Part shown: one piece after another, positions 1 through 64,000 of the stretch | Position numbering within the stretch: the first letter of the stretch is position 1 | Layout of the letters: every line of letters starts with the position of its first letter | The notes under the pieces: model-generated | What the model was told of the DNA's origin: nothing | Seen by the model: only the letters and a program-made list of their open reading frames with translations | The model's database searches: none | Program-made: the position numbers and the translations under genes | Assembly: GCF_004006315.1 (NCBI RefSeq) | Contig: NZ_CP026530.1 | Coordinates: 501,618-565,617, forward strand | Length of the DNA stretch: 64,000 nucleotides | Reading direction: 5' to 3' | Source of the DNA: Nautilia sp. PV-1 | Lineage (GTDB): Bacteria > Campylobacterota > Campylobacteria > Campylobacterales > Nautiliaceae

Positions 1-1
1 T

Positions 2-1663
2 GCGGGCTTCATAATTATATTCGGGGGCTTATTTTTGCTTATCTCACTGACATTTGATCCGTTTGTAAAAATGATTATGCAGTATTCAATGTCTAAAATA
101 TTTAAAAAGCCTGTAAAAATAGAAAAATTAAACACTTCGTTTTTTAAAGCGGATGTAGATATAAAAAATATGTATATCGGTAGTGTTAAAACAGAACATA
201 TTAATTTAAAACTTTCGTGGGACTATCTTGTATGGAGAAAATTTGATATAAAAAATTTACAAATAACAGACATTCATTCGGAGAAAACTTTAAAAGAAAT
301 TGCGTCATCAAAGTCCGCATCTTCTGCAAAAGCTTCAAATAGCTCAAAGTTTAAACTGAATATCAGTATTCCGGATCCTAAACAGCTTTTGCAGGGATAT
401 CAGCTGGAGTCTTTGCAAAAAATAGACAAACTTAAAAAAGATTATGAGGATTTTATCGATTATGCCAACAGTATTAAAAAAACGGTGGCAAATGACAAAA
501 CTCAGATAGAAAAAATAAAAAAAGAAATTAATAATTTAAGCAATACAGCAAAGAATATTAAATCTGCCGGTGATATACAGAATATTATTGCCCAAAGCGA
601 TAAAATAAAAAATGAAATACAAAATATGCAAAAAGATATAAAAGATAAAAAAGACAGACTTGCAAAAATGAAACAGCAGATCATAAATGATCTTAATGCT
701 ATTAAAAAAGCCGGACAAAACGACTACACAAAACTCAGTAAAAAATACGATTTATTAAAAAGTGGAAAATATTATCAGTTTGCAGAGAGCTTTTTAAAAC
801 CTCAGGTTCAGGTATATGTAAATAAAATATTAAAATATTATAAACTAGCAAAACCGTATATTTCAAAATCTAAAAAAGAAGAAAACAGATATGTCAGATC
901 TAAAGGCAGATATATTGTATATAAAGACAAAATTAAATATCCTGATTTTGTATTGGAAAACGCTGATGTGAGCGCTTCGTTAAAAGATGCAGATTTTATT
1001 ATAAAACTGAAAAACATTTCTTCAGATCAGACTCTTTTGGCTAAAAAAGGTTTAATCAGAGTTGACTCTTTATCTGATTATTACAAAAAAGCTTATTTGG
1101 AAATTACTTATTTAAAACAGATAAATATAAGATATTTAATTAAAAATATGCATTTTGAAAACTTTAAATATAACAGATTTGTTTTACATAATGTTAACAT
1201 TGACGTTGACGGTAAAGGCTTTATTAACGGGCCTAAAATAGTATTAAGTACAAATGTGCTATTAATACCGGGAAACATTGAATATAACGGCAATAAGTAT
1301 GTTTCACGAATAGTGAAAAATATTAAAAAAGTTAATTTAAACATTATAATTGACGGAAAAATTGATGATTTTAAAATTAAGATAAAATCAAACATTGACA
1401 AACTGTTTTCAAAACTTTTAAAAAGTGAACTTAACAAACAGATAGCTGAAAAAAAATCAGAGCTTCAAAGTATGCTGAATGAAAAAATTCAAAAACAAAT
1501 TAAAGAAACCGGATTTGATTCAAATAAGTTAGGAGTATTAAAAGACCTTGACTCATTAAACGGGGATCTGAATTCTTTAACCGAGTCGTTAAAGCAATAT
1601 TCACAAAAAGAGCTTCAAAAACAGCTGTTAAAAAAAGGCGTTGGAAATTTTATTAATTTCTAA
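2..1663 (+). CDS. TIGR03545-like membrane-anchored protein, 5' end cut by window
   Basis: The reading frame is open to the left edge of the window, so the gene starts upstream; the TTG at 35 is only the first start-like codon inside the window. The visible N-terminus is a hydrophobic segment (IIIFGGLFLLISLTF), followed by about 540 residues with long Lys/Glu-rich coiled-coil stretches (roughly residues 120-250). The pattern of an N-terminal membrane anchor, an AsmA-like beta region and a coiled coil resembles the TIGR03545 family of uncharacterised envelope proteins. The function is unknown and the family call is from memory. It ends 54 bases before the tRNA-Met gene, with its own strand's tRNA promoter just after the stop. 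Confidence 0.6.
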   Translation, partial: AGFIIIFGGLFLLISLTFDPFVKMIMQYSMSKIFKKPVKIEKLNTSFFKADVDIKNMYIGSVKTEHINLKLSWDYLVWRKFDIKNLQITDIHSEKTLKEIASSKSASSAKASNSSKFKLNISIPDPKQLLQGYQLESLQKIDKLKKDYEDFIDYANSIKKTVANDKTQIEKIKKEINNLSNTAKNIKSAGDIQNIIAQSDKIKNEIQNMQKDIKDKKDRLAKMKQQIINDLNAIKKAGQNDYTKLSKKYDLLKSGKYYQFAESFLKPQVQVYVNKILKYYKLAKPYISKSKKEENRYVRSKGRYIVYKDKIKYPDFVLENADVSASLKDADFIIKLKNISSDQTLLAKKGLIRVDSLSDYYKKAYLEITYLKQINIRYLIKNMHFENFKYNRFVLHNVNIDVDGKGFINGPKIVLSTNVLLIPGNIEYNGNKYVSRIVKNIKKVNLNIIIDGKIDDFKIKIKSNIDKLFSKLLKSELNKQIAEKKSELQSMLNEKIQKQIKETGFDSNKLGVLKDLDSLNGDLNSLTESLKQYSQKELQKQLLKKGVGNFINF

Positions 1664-1672
1664 CACTTCCTC

Positions 1673-1701
1673 TTGAAATTCAAATAAAAAGTAGTTATAA
1701 T
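1673..1701 (+). promoter_or_regulatory. Sigma-70 promoter of the tRNA-Met/tRNA-Phe pair
   Basis: TTGAAA at 1673-1678 and TATAAT at 1696-1701 are separated by 17 bases. The mature tRNA-Met begins 16 bases after the -10 box, which leaves room for a short leader. Confidence 0.8.
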
Positions 1702-1716
1702 TTCAGTCCACTGAGT

Positions 1717-1793
1717 GGACTCGTAGCTCAGTTGGTTAGAGCAACCGGCTCATAACCGGTTGGTCGCAGGTTCGAGTCCTGCCGAGTCCACCA
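1717..1793 (+). tRNA. tRNA-Met (CAT), elongator type
   Basis: A full cloverleaf with encoded CCA. The acceptor stem GGACTCG/CGAGTCC pairs perfectly, the anticodon loop CTCATAA is held by ACCGG/CCGGT, and the T arm is GCAGG-TTCGAGT-CCTGC. The paired G1-C72 argues against initiator tRNA. A CAT anticodon can also belong to tRNA-Ile2, where C34 is modified to lysidine; sequence alone does not exclude that here. Confidence 0.9.
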
Positions 1794-1798
1794 CTTTT

Positions 1799-1874
1799 GC
1801 CCAGGTAGCTCAGTCGGTAGAGCAAGGGACTGAAAATCCCTGTGTCGGCGGTTCGATTCCGTCCCTGGGCACCA
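1799..1874 (+). tRNA. tRNA-Phe (GAA)
   Basis: The cloverleaf has acceptor GCCCAGG/CCTGGGC, anticodon stem AGGGA/TCCCT with loop CTGAAAA giving anticodon GAA, and encoded CCA at 1872-1874. It lies 5 bases after tRNA-Met and is presumably processed from the same transcript. Confidence 0.95.
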
Positions 1875-1879
1875 TTTAG

Positions 1880-1942
1880 AAGTTTTTATATCGGTGTCTG
1901 TCACTAAATCTTGCTTTTTCCAGTAACTAAAACTTTTTTTTT
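1880..1942 (+). terminator. Possible terminator of the tRNA transcript
   Basis: AAGTTTT (from 1880) can pair with AAAACTT (around 1929-1935) across a loop of about 40 bases, and is followed by a run of T residues to 1942. The long loop makes this weaker than a textbook hairpin. The rest of the gap to 2090 is AT-rich with no gene or structure that I can support. Confidence 0.35.
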
Positions 1943-2090
1943 ATTATAAGTTATTAATGATATAGATATATTTGTTAAAGTTTACTGTAAATAATTAGGT
2001 ATATATTATTTGCAATTTCTCTGGCTTTATTATGGAAAAATTTAAATTTTAAATAGAATTTTATTAATAAGAAACTGTTAAATGATTTAT

Positions 2091-2206
2091 CATCAACCGT
2101 TAATCATAAACATTAACTGTCAACTATCAATCATAACTATTGACTATCAACTATCAACCATTAACCATCAACCATCGACTATTGTCTATTGTCTATTGTC
2201 TATTTC
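2091..2206. repeat. Degenerate heptamer (7-bp period) repeat array
   Basis: About seventeen consecutive 7-base units fit a loose pattern such as TCAACTA, TCAACCA and TTAACCA, ending in TTGTCTA three times. The register is kept without gaps. The array runs into the 3' end of rodA: the rodA stop codon (complement of CTA at 2200-2202) lies inside the last TTGTCTA unit. It fills most of the only gene-free stretch longer than 300 bases in this window (1875-2199). The same type of repeat recurs at 6316, 42759, 43805, 45831 and 46463. Confidence 0.85.
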
Positions 2207-3273
2207 ACTCCGTAAGTATGTATAAATTCTTTTTTGCTGATTAAATTTTCCAAAATAGCAAAAAGTATCATAAAATTGATAAAACTGGTCCCACCATGGC
2301 TTATGAGAGGTAATGGCACGCCGACGACTGGGGCAAGGTTCATAGTCATTGCAATATTGATGTAAGAATAAATAAAAAGCATCAATCCTACACCCGCAAA
2401 CATAACTTTTGCAAAATAGTCTTCTTTAAGTTTTTTTGCTATTCGCAATAAATAAAAAATAAGTATAAAATATAAAAATATAACGGAACTTGCACCTATA
2501 AAACCAAATCTTTCTACCAGATAAGCGAAAATAAAATCACTGCTGGCAATAGGTAGAAATTTAAGCTGGGTTTGAGTGGCCTCATCTTTACTTTTACCGC
2601 TGAGTCCTCCGCTTCCTATGGCAATCATAGACTGTCTGACATGGTAGCTTGGTTTATTTAAAAAATCTTCGATTCTCTGTTTTTGATAGTCTTTCATTAT
2701 ATATTTGTAGTATATCGGTGCGAATAAAACTGCCCCTATACTGAGAGTGATCCATATTTTTTTATCTACTCCTACGATAAACAACACTCCAAAACCGATA
2801 ATAAGTGTAATTAATGCCGTTCCTAAATCAGGTTCTTTCGCAATAAGTATAAACGGAAGAATAATAAAAAAAGAAAGTTTTAAAAATTCTTTAAAATTAT
2901 ACTGGGGTCTTGGAGGATACTTATATATTAAATATCCAAGCATAAGAAGAAGCGTGGTTTTCATAAATTCGGAAGGCTGTATTGTAATATTTAAAAGAGG
3001 TATTTTAAGCCATCTTTGTGCACCTAATATTCTAAGCCCCACAGTGTCCACGAGAATGAGTAAAAATATATTAAACCAATAGATTATCGGTATAAGCCAT
3101 AAAAGCTTTCTGATAGGAAGTATATATGTAATAACGAATACTATTACTCCTATACCGATATATATCAGCTCTTTAATAAAAAGCCTATGGGATATTTCAT
3201 TAACCAGAAAAAGACTTAAAAAAATAAAAGGGAGAATGAGTAAGATGAGAGTTATATTGAATTTTTTGCTCAC
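2200..3273 (-). CDS. rodA: Rod-shape-determining glycosyltransferase RodA (SEDS family)
   Basis: Peptidoglycan polymerase of the elongation machinery, acting in the inner membrane with a class B PBP. The 357-residue protein has about ten hydrophobic segments. SEDS signatures are visible: QPSEFMK in the middle, [11 protein letters not shown], and the C-terminal [12 protein letters not shown]. This size and the gene context fit RodA better than FtsW, which is usually longer, though FtsW cannot be fully excluded. The start codon overlaps the end of the upstream chemoreceptor gene by 4 bases (ATGA), so the two are translationally coupled. Its stop codon is supplied by a heptamer repeat unit. Confidence 0.88.
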
Positions 3274-4703
3274 TTACACGGCTCTTTTGAATATTTTTCA
3301 AATACGTTGTCGATAGTTTGAGAAAGTTTATGAGAGATGTTTTCGATTTCTTCAAAGTTTTTAATTGTCTGATCTTTATTGGAAATACATGTTTTTTCTT
3401 TAGTACATTCAAGAGCTTTTTTGGTAAGTTCATGAATTTGTCTATGAAGATTGTCTTTGATTAGTTTATATTCAGGATAACATCCGATTTTTTGTATAGA
3501 CTCTTCGCTAAGCAGCCATTTACCGAAATCACATTCTGTATCTGTCGAAATTTCTATCGGTTTTTCTTCGATAATAGCGGCATGAGCATTTAATTTAAAT
3601 ATCAGATGTGAAATTTTTGCTAAGTCCATAAGCATTCTTGTAAGTGCTAAATCTACGTTTCTTCTGTTTTCAAGAGATTTGTCTCTGAAGCCTATAACCA
3701 TGTTTTGAACAATTTCTATATCTTCTCTCGAAGTAGTGGCCATTTCTGTTATTTTTTCAGAATTTGCCTGAATATCGCTTGTTTCCTGCTGCAGTGTTTT
3801 AATTGTAATGGAAATTTCGCTTGTTGCTTTTTGGGTTCTTTCAGCAAGTTTTCTTACTTCATCAGCAACTACGGCAAATCCTCGTCCGTGTTCTCCGGCT
3901 CTAGCCGCTTCTATAGCTGCGTTTAGGGCAAGAAGATTTGTCTGATCCGCAATATCGGTAATAAGTTCTACTATTTTGCCTATTTCATCTGTTCTTTGAG
4001 AAAGCATGTTAATCGCTTCGTTGGTATGTGCAATAAAATCAATAAGTTCGTTTAATACATTAGTAAGGTTTTCTATTTTAACCGCACTGGCGTCTGCGCC
4101 TTCATATATTTCGCCGGAAAGCTCATCGATTTTAATCATAAATTCTTTAAGTTTTGTATCGAGAGAAGTTTTTATCTCATTTATTTGAGTTTTTATTCCT
4201 CCTCCTAGATTGTTTAAAGTCATTGCGAGTTCGCTTCTCGCCTGTTCTTTAAGGGCTGTTGAGATAGCGTCAATTGCGTCGTTTAGCATAATTACCGTTC
4301 TTCTGAATGTTCCCTTATATCCCTGAGGAGCGATATCTCTGTAATCGATACCGTTTTTGGCTGCTTCAATAGATTCTTTTATGTCTCTTTCGAAAGCTTC
4401 TAACTGATCTAACAGATCATTTAAAGCCCATGCGGCTTTTGAAGAAGGATCAGAAAGATCGATATGAGTTATTCTGTTTTCAAAATTTCCGTTTGACGCT
4501 TCTAATAATATCTTTTCTATTTCTTCTTGAAGATTGCTTTGTTTTGATGAAGATTTTTTATTGTTGGATATAAAAATAAGTAACGTTATTATCAAACCTA
4601 CCGCTGAAATAACTGCAGACACGTAATCAGCATTGATTCCAGTGTAAATGCCCAGAATTAAAAATATAACCCCGCTTATTGCCGCCAATACTTTATAGTT
4701 CAT
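3270..4703 (-). CDS. CetA-like methyl-accepting chemotaxis protein with C-terminal CZB zinc-binding domain
   Basis: Two closely spaced N-terminal hydrophobic segments (residues about 5-48) with almost no periplasmic loop are followed by a coiled coil and the receptor hairpin tip ([23 protein letters not shown] region). The last ~110 residues carry a CZB pattern: His near 374, C391 in CDFGKWL, and H420/H424 in LHRQIH. CZB domains bind zinc and sense hypochlorite or zinc in other proteins. The lack of a periplasmic domain and the overlapping upstream PAS gene match the bipartite energy-taxis receptor CetA/CetB known in Campylobacter, although Campylobacter CetA is not known to me to carry a CZB domain. 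Confidence 0.8.
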
Positions 4704-5226
4704 TGATTATTCCTTTTTGGATTTTTAGCATTACTTCGTTAAAACTCATATTGTGTTTTTTGAGCAGATCATCGACTGCTTTCAAACTTCCGTCCATGCC
4801 TTCGCTGTTTTCTATGTTGAGCAATGTTCTGTAAAGCGGTTCGATAATAAACTTGAATCCTTCTTTTGGTTTTCTTCTGACCGAATAATATCCGATCATG
4901 TTTCCGTTGTTGTCGTATGTAGGCGAAATGTTTGCGAATACCCAGTAATATCCGCCGTCTTTTCTTAAGTTTTTAACATATCCAAACCATTCTTTTCCGT
5001 TTTGGATATGATCATAAAGAACTTTGAATGCACATCTAGGCATATCCGGATGTCTTAAAATATTATGAGGCTTTCCTAACAGTTCTTCTTCTTGCCATCC
5101 GCTCATTTGAATAAAGATCTGATTACCGTATAATATTCTGCTTTTCAGATCTGTTTTGGATATGATAAAATCTTCTTCGTTTAAAACAACTTCCTTTTCT
5201 ATAGGAGTTACAGCCGGTTTTTTCAT
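4693..5226 (-). CDS. PAS-domain energy-taxis sensor, CetB/Aer-like
   Basis: A cytoplasmic protein of 177 residues with one PAS domain (about residues 15-130). The motifs [32 protein letters not shown] and [17 protein letters not shown] are typical of FAD-binding PAS domains of the Aer/CetB type. There is no membrane segment and no receptor signalling domain, so it needs a partner; the next gene, overlapping by 11 bases, is a membrane chemoreceptor without its own sensor domain. The pair is inferred to report redox or electron-transport state to the flagellar motor. Confidence 0.8.
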
Positions 5227-5600
5227 CTTTTCCCCTTTAATTTGATTGCGTCGATGTTATGTTTTGCTATTTCTTCAATATTGTCGAAATTATCGACTAA
5301 AAGAACAATTTTAGCATCCAGTAAATAATTATCGGCAATTTTTTGAAAATCTTTTGCATTTTTTATTGTATCACAAAAAATATATTTTGCGCCTAAATTA
5401 GTGCAGAAAATCATTTCTTTTACGTTTGATGCAATAACTCCGTAAGGGATATTGTTTATTTTACAAAAATTGTACAGTTCAATAGAAGAATCGCAGTAAT
5501 GAAAAATGAGCGTGGCGTTATTTGGGGAGTTTTTAATGTCTTCCAATGTGTCGGCATAAAAAAACTCTTCATTGCTAAAAGGTTTTTCAAGAATCAGCAT
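5223..5600 (-). CDS. Conserved-looking hypothetical protein, 125 aa
   Basis: Not recognised. The predicted fold alternates beta strands and helices (for example ATLIFHYC, IPYGVIASNV, AKIVLLVDNF) and has no signal peptide or membrane segment. It overlaps the following PAS gene by 4 bases and the preceding PP0621-like gene by 14 bases, so it is clearly part of the ribA-rsmG-...-rodA transcription unit. No function can be assigned. Confidence 0.6.
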   Translation of the reverse strand: MLILEKPFSNEEFFYADTLEDIKNSPNNATLIFHYCDSSIELYNFCKINNIPYGVIASNVKEMIFCTNLGAKYIFCDTIKNAKDFQKIADNYLLDAKIVLLVDNFDNIEEIAKHNIDAIKLKGKR

Positions 5601-5793
5601 AGCAGTCCTTGCATAAAAGTTTGCCGTTTTTTTCTTTCATTTCTTTTTTCAATACAAAAGTACCGCATTTTTGGCACTGAATAAATTCGTTTTCCTCTTC
5701 ACTGTTTTTATTGTTTTTAGGCTCGTCTTTCGGTTTTATGAAAAAATAATAAAATCCGAAGCCTATCAGCAGTAATAATATCAGTTTACCCAT
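5587..5793 (-). CDS. Small membrane-anchored zinc-ribbon protein, PP0621-like
   Basis: A 68-residue protein with one N-terminal membrane segment (LILLLLIGFGFYYFFI) and a C-terminal four-cysteine knuckle, CQKCGT...CKDCY, separated by an acidic/asparagine-rich linker. This matches the small PP0621-type family of unknown function. Its start overlaps the end of rsmG by 8 bases. Confidence 0.65.
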   Translation of the reverse strand: MGKLILLLLIGFGFYYFFIKPKDEPKNNKNSEEENEFIQCQKCGTFVLKKEMKEKNGKLLCKDCYADS

Positions 5794-6331
5794 TGACGTC
5801 CTTTAATATTAAATAATTTCTGTGGCCTTTTGAAATGATTTCGGCTTTTAGATTTAAATCTTTCAGTTCGTCCAGTACGCTTGAACCTTTGTATAAGAGT
5901 ATTTTACCATCTTTTTGAAGGCAGGGTTTTGATATTTCTATAATTTTAGCTGTCGGCATTACTGCTCTTGTTGTTATCAGTTCTACAGGTTTTATGTCTG
6001 CATTTTCCAATCTGGAAGGAATAATTTCTACATTTTTCAGACCGAGTTTTATTTTCATGTAATTTAAAAAGGAATACCGTTTTTTAAGAGGTTCTACAAG
6101 ATACCATTTTGTTTCGGGCATGGCAATTGCCAGAATCAACCCTGGAAAACCGGCACCGGTGCCTATATCAAGTGCGCTTTTCGTATGAATGATTTTATCT
6201 AGCGGATACAATGAGTCTTCAATCTGTTCTTGAATTTCCTCTTTTGTTTTGTAGTTGGTAAATTTGTGTACTTTGTTCCATTTTAAAAGTTCGTTTGTAA
6301 ATATTTTTAATTGCTCATTTTCAACTTTCAA
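5786..6331 (-). CDS. rsmG: 16S rRNA (guanine-N7) methyltransferase RsmG
   Basis: A SAM-dependent methyltransferase that modifies G527 (E. coli numbering) of 16S rRNA. The glycine-rich SAM motif DIGTGAGFPGLILAIAMP and the downstream KKRYSFL and TTRAV motifs are diagnostic, and the 181-residue length is normal. The only plausible start is TTG at 6331, with GGAG nine bases upstream; an ATG further upstream is cut off by an in-frame TGA. The start region is built of heptamer-repeat units, so both the first residues and the ribosome-binding spacer derive from the repeat. Confidence 0.92.
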   Translation of the reverse strand: MKVENEQLKIFTNELLKWNKVHKFTNYKTKEEIQEQIEDSLYPLDKIIHTKSALDIGTGAGFPGLILAIAMPETKWYLVEPLKKRYSFLNYMKIKLGLKNVEIIPSRLENADIKPVELITTRAVMPTAKIIEISKPCLQKDGKILLYKGSSVLDELKDLNLKAEIISKGHRNYLILKDVNG

Positions 6332-6350
6332 TTTTCAATACTCCATTTCT
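6316..6350. repeat. Heptamer repeat tract across the rsmG start
   Basis: On the plus strand the units are CATTTTC AACTTTC AATTTTC AATACTC CATTTCT, in unbroken 7-base register. The tract fills the gap between ribA and rsmG and encodes the first residues of RsmG. Confidence 0.65.
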
Positions 6351-6906
6351 AAAGTTTGTGCCCGAGTTTTTCTTTTTTTGTTTTTAAATAATTTTCGTTG
6401 TAAGGATTGGGTTTGATTTTAATAGGTATTCTTTCTATTACTTTTATATTTTTAAAAGCAAATTCTTTTCTTGGGTTGTTAGTGAGTAGTTTTATCTGTT
6501 TGATACCGAAGTGGCTGAGTATTTTTTCTACAATAGAGAAATCTCTCATATCGGCTTCAAATCCAAGCTGATGATTGGCTTCTACGGTATCTAACCCCTT
6601 ATCCTGAAGAGCGTATGCGTTTACTTTGTTAAAAAGACCTATGCCTCTTCCTTCCTGTCTTAAATAAAGTACTATTCCGCCTTTCTCATTAATGATTTTT
6701 AACGCATAAGCGAGCTGGTCTCCGCAGTCGCATTTAAGGCTTCCTAGTGCGTCTCCCGTCAGACATTCGCTGTGAATTCTTATATAAGGAGTTTCGGGAA
6801 GGTTTTCTGTAAATATAGCTAAGTGCTCTTTATCCCCTTCTTTAAAAGACTGAATTTTAAATGTGCCGTATTTTGTAGGAAGAGTAGCTATTTCAGATAT
6901 TTTCAA
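6349..6906 (-). CDS. ribA: GTP cyclohydrolase II (riboflavin biosynthesis)
   Basis: Opens the imidazole ring of GTP to start riboflavin synthesis. The zinc site CLTGDALGSLKCDCGDQL has the three conserved cysteines, and YLRQEGRGIGLFNK carries the catalytic region. At 185 residues it is the stand-alone RibA without a RibB domain. The start is TTG at 6906, preceded by AAAGGAG. It heads the minus-strand cluster; a ribA-rsmG-argF neighbourhood is also known in Campylobacter jejuni. Confidence 0.93.
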   Translation of the reverse strand: MKISEIATLPTKYGTFKIQSFKEGDKEHLAIFTENLPETPYIRIHSECLTGDALGSLKCDCGDQLAYALKIINEKGGIVLYLRQEGRGIGLFNKVNAYALQDKGLDTVEANHQLGFEADMRDFSIVEKILSHFGIKQIKLLTNNPRKEFAFKNIKVIERIPIKIKPNPYNENYLKTKKEKLGHKL

Positions 6907-7006
6907 AAACGCTCCTTTTTTTGATAAAATTATACCTTAAAATATTTAATTAAAAATGAGTTGTAAAATCTGTAAATAAAAACCATTATGAATAAAAGGA
7001 TATAAA

Positions 7007-7936
7007 TTGAGACATTTTTTATGGTTGTGTGATTACACAAAAGAAGAAATAAAAGAGATTATTGAATTGGGTTTTCAGATTAAAAAAGAAACAAAAAACG
7101 GCGTATACAAACCGTATTTAAAACATCAGCAGCTTGCCATGATTTTTGAGAAAAGTTCTACACGGACCAGAGTATCGTTTGAAGCCGGAATAAATCAGCT
7201 GGGAGGCAACGGGCTGTTTTTAAGTTCGAGAGATATTCAGCTCGGACGAGGCGAGCCTCTTAAAGATACGGCGAGGGTAATTACAAGAATGGTTGATTTG
7301 GTGATGATAAGAACATTCGGTCAGGAAAGACTTGAAGAGTTTGCCGAATATTCTAAAGTACCGGTAATAAACGGTTTAACGGATTTATGCCATCCGGTAC
7401 AGCTTCTGGCTGATTTAATGACAATGATTGAATTTGATAAATTCGATTTTAATTCTCCTGAAAGTACGACTGTCGCATATGTGGGTGACGGTAATAACAT
7501 GGCTAACTCATGGGCTGTTTTGGCTGCTAAATTAGGATTTTCTCTAAGAATAGCGACACCTCAGGGTTATGAGATTGATGAAAGTATAAGAGTAAAAGCG
7601 TTGGAATTTGCAGAAAAATCAGGTGCTAAAATCGAGTTTTTATATGATCCTAAAGCCGCTGTTAAAGATGCGGATGTCGTTACCACCGATACTTGGGTCA
7701 GTATGGGACAGGAAGACGAAAAAGAGAAAAGAATAAATGATTTTAAAGGTTTTGAGGTAGATGCCGGGTTGATGAGTTTAGCTAAAAAAGACGCGATATT
7801 TTTACACTGTCTTCCTGCGTACAGAGGATATGAGGTTAGCGAAGAAGTTTTTGAAAATCACGCTGATGAAATATTCAGCGAAGCGGAAAACAGATTACAT
7901 GCTCAGAAAGGATTGATGGTTTGGCTGAAGAAGTAG
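7007..7936 (+). CDS. argF: Ornithine carbamoyltransferase
   Basis: Makes citrulline from ornithine and carbamoyl phosphate in arginine biosynthesis. The carbamoyl-phosphate motif [12 protein letters not shown] is near residue 50, the HPVQ motif ([12 protein letters not shown]) is in the middle, and [11 protein letters not shown] is near the C-terminus. The length of 309 is normal. The start is TTG at 7007 with AAAAGGA six bases upstream. It runs divergently from ribA. Confidence 0.95.
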
Positions 7937-8298
7937 CAAAAAAACTGAATATAACTGAAAAAACGGTTGTTGAGTGTAAAGATTTTGAAGTGATTGAAGG
8001 TAATCTGGACAGTCCTCTTTGGATTTTAATGATTCAAGACAAACTTAAAATAGTTTTGGAAGTTGATGAATATATGAAACTTATGGAAACGCTTAAAAAT
8101 GTTATGAAAGAAAACTTTGAGCTTAAATTGGAAAAAGCGATATTAAGTGAGTTTCCGGTAGATTATGATGACGTTAAAGCTGTTGTTTTGGAAGAAATGA
8201 AACAAAATGAAAACGCGACTATTGATGAAATATTAAATAAAGTAAAATTAGAACATCCTAATCTTTTTTATAATCTGGATTTAGATAAAATCTTCTAA
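7921..8298 (+). CDS. DUF2603/UPF0763-like protein of unknown function
   Basis: A soluble, acidic 125-residue protein. Sequence style and position directly after argF match the Campylobacterota-specific DUF2603 (UPF0763) family; this assignment is from memory. The TTG start lies inside the last codons of argF (16-base overlap), with AAAGGA eight bases upstream in the argF coding sequence, so translation is probably coupled. No motif suggests an activity. Confidence 0.65.
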
Positions 8299-8321
8299 AG
8301 GAAAATTTTTTTCCTTTTTGT
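8297..8321 (+). terminator. Rho-independent terminator after the argF unit
   Basis: AAAGGAAAA pairs with TTTTCCTTT across a very short T loop and is followed by further T residues, starting at the stop codon of the DUF2603 gene. It separates that unit from the strong promoter of the peroxiredoxin. Confidence 0.65.
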
Positions 8322-8331
8322 TAAATTATCC

Positions 8332-8360
8332 TTGACAAAAAAGTTTTTATTGATTATAAT
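8332..8360 (+). promoter_or_regulatory. Consensus sigma-70 promoter of the peroxiredoxin gene
   Basis: A perfect TTGACA (8332-8337) and a perfect TATAAT (8355-8360) are spaced by 17 bases. This is the best-matching promoter that I see in the window and predicts very strong expression. Confidence 0.9.
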
Positions 8361-8389
8361 TGCAATGTAAAAAATAATGGAGGTGCCGC

Positions 8390-9139
8390 ATGGCATGTGA
8401 AAAAGATACAAAAACAGCAATAAAAGATGAAAAAACAACAAAACCAGAGGAGGTAATTATGGAAGAAATTAAAACACAAGAAGGCGTATTGGTATTAAAA
8501 GAAATGCCTGAATTTAAAATGGAAGCATATAATGCGGAAACAGGAAACTATACAGAAGTGTCTAGTGAAGATTACAAAGGTAAATGGACTGTAGTATGTT
8601 TTTATCCTGCAGACTTTACATTCGTATGTCCTACAGAAATAGCGGCAATGAATGCAGCGTTACCGTTTTTGAAAGAATTAGACGTAGAAGTTTTAGCGGT
8701 GTCAACTGATACAAAATTCTCACACAAAAGATTTGTTGAAACTGAGCCTTTATTAAAGGATCTAAAACTTACTATTGCAGCTGACCCGACTGGTGAAGTT
8801 ACAAGAAAATTCGGTGTAATGATCGAAGGTGCAGGTCTTGCTCTTAGAGGAAGATTTTTAATTAATCCTGACGGAGTGATTGTTGCTCAAGAAGTTCAAG
8901 CTCCGCCTGTAGGTAGAAGCGTAAAAGAATTCTTAAGACAAATTATTGCTCATCAGCACGCATATAAAACTGGTGAAGTTTGTCCTGCAAACTGGAAACC
9001 TGGTAAAAAAACATTACCTGTAAACACTGATATTGAGCCAATGACTGGAAATGTTGGAGCTTATGTAACTTTAGCTGATTTAGTAGATGCTGAAGACGTT
9101 AAAGAAATGGAAGAAATGGTAAAAGCTTTTAAAGCTTAA
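8390..9139 (+). CDS. 2-Cys peroxiredoxin, AhpC/Prx family
   Basis: Reduces hydrogen peroxide and organic peroxides. The peroxidatic Cys is C80 in DFTFVCPTEIAA; the resolving Cys sits in GEVCPANW; GRFLINPDGVI is also typical. Two in-frame starts both have strong Shine-Dalgarno sequences: ATG 8390 (GGAGG seven bases before) and ATG 8459 (GAGGAGG, residue 24). The stretch between them is lysine/threonine-rich and not part of the Prx fold. A near-perfect promoter precedes the gene and a Fur/PerR regulator follows it, the usual oxidative-stress partner. Confidence 0.92.
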   Translation: MACEKDTKTAIKDEKTTKPEEVIMEEIKTQEGVLVLKEMPEFKMEAYNAETGNYTEVSSEDYKGKWTVVCFYPADFTFVCPTEIAAMNAALPFLKELDVEVLAVSTDTKFSHKRFVETEPLLKDLKLTIAADPTGEVTRKFGVMIEGAGLALRGRFLINPDGVIVAQEVQAPPVGRSVKEFLRQIIAHQHAYKTGEVCPANWKPGKKTLPVNTDIEPMTGNVGAYVTLADLVDAEDVKEMEEMVKAFKA

Positions 9140-9150
9140 TTTCTTCCTTT

Positions 9151-9196
9151 TTTATATTTGAAAAAGTATAATTTCATATATTTTTTCAAATATAAA
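9151..9196. promoter_or_regulatory. Long perfect inverted repeat around the perR-like promoter
   Basis: TTTATATTTGAAAAA (9151-9165) is exactly complementary to 9182-9196, with a 16-base loop that contains a TATAAT (9167-9172). The dyad lies between the peroxiredoxin stop and the regulator start. It may be the peroxiredoxin terminator, an operator for the regulator, or both. Confidence 0.6.
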
Positions 9197-9211
9197 TTAT
9201 GAAAGGCATTA

Positions 9212-9613
9212 ATGAAAGAACTTAAAACACTGTTGGAAGAATCAAACCTCAAAATAACTCCCCAAAGACTTGCTATTCTTAAAGAACTTGAGAAAAAAGG
9301 GCATGCCAGTATTGAAGAAATATATGAAGATATCAGAGATTTTTTTCCTTCCATATCACTGGCTACGATTTATAAAAACATAACTGCTTTAAAAGATGAG
9401 AATATAATAAGTGAAATTTGCCTTCATCATAAACCTAAATTCGAAATTACAAAAGAGCCTCATGCGCACTTTATATGTAAAAAATGCGGCAAAGTGGAAG
9501 ATGTGCCTTTTAGCGATTTAATTAAAGGCGAAATAGAAAAACAGTATCCTGATGCACAGAAAGAATTATATATTTATGGAATATGCAAAGAGTGTAAAAA
9601 CTGTAAACAGTAA
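9212..9613 (+). CDS. Fur-family transcription regulator, PerR-like
   Basis: A metal-dependent repressor with an N-terminal winged helix (ITPQRLAILKEL to SLATIYKNITAL) and a C-terminal dimerisation domain. It has a CXXC pair in HFICKKCGKVEDV and a second at GICKECKNC, which form a structural zinc site in PerR/Fur. The length of 133 and the position after a peroxiredoxin favour PerR (peroxide response) over iron-responsive Fur, but sequence alone does not decide this. Confidence 0.82.
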   Translation: MKELKTLLEESNLKITPQRLAILKELEKKGHASIEEIYEDIRDFFPSISLATIYKNITALKDENIISEICLHHKPKFEITKEPHAHFICKKCGKVEDVPFSDLIKGEIEKQYPDAQKELYIYGICKECKNCKQ

Positions 9614-9888
9614 TGGTAATAGTTAACCTGATTGCCGATTTTGATCTTCCTTTTGTGTTTTCTTTAAAAGAAAGACGAAAAATAGTCAATTCAATAAAAG
9701 ATAGACTCAAAAAATTTAACGTATCGGTATTGGATATTTCAGACGAATATCCTAAAGAAGCATCAATAGCTATTATTTTTGCGGCTCATAATGAAAAAAT
9801 AGCAGGAGAAATAAAAAGAAACATCGAAGAATTTCTTTTTAAAAATTTTCCTGAAATCGAATTTGTTTTTGATGCAGAAATTATTTAA
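9613..9888 (+). CDS. DUF503/YlxP-like small protein
   Basis: The 91-residue protein begins with a strand followed by FSLKERRKIVNSIKDRLKKFNVSVLDI, the signature of the DUF503/YlxP family, often found next to rbfA in other bacteria. The start overlaps the stop of the regulator gene (TAATG). Its TAA shares bases with the stop of the convergent pyk gene (TTAA). The exact role is unknown. Confidence 0.75.
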   Translation: MVIVNLIADFDLPFVFSLKERRKIVNSIKDRLKKFNVSVLDISDEYPKEASIAIIFAAHNEKIAGEIKRNIEEFLFKNFPEIEFVFDAEII

Positions 9889-11267
9889 ATTTCAATAACC
9901 CTTATCATGTTTGTAGTACCTTCTTTTCCGACTAAACTTCCCATTGTGACTATTACTATATCGCCTTTTTTAAAACATCCCGTTTTAATAGCAAGAATTT
10001 TAAATTTTTCAATCAGTTTTTCAGGGTTTTTTATTTTAGGAATTTCAAAAAGCGGTTTTACACCCCATACCATATTAAGTTTTCTGCTTGTTTCTCTGCT
10101 GTGCGTTACGGCAAAAATAGGGGCTTTAGGTTTATATTTTGCGATGCTTTTTACTGTTGTACCGCTGCTTGTAAAACAGATAATGCCTTTTGGAGATATT
10201 CCTCTGCATAGATCGGAAACACTTGCGGCTATTGCGTCTTTATCTTCTATTTCATATTTTTTATAGTAAGGATAGATATTTTGTGTTTCGAGGATTACAT
10301 TTTTTAAAGTTTCAACCGCTTTTACCGGATATTTTCCGACTGTGGTTTCGTCGCTGAGCATTACTCCGTCGCTTCCGTCCATTACAGCGTTTGCCACGTC
10401 GCTTACTTCCGCTCTGGTCGGAAAAGGCGAATTGACCATAGAAAGCAGCATCTGTGTTGCGGTAATTACAGGTTTTTTCAGTTTATTTGCGCGTCTTATA
10501 ATCTTTTTTTGGATAACAGGCACTTTTTCTATTCCCACTTCTATTCCCAAGTCACCTCTTGCAACCATTACACCGTCACTTACTTCTAATATTTCATCAA
10601 GGTTTTCAACTGCCTGTTTTGTTTCAATTTTCGCTATCACCCACGGACTTGCACCGTTTTGTTTAAGTATTTCTTTAGCTTTTAAAATGTCTTTTTTTGA
10701 ATTTACGAATGAAATTGCCACTATATCAACGCCGTTTCTTGCTCCAAAAGCCAAATCCTTTTCGTCTTTTGGAGTAATGGCGGAAATTTTGAGTTTTGAA
10801 TGAGGGAAATTTACTCCTTTTCTGCTTGATAAAACACCTTCGTTTTTTACTTCAAGCGTAAGTGAATTGCTGTCTTTGTCTATAACCTTTGTTCTTATGC
10901 TTCCATCAGCAAAAAATACATATTCTCCTATATTAACATGGTCTATTATTTCGGGATATGTAAGAGTTAAATCATACAGACTCTCTGGATGTTTTTTTAC
11001 AAGGCGTATTTTGTCTCCTCTTTTTAATTCTAAAAATCCGTTTATTTCTCCTATTCTTATTTTTGGACCGCTTATATCCTGCAGAATTGCAGTTTTGCTG
11101 TCCAGCTGTTTGGATATGCTGCGGATGGTTTTTATAGAATGTCTATGGGCTTTATGATCAGCGTGTGAAAAATTTAGTCTGAATATATCAACACCCGCTT
11201 TAATCATCTGTTCGATTTTATCTGATGATGAAGGTCCGAGTGTGGCTACAATTTTTACTTTTTTCAT
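9885..11267 (-). CDS. pyk: Pyruvate kinase
   Basis: Converts phosphoenolpyruvate and ADP to pyruvate and ATP. The order of motifs is complete: the N-terminal KIVATLGPSS, RLNFSHAD, the catalytic lysine region WVIAKIETKQAV, MVARGDLGIEV, ITATQMLLSM and DGVMLSDET. The length of 460 fits the bacterial enzyme. In an autotroph using the reductive TCA cycle it could serve mainly in anaplerotic or gluconeogenic balance, which is an inference. It is transcribed alone, away from napD. Confidence 0.96.
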   Translation of the reverse strand: MKKVKIVATLGPSSSDKIEQMIKAGVDIFRLNFSHADHKAHRHSIKTIRSISKQLDSKTAILQDISGPKIRIGEINGFLELKRGDKIRLVKKHPESLYDLTLTYPEIIDHVNIGEYVFFADGSIRTKVIDKDSNSLTLEVKNEGVLSSRKGVNFPHSKLKISAITPKDEKDLAFGARNGVDIVAISFVNSKKDILKAKEILKQNGASPWVIAKIETKQAVENLDEILEVSDGVMVARGDLGIEVGIEKVPVIQKKIIRRANKLKKPVITATQMLLSMVNSPFPTRAEVSDVANAVMDGSDGVMLSDETTVGKYPVKAVETLKNVILETQNIYPYYKKYEIEDKDAIAASVSDLCRGISPKGIICFTSSGTTVKSIAKYKPKAPIFAVTHSRETSRKLNMVWGVKPLFEIPKIKNPEKLIEKFKILAIKTGCFKKGDIVIVTMGSLVGKEGTTNMIRVIEI

Positions 11268-11366
11268 ATATTCCCTTTATGCATTGTTGTAATATTATAT
11301 CAAATTATAAAAAGTAAGATTAAACTTGTATGATAGTATATATGTAAAGGAGGAAATGGGAAGAAA

Positions 11367-11711
11367 TTAATATTTCTTTTTTAAACTTCCGAAGTATGCC
11401 ACTTCTTCAGCTTTTTTATCTTTATTTAATTCTTCAACAGTGTTGTTTAAATCAATATTTTCTCTTAATTTATCAAGTTCTTCTTCACAATAGCTCATAT
11501 GCATATCTGCACTGATTATCATAGGCATCTGTTCTATTTTTGAGAGCTTTTCTATTTCTTCTTCAACGGTTTCACCTTCAATTGTAATAATAATTACACC
11601 TTTTTCTTTTTCACCGAAATGTACGTCACAGAATTCGCATTCCTGTAAATTAAGCCATACTGCGTCATAATTTTCCGGTCGTGTTTTAACGATAATACTT
11701 GAAATGTTCAT
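11367..11711 (-). CDS. napD: NapD, chaperone for NapA maturation
   Basis: NapD-type chaperones bind the twin-arginine signal of NapA and hold back its export until the cofactor is loaded. The N-terminal MNISSIIVKTRPE and the ferredoxin-like beta-alpha-beta pattern match NapD. The protein has 114 residues, the last ~35 forming a charged tail. It is the last gene of the nap operon, as in Wolinella and other Campylobacterota. Confidence 0.88.
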   Translation of the reverse strand: MNISSIIVKTRPENYDAVWLNLQECEFCDVHFGEKEKGVIIITIEGETVEEEIEKLSKIEQMPMIISADMHMSYCEEELDKLRENIDLNNTVEELNKDKKAEEVAYFGSLKKKY

Positions 11712-11721
11712 ATTGCTCCTT

Positions 11722-12663
11722 TTATTTTAATTTCCATATGAGTATTTCTGCCGGAGAAAAACTCAGTATTGTTTTGTCATTTAAAAAAATAATACCGTTT
11801 AAAGCCATAGTGTGGCCTTTTAATTTATACAGAAGTTTATTATATATTGAATAAACAGCTATGTCGTTGTTTTCGTCATATTGTAATGCGAATAGCGATG
11901 CATCGGGACTTAATGCTGCTCCGTAAGGTAAAAAATTCATTTTCAGCGTTAATTTAGAATAGCCAGTATTGAGATCGTATATTCCAACTCTCATATCGCT
12001 GCTGCCGTTAATAACCAGATTTTTTTTAATATCGCAGCTTATTGTTTTGTCTTTGTTGAAACTGTTTATTTCTTTTAGTTTTTTGCCCGTATTGATGTCT
12101 ACTATTTTTAAAGCGCCGCTTTCATCGCCAAAAACGGCAATATTTCTTTTTTTATCCAAAGCATATGTTGAAAAAACGTAATTTCCTATCTGTTTTCTGT
12201 ATATGTTTTTTTTATGTTTTAAATCATATAAAATAGCTTCATCGCTTAAGAGGGCGAAAAATATTTTGTTATTGCCAATAAAAGTACCTTTCATTAATGT
12301 TTCTTTGGTTGTGAAGATATGATCAAGTTTATGTGTTTTAAAGTGATATATAAACAATACTCTCTTTGCATCCTCACCTTCAGCCAATATCATCAATTTT
12401 TGATTATCCGGTGAAATATCAAGCGAGTAAATAGGCATAGAAATCAAATCTCCCATAAAATCATGTATTTTAGGAAGTTTTATTTCATATAAATTTTTAA
12501 GAGTTTTAAAATCTTTTATAATTATTTGTCCGTTTTCGAGTCCGGCAATCAGATATTTTTTGTTTAAAGTAACTTTTGATATATATCCGTCGTATGTGAT
12601 TTTTTTAACCGGTGTCAGTGCAAAAGCAAATATTGCAGTTAATAATATTAATAATTTTTTCAT
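11722..12663 (-). CDS. napL: NapL, periplasmic WD40-like repeat protein of the nap operon
   Basis: A signal peptide (residues 1-17, LLILLTAIFAFA) precedes a beta-propeller-like protein of 313 residues with repeated blade motifs such as SLDISPDNQKLMIL, GALKIVDINTGKKL and ALSPDASLFALQY. NapL occurs only in Campylobacterota nap operons. Its role is poorly known; a function in NapA maturation has been proposed. The position between napF and napD supports the name. Confidence 0.85.
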   Translation of the reverse strand: MKKLLILLTAIFAFALTPVKKITYDGYISKVTLNKKYLIAGLENGQIIIKDFKTLKNLYEIKLPKIHDFMGDLISMPIYSLDISPDNQKLMILAEGEDAKRVLFIYHFKTHKLDHIFTTKETLMKGTFIGNNKIFFALLSDEAILYDLKHKKNIYRKQIGNYVFSTYALDKKRNIAVFGDESGALKIVDINTGKKLKEINSFNKDKTISCDIKKNLVINGSSDMRVGIYDLNTGYSKLTLKMNFLPYGAALSPDASLFALQYDENNDIAVYSIYNKLLYKLKGHTMALNGIIFLNDKTILSFSPAEILIWKLK

Positions 12664-12672
12664 ATTTTACCC

Positions 12673-13143
12673 CTATAGAGTTTTAATTTCTATAGCGTCT
12701 GTCGGACAGACGCTTACGCAAAAACCGCAGCCGGTGCATTTATCCAAATCAATTACAGGATTAAACATACCTTTATAAATTATAGCATATTCTTCGCATA
12801 TATCCTGGCATGAGAAACAGATTGTTTGGTTCCATGCAATGCATTTTTTAGGATTGATTATCATCTGAGCATTTATAGTTTCTTTTTTATTTACTATTGA
12901 TAATATACCTTTAGGGCAGGCATAGGCACATTCGTCGCAAAAAGTACATCCGGAACTGCTAAAGTCAAGTATCGGATATCCATTTTCAGTATTTATTATT
13001 TTTTCTTTACATGCAAGCAAACAATCTTTACTTTCACATTCTAAACATTTTAAAAAATCTTCTTTTTTATCGTAATAAGGAGGATAGACAAAAGATTTAA
13101 AAGGAGAGCTTTTTACTCTCCCGAAAAAAGATCTTCTATCCAT
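12673..13143 (-). CDS. napF: NapF, iron-sulfur accessory protein
   Basis: A cytoplasmic ferredoxin-like protein of 156 residues with several cysteine clusters, including CTFCDECAYACPKG and CTGCGFCVSVCPTDA, plus CLECESKDCLLAC near the N-terminus. The N-terminal MDRRSFFGR resembles the start of NapF proteins. NapF helps maturation of cytoplasmic NapA. Its start shares one base with the napB stop. Confidence 0.88.
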   Translation of the reverse strand: MDRRSFFGRVKSSPFKSFVYPPYYDKKEDFLKCLECESKDCLLACKEKIINTENGYPILDFSSSGCTFCDECAYACPKGILSIVNKKETINAQMIINPKKCIAWNQTICFSCQDICEEYAIIYKGMFNPVIDLDKCTGCGFCVSVCPTDAIEIKTL

Positions 13144-13622
13144 TACTTTCTTAATGATTCGAATTTGTTTTCTACTACAGGGTTTAATTTAGCCTGAGGC
13201 GTATGACAAGTTGTACAGAAATATCTGCTTCCTGCTACTTTTGGTTCTTTTTTGTCTCCTGCAAAGTTGTCAACAAAATGGTCTGCAGGCATAGGTGTTA
13301 CTCCCATTGCTTTCGCGTTTGACGGCAAGTGGCAGTTTAAACACATATTGTTTCCTACTGTAATTGGAACCATTCCTTTAACACTGTGCGGTATCATTGG
13401 AGGCGCAGTAACAAAAGAAGTTTTATAAGTTTTAACTTTTCCAGGAATCGGAGCCTGATTGTTATATTGAATTACTGGCAGATTTTGAGAGTCTGCATTT
13501 AAGCTCGCTTCTCTTATTCCTGTAACTTTTACTTCTTTATTTGAAGAAGCGGTTGTTGTTGTCTGACAACCTGTAAATATAAATCCTGCAATTAATGCAG
13601 AACTAATTAGTAGTTTTTTCAT
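13143..13622 (-). CDS. napB: NapB, diheme cytochrome c subunit of nitrate reductase
   Basis: Passes electrons to NapA in the periplasm. Two heme motifs are visible, CLNCH and CTTCH, with the MIPHSVKGMVP region typical of NapB between the leader and the first heme. The leader ends in FIFTGCQ, which resembles a lipoprotein signal (lipobox with Cys after Gly), so the protein may be lipid-anchored rather than soluble. The 20-base overlap with napH suggests coupled translation. Confidence 0.92.
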   Translation of the reverse strand: MKKLLISSALIAGFIFTGCQTTTTASSNKEVKVTGIREASLNADSQNLPVIQYNNQAPIPGKVKTYKTSFVTAPPMIPHSVKGMVPITVGNNMCLNCHLPSNAKAMGVTPMPADHFVDNFAGDKKEPKVAGSRYFCTTCHTPQAKLNPVVENKFESLRK

Positions 13623-14448
13623 TTTTTTCTCCTTTTGAGTTAATATAATTTCTTAATGAAAATTTTAGTGCATTATCCTCACACACTTCAATACATCTGC
13701 CGCAGTTTGTGCATTCTATCCCGTTAATAAAGCTGTTTTTTTTATCAATTACCGGTGTTAAAACCTGTACTTCCGGGCAAACCATTAGACATTCACCGCA
13801 GTTCGTACAGTTGTCTTTATTATGATAAACACGAATTAAACTTTTAGAGCCTATTATGCTGTACATGGCTCCGACGGGACAAATATGACCGCACCAGCCG
13901 TTTTTTAAGACAAATGCGTCAAAAATAAAAATAGTTACAAGCCATACCCAGCCAAAACCTACGCTAAAAGCAACACTTCTTGTAAAAATACCGATAGGAC
14001 TGATAAATTCAAAAGCCGCCGCACCTATAAAAACAGAAGCTAGCAGCAGTACAATCATAAAGATATATCTAAATTGTCTTGTTTTTGTAGGGCTTATTAA
14101 ATTATCTTTTTCATGATGGGTTTTTTTTCTTACCCATGATGCCAAATCTGTAATCAAATTAACAGGGCATACCCAGCTGCAGTAAGCTCTTCCGCCGATT
14201 AAGCCGTAAAAGAATAAAATAATCAGTGTTCCGATTATCAGATCTGCACTTATAGCCGCTCCTGCAAACAGCATTTGTAATACTGCATAAGGATCTGCCA
14301 GAGGTATTTTGTCAAACAGTTTTGAAAAACTTAAATTCCCTACTAATATTTTTAATCCCCAAGTATTTGCAGCAAAATATAAAAACAGAATTGTAAGCTG
14401 AGATATTCTACGTAAGATCAGATATCTGTGTTTTATTATTGATCCCAT
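13603..14448 (-). CDS. napH: NapH, membrane quinol-dehydrogenase subunit
   Basis: An inner-membrane protein of 281 residues with about four membrane helices and the paired CX3CP motifs CSWVCPVN and CGHICPVG, followed by a cytoplasmic C-terminal domain with two 4Fe-4S motifs (CTNCGECLMVCPE and CTNCGRCIEVCED). With NapG it forms a menaquinol dehydrogenase that replaces NapC in this phylum. It overlaps napG by 13 bases. Confidence 0.93.
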   Translation of the reverse strand: MGSIIKHRYLILRRISQLTILFLYFAANTWGLKILVGNLSFSKLFDKIPLADPYAVLQMLFAGAAISADLIIGTLIILFFYGLIGGRAYCSWVCPVNLITDLASWVRKKTHHEKDNLISPTKTRQFRYIFMIVLLLASVFIGAAAFEFISPIGIFTRSVAFSVGFGWVWLVTIFIFDAFVLKNGWCGHICPVGAMYSIIGSKSLIRVYHNKDNCTNCGECLMVCPEVQVLTPVIDKKNSFINGIECTNCGRCIEVCEDNALKFSLRNYINSKGEKNEKTTN

Positions 14449-15257
14449 GTTACGCCTTGATTAAGATTTTGTATAGCATTTTCTTTGCTTCTTCCGGTTA
14501 CTGTTTTAGTGTTGGTTGAAGCATTTTTTACTCTTTGCTGATCTTGTTTATCCCAGCCTTTTACATATCTGTCTCCGGCTTTGCCTAACACAACTTCTCT
14601 TGGGAAAACTTTAATAGCGGCTTTTTCTGTTACACATGCCTGTTCACACATGCCGCATCCCGTACATGCATCTTCATGCACTACCGGTATTCTGTAAGCG
14701 TGTTTACCGGTTCTTTTATTCTGTTTCCATTCTATTGTAATGGCCTTATCCATTTCAGGGCATGCTCTATAGCATGCTGTACACTGTAATCCCCAAAATG
14801 CAATACAACTACTTGGATCTATAACTGCAACGCCCATTTTAGCGTAATCGATTGCAACTTCCCCTTTATCATTTTCACACTTTTTAGGTGTAAGAGCACC
14901 TGTTGGGCAAGCATACATACAAGGAATGTCGTCGCACATAAAGCACGGCCCTGTCCTTGCGATAAAGTATGGTGTGCCGATAGGCGTACTGTCACCCGGT
15001 GCTCCCAATTTTAAGGTAATTATTTCTTTACCATCGATTATTATTTTATTTTCTCTGTTTTTACAGGCATCTACGCATAGTCCGCATCTGATACATGTTT
15101 TTAGAAAATCTTTTTCATCTAACGCACCAGGCGGTCTTAACGTCAGTTGCTTGTCTTTGTTCTCTTCAGCAAATCCGGCGACAATAGTGCCTGCAGCCGT
15201 AGCCGCAGCACCAGCCTGAATTAAATTTACTAAAAATGAGCGTCTTTTATTATCCAT
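14436..15257 (-). CDS. napG: NapG, periplasmic iron-sulfur electron-transfer subunit
   Basis: A Tat signal (KRRSFLVNLIQAGAAATAAG) is followed by four 4Fe-4S clusters: CIRCGLCVDAC, CFMCDDIPCMYACP, CTACYRACPE and CTGCGMCEQAC. NapG accepts electrons from NapH at the membrane and passes them to NapB/NapA. The 273-residue length is normal. Confidence 0.94.
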   Translation of the reverse strand: MDNKRRSFLVNLIQAGAAATAAGTIVAGFAEENKDKQLTLRPPGALDEKDFLKTCIRCGLCVDACKNRENKIIIDGKEIITLKLGAPGDSTPIGTPYFIARTGPCFMCDDIPCMYACPTGALTPKKCENDKGEVAIDYAKMGVAVIDPSSCIAFWGLQCTACYRACPEMDKAITIEWKQNKRTGKHAYRIPVVHEDACTGCGMCEQACVTEKAAIKVFPREVVLGKAGDRYVKGWDKQDQQRVKNASTNTKTVTGRSKENAIQNLNQGVTWDQ

Positions 15258-15265
15258 TTATATCC

Positions 15266-18100
15266 TTAAGCTTTATAAATTTTAACCGCTGCTTTTTTAT
15301 AGTCAGTTTCTTTACTCATTGGACATGTTGCATCAAGACATACTTTGTTGATTAAGATTTTTTCGTCAAACCAAGGAACGAATACCAATCCTCTAGGAGG
15401 TTTATTTCTTCCTCTTGTTTCAACTCTTGCTTTTACTTTACCTCTTCTTGATTCTATTACAACAAGGTCAAATCTTTCAACACCTAATTCTTTTGCGTCT
15501 TTAGGGTTCATGTAACATAATGCCTCAGGCATTGCTCTATATAATTCAGGTACTCTCATTGTCATAGTACCACTATGCCAGTGTTCAAGAACCCTACCTG
15601 TACATAGCCAGAATTTGTATCCGTCTTTATCGTATCTTGGATCTTCAGGGTGTACCATAAACGGTCTGAAGAATATTTTGGCTTTGTTAGCAAGGTGGAT
15701 TTTACCTTTGCTTGCAATAGGATGTTGCAAGTTACCGATTTTAATTGTTTTTAGTAACGGTCCGTAGAATGCAAATTTTTCACCAGGTTTAGCGTATTTT
15801 CTTGCATACGGGTCGTATGAAGTGTTAAATCTCCATTTAGTTTCTTTACCGTTAACTACAGGCCATCTAAGTCCTCTTACTTTTTGATAAGTATCAAATG
15901 ATGCTAAGTCGTGACCGTGACCGATACCAAATTTTCTGTATTCTTCCCATAATGCTTTTTGAATGAAGAATCCGTAACCTTTCCATGGTTTACCGTCTTG
16001 TCCGATAATTTCTCTTCCGTCTCCTGCAGCTTCAGTGTTAGGATGAAGTTTTCCTGTACCAGGGTTTTTAGCAATTGGATCCGGCCATGGGAAGTTTTTG
16101 CGGTATTCAGGTCTGTTGAATAATACGTCAAATAGAGTATCGTCAGGACTGTAACCCATAGCTTTAGCTTCTTCTAATACGTCTGGAAGAACTGTTCCAT
16201 TAGGAAGTTTCCATTCATGCCATACTTCTTTTAGTTTGAATCTTTTTGCAAATTCAGCCATTGTCCAGATATCAGTCATTGCCATACCCGGTGCAACAAC
16301 CTGTTGTCTCCAGTGCTGAGTTCTTCTCTCTGCGTTACCGTAAGCTCCCCATTTTTCATAGATCATAGCTACAGGAAGAATTAAGTCTGCAACTCTTGCA
16401 GAAACACCAGGATAACATTCGTTAACTACAATAAAGTTATCCATTGTTCTGGCCATTTTTAACCAGTGGTTTGCATTTGCAGTATTTTGCCATGGGTTGT
16501 TTACGTGTACCCAAGCCCATTTGATTTTGCCTTGTTCCATGTCTCTCATAATTTTAACAAAGTGGCTTCCGACTTTAGGATTTAATGTTCCGTGAGGTAA
16601 ATGCCATAATTTTTCAGTAATTTTTCTGTGTTTAGGATTTGCTACTAATAAGTCTGCCGGTAATCTGTGTGCGAATGTACCAACTTCCCTTGCAGTACCA
16701 CAGGCACTTGGCTGTCCAGTTAATGAGAATGCGCCATTTCCAGGAAGTGACTGTTTACCAAGCAGTAAATGAACCATGTAAACTATTTCGTTGATCCAGC
16801 TTCCTCTTACGTGCTGATTGAATCCCATAGTCCAGAAAGATACTACTTTTCTGTTTGGATCACAGTAAAGGTCAGCAAGTTTTTGAAGTTTAGTTTTGAA
16901 GCTTTCTAATGATTCGTCAGGATCGCCTTTTGCTACTTTAGCAACATAATCTAAATTATAAGGTTCAACCGCTTTTTTGAATTCTTCAAATGTGATTTGC
17001 CAGTGGAAGAACGGTGCTTTACCTTTTCTATGTTTCATTTCCATCATTTCGCCGGCTTTCCATTTACCGATCGGGCTAAGAGCAACCGCTTCTTCTTCTG
17101 TTACTACTTTTGCAGCCTGTTTTTTAATAGTCTGCATTTCTTTATTAGAATATCCTAGTTTTTCCGCAACACTAGGTTCTCTCATACCGTAACCTGTATC
17201 TACTGTACCAGTTGCGAATATAGTGTGTTTTTTAACGAAATCCCAGTTTACTGCGTTTCTTTTTAAGATTTCTCTACCAATGTAGTTCATAATAGCAAGG
17301 TCTGTATTAGGTCTGAAAATAATTTCCATATCTGCAAGGTTTGAACATCTGTTTCTGTATGTTGATAGGTTTACAACTGTATATTTATCAGGGTTGTTCA
17401 GTTTTGCATCAGATACCCTTGACCATAAAATTGGATGCATTTCTGCCATATTTGCACCCCATGTTACAACAGTATCAGTAATTTCGATATCGTCATAACA
17501 TCCTGCAGGTTCGTCAATACCGAATGTTTGATAGAAACCTACAACCGCACTTGCCATACAGTGTCTTGCGTTTGGATCGATGTTGTTACTTCTCCATCCG
17601 CCTTTTACTAATTTAACAGCTGCATAACCTTCTTGGATAGTATATTGTCCTGAACCGAATACCGCTACTCCGGTAGGACCTAATTCATTATAATATTTTT
17701 TAAACTGTTTTTCCATCTCATCGAAAGCTCTTTTCCAGCTTACAGGTCTGAATTGACCGTTTTTATCAAACTCGCCTTTATCGTTCATTCTAAGTAAAGG
17801 CTGAGTAAGTCTGTCTGCACCGTACATAATTTTTGCATTAAAATAACCTTTAATACAGTTAATACCTCTGTTGACCGGACTCTCAGGGTCACCTTTAACC
17901 GCTACGATTTTACCGTCTTTTACTGCTACCATAATACCGCATCCGGTACCGCAGAAACGACAAACCGCTTTATCCCACTGCCATCCGGCCTGAGTATTGT
18001 CAGCTGCCGCTTTTGCTTCGCTAGGAATTGAAATTCCGACTGCTGAAGCCGCTGCCGCCGCTGCTGTTGTTTTTAGAAATTCTCTTCTATTCATTGACAT
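15266..18100 (-). CDS. napA: NapA, periplasmic nitrate reductase catalytic subunit
   Basis: Reduces nitrate to nitrite with a Mo-bis-MGD cofactor. I place the start at 18100 (MSMNRREF) because AAAAGGAG lies just upstream; an upstream in-frame ATG at 18139 has no such site. The Tat signal is NRREFLKT followed by an alanine-rich stretch. The 4Fe-4S motif CRFCGTGCG with a later NCIKG cysteine and the Mo-ligand Cys in RHCMASAV are present. The length of 944 residues is typical for Campylobacterota. It heads the operon napAGHBFLD; no napC or napE is present. Confidence 0.97.
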
Positions 18101-18226
18101 AAGCACTCCTTTTAAGCTTTTTACATAGTAATAATACAACTTTTTTCTTTAAATTTTACTTTTTTTTGACAGTTAGCCTTAAAAAAGGCACATTATTGGC
18201 ACTTTTAAATTCGATTGATGTCTTAT

Positions 18227-18246
18227 TTGAGTAAGATTTTGAGTAA
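18227..18246. promoter_or_regulatory. Direct repeat in the nap / two-component intergenic region
   Basis: TTGAGTAA occurs at 18227-18234 and 18239-18246, 12 bases apart, in the 245-base gap between the divergent napA and response-regulator genes. OmpR-type regulators bind tandem repeats of about this spacing, so this is a candidate operator. The gap also holds GGCACATTATTGGCAC near 18187-18202 and an AT-rich stretch with TATAAT around 18320 that probably serves the response-regulator gene. Confidence 0.35.
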
Positions 18247-18345
18247 ATTTTTATTAACTTTTTTTAGTGCCGGATAAAATTTATAATTAAATTATTTTTT
18301 TATTACATAATAAGTTATGCTATAATTTTTCAAAAAAGGGCGTTA

Positions 18346-18993
18346 ATGAAGATACTTTTGGTAGAAGATGACGAATTTATCGGAGAGAGTATAAAAGACT
18401 ATTTAGAACTTCAAAATAACAGGGTCGATTATTACAGTTCGCCTTTAAAAGCGCTTGAAGAAGTTTATCCGAGTCATTATGATATATACTTATTAGATAT
18501 AAATATGCCGGAAATGAACGGATATGAGTTTTATAATGAATTAAAAAGATACGCTAGCGATGTTCCTGTTATTTTTATTACAGCTTATTCCGATATGGAC
18601 CACGTAGAAAAAGCTTTCGAGTTAGGAGCAGCGGATTATATAAAAAAGCCTTTTGAACTTAAGGAGCTTGAACTTAGAATAAAAAGACTTGTGTTTAAGA
18701 AAACAAGTGAAGTTAAAATTACAGATGATTATAATTTTGACATTAAAAATTTAAAACTTTTTTATAAAGGTGAAGAAGTTGAACTTACTCCGAACGAAAA
18801 ATATTTTTTAGAAATTTTAGTTAAAAATATCGGTCAGGTCGTTGACATGGAAACACTTAAAGATTACATCTGGGAAGAAAAAAGCGTATGTGACAATACA
18901 TTGAGGACACAGGTCAAAAAATTAAGAGCGAAACTTAAAGAAAATTTCATTAAAAACGTAAGAGGAAGCGGGTATAAAATTGAGAAACAGTGA
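18346..18993 (+). CDS. OmpR-family response regulator
   Basis: An N-terminal receiver (residues 1-118) with acidic pair D8/D9 (VEDDEF), phospho-acceptor Asp in YLLDINMPEMNG and Lys in IKKPFE. A C-terminal winged-helix DNA-binding domain follows (LTPNEKYFLEILV to VRGSGYKI). It overlaps its cognate kinase by 14 bases. It is divergent from napA and lies upstream of a tetraheme cytochrome gene, so control of nitrate respiration or cytochromes is a reasonable guess but not shown. Confidence 0.9.
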   Translation: MKILLVEDDEFIGESIKDYLELQNNRVDYYSSPLKALEEVYPSHYDIYLLDINMPEMNGYEFYNELKRYASDVPVIFITAYSDMDHVEKAFELGAADYIKKPFELKELELRIKRLVFKKTSEVKITDDYNFDIKNLKLFYKGEEVELTPNEKYFLEILVKNIGQVVDMETLKDYIWEEKSVCDNTLRTQVKKLRAKLKENFIKNVRGSGYKIEKQ

Positions 18994-20596
18994 TGATTTT
19001 AAATTTGATATAACGGTTGCGTTTGTAATTTTTGCTTTTTTAATTGTTGTTTCGCTAACATATATAAGTATATTTTTCTTTAATAAAATTTCCACTCAGG
19101 AATTTCAGGAAAAAGTTAAAATTTCCGCAGACAATATAGTACAGATTTATAAAACTAAAGAAGATCTTATAAGAAAAAGTACGCTTGCAATTGCAAACAG
19201 TGAACTTTTTTCTAACAATTTTAATATAAATCCGGAAATCATCTCTTCAATATTTAAAATATTTTTATCCGCAAACAGAGACTTTCTTAAAATAAAATAT
19301 GTAAATCAATACGGTAAAACAATTGTGTACTGTAAAAAAATTGATAAAGAAATAATATGCGGGGAAAATGATAAAAACAATTTTATTTTCAGAGATTTTA
19401 AACTTCAGACTTCTCTTTTTACAAAAGAAATAATGACGGATGAAGGTTTGAAATTCGAAACAATTTCTCCGATAAAAAAAGATCCAAAAAAAGGGTTTAT
19501 TTTATTAGAATCCACGTTAAAGAGGCTGTTTTCAGGATCAAATAATTTTTATAATTTGTTGCTTATAGACAATAACGGCAATATTTACTACAGCAATTTT
19601 CTAAAGGCCAAAAGTATATTTGATCTGTTTACCTATACACTTGCGGACAGAATAAAAAAGGCGGCAGATAAGTTTGTAACGGACGATATTTACGTCGTTC
19701 CCCTTAATAAAAAATTTAAACTCGTATTTATACAGAACAAAAAGCTGATTAACAAGACAAATGCTGTTTCTCAAAAACTTGCGATGATTATGATTTTGAT
19801 TTCTATATTTTTGGCTATTCCTTTAGGTGTGTTTTTCTCAAAACCACTTTATAATTTTTATAAAGATCTTGATAAACGCGTTAAAGACGAAATAGAAAAA
19901 ACCAAAGAAAAAGAGCAGATACTTATGCATCAGAGTAAATTAGCCGCATTAGGGGAAATGCTTGGAAATATAGCACATCAGTGGAGACATCCGCTGACAA
20001 GGCTGTCACTGCTTATTCAAAATATAGAAATGGCTTATAAAATGAATAAATTAGATGATGAAAGGTTTGAAAAATTTAAAAATAACGCATTAAGCCAGAT
20101 TGAATATATGTCGCAGACTATTGACGATTTTACTAATTTCTTCAAAAAAGACACCAAGAAAGAAACCTTCTGTCCTAAAGAAATAATTGATAAAGCATTA
20201 CAGCTGATGGAAGCAAGAATAAAACAAAACAAGCTTGAAATAATATACGACGTCAAAAACACTACGCCGATAGAAGGTTATAAAAGCGAATTTTCCCAAG
20301 TTATATTAAATATTATAAACAATGCGATAGACATACTTAAAGAAAGAAATATAGAAAATAAAAAAATATGGATAAGAATCAACGGTAAAACTATAGAAAT
20401 AGAAGACAATGCGGGAGGCATTCCTGATGAAATTAAAGATAAAATATTCGAACCTTATTTTACGACAAAATTTCAGTCTCAGGGTACAGGAATAGGGCTT
20501 TATATGAGCAGGGTTATTATTACTCAGCATTTTGACGGAGAACTGTATGCCTATAATTCTTCTAACGGAGCCGTGTTTGTTATTAAATTTAAATAA
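18980..20596 (+). CDS. Sensor histidine kinase with periplasmic sensor domain
   Basis: Two membrane segments (residues about 13-33 and 263-290) flank a ~225-residue periplasmic domain that looks like a double Cache domain. The phosphorylated His is in GNIAHQWRHPL, and the ATPase domain has N-box VILNIINNAIDIL, G1 IEDNAGGIPDE and G2 GTGIGLYM. The form GNIAHQWRHPL is common among Campylobacterota kinases. The ligand is unknown. Confidence 0.9.
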   Translation: MRNSDDFKFDITVAFVIFAFLIVVSLTYISIFFFNKISTQEFQEKVKISADNIVQIYKTKEDLIRKSTLAIANSELFSNNFNINPEIISSIFKIFLSANRDFLKIKYVNQYGKTIVYCKKIDKEIICGENDKNNFIFRDFKLQTSLFTKEIMTDEGLKFETISPIKKDPKKGFILLESTLKRLFSGSNNFYNLLLIDNNGNIYYSNFLKAKSIFDLFTYTLADRIKKAADKFVTDDIYVVPLNKKFKLVFIQNKKLINKTNAVSQKLAMIMILISIFLAIPLGVFFSKPLYNFYKDLDKRVKDEIEKTKEKEQILMHQSKLAALGEMLGNIAHQWRHPLTRLSLLIQNIEMAYKMNKLDDERFEKFKNNALSQIEYMSQTIDDFTNFFKKDTKKETFCPKEIIDKALQLMEARIKQNKLEIIYDVKNTTPIEGYKSEFSQVILNIINNAIDILKERNIENKKIWIRINGKTIEIEDNAGGIPDEIKDKIFEPYFTTKFQSQGTGIGLYMSRVIITQHFDGELYAYNSSNGAVFVIKFK

Positions 20597-20695
20597 TGTA
20601 GTATTTGTGTAATACACTTAAAAATGAACGATTATTTAGCACTCTTTTAGCACTTTACTTATTTATAATTCCTTTAAAAATTGAAAAGGTGAAGA

Positions 20696-21253
20696 ATGAA
20701 AAAAGCAACTTTAGGAGCGTTAATCGTTGGTGCTATAATCGGTCTTGGTATTTCTTATGTAGCGGCTGTGTTGGTGGATGTTACAGGTAAACCTAATTTT
20801 TGTGCTAGTTGTCATACAATGAAACCAATGGTAGAAAGTTTTCATCAGAGTGTTCACGGAGGAAACAATCCTCATGGATTTGCAGTTCATCACTGTACGG
20901 ACTGTCACTTACCTAAAAATTCTTTAATAGGATATTTAATTGCAAAAGGTATAAGCGGTACAAGAGACGCAATGGCTGAATTTGGAATTATTTCAAAAGT
21001 TGATTTTAAAGAAAACTTCTGGGAAATGAAAAATTATACATATGACAGTGCTTGTTTACAGTGTCATCATATGGTAAAAGAACCTGAAAAAGCATTCGGA
21101 ATGAGTGAAGAGAGCAGATATGCCCACGAACAATACTGGAAAGAGAAAAAAGCAGGGAAAGATATCAGCTGTGTAAGCTGTCATAATGATTACAGCATGG
21201 TTAATTTTGCCCACCCTAACTTATTGGAAAGATTAAACGACGAAGAAAAATAA
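20696..21253 (+). CDS. Membrane-anchored tetraheme cytochrome c, NapC/NrfH family
   Basis: One N-terminal membrane helix (residues 5-27) and four heme motifs: CASCHTM (C36-H40), CTDCH, CLQCH and CVSCH. The CXXCHXM form of the first motif is characteristic of NrfH/NapC quinol dehydrogenases. The length of 185 fits. No nrfA or other multiheme reductase follows; the gene ends in a terminator. In Nautilia a tetraheme cytochrome of this family has been proposed to act in a reversed hydroxylamine-quinone pathway, which would fit but cannot be shown here. Confidence 0.88.
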   Translation: MKKATLGALIVGAIIGLGISYVAAVLVDVTGKPNFCASCHTMKPMVESFHQSVHGGNNPHGFAVHHCTDCHLPKNSLIGYLIAKGISGTRDAMAEFGIISKVDFKENFWEMKNYTYDSACLQCHHMVKEPEKAFGMSEESRYAHEQYWKEKKAGKDISCVSCHNDYSMVNFAHPNLLERLNDEEK

Positions 21254-21272
21254 AAATTTTCTTCTTTTTTTT
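21242..21272 (+). terminator. Rho-independent terminator of the tetraheme cytochrome gene
   Basis: GAAGAAAA (21242-21249) pairs with TTTTCTTC (21257-21264), followed by eight T. It overlaps the stop codon. After it, 21273-21506 is an AT-rich spacer holding only a weaker CCGA/TCGG hairpin near 21448-21459 and the promoter region of the next gene. Confidence 0.8.
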
Positions 21273-21506
21273 CATATAAATTTTTCTTATACACTTCAAA
21301 TTTAATTTTAAAAGCTTCATAAACCGAAATCCTTTAATAATCGTAATTTATTTGTAACATAATATGTGATAAAAATATATTTCATCTATTTTTGGAAAAA
21401 AGCATATAAATTATTGTTATATTGTGAACGATAATTCATAAAAAAACCCGAAAAATCGGTTGTTTTATGTAAAATTTTTGTTAAAATTCATAAAAAAAGG
21501 TTTGCC

Positions 21507-21929
21507 ATGAAAAAGTTGTTTCTAGTTTTGATGCTAGCCGGCAGTCTGTTCGCAATAGACTGGAGCGGTAAAATTAACTGGGCTATGAGTTATAGTGTAG
21601 CTCAGAATATTGCGAAGTCCACCCATAAACTGGTAATGGTGGATATAGGTCTGACGACATGTCCTCCTTGTATGTACTTAGCTGAAAAAGTATATACGGA
21701 TCCGAAAGTCTCATCTTATATCAATAAAAATTTTGTTCCTGTATTTTATTTAGCCGATCAGGACGTGCTTCCTCCTACCGTACAGAATTACTTTACGGGT
21801 TCTACTCCTACAATTCTCTTTTTAAAACCTAACGGCGAGCTTGTTTACTCATTAATCGGCGCTAGACCTCCACAAACATTTTTACAAATTATTAAAAACG
21901 TAAATGAAAAATATAAAGGAAACAAATGA
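21507..21929 (+). CDS. Periplasmic thioredoxin-like protein (CPPC)
   Basis: A signal peptide (residues 1-16, ending LFA) and a thioredoxin fold with active site TTCPPCMYL and the cis-proline region GSTPTILFL. The length is 140. It overlaps ccsBA by 4 bases (ATGA), so its likely role is reducing the CXXCH cysteines of apocytochromes before heme attachment, as ResA/CcmG-type proteins do. Confidence 0.82.
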   Translation: MKKLFLVLMLAGSLFAIDWSGKINWAMSYSVAQNIAKSTHKLVMVDIGLTTCPPCMYLAEKVYTDPKVSSYINKNFVPVFYLADQDVLPPTVQNYFTGSTPTILFLKPNGELVYSLIGARPPQTFLQIIKNVNEKYKGNK

Positions 21930-24382
21930 TTAAAAAGTTATACAATGTGTTTTTCTCATTGGAAACTGCTGTAGTTCTGTCTTTGGTTTTTATATTAGGA
22001 CAGATGTATGCAACTTTAGGTTTCAGCACTATGGCTCAGGCCTGGGGTTACGTTTATGAAACAAAATGGTTTGAAGCTATTATGTGGCTTTTAGGTATTA
22101 ATTTAGTTGGTGTGATGTTAAGATATAAAACTTATAAAAAGCTACCGGTGTTTATACTGCATTTATCGGTGATTATTATATTGATCGGAGCGGCTGTTAC
22201 CAGATATTTCGGGTATGAAGGCACGCTTCATTTAAGAAACGGTGAAACAAAAAACGTTATTATGGTGGAAAAAAGTAAATCGAACCCTTCAAACGTTTAT
22301 CCTAAAAAACTAGGTTTTGAAATAAGACTGGATAAATTCGTATTAAGAAAATATCCGGGAAGTATGCAGCCAAGCAGTTATGACAGTTATGTCACTGTTA
22401 TAGACAAAGCTCATAATAAAACTTTTAAATATCATATATATATGAACCATATTCTGGTTTACAGAGGTTACAGATTTTATCAGGCAAGTTACGATATGGA
22501 TGCTCAGGGAAGTATTTTATCAGTTAACCATGATCCCGGAATGTATATAACCTATTTCGGTTATGCTTTAATGGCTATTGGATTTTTCTGGAGTATGGCT
22601 TACAGAAGAAGCAGATTTATGCTTACAGTTAAAAAACTTAAACAAAGCGGACTGTTTGCATTTTTATTAATGATGCTGCTCGGCAACGGTTATGTACATG
22701 CCAATGAAATCAACAATCTGCCTAAAATATCAAAGCAGGCTGCAGATTTATGGGCCCATGTACTTGTCCAGCAAAGCGGTAGAATCGAACCTATGGATAC
22801 GCTTGATTTGGATATTATCCATAAACTGACACTTAAATCCAAAATGTATGGCTTAAGTTACAATCAGCTGGTAGCTGGAATGGTGGCATATCCTTCTAAG
22901 TATCAGAATCTGCCTCTTATTTACGTAGGACATCCAAAAATCAGAAAATTACTCGGAATTAAAGGTAAATATGCACCTTACAGCGCATTTTTCCTTCCTA
23001 ACGGAGATTTCAGATTTTCAAAAGAGATTGATGAAGCGTTTAAAACACCGAATAAAGACAGAAATGTCCTACAAAGGGAATGGATTAAAATTAACGACAG
23101 GGTTTATGTGGCTTTTGAAGTATATACGGCCAAAATATTTAAAATATTCCCGACTCCAAAAGCGGAAAAAATGAATTACAGATGGTTTAGTATTGCGGAT
23201 ATTGCACAGGCTGTGAAAATGAATCTTATGAATCCGATGGACGCACAGTTTTATTACAACATGTTTGCAAATCTTGCGGAAGCTATGAAAAACAACGATT
23301 TAAAAGCAATGAAGCAGATAGAAGAAAAAATTTACGCGTTGCAAAAAAATTACAGCGGAAAAATTTTACCTAGTGAAACAAAAGTAAAATGGGAAATTAT
23401 TTATAACAGACTTCAGATATTCCCTAAACTTATAGGCGCATATACTCTTTTAGGTTTAATTGCGATCTTCTTAGGATTTTTTGAAATTATTAAACTGAAA
23501 AGATATAAAAAAGTTGAAACGGCTGTGGTTCTTTTCGGTTATTTGGCTTTATGTGTTCATACGGCAAATATGTTGTTAAGATGGTATGTTGCCGGTCATG
23601 CTCCTTGGTCGGATGCTTATGAGTCAATCATATTTATTGCATGGGGCAGTGCATTTGCATCGCTTGTCTTCTTTAGAAAATCTATGCTTGCATTGGGTGC
23701 GGGTCTGTTTGTTGCAGGTATGTTTATGATGGTTGCACACTTAAACAACATATCTCCGCAGATTACGAATATGGTGCCGGTGCTTAAATCGTACTGGCTG
23801 CTGATACATGTTGCGGTAATTACATCAAGTTACGGTTTCTTGGGTGTGGGAAGTATGCTTGGCCTGTTGAATCTTATTCTGTTTGCTATGAATAAAAAAT
23901 ATAAACTCGAAACACAGATAAAACAGTTAAACAACATCATTTACATTTCATTATATATCGGACTGGCTTTATTAAGTATCGGTACTTTCTTAGGCGGTGT
24001 ATGGGCTAACGAGTCATGGGGTAGATACTGGTCTTGGGACCCTAAAGAAACATGGAGTCTTATTTCTATGATTGTTTACGCTTTGGTTATTCACGGAAAA
24101 ATGATGCCGAAACTAAGAGGAGAATTTATATTTTCATTAATGAGCTTTTTAAGCTTCTTCTTTATTTTAATGACATATTTCGGAGTGAATTTCTATATTG
24201 CCCAGGGTCTTCACAGTTACGGTCAGGGAGTTGCGGACGGTTACGGATGGATCAATATTATCTTTGCGGGAATGGGTGCATGGTTTGCTATTTTGATTTT
24301 AGGGCTTGTTCAGAATATTTTAAACAAAGTGTCAAAACCTGTAAAAATAGACAATAACGAATATCATCCAGATAAAGGGTAA
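21926..24382 (+). CDS. ccsBA: Fused cytochrome c synthetase CcsBA (ResB-ResC)
   Basis: System II heme lyase that exports heme and attaches it to apocytochrome c in the periplasm. The N-terminal ResB-like half has membrane segments near residues 10-30, 48-66 and 73-90 and a large periplasmic domain; the C-terminal ResC-like half has about eight helices and the heme-handling WWD domain (WANESWGRYWSWDPKETWSL). The length of 818 is on the short side for this fusion. It is translationally coupled to the thioredoxin-like gene and to hemA. Confidence 0.93.
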   Translation: MIKKLYNVFFSLETAVVLSLVFILGQMYATLGFSTMAQAWGYVYETKWFEAIMWLLGINLVGVMLRYKTYKKLPVFILHLSVIIILIGAAVTRYFGYEGTLHLRNGETKNVIMVEKSKSNPSNVYPKKLGFEIRLDKFVLRKYPGSMQPSSYDSYVTVIDKAHNKTFKYHIYMNHILVYRGYRFYQASYDMDAQGSILSVNHDPGMYITYFGYALMAIGFFWSMAYRRSRFMLTVKKLKQSGLFAFLLMMLLGNGYVHANEINNLPKISKQAADLWAHVLVQQSGRIEPMDTLDLDIIHKLTLKSKMYGLSYNQLVAGMVAYPSKYQNLPLIYVGHPKIRKLLGIKGKYAPYSAFFLPNGDFRFSKEIDEAFKTPNKDRNVLQREWIKINDRVYVAFEVYTAKIFKIFPTPKAEKMNYRWFSIADIAQAVKMNLMNPMDAQFYYNMFANLAEAMKNNDLKAMKQIEEKIYALQKNYSGKILPSETKVKWEIIYNRLQIFPKLIGAYTLLGLIAIFLGFFEIIKLKRYKKVETAVVLFGYLALCVHTANMLLRWYVAGHAPWSDAYESIIFIAWGSAFASLVFFRKSMLALGAGLFVAGMFMMVAHLNNISPQITNMVPVLKSYWLLIHVAVITSSYGFLGVGSMLGLLNLILFAMNKKYKLETQIKQLNNIIYISLYIGLALLSIGTFLGGVWANESWGRYWSWDPKETWSLISMIVYALVIHGKMMPKLRGEFIFSLMSFLSFFFILMTYFGVNFYIAQGLHSYGQGVADGYGWINIIFAGMGAWFAILILGLVQNILNKVSKPVKIDNNEYHPDKG

Positions 24383-25644
24383 TGATGTATTTTGTAATTA
24401 GTTTTAATTATAGAAACTCTGATGTAGTATTAAGAAGCAAATTAGCAAAACTCACTTTAGAAGATTTCAAAGACTTTAAAGAAGTCTTTCTTCTTTCCAC
24501 CTGTAACAGAATAGAAGTTGTATTTGATAAAAAACAGGATTTAACAGAGCTTTACGATAAGGTATATAAAAAAGTTATAACACCGGAAGAGTTGGTAAAA
24601 GCCGAAGTTTATGAAGATGGAGATGCTATTGAGCATGTTTTTAAAGTTGCGGCCAGTCTTGATTCGATGGTTGTAGGTGAAACTCAGATTACGGGGCAGT
24701 TAAAAGAAGCTTTTTATGAGGCTTATGAAAAGCATTTTATCGGGCAGGATTTAACAAGGCTTATACATTTTTCTTTTAAATGCGCAAAAAAAGTCAGAAA
24801 TCAGACACAAATATCAAGCGAACCTGTAAGTGTGGCTAGTATAGCCGTAAGAAGGGCAAAAGAGGAATTAAAAGATTTAAGCGGTTACAGCGCGGTTGTT
24901 GTTGGTGTAGGAGATACTGCAAGAATTGTATGTAAAAATTTAATAAAAGAGGGCGTAAATATTGTACTTGTAAACAGAACGGTTGAAAATGCTTTTGCTT
25001 TAAAAGAAGAATTAGGAGATGATGTAAATATAGATATACATTCTATTGAAAAACTTCCTAAATTAATAAACAATTACCGATTACTTTTCAGTGCTACGGC
25101 CTCGAATTATCCGATTATAAGAAATGAAGACGTTAAACCTACATCTTTTAAAAGATTATGGTTTGATTTAGCGATACCAAGCGATATTGAAGATGATTTA
25201 TGTGACAGTATTACATTAATAAAAGTAGATGACTTAAAAGAAATAAGTGAAAGAAATTTACAAAAAAGACAAGAAGAGCTTAAATGTGCGAATGAACTGA
25301 TTAAAAGATGTGTTGAAGAATTTGAAAAATATCTTCAGTCTGTTTCAATTGATCCTGTAATTAAATTCTTGCAGGAAAAAGCACACGAATGTGCAGATAC
25401 GGCTCTTAAAAATGCCGTTAAGAAAAAATATATTCCGGCAGAAGTGGCGGATGAAGTTGAAAAAGTATTGCATAACGCTTTTAAAAGATTTCTTCATCAT
25501 CCGAATATTACTCTTAGAAAAATGGCTGACAGCGCGGAAGTGGATGTTTTGGTCTCATCTGTCAAAAGACTTTTCGGTATGAATGGGGAAAGTATAGATA
25601 TGAATAAGTGTGAGTATCATATGGAAAAAGGTATATTTAAATAA
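24382..25644 (+). CDS. hemA: Glutamyl-tRNA reductase
   Basis: First step of the C5 pathway to tetrapyrroles. The active-site motif LLSTCNRIEV with its Cys, the region SLDSMVVGETQITGQ, and the NADPH-binding GVGDTARIV are all present; 420 residues is normal. Its start codon shares one base with the ccsBA stop, which ties heme synthesis directly to heme attachment. Confidence 0.95.
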   Translation: MMYFVISFNYRNSDVVLRSKLAKLTLEDFKDFKEVFLLSTCNRIEVVFDKKQDLTELYDKVYKKVITPEELVKAEVYEDGDAIEHVFKVAASLDSMVVGETQITGQLKEAFYEAYEKHFIGQDLTRLIHFSFKCAKKVRNQTQISSEPVSVASIAVRRAKEELKDLSGYSAVVVGVGDTARIVCKNLIKEGVNIVLVNRTVENAFALKEELGDDVNIDIHSIEKLPKLINNYRLLFSATASNYPIIRNEDVKPTSFKRLWFDLAIPSDIEDDLCDSITLIKVDDLKEISERNLQKRQEELKCANELIKRCVEEFEKYLQSVSIDPVIKFLQEKAHECADTALKNAVKKKYIPAEVADEVEKVLHNAFKRFLHHPNITLRKMADSAEVDVLVSSVKRLFGMNGESIDMNKCEYHMEKGIFK

Positions 25645-25713
25645 ACAGGAAAGTTGACAAGTAGTTAAGCAGATAAGTTGTTATGATCATATGAAGAAAA
25701 AAAAGGAGAATAA

Positions 25714-26736
25714 ATGATATTTGTAGATGCATGTTTTGGTAAAGAGACGGATTATACTCCCGTATGGATGATGAGGCAGGCCGGAAGATACCTGCCTGAA
25801 TATATGGAAGTAAGGCGTAAAGTCGGAAATTTTCTTGATATGACGAGAAATCCGGAAGTAGTGGCGGAAGTGACTATTCAGCCTATTGACATACTTGACG
25901 TTGATGCGGCAATACTTTTTAGCGATATATTAAATCTTCCGATGGAAATGGGGCTGCCTTTAAGATTTGAAAAAGGCGTAGGACCTGTATTTGATAAAAC
26001 GATAGATACTGAAGAAGATATTGAAACGCTTGACAGCAGTGCCGATGAAAAGCTTGAATACGTATATAAAGGTGTGAAACTTATTAGAGAAAGACTTCCT
26101 GAAGAAAAAGCTCTTATAGGATTCGCCGGAAGTCCTTGGACTATTGCTACTTATATGGTGGAAGGAAGAGGAAGCAAACAGTACGCAAAGATTAAAAAAA
26201 TGGTTTATTCAAATCCTATGATGCTTCACAGACTTCTTGCGTTTAATACAAAAGAGACTATTGAATATCTCTCAAAACAGATTGAAGCCGGTGCCAATGC
26301 AGTTATGGTATTTGACAGCTGGGGAGGCGCTCTTGAGAAAGAGAAGTTTTTTGAATTTTCATGGAATTATATGAGAGAAATAGCTAAAAATATCAAATCA
26401 AAATATCCTCATATTCCTGTGATTTTATTCTCTAAAGGAGTAGGACTGTATATGGATGAAATGGACGGCGAATTTGACGTCGTGGGTGTTGACTGGGCTA
26501 CACCGATTGACCATGCTTTAAGAATATTTAAAGACAACTATACCCTCCAGGGGAATATGGAACCGACCAGACTTTATTCGAAAACCGCCACGAAAGAAGC
26601 TGTACAGAGGATAGCTGACATAATGAAAGGTCACAGACATATATTTAACCTTGGGCACGGAATACTTCCGGATGTTCCTGTTGAAAATGCAAAATATTTT
26701 GTAAATTTATGTAAAGAACTGACAAGGAGAGGTTAA
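25714..26736 (+). CDS. hemE: Uroporphyrinogen decarboxylase
   Basis: Removes four carboxyl groups from uroporphyrinogen III. The signature [15 protein letters not shown] is at residues 17-31 and [16 protein letters not shown] in the middle; 340 residues is the usual size. A strong AAAAGGAG site precedes ATG 25714. The 69-base gap after hemA holds no clear promoter. The stop overlaps the hemB start (TAATG). Confidence 0.96.
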
Positions 26737-27716
26737 TGAACCTGAGAAGACTTAGACTAAATTCAAATTTAAGAGATATGGTCAGAGAAAACCATGTACA
26801 CAAAGAAGATCTGATAATGCCTGTATTTATTAAAGAAGGGCTTGAGGGCAAAAATGAAATAAAATCTATGCCCGGAATTTATCAGTACGGTGAAAAAGAA
26901 TTTTTGGATGAAATAGGAGAATGTATTGATCTTGGAATTAAAGCGGTAATACTTTTCGGTATTCCTAAACTAAAAGACAGTTGCGGCAGCGATGCACTTG
27001 ATGAAGAAGGTCTTATTGCTAGAAGCGTAAGGACTGCAAAAAAAGCATTCGGAGACAAAATAGCTATTATTACTGATTTATGCTTTTGCGAATTTACGGA
27101 TCACGGACACTGCGGTATTATAAATCCTCATCTTAAAACTGTGGATAATGAAGCAACCTTGGAAATAAGCGCAAAACAGGCGATCGTTCACGCAAAAGCG
27201 GGTGCCGATATGATAGCGCCGAGCGGTATGATGGATAATATCATAGAAACGTTAAGAACAGCTCTTGATGAAAACGGATTTTCTCATATTCCTATTATGA
27301 GCTATTCAACTAAATTTGCAAGTGCGTTTTACGGACCTTTCAGGGATGCGGCTGAGAGTGCGCCTGTGGATAACGAATATGTGCCTAAAAACAGAAAAAC
27401 ATACCAGATGGATATAGCAAATTCGCGTGAAGCTCTGCTTGAAAGCATTATTGACGAAGCCGAAGGCGCAGATATTTTAATGGTAAAACCGGCGCTTGCG
27501 TTTATGGATATTATAAAAGAGATAAAAGAAAACACTCTTAAGCCTTTATGTGTATATAACGTAAGCGGTGAATATTCTATGGTAAAAGCGGCGGCTCTTA
27601 ACGGATGGATGGATTATGATACTTTAATGATGGAAATACTAACATCATTTAAAAGAGCGGGTGCGGATATGATTATTACATATCACGCAAAAGACGCAGC
27701 AAAATTAATTAAGTAA
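26736..27716 (+). CDS. hemB: Delta-aminolevulinic acid dehydratase (porphobilinogen synthase)
   Basis: Condenses two aminolevulinate molecules. The zinc-type cysteine triad is visible in TDLCFCEFTDHGHC. The Schiff-base lysines lie in SYSTKFASAFYGPF and ILMVKPALAF. The length of 326 is normal. Confidence 0.96.
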   Translation: MNLRRLRLNSNLRDMVRENHVHKEDLIMPVFIKEGLEGKNEIKSMPGIYQYGEKEFLDEIGECIDLGIKAVILFGIPKLKDSCGSDALDEEGLIARSVRTAKKAFGDKIAIITDLCFCEFTDHGHCGIINPHLKTVDNEATLEISAKQAIVHAKAGADMIAPSGMMDNIIETLRTALDENGFSHIPIMSYSTKFASAFYGPFRDAAESAPVDNEYVPKNRKTYQMDIANSREALLESIIDEAEGADILMVKPALAFMDIIKEIKENTLKPLCVYNVSGEYSMVKAAALNGWMDYDTLMMEILTSFKRAGADMIITYHAKDAAKLIK

Positions 27717-27757
27717 TGGTATAATTTTTAAAAAAATATAAGCTATAAAGGGAGAAA

Positions 27758-28633
27758 ATGAAATTAACAATAGCAACAAGAGGCAGCAAGCTTGCATTAT
27801 GGCAGGCAGAATGGGTTAAAAGCAAACTAGAAAGTATGGGTCATGAAATAGACCTTAAAATAGTGACTACAACAGGAGATAAAATTCTTGACAAACCTCT
27901 AGCGGAAATCGGAGGAAAAGGGCTTTTCATTAAAGAAGTGGAAGAAGCTCTTTTAAGAGGCGATGCGCAGATAGCGGTCCATTCACTAAAAGATTTTCCT
28001 ACTCAGTATGAGACTGATCATTTTACATTAGCGGCAATTCCTGTGAGAGAATCTGTTGAAGATGTGTTTTTAAGTGAAAATTTTGAAACATTGGCGGAAC
28101 TTCCTCACAATGCCGTTGTGGGTACGAGTTCAATCAGAAGAGCAATGCAGCTTAAAGCATTCAGGGAAGATCTTGTGATAACTGATCTTAGAGGTAATGT
28201 GGATACCAGAATCAATAAACTGAAAGACGGAAAATACGATGCTATTATATTGGCTAAAGCCGGCGTTAAAAGACTTGGACTGCTTAAAAGCGTTAAATAT
28301 TTTGAAGTGTTGGATACAGATATAATGATTCCTGCAATGGGTCAGGGTGCGCTCGGAATTGAAACAATTAACGATTCGAAAGTTATCGAAGCTGTTAAAC
28401 CTCTTAATGATTTCAGAACGCAGATCTGCGTAACGATTGAAAGAGATTTCGTTGATACCCTGAATCTTGGGTGTCATGCTCCTGTAGGTGTTTATGCGAA
28501 AATAATGACAGACGATTCTATAAAAGTAAAAGCTGCGTTACTAAAAGATGACAAAATGATAAAAAAAGAGATTGTAATACCTTTTGACGAATGGGAAAAT
28601 GCAGGTAAAGAATTTGCAAAAGAATTTATGTAA
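27758..28633 (+). CDS. hemC: Porphobilinogen deaminase
   Basis: Builds hydroxymethylbilane. The motifs IATRGSKLALWQAEWV at the N-terminus, HSLKDFPT, GTSSIRRAMQL, and LGCHAPVGVYA with the Cys that anchors the dipyrromethane cofactor are present. The length of 291 is slightly short of the usual ~305. A TATAAT at 27719-27724 in the 41-base gap after hemB may give this gene its own promoter. Confidence 0.95.
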   Translation: MKLTIATRGSKLALWQAEWVKSKLESMGHEIDLKIVTTTGDKILDKPLAEIGGKGLFIKEVEEALLRGDAQIAVHSLKDFPTQYETDHFTLAAIPVRESVEDVFLSENFETLAELPHNAVVGTSSIRRAMQLKAFREDLVITDLRGNVDTRINKLKDGKYDAIILAKAGVKRLGLLKSVKYFEVLDTDIMIPAMGQGALGIETINDSKVIEAVKPLNDFRTQICVTIERDFVDTLNLGCHAPVGVYAKIMTDDSIKVKAALLKDDKMIKKEIVIPFDEWENAGKEFAKEFM

Positions 28634-28644
28634 TTGGAGACAAC

Positions 28645-30024
28645 ATGCAAAATAATAAATTTCAAAATGAAAAAATAGATTTTAAAAAACTTAGTAAATT
28701 TTCAAGGCATGCTCCTAGATACACAAGTTATCCTACGGCTGTGGAATTTAAAGATTTAAGTGAAGAGGATATTCTTCCTTTTTTAAAAGGCGACAAGCCT
28801 CTTAGTCTTTATTTTCATCTTCCTTTTTGTAAAAGCGCATGTTATTTCTGCGGATGTAATGTTGTATATACTTCAAAAGCGGATAAAAGAACAAGGTATA
28901 TCGAGTATCTTGAAAAAGAACTTGAAACGCTGAGCAGACACCTTAATACTGACAGACTGGTAAGACAGGTTCATTTTGGCGGAGGAACTCCTACATTTTT
29001 TACTCCTGAAGAGCTGGCCGAGGTATATTCTCTTATTAAAAAACATTTTAAAAATTATGAAGAAGATGCTGAAATCAGCGTAGAAATCGATCCAAGATTT
29101 TTTTCAAAAGAGCATATGGACGTAATGAGGGAATTTGGTGTAAACAGAATAAGTTTCGGAGTTCAGGATTTTAATGAAGAAACTCAAAAAGCGGTAAACA
29201 GAATTCAGCCGTTTGAAATTACAAAAAACGCTGTCGACATTGCCAGAAATGCCGGGATTAATTCAATAAATATCGATTTAATTTACGGATTGCCGTATCA
29301 GTCGCTTGAAACGTTTAAAAAAACTCTTGATTTAGTATTAAAACTAAATCCTGACAGACTGGCGGTATTTAACTATGCACACGTGCCTTGGATGAAAAAA
29401 GGCATGAGAAAAATCGACGAGACAACTCTTCCGAGTCCTGAAGAGAAACTGAAAATATTTAAATACGTTATTGATTTCTTTGAAAATAACGGCTATATAA
29501 TGGTTGGAATGGATCATTTTGCAAAACCTGAAGACGAACTGTTTAAAGCTATTGCAAAAGGAGAACTTCACAGAAACTTCCAGGGATATACGACAAAAGG
29601 CGGGGCCGATTTAATAGGTGTGGGGCTTACGTCTATCGGTGAAACCGAAGATGCGTATATGCAAAACTACAAAGATCTGAAATCTTACGAAAAAGCGGTT
29701 GATGAAGGTAAAATTCCCGTATTCAGAGGAGTTATATTAACTGAAGAAGATAAAATAAGAAAATATATTATTATGGAAATGATGGCAAATTTCAGCTTTG
29801 ACATAAAACGTTTTGAAGAAAAATTCGGAATCAGCTTTTTTGATAAATTTGAAAATGAAATTAAAGAGCTTCAGGAGTTTGTTGACGAAGGTCTTGTAGA
29901 AATTACTCCTGAAAAAATAGAAGTGAATAAAACAGGAAGTCTGTTAATTAGAAATATTGTGCTTCCTTTTGATGAATATTTCAAAAAAATGGCGAATCAA
30001 AAGGTGTTTTCAAAATCTATTTAA
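28645..30024 (+). CDS. hemN: Oxygen-independent coproporphyrinogen III oxidase (radical SAM)
   Basis: Anaerobic decarboxylation of coproporphyrinogen III. The radical SAM motif is PFCKSACYFCGCN with the preceding YFHLPF, and the N-terminal RHAPRYTSYPTA matches true HemN rather than HemW. The length of 459 is right. It follows hemC after 11 bases, completing the block hemA-E-B-C-N; hemD, hemH and hemL are not in the window. Confidence 0.95.
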   Translation: MQNNKFQNEKIDFKKLSKFSRHAPRYTSYPTAVEFKDLSEEDILPFLKGDKPLSLYFHLPFCKSACYFCGCNVVYTSKADKRTRYIEYLEKELETLSRHLNTDRLVRQVHFGGGTPTFFTPEELAEVYSLIKKHFKNYEEDAEISVEIDPRFFSKEHMDVMREFGVNRISFGVQDFNEETQKAVNRIQPFEITKNAVDIARNAGINSINIDLIYGLPYQSLETFKKTLDLVLKLNPDRLAVFNYAHVPWMKKGMRKIDETTLPSPEEKLKIFKYVIDFFENNGYIMVGMDHFAKPEDELFKAIAKGELHRNFQGYTTKGGADLIGVGLTSIGETEDAYMQNYKDLKSYEKAVDEGKIPVFRGVILTEEDKIRKYIIMEMMANFSFDIKRFEEKFGISFFDKFENEIKELQEFVDEGLVEITPEKIEVNKTGSLLIRNIVLPFDEYFKKMANQKVFSKSI

Positions 30025-30034
30025 AGGTTTAAAA

Positions 30035-30727
30035 ATGGTTATATCAATAGGTAATTTACCACTAAAAGATATTAAAACGGATGTCTTTTTACATCCGATA
30101 AAATATAAAGACAGCATTACATACGAACCGATGGCGGAGGAAGCCGTTATCGCGCTTATTGCCAAACATTTTACGTATGACAGTGTTCCGGAGGATGTTA
30201 AAGACTATTTTGACGAAATGGATGACGGTTATCTGTTTGGAGAAAGCAACTTTGATGAATTCGATCTTGAACAGCTTCAAAAAGGCAAAATATTAATAGG
30301 AAAAGACGTGCTTGCACATCCTAAACTTGAAAATATCAAAAGATTTCTTTGTCTTTTAAGGGATTTCGGAGGTTTTGAAATAGAGGGAATTGATCTGCCG
30401 GTATTTTTTGAACCAAGCGATCCTATACTTGAAGAAATTGTAAATGTAGAAAGAGAATATGAAATTGAATTGGAAGAAATAGACGAACTTGATACGTTTG
30501 ACGGAAGTGTAGTATATTGCTGTTCTGACAGATTTGTTGTGAAAAAAGATGAAATTTTATGTTCTCAGCAGTTTGTTGTCGCAAATAAAATAAAATCTTT
30601 AACTATACTTGTGGACGGTGAACCTAAAAAACTGCATAAATTAAAAGAATTAAAAGGGACATTCGGCATTATTTTAAAAGATACTGATGATTATCCTTTT
30701 ATAAGGGTTAAGATAGAAAACAGTTGA
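30035..30727 (+). CDS. Conserved-looking hypothetical protein after hemN
   Basis: Not recognised. I chose ATG 30035 because AAAGG lies ahead of it and because the upstream part of the reading frame lies entirely within hemN. The 230-residue product is acidic, soluble and has no signal peptide. It starts with beta-rich MVISIGNLPL and has two cysteines in VVYCCSDRF. It is 10 bases from hemN and so probably co-transcribed with the heme genes; a TTTTC-rich weak hairpin near 30713-30745 may end the unit. Confidence 0.6.
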   Translation: MVISIGNLPLKDIKTDVFLHPIKYKDSITYEPMAEEAVIALIAKHFTYDSVPEDVKDYFDEMDDGYLFGESNFDEFDLEQLQKGKILIGKDVLAHPKLENIKRFLCLLRDFGGFEIEGIDLPVFFEPSDPILEEIVNVEREYEIELEEIDELDTFDGSVVYCCSDRFVVKKDEILCSQQFVVANKIKSLTILVDGEPKKLHKLKELKGTFGIILKDTDDYPFIRVKIENS

Positions 30728-30863
30728 TTTTCTTCTTTTTCTTTTATTAATAACTTACATTTTTCTTACATCTGTCTGATAAGATTAACTTATAATTAAT
30801 TGTTTTTTATGCTTTTATGTTAGACTAATGTTACGAATAAATATTCATATAAAAGGATTATTA

Positions 30864-32396
30864 ATGTCTCAAATTAAATTAGATCCAATTACGAGAATAG
30901 AGGGACATTTAAAAGTAGAAGTAAATGTAAACAACGGTAAAGTCACGGATGCCAAATGCAGTGCCGACATGTATCGGGGTATTGAAAAAGCATTAAAAGG
31001 ATATGATTATTTAACCGCTATTCACATAACTCAAAGAACATGCGGATGCTGTCCTTACGCTCATGCGGAAGCAGCGGCTTTAGCAATAGAAAACGCACTC
31101 AAAATAGAGTTAAACAAAAACGGAAAGCTTTTAAGAAACATGGTAATCGGAGCTTACAAACTAAAAGACTATCTTTTGCATTTTTATACATTGAGTCTGC
31201 TTGATTTTATGGATATTAAGGCGATTTTGGATTATGAAGGCAACGACAGTGATTTGCTTGAACTCAAAAGATGGGTTTTAAAAGAAATTTCATCTAACAA
31301 AGTGTTTCCATCTCCTCTTTTTTTACAGAGATTCAAAGCCAATTATATAACACTCAAAGAGTTAAATATAGTTTTAATTAAACATTATTTGGAAAGTTTT
31401 GAGATAATGAAAAAAATAGACACGATGGTGAAAATTTTCGGTTCCAAATCTCCGCATATGGTTTCTATAGAAGCAGGGGGAGTCACCACTATGCCTACCG
31501 CGGACAGGTTAATAAAATATATCGATCTGGCGAAAGAAACCAGTGTGTTTATACAAGAGAAATATTTAAATGATGTGATAGAAGTGGCAAAACAGTATAA
31601 AGAATATTTTAAAATAGGTAAAGGACCGGATAATTTTCTTACTTTTAACACTCTTTTAAATTTAGACGGTTCGTATGAATTTGTTCAGGGAATCAGCACG
31701 GATTATAAGCTGAATGAAAACATAGACCCTTACAATATTGTAGAGTATAACGGATTCGCCTATTACAAAGAAAGCGGAGGTTACAAGCCTCTGGAGCTTA
31801 CCCAGCTGACACCTATCACTCTTGAGGAATTTAAACATGAAACAAAAAAATATTCCTGGTCAAGAGCTCCGAGATTTGAAGGACGTGTAGTCGAAGTTGG
31901 ACCTTCGGCCATTATAATTAATACTTATTTAAGCGGCAAAAATAAAAAATTAAATTCATTGGTGGATAAAATCAACGCTGAACTGGGAATTACACTCCAG
32001 GATTATAATTCGGTGATGGGAAGGCACCTGGCAAGAGCTATTATTTCACAGCTGATAATGGATAAAATTTTCAACGATGCTTTAAATGTTGATGAGGGGG
32101 TTTTAGGATTTATTCAGCTTCCGGAAATACCTAACAATGTTAAGGGTATAGGGCTTACTGAAGCCACAAGGGGAGCGCTTGCGCATTTTATAGAAATAGG
32201 TGAAAACGGTTTTATTAAAAATTATGAAATGATAGTGCCTACTACATGGAACATTTCACCAAAAGACAACAGCGGTATCCACGGCGCCCTAGAACAGATG
32301 CTAATAGGCACTGAAATAAAAGATGAAAAAAATCCTATAGAAATAGCCAGAATAGTTAGAAGTATCGATCCTTGTCTGGCTTGTGCCGTGCATTAA
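30864..32396 (+). CDS. [NiFe] hydrogenase large subunit, sensor-like, no C-terminal extension
   Basis: The Ni-Fe site cysteines are C60 and C63 in QRTCGCCPYAH and C504 and C507 in DPCLACAVH. The variable residue inside the first motif is itself a Cys (C62), where V or I is usual. The protein stops exactly at the final His (H510), so there is no peptide for a HydD/HyaD-type protease to remove. Large subunits of H2-sensing (HupV/HoxC) and some energy-converting hydrogenases share this feature. I start at ATG 30864 with AAAGGA upstream; the in-frame ATG at 30828 has none. Unusually, the large subunit gene precedes the small one. Confidence 0.9.
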   Translation: MSQIKLDPITRIEGHLKVEVNVNNGKVTDAKCSADMYRGIEKALKGYDYLTAIHITQRTCGCCPYAHAEAAALAIENALKIELNKNGKLLRNMVIGAYKLKDYLLHFYTLSLLDFMDIKAILDYEGNDSDLLELKRWVLKEISSNKVFPSPLFLQRFKANYITLKELNIVLIKHYLESFEIMKKIDTMVKIFGSKSPHMVSIEAGGVTTMPTADRLIKYIDLAKETSVFIQEKYLNDVIEVAKQYKEYFKIGKGPDNFLTFNTLLNLDGSYEFVQGISTDYKLNENIDPYNIVEYNGFAYYKESGGYKPLELTQLTPITLEEFKHETKKYSWSRAPRFEGRVVEVGPSAIIINTYLSGKNKKLNSLVDKINAELGITLQDYNSVMGRHLARAIISQLIMDKIFNDALNVDEGVLGFIQLPEIPNNVKGIGLTEATRGALAHFIEIGENGFIKNYEMIVPTTWNISPKDNSGIHGALEQMLIGTEIKDEKNPIEIARIVRSIDPCLACAVH

Positions 32397-32414
32397 ACTC
32401 TAAGGAGAAAAATA

Positions 32415-33341
32415 ATGATGAACAGAAGAGAATTTTTAAAAGCAGTGCATAAAGCTCTTATTGCTGCCGGAGGTGCAGGGTTTTTCAGTATGGAAGAATT
32501 AGAAGCTCTAGAAATAGGAGATATTAAAAAACCGGATATTATTTGGCTGCAGGCAATGAGCTGTGACGGATGCTCCACTTCGTTTTTAAACGCCGATATC
32601 TCTATACTTGATATATTAACGTCGTTTACAAATGTTATTTTTCATCCCACTTTAATGGCCGCAACAGGTGAAATGGCTACGGATATTATTGAAAAATATA
32701 AAAGTGACAACCTGATTCTTGTTGTTGAAGGTGCGATTCCGACTCAGCTTCCGCATGCATGCTTGATGGGGGACAGGTTTATAAACGACTGGATTGCAAA
32801 TACCGCCAAAAAAGCAAAAGCAGCTATTTCGGCAGGAACATGTGCGACTTTTGCGGGTATATGTGATATGAAGGGAATGATGACCGGTGCCGGCAGTCTG
32901 AGATATTTCTTAGAACAGGAAAATATATCAACTCCTGTAGTCAATCTGCCTACATGTCCTATGAAACCTAATCATTTTCTTTATACACTGTTTTTTTATA
33001 TTAAACATAATACTCTGCCTCCTATGGACGATTCGAACAGACCTCTCAGATTTTTTGGAGAAACGATTCATGACAGATGCGTATACTATTATGACTATCA
33101 GGAAAAGAATTTTGCAGAAAAAATTGGAGACAGAGGATGTCTTTTTAAATTAGGATGTCAGGGACCTGTAACAAAAAACGACTGTGTAAGAAGTTCAAAT
33201 ACATATGATAAATATAACTGCATTAAATCTGGGCATCCTTGTGTAGGATGTGCCAGTGAAAATTTTCCTAGGACCATTATGTTCAAAAGAAGCGACGATA
33301 AAAGAGAAATAAAAAAATATAAAACGTTTAAAAGGATATAA
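32415..33341 (+). CDS. [NiFe] hydrogenase small subunit, partner of the sensor-like large subunit
   Basis: Carries the proximal-cluster motif SCDGCSTSF, later GTCATFAG and LPTCPMKP, then the distal and medial cluster ligands [16 protein letters not shown] and [12 protein letters not shown]. The N-terminus [10 protein letters not shown] looks like a twin-arginine motif, but the following segment is only weakly hydrophobic and shows no AxA cleavage site. It may therefore be exported without cleavage, or be a relic. The length is 308. It lies 18 bases after the large subunit with AAGGAG ahead, and 2 bases before the chemoreceptor gene. Confidence 0.88.
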
Positions 33342-33343
33342 AA

Positions 33344-35107
33344 ATGAAAGATTTTTTTAAGTCCGCGCTTTTTTTTAAATTAATAATTATTCCTATTATT
33401 CTGCTCAGTGTATCCATTATAGGTTCAATTATTTATTTGGAAAAATTCGGAAAAGAGCTTGTGCAGAAAAAAGGAGCGGAATATACAAAAAGCGTTTTGT
33501 CCTCTTATATAAAATTTTCAAAAGACTCTATAGAAAAAGGACAGAGAAAAACGTTTCAGGAAGTTGTTAATGCCGTAAAAACAATTGACGGAGTGGAAGA
33601 CGTTTACGCGTATTCATGCGACGGGTTTTTAAAGTATAAAAACAATCAGGTGTCTGTTGGGCTTCCTTTTTTAAAACAAAACGGGAAATTAATCAATCTT
33701 AACGTTCCTTTGTATAAAAAAACAAAAGGATTATGGTTAAGGGACGACTGGTTTTATAAAGATCTGATAAATTCCAAAGTGTCAAAAAAATGTGTTGATA
33801 AATACGGTAAAAACAGCTGTGCGAGATGTCATGTCATGCTTCCTAAAGGGCTTCATTTTAAAAATGATGTAGCAATGGTTAAACATAAAAATTTAATGAC
33901 CGCTTATTATAAAATACCGGTTGAAAACTTTTGTATAAAATGCCATACACACTGGCATGTTAATCAGCCTTCCGGGTATTTGGGCATAAAAGTGAATTTA
34001 AAAGGGGAACAGGCTAAAATAGAAGCCATAATAAATAAACTTAAACTGATATTCTTGTTTTTATCTTTAGTCGGAATGGTGATATTTATTTATTATATTT
34101 ATGTTGTAGGAAAACTCAGAACCAGTCTGATAGTATTGAAAGACATAACAGCGGATCTTGCTAAAGGCGAAGGTGATTTAACTAAAAGAGTTAAAGTCGC
34201 AACCAGCGATGAAACTAAAGATATTGCTGACAACCTTAATGAGTTTATTGAAAAAATCCAGCTTATTGTAAATAATCTTAAAAATACAATCAGTGTTTCG
34301 AATTCAACTTCCAAAGATATTGAAAACTCGGTAAAAATAATTGAGGACACTATAGAAGAGCAGTCAAAACTTATTGAAAAAAACAAAATAAACACCAATG
34401 TGATAAACGACAGTATTAAAGTTACCAATGACACTATTTATGCAGTCGTGAACGATATTTCCAAAACTCAGGAAACTTTGGACAAAACGTTAAAGTCACT
34501 GCAAAAAGTTATATCTAAAATAGAAGAGGAAACATCACAGGAGCAGGAACTTTCAAATAAAGCCACTCAGCTGGTTCAGCATAGCTCTCAAATAAAAGAT
34601 ATATTAAATATCATTAAAGAAATAGCCGATCAGACTAATTTGCTTGCCTTAAATGCTGCAATAGAAGCTGCAAGAGCGGGAGAGCATGGAAGAGGTTTTT
34701 CTGTAGTTGCGGATGAGGTGAGAAAACTTGCAGAAAAAACTCAGAAAAGTTTAGGAGAAATAGATTCTGTTGTTAATGAAATTGTAAGCGGCATAGAAGA
34801 AATAGAACAGGAAATCCAGCATAATGCCAGTGAAGCAAATGAGATTCTTGAAATTGCCACAATGCTTACAGAAGAAACTAATCTTACAAAAAACAATCTC
34901 GATAAAACTATAGAAAATGTTGAAAACGCCGCCGAACAGAGTGCAAAAACAACTGAGAATATCGATATGCTTCTTAAATCGTCCGAAGATTTGTATGTGC
35001 AGGCAAAAAGAAGCAGGGAAGTTGGGGAAAATTTAAAAAACGTTTCAAATACTCTAAAAAATATTTTGAATACGTTAAAAGACGAAACGAATAAATTTAA
35101 GTCTTAA
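33344..35107 (+). CDS. Methyl-accepting chemotaxis protein with diheme periplasmic domain
   Basis: Membrane segments at about residues 12-32 and 230-254 flank a periplasmic domain with two covalent heme motifs, CARCH (159-163) and CIKCH (197-201). HAMP follows (about 255-305), then the signalling domain with tip [20 protein letters not shown]. The start is 2 bases after the hydrogenase small subunit stop, so the three genes are almost certainly one operon. Known heme-containing chemoreceptors sense redox state or gases; here the natural electron source is the hydrogenase. This points to H2-directed taxis, as inference. Confidence 0.9.
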
Positions 35108-35140
35108 ATTTGATATAATATTTTAAAAAAGGAGTAGGCA

Positions 35141-35695
35141 ATGGCTGTAAACGTATGTGTTCCTTTGGCAAACGGATTTGAAGAAATTGAAGCGATGAGT
35201 TTAATAGACGTAATGAGAAGAGGCGGATTAAATGTAATAGTTGCCGGAGTAGGCGGTGACGTTATTTACGGTGCTCACAATGTAAGGGTTATTCCGGACA
35301 CTAAGATTGAACTCGTAAATGCGGATGAATTGGACCTTGTTGTATTGCCTGGGGGGCTTCCGGGGGCCATTAATCTTGCAGAAGATGAAGCCACACAAAA
35401 TCTTCTTAAAGAAATGGATAAAAAAGGCAAATATGTCGGTGCCATATGCGCAGCTCCTTATGCATTGGAAAAAGCAGGAGTGTTAAAAGATAACTATACC
35501 GCATATCCGGGATGGGAAGGCAATATTAGAAAAGAAGGTTATGTAAGTGACGCTAAAGTTGTAGAGGATAAAAATGTGCTTACTTCTAAAGGGCCTGGGA
35601 CTGCAATATGTTTCGGACTTGAAATTGTCAGAAAATTTGCAGGTGAAGAAATTTATCAGCAGTTAAAAGCCGGACTTTTAGCAGATTTTTGTTAA
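35141..35695 (+). CDS. DJ-1/PfpI family protein
   Basis: The 184-residue protein has the nucleophile elbow AICAAPYAL with the reactive Cys, the conserved Glu in NGFEEIEAM, and LVVLPGGLPGA. These fit the YajL/DJ-1 branch, linked to protein or nucleotide deglycation and oxidative-stress protection. A TATAAT at 35113-35118 and a GGAG site precede it, so it is probably transcribed separately from the chemoreceptor. Confidence 0.88.
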   Translation: MAVNVCVPLANGFEEIEAMSLIDVMRRGGLNVIVAGVGGDVIYGAHNVRVIPDTKIELVNADELDLVVLPGGLPGAINLAEDEATQNLLKEMDKKGKYVGAICAAPYALEKAGVLKDNYTAYPGWEGNIRKEGYVSDAKVVEDKNVLTSKGPGTAICFGLEIVRKFAGEEIYQQLKAGLLADFC

Positions 35696-35718
35696 TTAAT
35701 ATTTTAAAGGAGGGGAAA

Positions 35719-36012
35719 ATGAGAGGTTTGGAGGCTCTGGAGTTTTTCCTTGAGAATTGGCATTCTAAAATCAGGGATTATGATAATTTTTGCGAATTTG
35801 ACGCAATGGTTGAATATCATTTTGGAAACGATACTAAACTTTACAGCACAAACGTAGTTGTTGAAAAATTTTTTGAAAGAAAAATATCAATTAACAATAT
35901 TGAGGATATAAACGAATTTTTACCCGAAGAAGTGGAATTTGATTCTTCCACGGGTAATTTATATATAAAAAGAAATCTTTTCGAAATTAAGATAGCTCCT
36001 AGAATTTGCTAG
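35719..36012 (+). CDS. Hypothetical protein, 97 aa
   Basis: Not recognised. I use ATG 35719 because AAAGGAGGGG lies seven bases upstream; an earlier in-frame ATG overlaps the preceding gene. The product is acidic, has no signal or membrane segment, and contains WHSKIRDYDNFCEFDAMVEYHF. Its stop overlaps the stop of convergent hypA (CTAG). Confidence 0.6.
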   Translation: MRGLEALEFFLENWHSKIRDYDNFCEFDAMVEYHFGNDTKLYSTNVVVEKFFERKISINNIEDINEFLPEEVEFDSSTGNLYIKRNLFEIKIAPRIC

Positions 36013-36365
36013 GAGTCTTCATCCATTTCGAGTTCCATACTCATAAGATACATGTCTTCGCCGTCTATTATTTTAATCTGGGGAGAATTGCATTTAGGAC
36101 AGAGATATTCGTCTTTTTTCAATTCGCTTTTTTCTCCGCATTCTTTACATTCAACTACAACCGGCTGAATGTGCATAACAAATTCGGCGTTTTCACACAT
36201 TGTGCCTTCTTTAAACGTTTCAAAAGCTGTTTTCAATAAATCAGGCTCTACGCCGCTTAATATACCTATTTTTATTTCTAATTTAGTTACGAATTTCGCA
36301 TTGTGTTTTTTTGCGTTTTCTTCCGCTAATTGGAGCAAAGAGTCTACGATTGAATATTCATGCAT
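36009..36365 (-). CDS. hypA: HypA, nickel-delivery protein for hydrogenase maturation
   Basis: HypA inserts nickel into the hydrogenase large subunit together with HypB. The N-terminal MHEYSIVDSL supplies the Ni-binding His2, and the zinc motif is CKECGEKSELKKDEYLCPKC. The length of 118 is normal. In this phylum HypA also can serve urease, but no urease is present here. It is encoded within the hydrogenase island on the opposite strand. Confidence 0.95.
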   Translation of the reverse strand: MHEYSIVDSLLQLAEENAKKHNAKFVTKLEIKIGILSGVEPDLLKTAFETFKEGTMCENAEFVMHIQPVVVECKECGEKSELKKDEYLCPKCNSPQIKIIDGEDMYLMSMELEMDEDS

Positions 36366-36486
36366 AGCAATCCTTTAAATATTTATCTGAAAATGTAATA
36401 TTAGCAACCTTTTTTATAATAAAAAGTTATCTAAAAACGACTTATTTATGAAATTATATTATAATAATAGAAAAAAAGGCGTAAAA

Positions 36487-37068
36487 GTGAGTAAAGAAGA
36501 AAAAAAAGAACTGATAATGAAAACTGCTCTTAATCTTTTTGCCAAGCAAGGTTTTTACAATACTACAATCGCTGATATAGCGAAAGAAATGGGAATGAGT
36601 GTTGGAAATATGTACAATTATTTTCCTTCTAAAGAGTCTTTAGCCAAGGAACTGCTGATTTATACTTCTAAAAAATTCGGAGATGAAATCAGAAAAATAA
36701 ACGAAATGGATATAAGCAGCAAAGAAAAAATAAGACATATTGTCGAACTCTATTTTAATATGGCTTTAAACGCGCCGGAATTAGTGGATTATTTTATGAG
36801 AGTTTACCTGTCCAATAAAGAAATATTTGCAAACGGATGTGAGGGAATGCTCTGCGTATCTGCTTTTGTAACGGAAATTATGATATTTTTTGAAGAAGGT
36901 GTAAGAAAAAAAGAGCTTAAAAACCAGGATTTTTTTGCGGCGTTCGGTCTTTTTATGGGATATGTGGGAGGACTGGCGTTTTTAAATAAAGAAGGTATTC
37001 TTTCTAAACCTCTGTTGGAATATGTAGAACCTGTAAGCGAGAATATATACAATGCGCTCAAAGCTTAA
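36487..37068 (+). CDS. TetR/AcrR-family transcription regulator linked to H2-sensing hydrogenase
   Basis: The N-terminal helix-turn-helix is clear: LIMKTALNLFAKQGFYNTTIADIAKEMGMSVGNMYNYF, given here only as the region at residues about 8-46. The C-terminal ligand domain has a CEGMLC pair. I choose GTG 36487, which has AAAAAAGG upstream; the in-frame ATG at 36448 precedes an AT-rich TATAAT-containing stretch that looks like the promoter. The gene overlaps the following hydrogenase small subunit by 17 bases, so regulator and hydrogenase are made together. Confidence 0.85.
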   Translation: MSKEEKKELIMKTALNLFAKQGFYNTTIADIAKEMGMSVGNMYNYFPSKESLAKELLIYTSKKFGDEIRKINEMDISSKEKIRHIVELYFNMALNAPELVDYFMRVYLSNKEIFANGCEGMLCVSAFVTEIMIFFEEGVRKKELKNQDFFAAFGLFMGYVGGLAFLNKEGILSKPLLEYVEPVSENIYNALKA

Positions 37069-37915
37069 AGTTATATGGATTGATGCGGTAACATGTTACG
37101 GCTGTACCCATTCGTTTCTTAATTACAAAGAGATTTCTTCTCTTTTTGATAAAATCGATTTTAAATATCATCCTATATTTCTGTCCGAAGAATTTGAAAT
37201 TCAATCTTGCGATCTGCTTATTGTCGAAGGAGCTTTGAAGTTAAATTATCCTAGGCTTGGATTTTCATTAAATGAATTGATTTCAAAGCTCTTTTTTAAA
37301 GCAAAAAAAGTTTTGGCTTTGGGTACATGTGCGGTTTACGGAGGTATATACGGCGAAGGGCTGATGTTTAACAGGGAAAACAGGGGACATTATCATAAAT
37401 GCAGGGATAAAATTATAAATCTTCCGGGCTGTCCTCCTCATCCGGACTGGATAGCGTTTGTAATGGACATGGTAAGCGAAGACAAAAAAATAGAACTGGA
37501 TGAATTAAACAGGCCTAAAGATATTTTTGCTTATACATCACATATGGGATGTACCAGAAACGAATATTTCGAATGGAAAATTGATGCCGAGGAATTTGGT
37601 ACCAAAGAAGGGTGTCTGTTTTATTTTCAAGGCTGCCAGGGTCCGTTTACGCATAGCAGCTGTAATAAAGTGCTGTGGAATGAGGTGAGTTCCAAACCGA
37701 GAGCCGGGACTCCTTGTTTTGGATGTACTGAAGCCAATTTCCCTAAAAACGAACTGTTTAAAACAGATACCTTTATGGGAATTCCGGCAAATATTCCTTT
37801 AGGTGTCAGCAAAAGGGCGTATCTGACGTTAAGCGGAATAGCAAAAAGTTTGAATAACGAAAGACTCAGCTGCAAACTCATTAATTATAAATGCGGGGAT
37901 AAAAATGAAAATTAA
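37052..37915 (+). CDS. HupU/HoxB-like small subunit of an H2-sensing hydrogenase
   Basis: There is no signal peptide: the first cluster motif TCYGCTHSF starts at about residue 14, so the protein stays in the cytoplasm, as regulatory hydrogenases do. Other ligands are GTCAVYGG, LPGCPPHPD, SHMGCTRNEYF, GCLFYFQGCQGP and TPCFGCTEANFP. The 287-residue length fits HupU. It overlaps the TetR gene upstream and the large subunit downstream (11 bases). Confidence 0.88.
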   Translation: MRSKLKVIWIDAVTCYGCTHSFLNYKEISSLFDKIDFKYHPIFLSEEFEIQSCDLLIVEGALKLNYPRLGFSLNELISKLFFKAKKVLALGTCAVYGGIYGEGLMFNRENRGHYHKCRDKIINLPGCPPHPDWIAFVMDMVSEDKKIELDELNRPKDIFAYTSHMGCTRNEYFEWKIDAEEFGTKEGCLFYFQGCQGPFTHSSCNKVLWNEVSSKPRAGTPCFGCTEANFPKNELFKTDTFMGIPANIPLGVSKRAYLTLSGIAKSLNNERLSCKLINYKCGDKNEN

Positions 37916-39068
37916 TAAAAAGATCATAAATAAAATAGAAGGAGAAGCTACTTTAAAAATCCACGGTGATAAAGAAGTAGAGTTTGTAGAAATAGAATTT
38001 TGGCAGTATCACGGTATTGAAGACTATTTGAAAAACAGGCATTTTATGGACGCTCTTGTAATCAATCCCAGAGTATGCGGTATTTGCGGCCATTCTCATT
38101 TATATGCTACAGTAAAGGCTATTGAAAAAGTCTTTAAAGCGAAAATTTCTCAAAAAGCCCAGATTTTTAGAGAAATAACAACTCTTTTGGAAATTGTCGA
38201 AAATCATATCAAATGGTTTTATATTACTATATTTCCGACTCAGGTAAAAGATAAAAGCTATATTTTCAAAGCTGTAAAATTTTCCTCTAAGATATCTAAA
38301 GCAATTGCAATGCTTGCCGGACAGTTTCCTCATAATTCTTATATGATTCCTGGGGGAGTCACATGCGATCCGACTTATATGGAAATTATGAGACTTAAAG
38401 ATTTAATTAAAGAAATCCTTGATGAGTATAAAAATGAAATAATGGATGAAGAAGTTTATTCTAAAGATTTGGAGCTTTTTTTTGAAAACCTCCCTAAAAA
38501 TATAGGTAAAAGTTTAAACAGATTTTTGGTTTTAGGTGAATCGGCAGTTTTTAAAAGTAACGGGGATTATGAGTTTGTTACGGAAGAAAAAAACAGATCT
38601 TTAAGCAAAAACGCTTTATATAAGAATGAATTTTATGAAGTGGGACCACTGGCAAGAGCCATTGTGAACGGAAATGAAAATATAAAAAAAATTTATGAAC
38701 AGTTAGGTGATTCCATCTATACAAGAATGGCCGCAAGGGTATATGAGCCATTAATTCTTTTAGAATATATTATGGAAAAGATTGATAAAATAGATTTATG
38801 CGAGCCGTCTTTTATCAAACCGGAAATAAAAAACGGAACTGCAAAAGTTGCCGTTGAAGCTCCAAGAGGAAGCTTAATCCATGAAATATCAATAAAAAAT
38901 GAAAAAATCGAAAACTATAATATTATAGTTCCTACGCAGTTTAACCTTGCATCTTCTTCTAAAGAAAATCCTGCAGCCGCACAGGCGGCGTTAATGAATG
39001 AAAACAGCGAATATGTTGATTCAATATTCAGATGTTTTGACATTTGTGCCGTTTGTATGTCCCATTGA
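37905..39068 (+). CDS. HupV/HoxC-like large subunit of an H2-sensing hydrogenase, no C-terminal extension
   Basis: The active-site cysteines are C58 and C61 in RVCGICGHSH and C381 and C384 in DICAVCMSH. The chain ends at H387, exactly where maturation proteases cut ordinary large subunits. At 387 residues it is much shorter than the usual 450-580, mainly through trimmed internal loops, yet all four cysteines are kept. No HupT-type kinase is adjacent; the partner seems to be the co-transcribed TetR regulator. An alternative is a group 2d-like cytoplasmic uptake enzyme. Confidence 0.85.
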   Translation: MKINKKIINKIEGEATLKIHGDKEVEFVEIEFWQYHGIEDYLKNRHFMDALVINPRVCGICGHSHLYATVKAIEKVFKAKISQKAQIFREITTLLEIVENHIKWFYITIFPTQVKDKSYIFKAVKFSSKISKAIAMLAGQFPHNSYMIPGGVTCDPTYMEIMRLKDLIKEILDEYKNEIMDEEVYSKDLELFFENLPKNIGKSLNRFLVLGESAVFKSNGDYEFVTEEKNRSLSKNALYKNEFYEVGPLARAIVNGNENIKKIYEQLGDSIYTRMAARVYEPLILLEYIMEKIDKIDLCEPSFIKPEIKNGTAKVAVEAPRGSLIHEISIKNEKIENYNIIVPTQFNLASSSKENPAAAQAALMNENSEYVDSIFRCFDICAVCMSH

Positions 39069-39089
39069 TATAAATTTTTTTAATATCTA

Positions 39090-39126
39090 TTGAAAAATGA
39101 ATGTTTATTTATGTATAATAAACATT
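39090..39126 (+). promoter_or_regulatory. hydABC promoter with an overlapping dyad
   Basis: TTGAAA (39090-39095) and TATAAT (39114-39119) are 18 bases apart. A perfect inverted repeat AATGTTTAT (39100-39108) / ATAAACATT (39118-39126) covers the spacer and the end of the -10 box, a typical place for a repressor operator. A strong CGGAGG lies upstream of the hydA start. Confidence 0.65.
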
Positions 39127-39152
39127 GAGCAAATTTATTTCGGAGGGACAAA

Positions 39153-40286
39153 ATGAATGAAGCAACTTTACAAAGAGTAAAAGAGAGATTAGAAGCTCTC
39201 AAAAAACTTCCGGGAATCGGAGAAAAAAGCGTTTCTAAAATGCTTGAAGAGAGCGGATTTACAAGAAGGGATTTTCTAAAATGGTCTGCAGCAATGGCTG
39301 CAATGTTAAGCCTTCCTACATCATTTACTCCATTAATTGCCGAAGCGGCAGAAGTAAGTGACAGACTTCCGGTAATCTGGCTAAACCTAGCAGAATGTAC
39401 TGGATGTAGTGAAAGTTTAATCAGAAGCGATGCTCCTACAATTGATAATTTGATATTTAACTATATCAATCTTCAATATCATGAAACTATTATGGCAGCA
39501 GCCGGATGGCAAGCTGAAGAAAACTTAAAAGAAGGTATGTCTAAATTTAAAGGAAGATACATCTTATGTGTAGAAGGTGGTGTTCCTACAAATATGGACG
39601 GTGAATTTTTAACAATCGGACCATTCGCTGAAACAGGTCTTGAATTAGTTAGAAAAGCGGCAAATGACGCTGCAGCTGTTATTTCAGTTGGTACTTGTTC
39701 AAGCTTTGGTGGTATCCAAGCGGCAGCTCCAAACCCAACTGGTGCAAAAGGTGTATATCAAGTAATTAACAAGCCTGTTATTAACGTACCTGGATGTCCT
39801 CCAAGTGCTAAAAATATCGTAGGTACAATTTTATATGTAATTTTATTCGGACAGTTACCTGCAGTTGACAACTTCAACAGACCTAAATTCGCATACGGAC
39901 TTAGAATTCACGATTTATGTGAAAGAAGAGGGCATTTCGATGCAGGTGAGTTTGTTCAAGAATTTGGAGACAAAGGCGCACAAGACGGATTCTGTTTATA
40001 TAAAGTAGGATGTAAAGGTCCTTATACGTTTAACAACTGTTCAAGAGAAAGATTTAACCAGCATACATCTTGGCCTGTACAGGCAGGACACGGTTGTATA
40101 GGTTGTAGTGAACCAGATTTCTGGGATTCTATGGCTCCATACGAAGAACCTCTTGCAAATAAAAAATATGATTCGCCTTTAGCTGACGCAACAGCAGATA
40201 AATACGGCGTAACAATTTTAACAGTAGCTGGTGTAGCAATTGCAGCACATGCGGCACTTAGCGCAATTAAAAATCCTAAGGAGTAA
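39153..40286 (+). CDS. hydA: Uptake [NiFe] hydrogenase small subunit HydA (group 1)
   Basis: A Tat signal, TRRDFLKWSAAMAAML, lies at residues 36-52, behind an N-terminal extension that resembles a helix-hairpin-helix (ALKKLPGIGEKSVSKM). Cluster ligands follow: ECTGCSESL, GTCSSFGG, VPGCPPSAKN, HDLCERR, CLYKVGCKGP and HGCIGCSEPDFWD. A C-terminal hydrophobic helix (TILTVAGVAIAAHAAL) anchors the enzyme at the periplasmic face of the membrane. The codon usage shifts to preferred codons (for example AAAACA, GGTGTA), suggesting high expression. Confidence 0.95.
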   Translation: MNEATLQRVKERLEALKKLPGIGEKSVSKMLEESGFTRRDFLKWSAAMAAMLSLPTSFTPLIAEAAEVSDRLPVIWLNLAECTGCSESLIRSDAPTIDNLIFNYINLQYHETIMAAAGWQAEENLKEGMSKFKGRYILCVEGGVPTNMDGEFLTIGPFAETGLELVRKAANDAAAVISVGTCSSFGGIQAAAPNPTGAKGVYQVINKPVINVPGCPPSAKNIVGTILYVILFGQLPAVDNFNRPKFAYGLRIHDLCERRGHFDAGEFVQEFGDKGAQDGFCLYKVGCKGPYTFNNCSRERFNQHTSWPVQAGHGCIGCSEPDFWDSMAPYEEPLANKKYDSPLADATADKYGVTILTVAGVAIAAHAALSAIKNPKE

Positions 40287-40289
40287 TAA

Positions 40290-42029
40290 ATGGCAAAAAG
40301 AGTAGTAATTGACCCGATAACTAGAATTGAAGGTCACTTGAGAGTTGAAGTAGTTATTGATGAAAATAATAAAATTACAAACGCTTTCTCAAGTGCGACA
40401 CTTTGGAGAGGTATCGAAGTTATTCTAAAAGGTAGAGATCCTAGAGACGCAGGATTTATGACACAAAGAATCTGTGGGGTATGTACATATTCTCACTACA
40501 AAGCTGGTATTACAGCTGTTGAAGACGCATTAGGAATTAAACCTCCTCTAAATGCATTATTAACTAGAACATTAATGGATTTTGCACTATTCTTCCATGA
40601 TCATATCGTTCACTTTTATCAATTACATGCACTTGACTGGGTTGATATTATCAGCGCACTTAAAGCTGATCCTAAAAAAGCCAGCGAAGAAGCATTCAAA
40701 TATGTTCCTAAAGGTTATGAGCCTATCGCAACAGGTGAAGATCATTTAAGAGAAGTACAAAAAAGAGTTTCTAAATTTGCTGAGAAAGGTGACTTAGGTC
40801 CGTTCAAAAACGGATACTGGGGACATAAAACAATGAGATTTACACCTGAGCAAAACCTAATTGCTCTTAGCCATTACTTAAAAACACTTGAAATGCAAAG
40901 AATTGCAGCTCAAATGATGGCTATTTTCGGTGGTAAAAACCCACATCCGCAAAGTCTTACTGTTGGTGGTGTTACTTGTATTATGGACCTTAAAGACCCA
41001 GCAAGACTTGGTGAATATCTAACTAAATTTAAAGAACTTGCTGATTACGTAAACAGAGCTTATTATGCTGATATCGTAATGGCTGCCGCTGCTTACGGAA
41101 ATGAGCCAAGCGTAGTTCAGAAAAATAATTTAGGAAATTACCTAACATACAAAACAATGCAGACTGGACCAAACTCATGGTTATTCGATGCATGCGGTTA
41201 TATTAAAGATTTCGATTTAGGTAAATTCTATCAAATCGATGAAAGCAAAATTACTGAAGAAGCGACACACTCTTGGTATAAAAACCTTGATAATCCTACT
41301 CATCCATACGATGAAACAACTGAGCCTGAATATACAGGTTATGTTGAAGGTGAAAGTGTTGACGGACAAGGAAACCTTGTTAAAACTAAAGTAGTTAACG
41401 AAAAAGGTAAATATTCTTGGATTAAATCACCAAGATATAACGAAGAACCAATGGAAGTTGGACCTCTAGCATGTATGGTAGTTAACTATGCTGCCGGAAA
41501 CAAAAAAGTACAGAAAGTTGTTAATGAGTTCTTAGCTCAGACAGGTCTTCCTGCAGAAGCGTTGTTTACTGTACTTGGAAGAACAGCAGCTAGAATGCTT
41601 CAAACTAAAACAATTGCAGATTACGGTCTAGAAGCATTTAACAACCTTGTAGAAAACCTTAAAAAAGACGATTCAACAGTAGCTCCTTATGTTATTGATG
41701 AAACTAAAGAATATAAAGGTAGATACATCGGTGACGTTCCAAGAGGTATGTTATCTCACTGGTGTAGAATTAAAAACGGAAAAATCGAAAACTGGCAGGC
41801 TGTAGTTCCTTCAACTTGGAATGCAGGTCCAGAAGACGGTAGAGGTAAAAAAGGTGCTTATGAAGCTAACCTTATCGGTATGACTTTAGCAGATCCGGCT
41901 AGACCTCTAGAAGTTATTAGAAGTATCCATTCATATGACCCATGTATTGCTTGTGCGGTTCACGTAATGGACGTTAAAGGTAAAAAATTAGGTGAGTTTA
42001 AAGTAGATCCGCTATACGGCGCATGTTAA
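40290..42029 (+). CDS. hydB: Uptake [NiFe] hydrogenase large subunit HydB
   Basis: Catalyses H2 oxidation. Ligands are C62 and C65 in RICGVCTYSH and the C-terminal DPCIACAVH. After that His there is an 18-residue extension (VMDVKGKKLGEFKVDPLY...) to be removed by the HydD protease. The length of 579 is normal. This contrasts with the two extension-less large subunits encoded upstream. Confidence 0.97.
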   Translation: MAKRVVIDPITRIEGHLRVEVVIDENNKITNAFSSATLWRGIEVILKGRDPRDAGFMTQRICGVCTYSHYKAGITAVEDALGIKPPLNALLTRTLMDFALFFHDHIVHFYQLHALDWVDIISALKADPKKASEEAFKYVPKGYEPIATGEDHLREVQKRVSKFAEKGDLGPFKNGYWGHKTMRFTPEQNLIALSHYLKTLEMQRIAAQMMAIFGGKNPHPQSLTVGGVTCIMDLKDPARLGEYLTKFKELADYVNRAYYADIVMAAAAYGNEPSVVQKNNLGNYLTYKTMQTGPNSWLFDACGYIKDFDLGKFYQIDESKITEEATHSWYKNLDNPTHPYDETTEPEYTGYVEGESVDGQGNLVKTKVVNEKGKYSWIKSPRYNEEPMEVGPLACMVVNYAAGNKKVQKVVNEFLAQTGLPAEALFTVLGRTAARMLQTKTIADYGLEAFNNLVENLKKDDSTVAPYVIDETKEYKGRYIGDVPRGMLSHWCRIKNGKIENWQAVVPSTWNAGPEDGRGKKGAYEANLIGMTLADPARPLEVIRSIHSYDPCIACAVHVMDVKGKKLGEFKVDPLYGAC

Positions 42030-42039
42030 GGAGTTAACA

Positions 42040-42732
42040 ATGAAATTTTTAAAACCTATGGGAGAATATCTCGGCGGAATAGAATTTTCTGCCGGATATA
42101 GATGGCAACACTGGATAAGAGCAATTTCAATTTTTGCTCTTATAGCAACAGGATTGTACATTGCTAATCCTTTTATTACATATGCCAACGTCTCATCTGA
42201 ACCAACTAGATTTATTCAGGCTTATATCAGAGAATGGCATATTATTTTTGGATTTGCAATGATAGGTGCAGTTCTTTACAAAACATTTTTCTTCTTCTTT
42301 TTCAGAGAAGGAAAATACGAAAGAGCTTCACTAAAAGATGCGTTTAATATTAAAGTGGCTCTCCAGCAAATCGGATATTATTTATTAGTAGCTAAACACC
42401 CTCATACTAAAGGTGTTTACAATCCGTTACAGTTCTGGGCATATACAATGCTGTATGTGTTCTTTTACGGAATTATGATTACTGGACTTGCTCTTTATGC
42501 CGAAGTTTATCATAACGGTTTAGGTGCGGCATTATATCCGTTCGCTAAATCTGTTGAAACATTCTTTGGCGGTCTTGCATATGTCAGAATCTGGCATCAC
42601 ATTTTTATGTGGGCTATTATCGTAGTAGTGTTCATCCATATCTATATGGCTGTTTATAATGCAGCTTTCGGTAAAAACGGCGGTATGGATGCGATTTTCT
42701 CAGGAATGAAATGGGAAAAAGAAGACCATTAA
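42040..42732 (+). CDS. hydC: HydC, cytochrome b subunit of the uptake hydrogenase
   Basis: A diheme cytochrome b that passes electrons from HydAB to menaquinone. Four membrane helices are visible, with candidate heme ligands H25 (RWQHWIRAI), H64 (REWHIIFGF) and the WHHIFMW and HIYMAVYNA histidines near the end. The length of 230 is usual for this family. Confidence 0.94.
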   Translation: MKFLKPMGEYLGGIEFSAGYRWQHWIRAISIFALIATGLYIANPFITYANVSSEPTRFIQAYIREWHIIFGFAMIGAVLYKTFFFFFFREGKYERASLKDAFNIKVALQQIGYYLLVAKHPHTKGVYNPLQFWAYTMLYVFFYGIMITGLALYAEVYHNGLGAALYPFAKSVETFFGGLAYVRIWHHIFMWAIIVVVFIHIYMAVYNAAFGKNGGMDAIFSGMKWEKEDH

Positions 42733-42738
42733 TTTTTC

Positions 42739-42822
42739 TTTCCCCTTTGGGGAAATACAGTGAAAAGTGAAAAGTTAAAAATGTTTTTTAATTCTTCACT
42801 TCTCACTTACATTTTCACTTTA
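42739..42822. repeat. Inverted heptamer-repeat element between hydC and hydD
   Basis: A TTTCCCC-TTT-GGGGAAA hairpin (42739-42755) is followed by AGTGAAA AGTGAAA AGTTAAA (from 42759) and then by the complementary set ATTCTTC ACTTCTC ACTTACA TTTTCAC (42791-42818). The two halves can fold on each other. It could cut back transcription between the structural genes and the maturation genes. Confidence 0.6.
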
Positions 42823-42837
42823 ATATGAAAGGTTGTT

Positions 42838-43416
42838 ATGAAAATATTAGTACTTGGTATAGGTAATATACTGTTTGGAGATGAAGGTATAGGTGTTCAT
42901 TTAGCGAATTTTATTGATGAAAAGTATGAATTTAAAGGCCCACATCAGGTTGACATAATCGACGGAGGAACGCTAGCTCAAAGGTTGATTCCTATTATTA
43001 CAGAATACGACAAAGTATTTGTGTTTGACTGTGTTGATGTTGATGAAGCAAATATAGGAGATGTTTATTTCTTTGATTTCAGGGAAGTTCCGGAATGTGT
43101 AAGCTGGCAGGGGAGTGCCCATGAGGTTGAAATGCTGCAGACGCTTCAAATGATAGAAATGATGGGAGATCTGCCTGAGACTAAAATAATAGGCGTTGTT
43201 CCTTTTGTGATAGGCGAAGATACGACTTTTTCTATTACGCCTGAAGTACAAAAAGCGGCTGAACTTATGGAAAAGATTTTAATTACTGAACTTAAAAAGC
43301 TGGGAGTGGAGCCTAAAGTTAAAAATGAAAATGTTACTTTAACCCAGATAGCAAAAGAATCATACAGAAGAGGAGTTCCGGAAGAGTCATTAAAAGGTTT
43401 AGAAATACATAATTAA
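42838..43416 (+). CDS. hydD: HydD, hydrogenase maturation endopeptidase (HyaD/HybD family)
   Basis: Cuts the C-terminal extension of HydB after nickel insertion. The family signatures GIGNILFGDEGIGVHL (with the Ni-binding Glu/Asp), DIIDGGTLAQRLI and the HEVEMLQTLQM His region are present. The length of 192 is normal. Only HydB in this window has an extension to be cut. Confidence 0.94.
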   Translation: MKILVLGIGNILFGDEGIGVHLANFIDEKYEFKGPHQVDIIDGGTLAQRLIPIITEYDKVFVFDCVDVDEANIGDVYFFDFREVPECVSWQGSAHEVEMLQTLQMIEMMGDLPETKIIGVVPFVIGEDTTFSITPEVQKAAELMEKILITELKKLGVEPKVKNENVTLTQIAKESYRRGVPEESLKGLEIHN

Positions 43417-43430
43417 TAAAGGAATGAAAT

Positions 43431-45164
43431 ATGGTATTAAAATTTATTTTCCAGCTGGACAGCAATAACGGAATAATAGAAAAAATTTTGCTAAGAGCGG
43501 CAAAAGAATTAAATATAAAACTAGGTTTAAGCAGAGATATTAAGAATTTATATGCTTTTATCGAAGGAAACGAAAACGATATAGATAATTTTTCCAGAAA
43601 AATATCAACTGAAATGCCTTTGAGTATATTTTTAAAGTCATTAAATGCAGAAGTTGTTGAAGAATTTCAAAATGATCTTAAAATTGATTTTCCTGATCTT
43701 AACGTTGCTCCTTGCCCTAGATGTTTAAAAGAAGTAAAAGATCCGGAAAATGAAAACTATTATAATCCTTTTCATCATTGTGAAGTGTGCGGATATCATG
43801 TAAATGAAAAGTTAAAAATTGAAAATGAAAAATGGAAAGAAAAATTTGAAAACTTGGCCGATAAACTAAAAAAAGAAGGCAGAATTTATATTCAGACAAT
43901 GAACGGCAGGTATGAAGTTACTACTGATTTAGAAGATGCAGAACAGGTTGTTGCTGTTGATTTGGCCGCTGTCGCAACATATTTTATGAGTTTTGACGGT
44001 GACGCCAAAGCATTGGCAAGTATAGAAAAACCGCTGGTAAGACTTAAAACGAATTTAAGTTTTAAAAAAGAATTCGGATTATCTGTTCCGGCTTATTTTG
44101 TAAAACTGCCTGACTGTATGGTATTGGAGCTTTTATGTGAAGAGATAAAAAACGATATAAAACTGTTGGGACTTAAAAAAACGGATAAAAATGATGATTT
44201 TTCATTTGAAATAGACAATAATGACGAAATTCCGGTTGCGGTTGTTACCGATACGAGAAATCATGATATTCTTATTGAAAGCGGTGAAAGAGGGCTTCTT
44301 CCGAAATATGAGAAATGTTTGGGGAAAAATATAGAAGGCTCATATTCTAATTATATTGCCGTATCCAAAGACGATAAGACGGTAATAAAGAAAGCAGAAA
44401 ACACTGAAGAAATCAAAATTAAAATTCCGTTTGCAGGTTATTTTGGCGTATTAAACCAATGGAATCTTGAAGATAAAGTAACGATGGGATTTGCATTTTA
44501 CAAAAAAGACGAAAATAAAATAATGATTAACTCTCCTAAGTTCGGACTGGTTGAATATGTTGATTTTAATTTTAAATTCGAAAAATTTGAAGATGTGTTT
44601 GCGGCAATAAAAGTTATGAACGAAACAGGAGAGAAACTTATTGAAAACTTTTCAAATAAAGAGCCTGAACTGTTTAAAAACGCTTTAAAGGCTGATTTAA
44701 ATACTGACTCGCAGGGAATAGCATATTTGTGGGGACTAATCGGAATTGTTTTAGGTTTTGCCGACAATATTGATGATGCTTATAAAAAATTATTGGAATA
44801 CGCCAACTTTGCCATGGCTAAAAAAGGTCCTAGAATAGATTATAAAATGAAAGATAAAAATCTTGATCCTCTATGGGCGATCAGAACCGCTATGAGTTTT
44901 AAACTGGCCGGGGTTGACAATTATCTTTTAAGCTTCGGGGTAGTTGAGAGTTTTGCTGAATTTTTAAGCAATACTTACGAACAGGTTAATAAAGAATCTC
45001 CGCTTGACGGAGCCGTAATTGTGGGAGATCTGTTTGAAGGAGAATTTTTAAATAAAATTTATACAAGTATCAAAAAAAATTATCCTACTTTTACTCCGAG
45101 AGCATTGCCTATCAGCGGTCCAATAGAAGCATACGGCAGTGCTGTAATAAATGCAAAGAGTTAA
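43431..45164 (+). CDS. hydE: HydE, HypF-related hydrogenase accessory protein
   Basis: Position and length (577) match HydE of Helicobacter and Wolinella. Internally it looks like a decayed HypF: the zinc motif CPRCLKE...PFHHCEVCG aligns with CEECLKE...PFINCTNCG of the adjacent HypF, and its C-terminus resembles the Kae1-like end. The N-terminal acylphosphatase-like region lacks the VQGVGFRP loop, and I see no HHxxH metal motif, so it is probably not a carbamoyltransferase. Residues about 125-141 derive from a heptamer-repeat insertion. Confidence 0.82.
   Translation: MVLKFIFQLDSNNGIIEKILLRAAKELNIKLGLSRDIKNLYAFIEGNENDIDNFSRKISTEMPLSIFLKSLNAEVVEEFQNDLKIDFPDLNVAPCPRCLKEVKDPENENYYNPFHHCEVCGYHVNEKLKIENEKWKEKFENLADKLKKEGRIYIQTMNGRYEVTTDLEDAEQVVAVDLAAVATYFMSFDGDAKALASIEKPLVRLKTNLSFKKEFGLSVPAYFVKLPDCMVLELLCEEIKNDIKLLGLKKTDKNDDFSFEIDNNDEIPVAVVTDTRNHDILIESGERGLLPKYEKCLGKNIEGSYSNYIAVSKDDKTVIKKAENTEEIKIKIPFAGYFGVLNQWNLEDKVTMGFAFYKKDENKIMINSPKFGLVEYVDFNFKFEKFEDVFAAIKVMNETGEKLIENFSNKEPELFKNALKADLNTDSQGIAYLWGLIGIVLGFADNIDDAYKKLLEYANFAMAKKGPRIDYKMKDKNLDPLWAIRTAMSFKLAGVDNYLLSFGVVESFAEFLSNTYEQVNKESPLDGAVIVGDLFEGEFLNKIYTSIKKNYPTFTPRALPISGPIEAYGSAVINAKS
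43805..43851. repeat. Heptamer repeat tract inside hydE
   Basis: Units TGAAAAG TTAAAAA TTGAAAA TGAAAAA TGGAAAG run in 7-base register just after the zinc motif. They encode the Lys/Glu/Asn-rich peptide NEKLKIENEKWKEKF. Confidence 0.55.
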
Positions 45165-45199
45165 TGCCATTTTAACTTTAAAGATGTATAATTTCAGAG

Positions 45200-45217
45200 A
45201 AAGCAAGTTGCTTTTTT
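45200..45217 (+). terminator. Short terminator after hydE
   Basis: AAAGC-AAGTT-GCTTT followed by TTT. It ends the hydABCDE unit; a C/T-rich heptamer-like tract (CTTTTTC twice) and a TATAAT at 45260-45265 follow, giving hypF a separate start. Confidence 0.55.
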
Positions 45218-45284
45218 CATTTTTTCTCCTTTTTCCTTTTTCCTCCTTTTTAATTGTTGTTATAATTTTAAAAAAGGCGCAGCC

Positions 45285-47546
45285 GTGAGAATTAAATATA
45301 AAATAAACGGTATAGTGCAGGGTGTAGGATTTAGGCCTACCGTTTATAAAATCGCCAAGAAACTTAATCTTTGCGGATATGTTTTAAACTCTTCCGACGG
45401 TGTAATAATTGAAATTGAGGGTGAAAATAAAGAGCGTTTTATAAATGAGCTAAAAAACAATCTGCCTCCTTTAGCAAGAATCGACACTATAGAAGAGACA
45501 GTTTTAAGAGCCAAAAATTATACCGATTTTCAGATAATAGAATCAAAAGAAACTACAAAAACCACTTCAATTTCTCCGGATATAGCTGTTTGTGAAGAGT
45601 GTCTCAAAGAGATGTTTGATAAAAACAACAGAAGATATCTGTTTCCTTTTATTAACTGTACAAACTGCGGACCGAGATATACGATTATTAAAGATATACC
45701 GTATGACAGGAAAAACACTTCAATGGCTAAATTTAAAATGTGTGAAGAGTGTTATAAAGAATACACAAATCCTCTTGACAGACGTTATCACGCCGAGCCT
45801 ACCTGCTGTTATGACTGCGGACCCGAATTAAATGTAAAATGTAAAATGGAAAATGGAAAATGGCAAGAATTGAGAATTGAGAATGGAGAATTGAGAATTA
45901 AAAAAATTGAAGTCATTGCAGAAAAAATTAAAGAAGGAAAAATTGTAGCAATAAAAGGTCTGGGCGGGTTTCATCTTGTATGTGATGCCACAAATGAGAA
46001 TGCAGTAAAAGAATTAAGACGCAGAAAACAAAGACCAAGCAAACCGTTTGCCATGATGTTTAAAAATATTGAAACTATTAAAAGATACTGTAAACTTACG
46101 TATAATGACGTGAATTTAATAACTTCTAAAGAAAAACCTATTACTTTGGTTAAAAAACAGGTTGAATTAAACGGTATAGCTGACGGAATAGACAGATACG
46201 GCGTTTTTCTTCCATATACGCCTATACATTATCTTCTGTTTGAATATATCGATTTTCCTATTGTGGCTACAAGCGCTAATATATCGGATGAACCTATAAT
46301 AAGAGACAGTGATGAATTAATAGATAAACTCGGAACAGTAGTCGATTATATCCTGGACAACAACAGGGATATTATAAATGCCTGTGACGACAGTGTTGTC
46401 CAGGCGGTAGGCGACGGAGAGTATATCACAATGAGATGTGCGAGAGGATATGCGCCATTAATGAAGAATGTAGAATGTAGAATGGAGAATGGAGAATGTA
46501 AAGAAAATATTACTAAACATAAAAATAAAAAAATAAATAAATTCTCAATTCTCAATTCTCAATTCTCAATTTTAGGAGTAGGGGCAAATCAAAAAAATAC
46601 TATTTCTCTTGCTTTTAAAGAAAAATTTATACTTTCTCCTCATATAGGAGATTTGGGTACGCTTGGCAGTATAGAATATTTTGAAAGGACCATTGATACA
46701 TTCAGAAGACTTTATGATTTTAAAGAAGATGTGATAATATGTGATAAACATCCTTATTACGAATCTACAAAATGGGCTCTTAATCAAAATAAAGAAATTT
46801 ATCAGCTGCAGCACCATTATGCTCATGCGCTTGCGACAATGTTTGAATATGATTTAGAGGGAGATTATCTTGCTTTTATATTTGACGGGACAGGATACGG
46901 TGATGACGGAAGTATTTGGGGCGGTGAAGTATTTATTTGTAACAGGCATAGTTATGAGAGAATTCATTATTTTAAACCTTTTAAATTGATAGGCGGGGAA
47001 AAGGCTGTAAAAAATCCGGCTAACATGGCTGTGGCTTTATTAAACGACGATTTAGCCAAAATATATAAAAATTATAAAATTGCAAAAAATCTTTCAAAAG
47101 GCAATTTCCCGTTAACTTCTTCTATGGGAAGAATTTTTGATATGGTGGCTTTCCTTGCCGGAATGATAGAAAGAAACGAATGGGAAGGTATGAGCGGGCT
47201 TTTAATAGAAAAAAACTATAATCCGGAAATAAAAGAAATTGTTAATTTTGAAATAAACAAAGAAATTGATTTTATTGAGATGTTAAACTTCGCGGCTAAA
47301 AACAAGGGCAGTTTTGAACTTGTCTCATCAGTGTTTATAAATTCTCTGGTACAGAGTATAGTTAAAATTTCAGATATGTATGATTTGGATATTATTGTCG
47401 GAGGAGGGGTGTTTCAAAATAAAACCCTGTTAACGCAGGTATTAAAAAACATTAAAAATAAAAAGGTATATTTTAATAAAAACATACCTATAAATGACGG
47501 AGGGATAAGTGCAGGCCAGACGGCCTGGGGAATGTGGAATTTGTAA
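45285..47546 (+). CDS. hypF: HypF, carbamoyltransferase for hydrogenase cyanide-ligand synthesis
   Basis: Makes the carbamoyl group that becomes CN at the Ni-Fe site. Domains in order: acylphosphatase (VQGVGFRPTVYK, residues 10-21), HypF zinc finger (CEECLKE...CCYDCG), YrdC-like (KGLGGFHLVCDA, RRKQRPSKPFAMM) and the Kae1-like domain with LQHHYAHALAT and FDGTGYGDDG. The start is GTG 45285. Two heptamer arrays are translated in frame at residues about 183-205 and 393-430, both in interdomain linkers, while the motifs around them stay intact, so the protein is expected to work. Confidence 0.95.
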   Translation: MRIKYKINGIVQGVGFRPTVYKIAKKLNLCGYVLNSSDGVIIEIEGENKERFINELKNNLPPLARIDTIEETVLRAKNYTDFQIIESKETTKTTSISPDIAVCEECLKEMFDKNNRRYLFPFINCTNCGPRYTIIKDIPYDRKNTSMAKFKMCEECYKEYTNPLDRRYHAEPTCCYDCGPELNVKCKMENGKWQELRIENGELRIKKIEVIAEKIKEGKIVAIKGLGGFHLVCDATNENAVKELRRRKQRPSKPFAMMFKNIETIKRYCKLTYNDVNLITSKEKPITLVKKQVELNGIADGIDRYGVFLPYTPIHYLLFEYIDFPIVATSANISDEPIIRDSDELIDKLGTVVDYILDNNRDIINACDDSVVQAVGDGEYITMRCARGYAPLMKNVECRMENGECKENITKHKNKKINKFSILNSQFSILGVGANQKNTISLAFKEKFILSPHIGDLGTLGSIEYFERTIDTFRRLYDFKEDVIICDKHPYYESTKWALNQNKEIYQLQHHYAHALATMFEYDLEGDYLAFIFDGTGYGDDGSIWGGEVFICNRHSYERIHYFKPFKLIGGEKAVKNPANMAVALLNDDLAKIYKNYKIAKNLSKGNFPLTSSMGRIFDMVAFLAGMIERNEWEGMSGLLIEKNYNPEIKEIVNFEINKEIDFIEMLNFAAKNKGSFELVSSVFINSLVQSIVKISDMYDLDIIVGGGVFQNKTLLTQVLKNIKNKKVYFNKNIPINDGGISAGQTAWGMWNL
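45831..45900. repeat. Heptamer array in frame within hypF, copy 1
   Basis: Ten units in exact 7-base register: AATGTAA twice, AATGGAA twice, then AGAATTG-type units. It is 70 bases and open in the hypF frame, encoding KCKMENGKWQ and ELRIENGELRIKK between the zinc-finger and YrdC-like domains. Confidence 0.85.
46463..46573. repeat. Inverted heptamer arrays in frame within hypF, copy 2
   Basis: The left arm is TAGAATG/GAGAATG units (46463-46500) and the right arm is CAATTCT units, four or more (46541-46573). They are reverse complements and can form a long imperfect hairpin. The arms and the A-rich loop are translated as a linker between the YrdC-like and Kae1-like domains. Confidence 0.85.
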
Positions 47547-47551
47547 TTTAA

Positions 47552-48106
47552 TTAGAACTGGTCTAATATAATAGGCTCTTTTGGATGTTCTACAGCTTTT
47601 AATCCTTTAAATCCTCCAAATTCAGTAACTTTGTTAACCACGCTGTAACCTGTGTTAAGCCATCCGTTTATTCCTCCTCTAAGTACGTATACGTTTTTTT
47701 TAGGTATACCGAACCATTTTACAAGCTGTCCTCCTGCAATTACCGCTCTGTGTCCTGTTGCACATAAAAACACATATACGTGATTAGGTTTGAACGCACC
47801 CATTGCAGCATATACAGGAACCTGTCCTAAAGGATATTCGTCATAATCAGGCCAGTCAATTTCTCCCGCTTTCATTTCATCAACGCTTCTAACGTCAACT
47901 ATAGTGAAATCTTTGTCTTTTTTCATCCAGTCTTTTAACTGATCCGGTGTAATATAGTTTACGTATTTTTCGTAAGATCTGCACATTTTGTTAAGCTCTG
48001 CAACTTTTGGCCCCATACCTTTAATTGTATTTGCAAGTTTAAATGTATGGGCGTATGCAAAGCTTCCGGCGATTGCCAAACTTAATGCTAAATATCTGAA
48101 TTTCAT
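47552..48106 (-). CDS. Periplasmic rhodanese-like protein
   Basis: A signal peptide (residues 1-19, ending AYA) and one rhodanese domain with the catalytic Cys in FLCATGHRA, plus FTIVDVRSVDEM and LRGGINGWL. The length is 184. It probably handles sulfane sulfur in the periplasm, which would fit a sulfur-reducing lifestyle; this is inference. It is divergent from a Crp/Fnr gene with shared dyads in the gap, suggesting that the regulator controls it. Confidence 0.85.
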   Translation of the reverse strand: MKFRYLALSLAIAGSFAYAHTFKLANTIKGMGPKVAELNKMCRSYEKYVNYITPDQLKDWMKKDKDFTIVDVRSVDEMKAGEIDWPDYDEYPLGQVPVYAAMGAFKPNHVYVFLCATGHRAVIAGGQLVKWFGIPKKNVYVLRGGINGWLNTGYSVVNKVTEFGGFKGLKAVEHPKEPIILDQF

Positions 48107-48126
48107 CTTTTCCTCCTTGTTTTTTG

Positions 48127-48161
48127 TTATAATTCATAATGAATTATAATTCACTATGAAT
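48127..48161. promoter_or_regulatory. Tandem TTCA-N3-TGAA dyads between rhodanese and Crp/Fnr genes
   Basis: A 23-base palindrome (48127-48149, perfect apart from its central base) contains TTCATAATGAA at 48133-48143. A second dyad TTCACTATGAA follows at 48150-48160, 17 bases on. TATAAT at 48145-48150 serves the Crp-side gene and the opposite strand reads a -10-like TTATAA toward the rhodanese gene. Confidence 0.65.
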
Positions 48162-48187
48162 AAAAAAAATGTAAAAGATGTGACAAA

Positions 48188-48829
48188 ATGGAAAATTGCA
48201 GAGTATTAATCGCTTCTAAAGAGTTGGAAAAGCTGTTCAGTGAAGATGTTTTTTCCAATATTCCAAAAAGATATTTAAAAAAAGGGGAGGTATGTTACCC
48301 TGAAACCCCTAGAATTCTTGTTTTAAAAGAGGGTGAGCTTAAAATATCACTTATAGAAAACAATAAAGAGCTTATTTTATATTTTTTGCATAAAAATAAT
48401 TTTTGTTTTTGCAATAATGATATTATGGTGTATGCCAAAAAAGACAGCGAATTTTATTTTCTTGAATCTCATCATTTTATTGAGCTGTTTGGAAATACGG
48501 ATTTTTGTAACGTATTGCTTAACAATTTAAATCAAAATATTGAAATAGAAAGAGATATATTAAAATCCCTAGCTTTTAAAAGTTCCAAAGAAAGAATAAG
48601 CGAATTTCTTTTGGATTTAGCATTTAGTATTGGTATAAAAAAAGAAGAGGGTATTTTATTGGACGTACATTGCACAATGGAAGAAACAGCTTCATTTTTA
48701 GGAATGAGCAGACAGAGATTTTCTACTTTTATTAATGAAATGATTAATGAAGGAATACTTGAAAAGTTGGGTCAAAAGAAGTTTTTAATAAAAAATATAG
48801 ATAAATTAAAAGAATTTTCTAAAGAATAA
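48188..48829 (+). CDS. Crp/Fnr-family transcription regulator
   Basis: An N-terminal cyclic-nucleotide-like beta domain (residues ~25-115) and a C-terminal winged helix with TMEETASFLGMSRQRFSTFI as recognition region. Several cysteines (C4, C42 and the FCFC pair) could bind an iron-sulfur cluster or react with a signal, but they are not in the classical FNR arrangement. The length is 213. It is divergent from the rhodanese gene and its 3' end overlaps the convergent transporter gene by 24 bases. Confidence 0.87.
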   Translation: MENCRVLIASKELEKLFSEDVFSNIPKRYLKKGEVCYPETPRILVLKEGELKISLIENNKELILYFLHKNNFCFCNNDIMVYAKKDSEFYFLESHHFIELFGNTDFCNVLLNNLNQNIEIERDILKSLAFKSSKERISEFLLDLAFSIGIKKEEGILLDVHCTMEETASFLGMSRQRFSTFINEMINEGILEKLGQKKFLIKNIDKLKEFSKE

Positions 48830-49660
48830 ATCTCCCAGCTCCGATATCAGCATTGCCAATATAACCAAAACTGCTCCAGTGATTTGTATTAAAGAAAGTG
48901 TTTCTCCGTAAAAGTATGCAAAAATAGCAGCACTTACAGGCTCCATTGCGAATATGATAGCTGTTTTCGTTGAAGTGGTGAATTTTTGTGCGTATGTCTG
49001 TATAAAGTAAGCAAATACTGTTGCAAACAGTACCGTTACCGTTAACGCAATAATTACGTCTTTGCTGAAAGTTACGCTGCCTTTTTCAAAAGGTATAAAT
49101 ATCAGACTAAGCAAAGCCACTGCCAGAAACTGAAATGTTACGAGTGTGTAAAGATTGTATTTTTTACTGAATATATCTGTATAGTTAATGTGCAGAGCGA
49201 CAAATACCGTAGCTATAAATGTATACAGTTCGCCTTTTCCGAAACTTCCAATATTAGCGCCGGTAAGTAGGTATATTCCTAAAAAAGCCAAAATAACCCC
49301 TATTATGGCATATGGAGAAATTCTTTTTTTAAATATAAAAAAAGCAACTATAGGTGTAAGTATTACATATAAGCCAGTTATAAACGCAACTACAGATGAG
49401 GGTGCATAAAGAAGCCCGAAAGTCTGAAAAGAAAAAACCAAAAAATTAAAAATACCCAGTAACAATGCGGCTTTTAAACTTTCTTTATCAAAAGAGATTT
49501 TTTTGTAAAAAAGTATAAACATAAGTAAAAACGACAAGAAAAATCTCCAGAAAAGAAAAATAAAAACCGGCATATCCGCAATGGCGTTTTGTACCAGTTT
49601 AAATGTTACACCCCAGAAGATTGCAACAATAAGGAGCAAAAAGTCGGCGAAGTTTATCAA
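48806..49660 (-). CDS. EamA/DMT-family membrane transporter
   Basis: A 284-residue protein with ten hydrophobic segments in two EamA repeats (for example WGVTFKLVQNAI in the first, AIIFAMEPVSAAIFAYFY in the second). Members export amino acids or other metabolites; the substrate is not predictable. It overlaps the upstream ABC permease by 4 bases, so it is expressed with the amino-acid transport genes. Confidence 0.85.
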   Translation of the reverse strand: MINFADFLLLIVAIFWGVTFKLVQNAIADMPVFIFLFWRFFLSFLLMFILFYKKISFDKESLKAALLLGIFNFLVFSFQTFGLLYAPSSVVAFITGLYVILTPIVAFFIFKKRISPYAIIGVILAFLGIYLLTGANIGSFGKGELYTFIATVFVALHINYTDIFSKKYNLYTLVTFQFLAVALLSLIFIPFEKGSVTFSKDVIIALTVTVLFATVFAYFIQTYAQKFTTSTKTAIIFAMEPVSAAIFAYFYGETLSLIQITGAVLVILAMLISELGDLFFRKFF

Positions 49661-50616
49661 ATACCGCCTTTTGCTTTCATTTTTTTCTCAAGTCTGTGTC
49701 CTATGAAACTAAGAATGGAAGTAAGCATTAAATATAATGCCGCGACAGTCAGCCATGTTTCGAATGGCGAGAATGTATTAGCAACTATTTCGCGTCCTAC
49801 TTTCGTAAGGTCGGTAATAGAAATAATAGATACCAATGAACTGTCTTTGATTAATGATATCAGTTCACCAACTAATGCAGGAAGCGCCTTTCTAAGTGCC
49901 TGAGGAAGTATTATAAGCTGCATTCTCTGAATAGAGGTAAATCCTAAAGATTTTGCAGCCTCATGCTGTCCTTTGTCTATAGACTGAATGGCGCCTCTTA
50001 ATATTTCGGCGATATATGCGCCGTAAAAGATAGATAAACTCATTACCCCTGCCCAGAATCTCGGCAGGTTAAATATCGTTGCAACTATAAAATAAAAAAT
50101 AAACAGCTGCACGAGCAGAGGAGTTCCTCTTATTACGGTTACATATACGCTTCCGATATAATCAAGAGCCGGAATACCGCTTAGTCTCATTATCGATATG
50201 ATTAAACCAATGATAAAAGCTATAATCATAGAAATAATGGATATTTTAATTGTAACCCATATACCTAAAATAAACGGTCCGGGTTCCAGTTTTTGTTTGT
50301 AAGCAAATTCGTCACCCTGATAAACGTATTCCCCGTTTTTAAATTCAAGCTTATATCCTGCGATATTATATGTTTTTACCACATGATTTTCATCACATAT
50401 TACTTTAGCCTGATTTTTTGTAATTTTTAGGGTTCCGTCACAAGGTGAGGTAAGAGGTATTTTTTGTTTATACACGAAATATTTTGGGATCATATCCCAT
50501 TTCCATGTATAGTTTATTTTACTTGCAGCCTGATATAAAAACCATCCAAGCAGCACATAAAAAAGAAGGGCAATAAGCTGCCCGAATTTTCTATCCCTTA
50601 TAATAGACTTTTTCAT
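49657..50616 (-). CDS. Polar amino-acid ABC transporter permease with periplasmic insertion
   Basis: The C-terminal ~210 residues are a standard His/Glu/Gln/Arg permease, with the coupling loop [24 protein letters not shown]. The N-terminal first helix is followed by ~75 residues (about 40-115) that look periplasmic, containing two cysteines (TSPCDGTL and KVICDENH), before the permease core. It follows a binding-protein gene with 4-base overlap. No ATPase of its own is adjacent downstream; the one at 51484 probably serves it. Confidence 0.87.
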   Translation of the reverse strand: MKKSIIRDRKFGQLIALLFYVLLGWFLYQAASKINYTWKWDMIPKYFVYKQKIPLTSPCDGTLKITKNQAKVICDENHVVKTYNIAGYKLEFKNGEYVYQGDEFAYKQKLEPGPFILGIWVTIKISIISMIIAFIIGLIISIMRLSGIPALDYIGSVYVTVIRGTPLLVQLFIFYFIVATIFNLPRFWAGVMSLSIFYGAYIAEILRGAIQSIDKGQHEAAKSLGFTSIQRMQLIILPQALRKALPALVGELISLIKDSSLVSIISITDLTKVGREIVANTFSPFETWLTVAALYLMLTSILSFIGHRLEKKMKAKGGI

Positions 50617-51413
50617 TGCACTCTTTTCAACCAGTCAGTACTTCTAAACCATCTGTTGTAGAATTTTTGATAAGTACCGTCGTGTTTAATTTGTCTTAAG
50701 AAGTTGTTTAGCCAGTTAAGAAAATCAGGGTCGCCGTGATTGATAGCAAATCCTAACGGTTCATAAGTTAAATCTTGTCTTAAGAAAATAAGTTTACCTT
50801 TTCCTTTGCCAGCCATAAACAGTTCGTTGTAAGGTTTGTCATAAATGAATGCATCAGCTCTGTTGTTTAGAACTTCCTGAACCGCAGCGCTTTCACTGTC
50901 GAATGTTTTAATTGTAGCGTGTTTGAAAAGTCTTCTAGCAGCTATTTCTCCGGTAGTTCCTAATTTAGTAGTAATTACCATACCTTTTTTGTCTAAGTCT
51001 TTATAGCTTTTTACACCTTTGTGTTTTTTGTTGACAAGTAGTGTTTGACCTACTAGGAAATAAGGATTAGTAAATGTTACTTTTAAGTTTCTTTTTTGAG
51101 TAATAGTCATACCTGAAATAATGATATCGCATTTTCCTGTCATAAGTGCAGGAATGATACCGTCCCATGCAGTAGGAACAAGTTTAAGTTTTACACCCAT
51201 GTCTTTTGCCATTTTTTTAGAAATATCCACGTCAAAACCGATTATTCTTCCGTGTTTGTCTCTCATTTCAAACGGAACGTACCCAGGTTCTAGACATACT
51301 CTAAGTTCACCTTTTTGTACGATTGAGTGAAGCGTCGAATTTTTCCATACGTTAAAATCAGCCGCGAAAAGCATTGATGCTAACGCTAATATTGCGATTA
51401 ATAGTTTTTTCAT
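50613..51413 (-). CDS. Periplasmic amino-acid binding protein (family 3)
   Basis: A signal peptide (ending LFA), then a bilobed SBP family 3 domain: GELRVCLEPGYVPFEM, GFDVDISKKMAKDMGV, TGKCDIIISGMTIT and the end region YQKFYNRWF. The length is 266. It feeds the overlapping permease gene downstream. Substrate is a polar amino acid by family. Confidence 0.88.
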   Translation of the reverse strand: MKKLLIAILALASMLFAADFNVWKNSTLHSIVQKGELRVCLEPGYVPFEMRDKHGRIIGFDVDISKKMAKDMGVKLKLVPTAWDGIIPALMTGKCDIIISGMTITQKRNLKVTFTNPYFLVGQTLLVNKKHKGVKSYKDLDKKGMVITTKLGTTGEIAARRLFKHATIKTFDSESAAVQEVLNNRADAFIYDKPYNELFMAGKGKGKLIFLRQDLTYEPLGFAINHGDPDFLNWLNNFLRQIKHDGTYQKFYNRWFRSTDWLKRVQ

Positions 51414-51483
51414 GTTTTACTCCTTTGTTTTTTTAGTTTAAAGATTGAAAAAAGGTAATGATATTTTACCTTTTTTTACTGTA

Positions 51484-52224
51484 TTAGTGATGCAATATCT
51501 CACTTAGGAATTTTTTTGCTCTGTCGGTTTTAGGATTGTTAAAGAACTCTTCAGGCGTGTTTTCTTCTACTATTTCACCTGCATCCATAAACACGATTCT
51601 GTCACTGACTTCTCTTGCAAATCCCATTTCGTGCGTAACGCATACGATTGTATAATTTTCCCTTGCGAGTTCTTTCATAACGTCAAGTACTTCTCCGATC
51701 ATTTCCGGATCAAGTGCGCTTGTCGGTTCGTCGAAAAGAATAATTTTAGGTTTCATTGCAAGAGTTCTGGCAATTGCAACCCTCTGTTTCTGTCCACCGC
51801 TGAGCTCGCTTGGATATTTATTTGCCTGATGAGGTATTTTAACTCTTTCAAGCAGTTTCATTGCAAGCTCTTCGGCTTCTTTTTTTGGCATTTTTTTTAC
51901 TTTAATAGGTGCAATAGTTATGTTTTCTAATATTGTTAAATGAGGAAACAGGTTGAAATGCTGGAAAACCATTCCGACTTCCTGACGAAGCTTGTTAATA
52001 TTAGTTTTTTTGTCATAAAGGTCTTGATTGTCAACGATTATTTTCCCGCTGTCAATATCTTCAAGTCTGTTGATACAGCGGATAAGTGTAGATTTACCGC
52101 TTCCGCTAGGTCCGCAGACTACAACGACTTCACCTTTGTCAACATTAAAATTTACACCTTTTAAAGCATGAAAGTTACCGTAATATTTTTCAATGTCTTT
52201 CATTTGTATAATTTGTTCCATCAA
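51484..52224 (-). CDS. Polar amino-acid ABC transporter ATPase (GltL/GlnQ type)
   Basis: Walker [14 protein letters not shown]-loop [12 protein letters not shown], signature [12 protein letters not shown], Walker [14 protein letters not shown] and switch His in CVTHEMGFA are all intact; 246 residues. It lies 5 bases after a permease gene and 70 bases before a second binding protein and permease, so one ATPase may power two permease sets. Confidence 0.94.
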
Positions 52225-52229
52225 ATCTC

Positions 52230-53048
52230 CTATGCGTTAAGCTGTTTTTCTACTTTTTTTTCTAACATATGAGAAAATTTACTCATACTGAATGCTATAC
52301 TGAAATAAACAAGTGCGACAAAACTGAATATTTCAAAACTTAAATATAATCTGTTGTTTATAATTGTCGCTGCTCTGAAAAATTCGATAACACCGATGGT
52401 GTATGCTAAAGATGTATCTTTGAACAGAGCCACGAACTGCGATACGAACGCAGGTATCATTTTTCTGTATGCCTGTGGCAGTATTATATGTATAAATGTC
52501 TGTGTTGAATTAAATCCTAAAGATTTGGCAGCTTCAAACTGTCCTTTAGGAATAGAATTTATACCGGCTCTTACTATTTCCGCTACATAAGCGCTGGTAA
52601 ATAGTGTAAAGGCTATAATCGCCGCTACAGTTGGCGATACGTGAGCCTGAGTATGGAAAAATGCCATAGAAAATACAGGTATGGCAAAAAACACCCAGAA
52701 TATTACCATAAGTAAAGGTGTCGCACGTAAAAGTTCAATATATAAAATTGCAGGAATTTTAATTATTTTGATTTTACTCCATCTTGCGATACCGAAAATA
52801 GATCCGATTATAAAACTTAGAAAAATAGAAGTAATCGCTAATATGAAAGTAAGAGCAAGTCCTCCTATTTCACCTGGTTTTCCAAAGAAAAGAAATCTCA
52901 TGTTGTCTTTTGTAAATATTTCTTCAAAATGCGTTTCTGGATATGCAATCATCTGGAATATTTTAAGCAGCGTTGCAATTACAATTATGTTGAATATCCA
53001 AAACTGGACTTTGTGTTTTTTAAAATAGTTTTCAATGTTTTTAAGCAT
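52230..53048 (-). CDS. Polar amino-acid ABC transporter permease (GltK-like)
   Basis: The core contains [11 protein letters not shown] and the coupling loop [25 protein letters not shown] use ATG 53048 (MLKNIENYF) because AAAGG lies upstream and the site overlaps the preceding permease stop by 8 bases; the longer frame to 53078 lacks a ribosome site. The length is 272. It pairs with the interrupted permease just upstream to form the usual heterodimer. Confidence 0.88.
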
Positions 53049-53754
53049 TTTTAACACCTTTTGAGAACTTAATCTCAACTAAATTCATAACGAATGAGGT
53101 TGACAGTGTTAAGATAATGTAGAGTATTGTAACTGCTGTTGCCGCTTCAAATCCTCTGAATGTTTCCGCATCTATCTGCTGCGTTGCAAATGTAAGTTCC
53201 GCAACCCCGATTGTCATAGCTAATGACGAGTTTTTAATAAGATTTAAAAACTGGCTTGTAAGAGGCGGAATAATAATTCTTATGGCCTGAGGGTATATTA
53301 TATACCACATAACCTGGAATCTGTTCATTCCGAGTGACTGGGCAGCTTCAAACTGTCCTTTCGGAATAGAGTTTATACCTGCTTTTACAACTTCACCAAT
53401 ATACGCTCCGGTATATAAAATAAGAGCAAGTAGCGCTGAAAAAAACGCATCCACATCCTGAATATGCAGAAATTTGCCCCAACTGTTTAAAAAAGGAAAA
53501 ATTTGAGACAGTGTAAATGTAAAATAGATAAAAAACATTTGAACAATAAGCGGTATGTTTCTAAAACTTTAAACATAATAACTGGAAAATAATGAAAGCC
53601 AGAAATTTTTTGACGCTCTTCCGATTCCTACGATAGAACCGATTAAAAAGCTAAAAAATATACCTAATACAGAAAGTTTAATAGTAGTAATAAGACCTTG
53701 AATAAGCAGGCCTTTATATTCAATTAATACACCCCAATCAAATTCATAACCCAT
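53041..53754 (-). pseudogene. ABC permease (GltJ-like) interrupted by an in-frame TAA
   Basis: Two open parts, 53754-53572 and 53568-53041, are in the same frame and split by one TAA at 53569-53571. Read through, the protein would be about 237 residues: ...FSSYYV-stop-SFRNIPLIVQMFFIYF..., where family members have a residue such as Glu before (x)FRNxPLIVQ. The coupling loop EAAQSLGMNRFQVMWYIIYPQAIR is intact downstream, with no other damage. It is either a recent nonsense mutation, a sequencing error, or a readthrough site. The restart ATG at 53538 has no good ribosome site. Confidence 0.85.
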
Positions 53755-53774
53755 TTAATTACCTTTTTGATTTT

Positions 53775-53792
53775 TTCCCCAAAAGAGGGGAT
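53775..53792 (-). promoter_or_regulatory. Intercistronic hairpin between binding-protein and permease genes
   Basis: TCCCC/GGGGA with a 6-base loop lies 7 bases after the binding-protein stop. Such hairpins stabilise the upstream message and lower permease levels in other binding-protein operons. Confidence 0.45.
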
Positions 53793-53798
53793 TTTAAA

Positions 53799-54581
53799 TT
53801 ATTTAGGCCAAACTTCCGGAAGTCTGTTAGGCTCAGTACCAAACCATTTTTTGTAAAGTCTTTGGTAAGTACCGTCTCTAACTGCGTCTTGAATAGCGAA
53901 GTTTACTGCGTCTCTGAAGTTAGATTCGTTTTCTCTTACACCCATTCCGTAAGGTTCGAATGTAAACGGTTTACCGATAACCTTGAATTGACCGTGAGAT
54001 CTTTTTGCCTGAGTCGCACACCAAGTGTAGTCAGTTGAAACTGCGTCGATTTTACCTCTTTTTAAAGCCATAATAGCTTGAGGGTATTCTTGGAAATATA
54101 CAAGTTTAACTTTAGGACATACTTTTTTGAAGTTGTCACCGCTTGTTGCACCTTGAATTACACCGACTCTTTTACCTGCGAAATCTTTGTAGCTTTTAGC
54201 TTTGCAGTCTTTTCTTGCCAAAATTGACTGACCGTCAAAATAGTAGCTGATTGTAAAATCGATTGGTAAATCTCTTTTAACTTTGTGAGTCATACTAGCT
54301 GCGGCTATATCGATAGTACCGCTTTGTACCATCGGAATTCTTGTTTTAGAAGTAACCTGGGTAAATTCAGGTTTAACACCTAATTTTTTTGCAATATATT
54401 TAACCAGGTCAATGTCGAATCCTACAACCTGACCTTTAGCGTTAACAAAACCGAACGGCGGGAAGTCATATTTCACACCTGCCTTTAATACACCGCGACT
54501 TTGAACGTCTTTAAGCAAATCAGCACTTGCCGACGTTAAAAACATTCCTAGAATCACTAGAAAAGCAAATAGCTTTTTCAT
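53799..54581 (-). CDS. Periplasmic glutamate/aspartate-type binding protein
   Basis: A signal peptide (ending SASA) and an SBP family 3 domain: GVLKAGVKYDFPPFGFV, GFDIDLVKYIAKKLGV, SGTIDIAAASMTH, and GTYQRLYKKWFG near the end. Motifs SKTRIPMVQSG and KRGKIDAVSTDYT resemble GltI/Peb1-type proteins for acidic amino acids. The length is 260. It heads the minus-strand transporter operon. Confidence 0.88.
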   Translation of the reverse strand: MKKLFAFLVILGMFLTSASADLLKDVQSRGVLKAGVKYDFPPFGFVNAKGQVVGFDIDLVKYIAKKLGVKPEFTQVTSKTRIPMVQSGTIDIAAASMTHKVKRDLPIDFTISYYFDGQSILARKDCKAKSYKDFAGKRVGVIQGATSGDNFKKVCPKVKLVYFQEYPQAIMALKRGKIDAVSTDYTWCATQAKRSHGQFKVIGKPFTFEPYGMGVRENESNFRDAVNFAIQDAVRDGTYQRLYKKWFGTEPNRLPEVWPK

Positions 54582-54665
54582 TTTCTCTCCTTTGTTGATA
54601 TTTCAACATAAATTATACCGAAAAAATTACATTTTTGTTACAAAAATATTAAAAATAAGTGATTG

Positions 54666-55271
54666 TTATAGCAACAGTAACTCTAGGGTTTCCGGGTTGA
54701 TTGTAGAATAATCAAACGCCTGATACGTCGAAGTAGGGTAATAAATACTGTAAGGGTTGAATGTTGTCTGGGTAGGAAGTGTGAATGTTAAATTTTGAAG
54801 TGTTGAATAGAGTGAATTATATTTATCGCTGATGACTTTTTCATATTCTTCTATAGTATATGTATCAGGATTATATAAAGGAACACTCAGATTGACATTT
54901 TGACCGTCAATATTTAATGTTTGGTCAAATACGTTTAAATTATCGTAAGTAGTGTTTTTTAAAATATCGTTTATTTCAGTTTCAAACTGGTTAATAATAT
55001 CCTGTGTAGGGTCATTGATGTTTTTTAAATCATCAATAAGTGTCAATACTTTTTCGAGTGAAGAAGTGGCTGTTTGTAAGATACCTACGTTTTGATTGAA
55101 ACTGTCTACATTTGCAAACAGAGGGTTTGTAACAAACTGTGTAGGTGAAAAATAATCCGTAACTCCTAGTGATATTAAATTGTTAATATAGTCGCTGTTA
55201 AATGTAATAGGTTCGGTGTTATACGGATATGTAGGTAAATAGCTTATAGGATAATAGCTGCTAACTGTCAT
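54666..55271 (-). CDS. Flagellin-like paralogue, divergent
   Basis: The 201-residue protein has a Tyr/Pro/Thr-rich start and end. Its middle (NVGILQTATSSLEKVLTLIDDL, about residues 62-83, then DIINQFETEINDILKNTTYDNLNVFDQTL) copies the flagellin N-terminal pattern: QTA, helical repeat, NxTxYNxxxxFD. It lacks the C-terminal D0 helix, so it is unlikely to build a filament alone. It follows the next entry after 2 bases. Confidence 0.6.
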   Translation of the reverse strand: MTVSSYYPISYLPTYPYNTEPITFNSDYINNLISLGVTDYFSPTQFVTNPLFANVDSFNQNVGILQTATSSLEKVLTLIDDLKNINDPTQDIINQFETEINDILKNTTYDNLNVFDQTLNIDGQNVNLSVPLYNPDTYTIEEYEKVISDKYNSLYSTLQNLTFTLPTQTTFNPYSIYYPTSTYQAFDYSTINPETLELLLL

Positions 55272-55273
55272 TT

Positions 55274-55978
55274 TTAGCCTCCGTTTAAAAGGTTCATTAA
55301 GCTTTGAGTATTGGCATTTATACTGTGTGCCTGAGCTAAAAGCTGTGCGTTTAGTTTAAGCTCGTTGTTTTTTAAATCGGTAACTGTTTTTGACAGATCC
55401 GTTTCATTCTGGCTTTTGGCTTTTGAAGTGTTTAGCACATATTCGGACAAATTATTTATTTTGGACTGCGCTTCATTTGTGAATGCGCCAATGAAATTTC
55501 TCGCATTATTTAAAGAATCTTCGAAATCATTTATATTGTTAATATCAAATTCAGGCATAGACGTATCAATTATAGTGCCGTTAAAATCAAATTTTCCGAA
55601 AACGTTTTTATCGTTATAAACAGTTTGGGTAAGCGTGTTGTTTATGTTTTCAGAAAGTTTGTTTATCTGAGAATTTACAGCTGACAGATTATCGCTGTTG
55701 AGCGTTGCGTTATTCGCCTGTACCTGCAGTGTTTTAATCTGATTTAAATCGTCCCTTATACTGTTTAACGCTCCGTCGGCTGTTTGCACAAATCCAATTG
55801 CGTTATTGAAATTGTTTATCTCCTGTAATGAAGTATTAATATCGTTTTCATAAACATCCTGTATAAATGCATTAACGTTTTTCATTACTTTTGAAGGGTC
55901 GGCTATTTTTTGGATGTCGCTGTCTATTTTAGATGTGTTGTTGTTTAAATAGGCAGTGTTAAATTCATTGATTTTCAT
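55274..55978 (-). CDS. Short flagellin-like protein
   Basis: At 234 residues it keeps both ends of a flagellin fold: IGFVQTADGALNSIRDDL (about 63-80) with QINKLSENINNTLTQTVYNDKNVFG, and a C-terminal helix LLAQAHSINANTQSLMNLLNGG like the flagellin D0 end. The very first residues are not the canonical flagellin start. It could be a minor filament protein, a secreted flagellin-like effector, or a FlgL relative. No signal peptide is present, as expected for flagellar type III export. Confidence 0.68.
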   Translation of the reverse strand: MKINEFNTAYLNNNTSKIDSDIQKIADPSKVMKNVNAFIQDVYENDINTSLQEINNFNNAIGFVQTADGALNSIRDDLNQIKTLQVQANNATLNSDNLSAVNSQINKLSENINNTLTQTVYNDKNVFGKFDFNGTIIDTSMPEFDINNINDFEDSLNNARNFIGAFTNEAQSKINNLSEYVLNTSKAKSQNETDLSKTVTDLKNNELKLNAQLLAQAHSINANTQSLMNLLNGG

Positions 55979-56055
55979 GACCGCCTCCTTCGTTATATTT
56001 ATATATATTATACCATATTTTTGATAAAATGTTTAAAAAACTTTTAAGGTTTTCA

Positions 56056-56817
56056 ATGATAGAAATAAAGCATCTGAAAAAAGTATTCGGAACAAAAACT
56101 GTATTAAAAGACGTCAATTTAAAAATAGAAGACAATAAAACGACTTATATTTTGGGAATGTCTGGACAGGGTAAATCTACGATAATTAAACATATCGTAG
56201 GACTTTTAAAGCCGACTGCCGGAGAAGTTCTGGTAGACGGAGTTGATGTCGGAAAAGCTGATATCAAAACACTTTATGAAATCAGGAAAAAAGTAGGGTT
56301 TACATTCCAGGAAGGCGCGCTTTTTGACAGTATGAGTATTTTTGACAACGTCGCGTTTCCGCTTGTTGAACATACTAAACTTTCTAAAGAGGAAATAAAA
56401 CAAAGGGTATACGACACTCTTGAAATGGTCGGTTTGGAAGCGCAAAGAGTTGCAGGTCTGTTTCCCCATGAATTAAGCGGTGGAATGAGAAAAAGAGCCG
56501 CTACGGCAAGAGCTATTATTCTAAAACCTAAATATGTTCTTTATGACGAGCCTACAAGCGGATTGGACCCTATTATCAGCGATAAGATTACAAGAATGAT
56601 AGAAAGTCTTACAAAAAATTATAATATGACAAGCGTAGTGATATCTCATGATTTAAAAGAAACGTTTAAAAGCGCAGATTACGTTGCAATGCTTTATAAC
56701 GGTGAGATTATTGAATACGGCACCGTTGAGGAATTTAAAAATTCTAAAAATCCTATTGTTCAGGCTTTCATAAAAGGAGAAAGCGAAGAATACGAAAAAA
56801 TGGCGGAAGCAATTTAA
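56056..56817 (+). CDS. MlaF-like ABC transporter ATPase (lipid trafficking type)
   Basis: Walker A GMSGQGKSTIIK, Q-loop FTFQEGALFDSMSIFDNVAFPL (typical of MlaF/YrbF ATPases), signature LSGGMRKRAATARA, and Walker B VLYDEPTSGLDP. I choose ATG 56056, which has TAAGG upstream; ATG 56029 sits at the end of a TATAAAAT-like box. Length 253. The usual MlaE permease and MlaD are not adjacent, so partner proteins must lie elsewhere. Confidence 0.88.
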   Translation: MIEIKHLKKVFGTKTVLKDVNLKIEDNKTTYILGMSGQGKSTIIKHIVGLLKPTAGEVLVDGVDVGKADIKTLYEIRKKVGFTFQEGALFDSMSIFDNVAFPLVEHTKLSKEEIKQRVYDTLEMVGLEAQRVAGLFPHELSGGMRKRAATARAIILKPKYVLYDEPTSGLDPIISDKITRMIESLTKNYNMTSVVISHDLKETFKSADYVAMLYNGEIIEYGTVEEFKNSKNPIVQAFIKGESEEYEKMAEAI

Positions 56818-56831
56818 GAAAAAGGAAAACA

Positions 56832-57569
56832 ATGAAAAAAACGTTTATGTTTTTGAGTATAGCCGCAGTCTGTATGGCGTATGAAGCTAAAGTACAGCCT
56901 TTTGAAAAATATAAGATAAAAGCGGCGGTTTCCGGTACTGTAGTGAAATCGGAAAAAACACTTGAAGCTAAAAATATAACAGATAAAATAATTGTAAAAA
57001 TAGACGACAGGCAAAATAAAATAGATTTGAACAATCTGAAGCTACAGTATGAAATATTAAAAAAAGAAATTGAAAACCAGCAGCAGATAGTAAAAAGAAA
57101 AAAAAACGTTTATGAAAAATATAAAAATTTAAAAACAAAATCTCAAATGGAAAAAGATTTAAAGTTTTACGATTATATGAATGCCTTAAACCAGCTTTTA
57201 AATTTAAAGTCTCAATTAGACAACACATCCGCAAATATCGATAAAATAAAAGACATTATCAACAAAAAGAATATAAAAGCAAACGGTTATGTGTATAAAA
57301 TTTACGTTAATAAAAACGACTACGTGGCACCAGGCGTTTTAGTAGCGGAAGTAGACGATGTATCAAAACAGAAACTTACAGTTTATGTTCCTATAGAAGA
57401 TATCGGATCGATTAAAAACAAACATGTTTACATAAACGGTAAAAAAAGCAATTTTAAAATTTATAAAATCTGGAATATTCCTGACACTCAGTATATAACA
57501 AGCTATAAAGTCGAACTTGTAGGCAATGGACTAAAGTTTGGAAAAATTGTAAAAGTGGAGTTTAAATAG
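56832..57569 (+). CDS. Membrane-fusion (HlyD/RND adaptor)-like protein
   Basis: A signal peptide (residues 1-15), a half lipoyl motif (IKAAVSGTVVKSEKTLEAKNI), a coiled-coil hairpin (residues about 60-140), the second lipoyl half (IKANGYVYKIYVNKNDYVAPGVLVAEV) and a beta-barrel end. This is the periplasmic adaptor architecture in a compact 245 residues. It lies 14 bases after the MlaF-like gene, so the two may work together. Confidence 0.75.
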   Translation: MKKTFMFLSIAAVCMAYEAKVQPFEKYKIKAAVSGTVVKSEKTLEAKNITDKIIVKIDDRQNKIDLNNLKLQYEILKKEIENQQQIVKRKKNVYEKYKNLKTKSQMEKDLKFYDYMNALNQLLNLKSQLDNTSANIDKIKDIINKKNIKANGYVYKIYVNKNDYVAPGVLVAEVDDVSKQKLTVYVPIEDIGSIKNKHVYINGKKSNFKIYKIWNIPDTQYITSYKVELVGNGLKFGKIVKVEFK

Positions 57570-57578
57570 GAAGAAATG

Positions 57579-59171
57579 TTAAATTCTGAATTTAACTATT
57601 TCTTCTCCTAAAGATTTTGAAATTTCTTTTAATTCTTCCGCTTTTTTATAAGCGACGTCGATTTCTTTTTTATTTTCGTTTACCATTTCATTAATTTTTT
57701 CTATATGATGTTTGATATTTAAAATAGCGTTTTCACTCTCTTCAAACTCTTTTACGCTTTCATCAAATACTTTATTGGTATTGGTCATAACTTCGCTTAC
57801 TTCTATTACAGAACTGTTTACTTCGCCGGAAATTGTTGTTAAAGAGCTTATATCGTTTGTAATAGTATCCATCTCTTTAGCTGCTTCATCGGATGTGCTC
57901 AGAAGGTTTGAAATACTTGAGTTTATTTCATTAAGAGCTTCCTGTGTTCTTTCGGCAAGTGTTCTTACCTCATCTGCGACAACGGCAAATCCTCTTCCGT
58001 GTTCTCCCGCTCTGGCGGCTTCTATAGCGGCATTTAAAGCAAGCAGATTAGTCTGTTCGGCAATATCATTGATAATGTTTAAAATATTTTTCATCTCTTC
58101 TACGGAATTTGAAAGAGATTTGATTCTTTCACTTAATTTGTTTTCATTCTCAACGTTTATATTTATTACATTTTCGAGTTTTTGCATTAGAGTCTGTACT
58201 TTTTGAATATTATCAAAAGCTTTTTTAACTTCTTTTTGAGACTGGATTATTTTCTTTTCCACAACTTCTATTTTTTCTGCAACTTCATTGCTTTCTTCAT
58301 AACTGGTATCAGAATGCTCTTTAGTTTGAGTGATGATTTCTTCAAGGGATTTTGAAATATTTAGTATCGTGTTTGAAACGTTGTCGTTTCTTTGTATTGT
58401 GTTTATGAGTTTTTCAAACAGGGAAACAAGGCTTTTTCTCATACTTTCGAGTGAAAAAACAAGTTCTGAGAGTTCATTTTTGGCATCGTATTCGAGTTCT
58501 TTTGAAAAATCCAAATCAGCGAGCTGGGAAATATTTACTTTTGTTTTTTTAATTGCGGACATAATTGTTTTATAAATGATTTGTAATTGGACAAATCCGA
58601 AAATAATAAACAGTATTGCGATAACAACAGTCGCCATTAGGATAAAATCCAAATCTTTATTTAAAAGCTCTTTTTTCTTTTTAAACTGTTTTATTAGAAG
58701 ATTGCTTATGTTATTTAAATTGTTTATAAACGTTTCTACGTCATTGTCAAGCTGCATTTTTAAATCGAGATTTTTTTGATTGTTAAGATAAGTGTTTGCT
58801 AGTTTTAGAGATTCATTATAAATTCTTGAAAAAACGGCTTTTAAATCATCAGTATTGTTGATAATCTGATGTTTTTTGATTATTTCCAAGGTTTTAAGAC
58901 CGCTTTGATAGTCGTTTTTAATTCTTTGAAGAAGTTCTTTGTTTTTACTGAGACCTATATCTTTTGCATACTGCTGCATCTGCAGGGTTTTTGCTTCAAG
59001 TCTGTTTACAAGAATATTTACGTGAGCGGTTTTTTCTTCTAAAATACTTTTGTGTTTTATATCCGTAATAAAAAAATAAAGATAAGCGCTGTAAAACAGA
59101 AAACCGACTACCATTCCTGTAATACCGATAATTAAGATCTTTTTAATGGAAAAATTTTTTAAAACCTCCAT
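57579..59171 (-). CDS. Methyl-accepting chemotaxis protein with helical periplasmic domain
   Basis: Membrane segments at about residues 12-33 and 178-200 flank a ~145-residue all-helical periplasmic domain (four-helix bundle type). A HAMP-like linker and a signalling domain follow, with tip [23 protein letters not shown]. The length is 530. The ligand is unknown. There is no CZB or heme motif. Confidence 0.9.
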
Positions 59172-59220
59172 AATAGTCCTTTTGACATAATTTTAATATT
59201 ATTTTAACATGAATCAATAT

Positions 59221-59436
59221 TCAAAACAAGGTTGGCGTGGCGGTTTCCTGAGTCACTTTCATGTCTCCCGTCAGCAATATTCCGATTTCGTCTATATCAA
59301 GATAATCGGGATATTCTATCTCAATACCCCAGCTGTTGTAAAAAATCGCTTTATCTCCTCTTATTTCTTCAAATTCCAGTATTTCGTCATCTACAAGGAT
59401 CTGCATTCCTTTTTGTAATTCGTATACTTTTCTCAA
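59221..59436 (-). CDS. Hypothetical protein, 71 aa
   Basis: Not recognised. The product is acidic and beta-rich (MQILVDDEILEFEEIRGDKA). The start is TTG 59436 with AAAAAGG five bases upstream. It lies between dapE and a chemoreceptor gene in the same direction. The tail TQETATPTLF gives no further clue. Confidence 0.55.
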   Translation of the reverse strand: MRKVYELQKGMQILVDDEILEFEEIRGDKAIFYNSWGIEIEYPDYLDIDEIGILLTGDMKVTQETATPTLF

Positions 59437-59507
59437 ACTAAACCTTTTTATGGTTTTTTTTAATTATAACACTTAATTTTTTAATTTTACTTAAACATAA
59501 CAAAATG

Positions 59508-60605
59508 TTAATCCCAGCTTTCAATAACGTCTTTGAATATATCGGCAAGTTTTATAACTTCTTCAGGTGTGGTGCGTTCATTCGGAGCGTGTATTGTATC
59601 GTTGATTACGCCGAATTCCACAACTTTAACACCGTATTTGGCAAAAAACCTCGCATCGCTTGTACCGCCCGCCGTTGAATGCTTAGGCGTAATATTTGTA
59701 TGCTTCTGAATAGACCTGTCCAGAAATTTGACAACTTTTGTATCAGGTGAGGTTATGAAAGGCTCCGCGCTTTGTTTAAGCTCGAGTGTATAGTTCATGT
59801 CTTTAAAATATTTATGTATAAACTCTTCTATTTTTTTCTTGTCTGTATGAGTGTTGTTTCTGACGTTAAACATCATTTTAAGCTCTCCCGGAGTTACGTT
59901 TGTAACTTCCATTCCGGCTCTTATGTCCGTAACGACAAATTTGCTAGGTGCAAAAAATTCATCTCCGCTGTCTAAATCAACTCCGGCTATTTTATGTAAA
60001 ACCTGAGCGACTTTATGTATCGGATTGATCGATTTTTCCGGATATGCGGCGTGCCCCTGAAGGCCTATTTTTTTAAGCATTCCGTTGATTGAACCTCTTC
60101 TTCCTATTTTTATAGCATCTCCAAATGTTTTTTCACATGTAGGTTCCGCCACTATGGCGTAATCCGGAATCATGTTTTTTTCTTTTAAAATTTCAAGCAT
60201 ATGTTTCGTTCCCCATACCGCGTCGCCTTCTTCGTCGCTGGTAATAAGTGCCGAAAGGGTTCCTTTAAAACCTTTGGCGTTTTTCATAGCCCATAAAAAC
60301 GCGGCAAGTCCGCTTTTCATATCCTGTGCGCCTCTTGCGTAAATAAAACCGTCTTTTTCAGTCGGAATAAAAGGGTCTGTGTTCCATCCGTCACCCGGAG
60401 GCACTACGTCAATATGCCCTCCGAAGCATAAATGGTCTCCATCTCCGTATTTTTTATAGATAAAAAGATTTTTTACGCCTTCTTTTTCGGTTTCTATTGT
60501 CTCAAATCCGTTAAGATATTCTTTTATAAACTCCATTCCTCCGTCGTCATCCGGTGTTATGGATTTGAATTCAAGCAGTTTTTTAAAAAGATCTATTACA
60601 TTCAT
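59508..60605 (-). CDS. dapE: Succinyl-diaminopimelate desuccinylase
   Basis: Lysine and cell-wall diaminopimelate biosynthesis. M20 metallopeptidase motifs: FGGHIDVVPPG (first zinc His), RGAQDMKSGLAAF (bridging Asp), TSDEEGDAVWGT (catalytic Glu) and STAGGTSDARF near the end. The length of 365 fits DapE. Confidence 0.94.
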   Translation of the reverse strand: MNVIDLFKKLLEFKSITPDDDGGMEFIKEYLNGFETIETEKEGVKNLFIYKKYGDGDHLCFGGHIDVVPPGDGWNTDPFIPTEKDGFIYARGAQDMKSGLAAFLWAMKNAKGFKGTLSALITSDEEGDAVWGTKHMLEILKEKNMIPDYAIVAEPTCEKTFGDAIKIGRRGSINGMLKKIGLQGHAAYPEKSINPIHKVAQVLHKIAGVDLDSGDEFFAPSKFVVTDIRAGMEVTNVTPGELKMMFNVRNNTHTDKKKIEEFIHKYFKDMNYTLELKQSAEPFITSPDTKVVKFLDRSIQKHTNITPKHSTAGGTSDARFFAKYGVKVVEFGVINDTIHAPNERTTPEEVIKLADIFKDVIESWD

Positions 60606-60637
60606 TATAAGCCTTTATAAATATTTTTGCAATTATA

Positions 60638-61105
60638 TTATTTTTTTCCGATATATCTAAAAGGTCTTTCTGTGAAATATACCGTTTCTAAATCTTTAAA
60701 TATTTTAAAAAACTTTTCTTTTGTTATAGGATATTTTCTAATAGTTTCAAATACAAAATAACCGCCTTTTTTCAGTGCCGAAGGAATCTGCTTTAAAAGA
60801 TTGAAATTGTAATATTTTATCATCAAAATCACATCAAATTCGTTTTTCGGAATAATGAAATTATCCAGATCCATACATATTGTCTTTATTCTGTTATCGT
60901 TGATTTTTGCAATTCCGACTTCGCTTATGTCTATGAGTGTGACGTCATAGCCTTTATCCGCCAGGACTTTTGCGTTTCTTCCGTATCCTCCCGCAAGATC
61001 CAGAGCTTTGCCTTTTTTGGAAGGTATATAATTTATTAATATGCTGGGAGGTTTCGGTGTAAGGGTTTTATATTTTTCGTTCCATTTTAGTTTTTCTTTT
61101 ATCAT
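60638..61105 (-). CDS. SAM-dependent methyltransferase, TehB-like
   Basis: A small class I methyltransferase: KALDLAGGYGRNAKVLADKGYDV is the SAM motif region, followed by ICMDLDNF and FDVILMIKYYNF. I start at ATG 61105 (MIKEKLKWNEKY), preceded by AAAGG; the longer frame from 61150 lacks this. The length is 155. The target could be a small molecule; it is not predictable. Confidence 0.75.
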   Translation of the reverse strand: MIKEKLKWNEKYKTLTPKPPSILINYIPSKKGKALDLAGGYGRNAKVLADKGYDVTLIDISEVGIAKINDNRIKTICMDLDNFIIPKNEFDVILMIKYYNFNLLKQIPSALKKGGYFVFETIRKYPITKEKFFKIFKDLETVYFTERPFRYIGKK

Positions 61106-61188
61106 TTTATACCTTTGAGACAGTGTAATATAAATCCGCTTGTATGTCAAAATGTGCTATAATATATAAATAAGCATTAGGAGTTTTT

Positions 61189-62352
61189 ATGAAAAAAATT
61201 TTAGCTAAAATGGATGAATATAAAGAAAAAATCATTTCAATTAGAAGACATATTCATATGTATCCCGATCTTTCAGGTGAAGAGAAGCCGACAAGAGATT
61301 ATGTCAAAGATATTTTAGAATCAAACGGAATAAAAACAAAAACGTTTAAGGATAATTATGCATTGGTATCAGAAATAATAACGGATGAGAAAAAGCCGTT
61401 TCTCGCTTTCAGAGCTGATATGGACGCTCTTCCGATACAGGAGGAAAATCACGTTTCTTATGCTTCAAAGAAAAAAGGCGTTATGCATGCCTGCGGACAT
61501 GATGCTCATACTGCGATACTGACGGGGGTTATGCTGTTTTTAAATGAAATAAAAGAGAATCTTAATATTAATATCAGGGGTGTATTTCAGCATAAAGAAG
61601 AGGTGTTTGAAGGAGGCAGCAGCGATTTGATAAAAGTCGGTGTGCTTGAAAACGTAAAGGAAATATACGGACTTCATATGTATCCGTATTTGAAAACGGG
61701 AGAAATCGGATATAAATACGGAGAAATGATGGCGAGTGCGGATATGTTTGAAATAGAAATATTCGGTAAAAGCGCTCACGGAGCCAGACCGCACGAAGGA
61801 GTTGATGCTATTCTTACGGCTTCAATGGCTGTTAATTCAATTAATCATATCGTCAGCAGAAGAATTGATCCTCTTCATCCGGCGGTAATATCGTTCGGAA
61901 CTATTGAGGGTGGAAAAGCTCCGAATATAATATGTGATCACGTAAAACTTAGCGGAACGGTAAGAACCCTTAACGATAAAGTAAGAAGTGATATTAAAAA
62001 AATGACAGAAGACGCCGTAAGCGGTATAGCAAAAAGCATGGGAGCAGAATATAAATTTCATTATTATTACGGCAACAGCGAACTTATCAATACAAAAGAG
62101 TGTGTCGATAAAATTATAAATAATGCAAAAATGCTCGGAATTAAGCCTGTGGATTTAGTACAGCCGGTTATGGGAGGTGAAGATTTCGCCGAATATCTAA
62201 AAGTCGTAAAAGGAGCATATTTCAGACTCGGATGCTGCAGTAAAATAAAAGACACCTGCTATCCTCAGCACCATCCTAAATTCAATATTGATGAAGACTC
62301 TTTATTACTCGGAGCCAAAATTTTAGCTTCTTTGGCATTGGACGAAAAATGA
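61189..62352 (+). CDS. M20-family amidohydrolase (N-acyl-amino-acid/hippurate type)
   Basis: The motifs are RRHIHMYPDLSGEE, FRADMDALPIQEEN, HACGHDAHTAILTGV, FQHKEEVFEGGSSDLI and VMGGEDFAEYL. This fits the IAA-amino-acid hydrolase/hippuricase branch, distinct from the nearby dapE. The length is 387. A GAG-rich ribosome site and an AT-rich promoter region precede it. It overlaps the following acetyltransferase gene by 4 bases. Confidence 0.9.
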   Translation: MKKILAKMDEYKEKIISIRRHIHMYPDLSGEEKPTRDYVKDILESNGIKTKTFKDNYALVSEIITDEKKPFLAFRADMDALPIQEENHVSYASKKKGVMHACGHDAHTAILTGVMLFLNEIKENLNINIRGVFQHKEEVFEGGSSDLIKVGVLENVKEIYGLHMYPYLKTGEIGYKYGEMMASADMFEIEIFGKSAHGARPHEGVDAILTASMAVNSINHIVSRRIDPLHPAVISFGTIEGGKAPNIICDHVKLSGTVRTLNDKVRSDIKKMTEDAVSGIAKSMGAEYKFHYYYGNSELINTKECVDKIINNAKMLGIKPVDLVQPVMGGEDFAEYLKVVKGAYFRLGCCSKIKDTCYPQHHPKFNIDEDSLLLGAKILASLALDEK

Positions 62353-63356
62353 AAAGCAATATTTATTCGCCGTTTTTTATATATCAAAACGATATTGAAG
62401 TAAAAATAAGAGATTATCAAAAAGGTGACGGAAAAGGGATTGTTGAACTTTTTGAAGAAAATTACGGCAGAACGTATTATAAGCATAGTTTTTACAATCC
62501 CAAGCACTGGGATGAAATGGCTGAGAGTTTAAAGTATTATCCGATAATTGCCGAGATTGATTCAAAGGTTGTCGGGCAGTTTTTACTGACGGTATATGAC
62601 GAGTTTATAGGTGAGGTAAGCGCTGTAGTGGTTCATCCGGAATTTAAGGGCAGGGGAATAATGAATAAAATGTTTGCTTATCTGCTTAAAAAAGCGCAAG
62701 ATTTGGGATTAAGTACGGTATACGGGGAAGCAATCATGTTTCATCCCTTTTCCCAAAAGGCGAATTTAAAACAGGGAATGGTTGAAAGCGCTTTACAGCT
62801 TGGGGAAGTGGCTTCATGGATAAGCCAAAAAGAGGTCAAGTTCCAAAAACGTTCGGCTGCGCTTGTCAGTTTTAAAATTTTTCATAAAAAAAGAAGATTC
62901 ATAAATCTACCCAAAAGATATAAAAGAATAATAAAAGATGTATATAAAAGAGCCGATATTAGACATTTTCCGGCATTAAAAAAAATAAAACCCGATATAA
63001 GAGCTGTAGAAAATGATTTATTAAAACTCGGAAGCATTGTAATTGACTCAAAAGTTAAAAATTTCAAAGAAAAGTTTAATAAAAAGTTTGCTTATCTTAA
63101 AACCAAGCATGATATGATTTATGCGGATATTAATCTGAAATCTTCAAACATAGACGATCTGGTTGAATTTTTGAATAAAAAAAGGTTTTTTTACAGCGGG
63201 GTTTTGTTTTATAAATATAACGGAGACGATTATTTGAGACTGCAATATGAAAATACTCATAATATAGAAGAAAAACTGAATGTATGCTATAGTAAATATT
63301 GTAAAAAACTTACAAGATATGTTTATGAAGACAAAAAAAGAGTTAATCGTTTATAA
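62349..63356 (+). CDS. GNAT-family N-acetyltransferase with extra C-terminal domain
   Basis: The N-terminal GNAT fold (about residues 17-150) has the acetyl-CoA motif region GEVSAVVVHPEFKGRGIMNK. A further ~170 residues, lysine-rich and without a known motif, end in LRLQYENTHNIEEKLNVCYS. The total is 335. Coupling to the M20 amidohydrolase suggests paired acylation/deacylation chemistry, which is only inference. It overlaps the convergent esterase gene by 14 bases. Confidence 0.8.
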   Translation: MKSNIYSPFFIYQNDIEVKIRDYQKGDGKGIVELFEENYGRTYYKHSFYNPKHWDEMAESLKYYPIIAEIDSKVVGQFLLTVYDEFIGEVSAVVVHPEFKGRGIMNKMFAYLLKKAQDLGLSTVYGEAIMFHPFSQKANLKQGMVESALQLGEVASWISQKEVKFQKRSAALVSFKIFHKKRRFINLPKRYKRIIKDVYKRADIRHFPALKKIKPDIRAVENDLLKLGSIVIDSKVKNFKEKFNKKFAYLKTKHDMIYADINLKSSNIDDLVEFLNKKRFFYSGVLFYKYNGDDYLRLQYENTHNIEEKLNVCYSKYCKKLTRYVYEDKKRVNRL

Positions 63357-63888
63357 AATTTTTAATTAAACATAAATAATCGCCGATGTTTTCAAACCGG
63401 TGGTTTCCTCCATATTCGACAATTACTCTTGCATTTTGCCTTTTTTTGAATTTTTTTAAAGTTTTTTTGTAATGTAGAATTTCGTCGCCGCTTTGTAATA
63501 AAACGAGATATTCGACTTTATCGGGAGCGGTTTTATATTTTTTCAGTTCTTTTAAATATCTTTTTTTCCATTGAAATTTTTTATTGTCGCAATATCTGTA
63601 TTGTATTCCTACATAAGATTTTAAAGTTTTATAAGGTTTAAGAGAAGGGTTTATAAGGACGGCTTTAAGATTATATTTTTCTGCCAGGTATATGGCGTAA
63701 TATCCTCCGAGAGAACTTCCTATAAGTACGGTGTCCGGAGTTATGAGTTTTTCCAGAAAATTTATAGCTTTTTTGGGTGAAAACGGCAGATTGGGTGTTA
63801 GTACGTCCATATTTAGGTAATTTTTCAAGGCTTTACTTTTTTCTCCTACGCCGCAACTTTTGAATCCGTGAATATATATTGTTTGCAT
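63343..63888 (-). CDS. YqiA/UPF0227-type alpha/beta-hydrolase
   Basis: A 181-residue esterase-like protein with the nucleophile elbow IGSSLGGYYAIYLA, the opening YIHGFKSCGVGEKSKAL, and VLLQSGDEILHY plus final His in EYGGNHRF. This matches the YqiA family of small esterases. The biological substrate is unknown. Confidence 0.85.
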   Translation of the reverse strand: MQTIYIHGFKSCGVGEKSKALKNYLNMDVLTPNLPFSPKKAINFLEKLITPDTVLIGSSLGGYYAIYLAEKYNLKAVLINPSLKPYKTLKSYVGIQYRYCDNKKFQWKKRYLKELKKYKTAPDKVEYLVLLQSGDEILHYKKTLKKFKKRQNARVIVEYGGNHRFENIGDYLCLIKNFIND

Positions 63889-63977
63889 TTGTCACCTTTA
63901 ATATAAATATTTTGATTATATCAAATTACTGTAATGTCATTTAATTAATATTTTATTTTTAATTCTCTATTTTTTGT

Positions 63978-64000
63978 TATAATCAAATTAAAAACGGAGT
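63978..64000 (+). promoter_or_regulatory. -10 box and ribosome site of the next gene, at the window edge
   Basis: TATAAT at 63978-63983 and AACGGAGT at 63993-64000 indicate that a plus-strand gene begins just past the end of the window. Confidence 0.6.

Follow-up and report, generated by a model that had tools for sequence, protein, structure and literature searches.

The window analysed here is a 64,000-nucleotide stretch of the Nautilia sp. PV-1 genome (501618-565617 of a single 1.791 Mb contig), in which three genes follow one another on the forward strand. The first, hydL (30864-32396), encodes a group 1a-like [NiFe]-hydrogenase large subunit of 510 residues. The second, hydS (32415-33341), encodes a small subunit with a twin-arginine (RR) leader (NRREFLK) and without a C-terminal membrane helix. 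The third (33344-35107) encodes a diheme-type chemoreceptor, which consists of a transmembrane (TM) segment, a periplasmic sensor, a second TM segment, a HAMP-like segment and the signalling domain of a methyl-accepting chemotaxis protein (MCP). A preliminary description of this DNA read the three genes as a candidate H2-taxis system, in which the hydrogenase passes electrons from H2 to the hemes of the receptor. Its open reading frames and the gaps of 18 and 2 bases between them are confirmed; hydL has an alternative in-frame ATG at 30828. From the periplasmic hydrogenase and the receptor, the gene order continues with a DJ-1 protein, a small ORF, HypA, TetR, a cytosolic hydrogenase and HynABC, the last ~6 kb downstream of the cassette; this order agrees with the locus tags listed for strain PV-1 (PMC10092268). 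The cytosolic pair (37052-39068, forward strand) is leaderless and of a kind described in the literature as H2-sensing (group 2); no HupT/HoxJ-like kinase was seen directly beside it. The genome contains TatC, CheA/CheW and 12 MCP genes, and by our own reading 21926-24382 in the window is a putative CcsBA-like cytochrome c synthesis gene.

The hydrogenase subunits

HydL matches PF00374 over nearly its full length (E 6e-126), and its closest solved structure is 1h2r, a periplasmic [NiFe] hydrogenase. Both the RxCGxC and the DPCxxCxxH motifs are found in HydL, and all the [NiFe]-site residues checked are present (E13, R58, C60, C63, H67, R436, D502, C504, C507 and H510). The active site has Cys504 rather than the selenocysteine (Sec) of the [NiFeSe] enzymes, and the scores of the hydrogenase against the NCBIfam [NiFeSe] models NF045518 and NF045520 are below their cut-offs. 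HydS matches PF01058, PF14720 and TIGR00391; its closest solved small subunit is 1cc1, which is of the [NiFeSe] type. The ligands of the proximal, medial and distal clusters are all present in HydS, corresponding to three [4Fe-4S] clusters. Cys269, a Pro in Hyn, aligns with a Cys in 1cc1, and the medial cluster is therefore predicted to be [4Fe-4S]. Sequence affinity, motifs and cluster ligands place the enzyme with group 1a, 1h2r and 1cc1 being its best solved relatives. The corresponding pair in N. profundicola was described as NiFeSe-like and probably a soluble periplasmic uptake enzyme, in a passage that does not mention the receptor (Campbell et al., 2009; PMC2628731).

The twin-arginine-like start of HydS pointed out in the preliminary description is present and is kept in all nine orthologues. 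The leader combines the RR motif with a moderately hydrophobic stretch and shows no clear AxA cleavage site. The cytosolic small-subunit homologue in the same window has no RR leader and begins at the mature sequence. That HydL ends exactly at the metal-site His (DPCLACAVH, without a C-terminal extension) is equally true; the preliminary description called this a trait known from H2-sensing HupV/HoxC. The same ending is found in the molybdoenzyme-linked orthologues described below and in the neighbouring cytosolic hydrogenase (37905-39068), and the trait is thus no evidence for sensing. We therefore rejected the missing extension as a sign of this function.

The regulatory hydrogenases of group 2b were considered as a class for this enzyme. 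Their large subunits likewise lack the C-terminal extension, as do all the orthologues here, including those not linked to a receptor. However, the small subunit is not leaderless in any of the nine orthologues, and the adjoining gene is an MCP, not a HupT/HoxJ kinase. The RR leader and the MCP neighbour rule out membership in group 2b.

It was proposed that the products of loci RS02955 and RS02960 of strain PV-1 replace HynAB (PMC10092268). HydLS would then stand in for HynAB as a spare pair of subunits, docking on HynC and supplying the quinone pool, and the receptor would be a passenger. The nearby HynABC genes in the window are in line with this proposal. However, HydS has neither an anchor helix nor the C-terminal extension of the Hyn small subunits, to which it is only ~35% identical, and the cassettes of the other genomes keep the receptor although Hyn does not lie next to them. 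That HydS lacks this C-terminal segment and that the receptor is conserved argue against HynC docking as the main role, and we regard this explanation as very improbable.

The chemoreceptor and its heme motifs

The receptor has a canonical MCP signalling domain (PF00015, MCPsignal; E 5e-34) with a conserved hairpin tip; its HAMP match is under the cut-off. Two hydrophobic stretches at residues ~8-26 and 236-254, the two TM segments expected of a chemoreceptor, enclose a sensor domain of ~200 residues (~33-232). The two CXXCH motifs noted in the preliminary description are found there: CARCH at residues 159-163 (33818-33832, forward strand) and CIKCH at residues 197-201 (33932-33946, forward strand), the latter followed by THW. 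Since both lie between the hydrophobic stretches, they are placed on the periplasmic side. In all eight sensors aligned, both Cys and the His of CARCH are invariant, and so are C197, C200, H201, T202 and W204 in the CIKCH region. In a pairwise alignment with a monoheme Cache-type relative (E 1e-6), it is the second motif that pairs with the relative's only one, and the first motif is extra. Beyond the motifs, no His, Met or Cys is invariant in the eight sensors as a distal heme ligand, so the receptor hemes may be open and may bind gas. Column ~150 holds a Cys (Cys150) in six of the sequences and, at roughly that position, a His in the other two. The Cys/His heme ligation described for Tll0287 (PMC12889525) makes this residue, by analogy, a candidate heme ligand.

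The sensor has no significant match to PF11845 (sCache_heme); the best E is 0.1, and weak matches are seen in four of the eight members. A PDB sequence search with the sensor revealed no significant relative. The AlphaFold model of the sensor has a mean pLDDT of 76, and its Foldseek matches include WalK, KinD and the Geobacter heme sensors GSU0582/GSU0935, none of them with E < 0.001. The modelled fold appears Cache-like, and the sensor looks like a c-heme Cache domain that has one heme motif more.

These features bear on the main alternative to the H2-taxis reading, that the receptor hemes sense NO or the general redox potential, the hydrogenase being co-transcribed for H2-rich reduced niches with no direct coupling. 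The Cache-like sensor with its Foldseek matches, the weak PF11845 matches and the lack of an invariant distal ligand are all in keeping with it, and fused, signalling-linked c-heme Cache domains have been reported as NO binders (PMC12889525). One genome (G042) has the diheme receptor (L076:8269-10041; 70% identical to that of G001 in the sensor) without the hydrogenase: no orthologous small subunit was found in that genome, the contig of which ends 361 bases upstream of the receptor. The receptor occurring alone and the NO binding by related c-heme Cache sensors mean that the input need not be electrons from H2. However, this alternative offers no reason for two heme motifs in place of the usual one, and it has to be weighed against the distribution of the genes.

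Conservation of the hydrogenase-receptor pairing

The preliminary description had staked its reading on conservation of the hydrogenase-MCP adjacency in relatives. We found hydL, hydS and the MCP gene in the same order in seven genomes of Campylobacterota, which represent three families (G000, G001, G002, G012, G029, G231 and G282). The chromosomal sites are mostly different, and the gap between hydS and the MCP gene is 2-3 bases in all seven cassettes. The pairing is no peculiarity of one genome. A search of 60 relatives with hydS identified five close orthologues beside the window's own (80, 72, 66, 65 and 49% identity), clearly apart from the ordinary Hyn subunits at 37% identity or less. 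In a class-level draw of 397 genomes, used for both the sensor and the small-subunit searches, the hydS type is found in 8 genomes, the diheme sensor in 7 and both in 6, and the two are always adjacent where both occur. The hypergeometric P of this co-occurrence, 3.7e-11, ignores kinship and is hence optimistic. A phylum-wide draw gave about the same genomes. Two of the cassettes (G231 and G282) were added by the sensor search; their receptors are only ~32% identical in the sensor and ~30% in the signalling part, and the pairing is kept. A scan of genome contigs with two strict peptide patterns, which could miss distant pairs in other phyla, found only three relatives, each a Nautiliaceae/Campylobacterales MAG that the set already contained. 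No sensor-domain match was found in the plasmid collection, where the hydrogenase matches are ordinary uptake enzymes with at most ~33% identity.

The neighbours of the cassette differ among the window, G029, G012, G231 and G282. G001 and G002 share their neighbours, and the cassette is inverted in place between them (L039:7995-12220 and L040:8282-12522). A search for inverted repeats flanking the cassette, as a possible cause of the inversion, brought up none that stood out. The persistence of the cassette across different sites and an inversion argues more strongly for a functional unit than would adjacency at one place. The NO or redox alternative leaves unexplained why the receptor is adjacent to the hydrogenase in six of the seven sensor-bearing genomes, at changing sites. 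We consider that alternative unlikely, while still giving it real weight.

Two genomes (G055 and G375) have the hydrogenase only. In both, hydLS ends an operon with a molybdoenzyme (L042:2165-9803 and L085:9410-17068), the predicted partners being, by our own reading, a Tat-type molybdoenzyme, a ferredoxin-like protein and a TorD-like protein. This operon possibly encodes an H2-linked periplasmic reductase. Its occurrence suggests that hydrogenases of this type act as a module combined with one partner or another, the receptor being the most frequent partner within the set. Beside one of these operons (L085:17585-19876) lies regularly repeated DNA with the in-frame reading IIAFTCRNGSYN / VIASVPTCKCYN, probably a CRISPR array. 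Trees of HydS (in which three rows are badly extracted fragments) and of HydL both contain three clades, the Nautilia type, G231/G282 and G055/G375, without resolving how these branch from one another. We therefore make no claim of a single origin, or of gain as against loss.

A proposed H2-sensing module and its relation to known systems

The hydrogenase and the heme receptor together suggest a dedicated sensor through which swimming would respond to H2, the link between them being genomic. The periplasmic heme motifs, the RR leader and the genomic TatC and CheA/CheW give a topology that fits this reading. In the mechanism we propose, the Tat pathway would export HydS together with the folded large subunit, and the hydrogenase, which has no membrane anchor helix itself, would reside in the periplasm. 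There it would oxidise H2, and the three [4Fe-4S] clusters would carry the electrons to the pair of c-type hemes in the Cache-like periplasmic domain of the adjacent receptor. The redox change of the hemes, probably with a change of axial ligand, would move the transmembrane helices and alter CheA activity, and swimming would then track the H2 supply. Export, heme attachment, docking, electron transfer and H2 taxis with its sign are steps that we infer. The c-heme MCP sensors of Geobacter undergo a redox-driven spin and axial-ligand switch (PMC8396549), which provides a precedent for the receptor half of the mechanism.

HoxBC/HupUV with HoxJ/HupT (group 2b) likewise use a [NiFe] hydrogenase as the H2 input to a histidine-kinase pathway, and their large subunit, like HydL, stops at the metal-site His. 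HoxBC controls HoxJ through complex formation (PMC6978683), indicating that a hydrogenase can serve as the H2 input of a kinase. HydLS could signal in the same style, by protein contact through an activity-dependent conformation, with the hemes in another role. The basic C-terminal tail KYKxFKRI of the Nautilia-type receptor-linked small subunits, which differs in the molybdoenzyme-linked ones, could be taken to favour such contact. However, the heme motifs are invariant in every paired receptor and point to a redox role. HoxBC is also cytosolic, has no leader and controls transcription, whereas the enzyme here is group 1a-like, has an RR leader and has as its partner a chemoreceptor with c-heme motifs. 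Signalling by contact alone therefore seems to us improbable.

The proposed electron transfer to the receptor can be compared with other redox partners and sensors. Periplasmic group 1a [NiFe] and [NiFeSe] hydrogenases of Desulfovibrio reduce multiheme cytochromes c. HydLS shares with the Desulfovibrio enzymes its sequence family, active site and solubility, and with the [NiFeSe] ones the predicted medial [4Fe-4S] cluster; it differs from them in having Cys for Sec, no C-terminal extension and a presumed heme partner that is the receptor, not cytochrome c3. In the sensors of the sCache_heme/DUF3365/Tll0287-like type, including Geobacter GSU0582 and GSU0935 and Desulfovibrio DcrA, a periplasmic c-type-heme domain is likewise joined to an MCP. 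The receptor here has its CXXCH motifs, like theirs, towards the C-terminal end of the domain and appears to share their Cache/PAS-like fold. It differs from them in its second heme motif, in the absence of a significant PF11845 match and in having a hydrogenase as fixed partner. In Aer and CetAB energy taxis a redox cofactor also controls a chemoreceptor, but there an FAD-PAS protein senses the electron-transport state and the operon has no dedicated enzyme gene. On the reverse strand of the window (3270-5226), a PAS protein of 177 residues is encoded immediately upstream of an MCP whose C-terminus is CZB-like, and the two look like a CetAB-type bipartite energy-taxis pair.

To our knowledge, no receptor or enzyme input has been identified for the H2 taxis of the archaeon Methanococcus maripaludis, which swims toward H2 (Brileya, 2013, cited in PMC4266047). 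The open-access literature searched contained neither the combination of a hydrogenase and a diheme receptor nor a description of a bacterial H2 receptor, though H2 taxis itself has been observed.

Of the earlier H2-taxis reading, the functional link between hydrogenase and receptor stands on the conserved adjacency, its sites and the inversion, while the argument from the missing extension falls away. We judge it slightly better than an even chance that the three genes constitute a self-contained, movable H2-sensing chemotaxis module with electron flow to the receptor hemes. The wider reading, that a dedicated periplasmic enzyme passes electrons directly to the hemes of a chemoreceptor, with substrate turnover in place of ligand binding as the signal, making this the first bacterial H2-taxis receptor and the first enzyme-gated redox chemoreceptor module, is plausible but falls somewhat short of even. 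Kept as a unit, the three genes help to make the question of an H2 receptor directly testable. If the module works as proposed, it would provide a chemotaxis input via a dedicated enzyme and would put a name to a bacterial H2 receptor, in vent organisms that live on H2.

Follow-up and report, generated by a model that had tools for sequence, protein, structure and literature searches.

A TetR-type regulator paired with a HupUV-like hydrogenase in Campylobacteria, and its predicted operator in the hydA promoter: a candidate route for H2 sensing

The 'group 2' hydrogenase of Campylobacterota has been called by turns a sensor, an uptake enzyme and a ferredoxin-linked enzyme, and the literature searched, in the parts accessible to us, names no signalling partner for it. 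The question of what that partner might be is raised by a locus of Nautilia sp. PV-1, whose genome consists of a single contig of 1.79 Mb. The stretch of DNA that we analysed, referred to as the window, comprises 64,000 nucleotides (positions 501,618 to 565,617 of NZ_CP026530.1, assembly GCF_004006315.1), and its + strand carries, in this order, tetR, the genes for the small and large subunits of a [NiFe] hydrogenase, hydA, hydB, hydC, hydD, hydE, and hypF. The tetR frame (36487 to 37068; 193 aa; Pfam TetR_N, E=4.3e-16) starts with GTG, a further ATG being present upstream at 36448, and encodes an invariant C118-x4-C123 pair. It is followed by the frames for the HupU-like small subunit (37052 to 37915; Oxidored_q6, NiFe_hyd_SSU_C) and the HupV-like large subunit (37905 to 39068; NiFeSe_Hases, E=3e-41), the former without a signal peptide and the latter without a C-terminal extension, ending ...DICAVCMSH. 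Downstream lie hydA, for a Tat-exported uptake hydrogenase small subunit (39153 to 40286; TIGR00391, 506.9 bits; TAT_signal), hydB, for the large subunit (40290 to 42029; NiFeSe_Hases, 9e-204), hydC, for a cytochrome b-like membrane subunit named from gene order (42040 to 42732; position, length and conservation in neighbourhoods), and hydD, for a maturation protease of the HyaD/HybD family (42838 to 43416; TIGR00140 above the cut-off). The gene calls agree with the preliminary description in the lack of a signal peptide on the pair, in a large subunit that stops with the terminal His, in the 17-nt overlap of the TetR and small-subunit frames, and in the place of the pair directly upstream of the hyd genes. 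A second hydrogenase is encoded in the window at 30828 to 33341; its large subunit gene precedes the small one, the best NCBIfam matches are of the NiFeSe type, and the small subunit has an RR-like N-terminus.

The preliminary description had also noted that no kinase partner lies nearby, and this held for the whole window genome, where a search with C. necator HoxJ found no HupT/HoxJ-like kinase and gave generic histidine-kinase ATPase-domain matches only (best E=5e-14, HoxJ residues 330 to 440). The corresponding search for a HoxA orthologue in the window genome likewise returned generic matches only, the best being a 372-aa frame matching mainly in the sigma-54 activator domain, as expected of any NtrC-type protein. 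About 16 kb upstream there is a two-component kinase/regulator pair (18346 to 20596), the input region of which barely resembles HoxJ.

As a cytoplasmic [NiFe] pair without a signal peptide, with a large subunit lacking a C-terminal extension and with an apparent tie to the regulation of an uptake hydrogenase, the enzyme resembles the sensors of the HupUV-HupT-HupR and HoxBC-HoxJ-HoxA systems; it differs from them in that a one-component TetR protein replaces kinase and NtrC-type regulator, and in its separate clade. The Ni-ligand cysteines 58, 61, 381 and 384 of the HupV-like subunit were invariant in 41 aligned sequences, and the cluster ligands of the HupU-like protein were mostly conserved; outside Nautiliaceae the first cluster motif usually reads CNGN, as in group 2a enzymes, whereas it is CYGC in the window. 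All HupV homologues (49/49) ended right after the CxxCxx motif, without a protease-cleaved tail, the final residue being His in 41/49 and Lys or Gln in 8/49 (L084, L088 and others). The HupU-like subunit gave no TAT_signal match, unlike HydA. In the tree the Campylobacteria enzymes formed a clade (100/100) apart from HoxC, Azospirillum HupV, group 2a and group 1, and identity to HoxC and HoxB was 24% for the large and 32% for the small subunit. The name HupUV in the preliminary description is therefore not borne out by the tree, in which the enzyme does not group with true HupUV/HoxBC, and 'HupUV' is used here as a functional nickname. At the gas-channel positions of HoxC, the Ile of CGIC was invariant and the Phe position was occupied by Thr, Ser, Val or Ile; the gas-channel Ile is also present in group 2a enzymes. 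The enzyme may work like HupUV. The epsilonproteobacterial HupSL/HupUV ('group 2') is the same enzyme as the window pair, namely Hyd-4 in Nautilia PV-1 (PMC10092268) and GAmH_0548-0549 in N. profundicola (Campbell 2009, PMC2628731), and the accessible parts of both papers label it H2-sensing without naming a partner. A Sulfurimonas review (PMC4584964), in the part available, sets out conflicting proposals, among them that of H2 sensing by the group 2 HupSL/HupUV, for which it cites Nakagawa 2007; in the available text of a further study (mBio 2023, PMC10470523), hupUV and hydBA are mapped as neighbours in Sulfurovum as well as in Sulfurimonas.

Over 397 Campylobacteria genomes TetR (115/397; E<=1e-20) and HupV (113/397; large-subunit search, E<=1e-25) occurred together in 112, TetR alone in 3, HupV alone in 1 and neither in 281, cross-genome counts that, like the Fisher values, ignore shared ancestry. 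TetR alone was found in G147, in G426 and, as a fragment, in G106; in the single genome with HupV alone the contig ends at that point. Because hydB was found in 362/397 genomes, TetR tracks the HupUV-like enzyme and not the uptake hydrogenase. When both were present, TetR preceded HupV by 500 to 1600 nt, in the same orientation, in 109/112 genomes, two of the remaining three having a spacing of about 1660 nt and one being split over contigs. The TetR and HupU frames overlapped or abutted (-56 to +5 nt) in 41/44 fetched loci, which suggests translational coupling. At least eight genera (g10, g13, g20, g24, g34, g55, g56, g61) mix TetR-bearing and TetR-less members, so that joint gain or loss must have occurred more than once. 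Identity of TetR across families is about 60%, above that of HupU and of HupV. The gene order, for which the preliminary description had looked to Nautiliales, is kept in the sister genome (G048) and reaches beyond that order, to 112/397 genomes of the class; a Nautiliales-specific arrangement is thereby ruled out. Throughout the class the gas-sensor-like hydrogenase is almost always accompanied by TetR, and many of the host bacteria come from habitats that are sulfidic or at deep-sea vents. A phylum-wide search for the module gave, among the matches listed, only genomes of the same order, a scan of genome contigs gave two group-1-like hydrogenases, and a plasmid search gave two Campylobacterota copies. 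Bacteroidota offer an independent case of TetR and hydrogenase genes as neighbours: on the Runella plasmid pRUNSL01 (L167:2072-3756) a group 2a-like hydrogenase is preceded by two TetR/AcrR genes.

The conserved predicted operator in the hydA promoter is the palindrome TGAATGANTATTCATT. A de novo motif search with randomised starts, run on a non-redundant set of 36 regions upstream of hydA from outside Nautiliaceae (of 51 regions, 14 from Nautiliaceae and the near-duplicate L074 were omitted; L101 hydA was excluded by hand, its locus having been fetched for a paralogue), yielded TGAATGATTATTCATT, with an information content of 14.7 bits versus 8.5 to 9.0 in six shuffled sets. When scored with a leave-one-out PWM, 34/36 of these regions exceeded the shuffled 99th percentile, as did 13/14 Nautiliaceae regions, which had been held out of the PWM, and 1/20 control regions hand-picked from TetR-less genomes with listed hydB coordinates. 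The lone positive control, L116, belongs to the same genus as TetR-bearing genomes, and its site is possibly a remnant. In the window the predicted operator occupies 39094 to 39113 on no particular strand (core TGAATGTTTATTTA, 39098 to 39111; de novo motif and PWM) and scored 14.6 against a shuffled 99th percentile of 12.4. The full PWM, whose training set includes most of the hydA regions outside Nautiliaceae that it then scores, found sites upstream of hydA in 49/50 regions, TetR in 9/47, HupU in 1/46, HupV in 0/49 and HypF in 0/31. Genome-wide, the exact 16-mer with two free positions was present in 71/116 TetR/HupV-bearing genomes versus 3/281 others. When 2 mismatches were allowed, scanning with a pattern specific to Nautiliaceae returned mostly noise.

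The placement of the site was examined relative to promoter elements. In Nautiliaceae it fills the spacer between the -35 box TTGAAA (39090 to 39095, + strand, in the window; aligned in Nautiliaceae promoters) and the -10 box TATAAT (39114 to 39119, + strand, 18 bp from the -35 box; conserved in Nautiliaceae promoters), and outside Nautiliaceae it lies mostly a few bases past a -10-like box, in the -10/+1 region as judged by eye; both positions fit a repressor. In the f20 group, presumably Sulfurospirillum-like, the genus being our guess, the site is further up, 58 to 97 nt before the hydA frame. Outside Nautiliaceae the module precedes two types of hydA, 6 closer and 25 more distant, all with the box; TetR and its site thus accompany different hydrogenases. 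The dyad at 39100 to 39126, which the preliminary description had put forward for TetR binding, does exist and overlaps the conserved core, and its arms match at 10/10 positions in the window; it is private to the window genome, only 7/10 positions being complementary in the sister genome (L054), and as an operator it is ruled out for want of that conservation.

Away from the main locus we inspected 20 sites, hand-picked from 42 left over. Five of these precede hydA copies (L136, L137, L138, L140, L149) and four precede a NicO-like nickel transporter gene followed by hypB, hypC and hypD (L141, L143, L152, L153), where the genes were named by Pfam in L141, the NicO-like score falling just below the cut-off, and by sequence likeness in the others. 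The remaining sites stand before genes that are unrelated or unknown, and some are probably chance occurrences. No fatty-acid gene was recognised beside the inspected sites. Sites before hydA copies and before NicO-like/hypBCD operons fit a regulator of hydrogenase genes, not one of efflux. Operator-like sites were also seen before NapC/NirT-type cytochrome genes, a weak one in the window (20621 to 20640, score 12.8), where the cytochrome c gene was recognised by eye, and an exact match in G136 (L147:2519-2536; Pfam). In both Nautilia genomes a TTGAGAATGAATTAATATTCA site is kept (L187:1501-1521, L186:1501-1521), with a short ORF and a gene of outer-membrane-like type behind it.

The TetR protein itself has a TetR_N domain, a normal TetR fold in an AlphaFold2 monomer model (pLDDT 89), and a palindromic predicted operator, known from sequence only, that overlaps its target promoter. 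The nearest PDB entries were of general TetR and FadR type. C118 and C123 were kept in 46/46 orthologues, within RVYLSNxExFxxGCEGMxCV, and lie in a loop before helix 7 where the model is least certain (pLDDT about 65). Conservation of region 100 to 170 was 0.82 to 0.83, versus 0.84 for the recognition helix region, which in our judgement is unusual for a TetR ligand domain. Among eight paralogue rows a similar Cys pair appeared in two (2/8), which represent one gene fetched twice (L086/L105, beside hydE). Two tandem TetR paralogues follow hydE in G023 (L105:891-2088). Two others (L101:9041-9625 and L104:9071-9652), 45% and 39% identical, have a single Cys in place of the pair and adjoin or diverge from another hydrogenase-like cluster (HupU-like, 27 to 28%; large-subunit-like, 23 to 24%). 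The fold is that of FadR-like TetR repressors, and the B. subtilis FadR box is palindromic, of the TGAATGA..TCATT type, resembling the Campylobacteria operator; unlike the FadR-like repressors, the Campylobacteria protein has an invariant C-x4-C, and its predicted targets are hydrogenase, nickel and hyp genes. NemR is a TetR protein with redox-active Cys, and a Cys in the ligand domain is a possible switch; common to both is the ligand-domain Cys, the difference here being a Cys pair with a hydrogenase as putative reductant.

We propose a model, to which we assign a probability of roughly 0.6, in which the HupUV-like enzyme, when activated by H2, lifts the repression that TetR exerts on hydABC and on maturation genes. 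The gene pairing, the predicted operator and regulon, and the Cys pair are the parts of it supported by sequence. TetR, very probably a regulator of hydABC and as such probably a repressor, would bind TGAATGANTATTCATT over the -10/+1 region or, in Nautiliaceae, between -35 and -10, and would repress hydABC and, in several lineages, nickel uptake and hypBCD too. The co-translated cytoplasmic HupUV-like hydrogenase, which we think likely to be the input of TetR, would serve as its dedicated signal source; once reduced by H2 it would act directly on TetR, the likeliest mechanism being contact with passage of electrons to C118/C123, TetR would then release the operator, and hydABC would be expressed. 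We infer repression, H2 as the signal, HupUV-TetR contact, and electron transfer together with its sign. Electron transfer to the Cys pair is put forward tentatively, and with the same hesitation we suggest that a [NiFe] hydrogenase might be the reductase of a repressor, H2 electrons passing via the FeS chain of the HupUV-like enzyme to the TetR Cys pair in a one-step, class-wide H2 switch that needs neither kinase nor response regulator. The direct route from hydrogenase to repressor suggested in the preliminary description thus gains from the kinase-less module and the predicted TetR operator on the hydA promoter, and loses in that the enzyme falls outside the HupUV/HoxBC clade.

An unlikely alternative, though one with several points in its favour, is that TetR is an ordinary ligand-sensing repressor of all hydrogenase genes, responding to acyl-CoA, a metal or the redox state, and that the HupUV-like enzyme is catalytic and merely co-transcribed, being linked to ferredoxin in the way proposed for hydrogenase III of Aquifex. 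The fold and the operator resemble those of FadR-type TetR proteins, and the enzyme lacks none of the Ni-ligand Cys or of the cluster ligands of the small subunit. Catalytic roles for it have been proposed in the accessible parts of Campbell 2009 (PMC2628731) and Kruse 2017 (PMC5357620). Moreover, G147 and G426, which have lost HupV, retain an intact TetR with its Cys pair and the operator; these two cases also speak against our model, as TetR may work there without HupV, or the loss of HupV may be recent. In G147 a Pyr_redox_2 flavoprotein gene lies between tetR and hydA (L095:9894-11267), and in G096 an operator precedes a gene for a flavoprotein resembling it (L151:2587-3972). A merely co-transcribed catalytic enzyme, however, sits poorly with TetR tracking HupV and not hydB over the 397 genomes, with an operator usually missing before tetR-hupUV, with a Cys pair invariant in this TetR orthologue group only, and with the reported absence of uptake activity from the S. 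denitrificans soluble fraction (PMC4584964, in the part available).

According to the accessible text of Kruse 2017 (PMC5357620), the gene of a TetR-like repressor immediately precedes hupSL in S. multivorans and its product might repress hupSL, and a missing sensor is blamed for the absent H2 response of that species. If TetR repressed its own hupSL/hupUV operon, hydA regulation would be secondary; we consider this very unlikely. Besides the adjacency of tetR and hup there are operator-like sites before tetR in 9/47 regions, clearest in L090 and L113, but 6/9 of these matches fall in codons of a hypA start (MHEYSI), the hydA site was found in 49/50 regions, and sites precede hydA copies remote from tetR. 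Given how few sites lie on the tetR side, we reject autoregulation as its main role. About as improbable is a scheme in which the HupUV signal goes to a distant kinase and TetR has nothing to do with H2. The window genome has several histidine kinases, but outside the ATPase domain their resemblance to HoxJ does not go beyond weak scores, HoxA finds no better than a generic NtrC-type match, and the TetR-HupU frame coupling is conserved.

The main evidence against the proposed H2-activated relief of TetR repression is that hydABC of S. multivorans is reported to be constitutive, with hup transcripts mostly undetected (Kruse 2017, PMC5357620, in the accessible parts), which sits awkwardly with strong switching by H2 in this species. 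Accessible parts of a further study report HupSL to be absent from Sulfurospirillum proteomes and H2 to be produced by Sulfurospirillum spp. during pyruvate fermentation (PMC6242987); in our reading, pyruvate-fermenting cultures that make H2 may therefore not test the absence of H2. The adjacency of TetR and hupSL was already known in one species (2017), and the class-wide pairing and predicted hydA operator go further. No signalling route from a hydrogenase to a TetR protein is described in the accessible parts of the literature searched (open-access full text). With a TetR partner across the class and a defined predicted operator, the question of H2 sensing by this enzyme becomes testable; if the model is true, a one-component route would join a field of H2 sensing so far built on HupT/HoxJ kinases.
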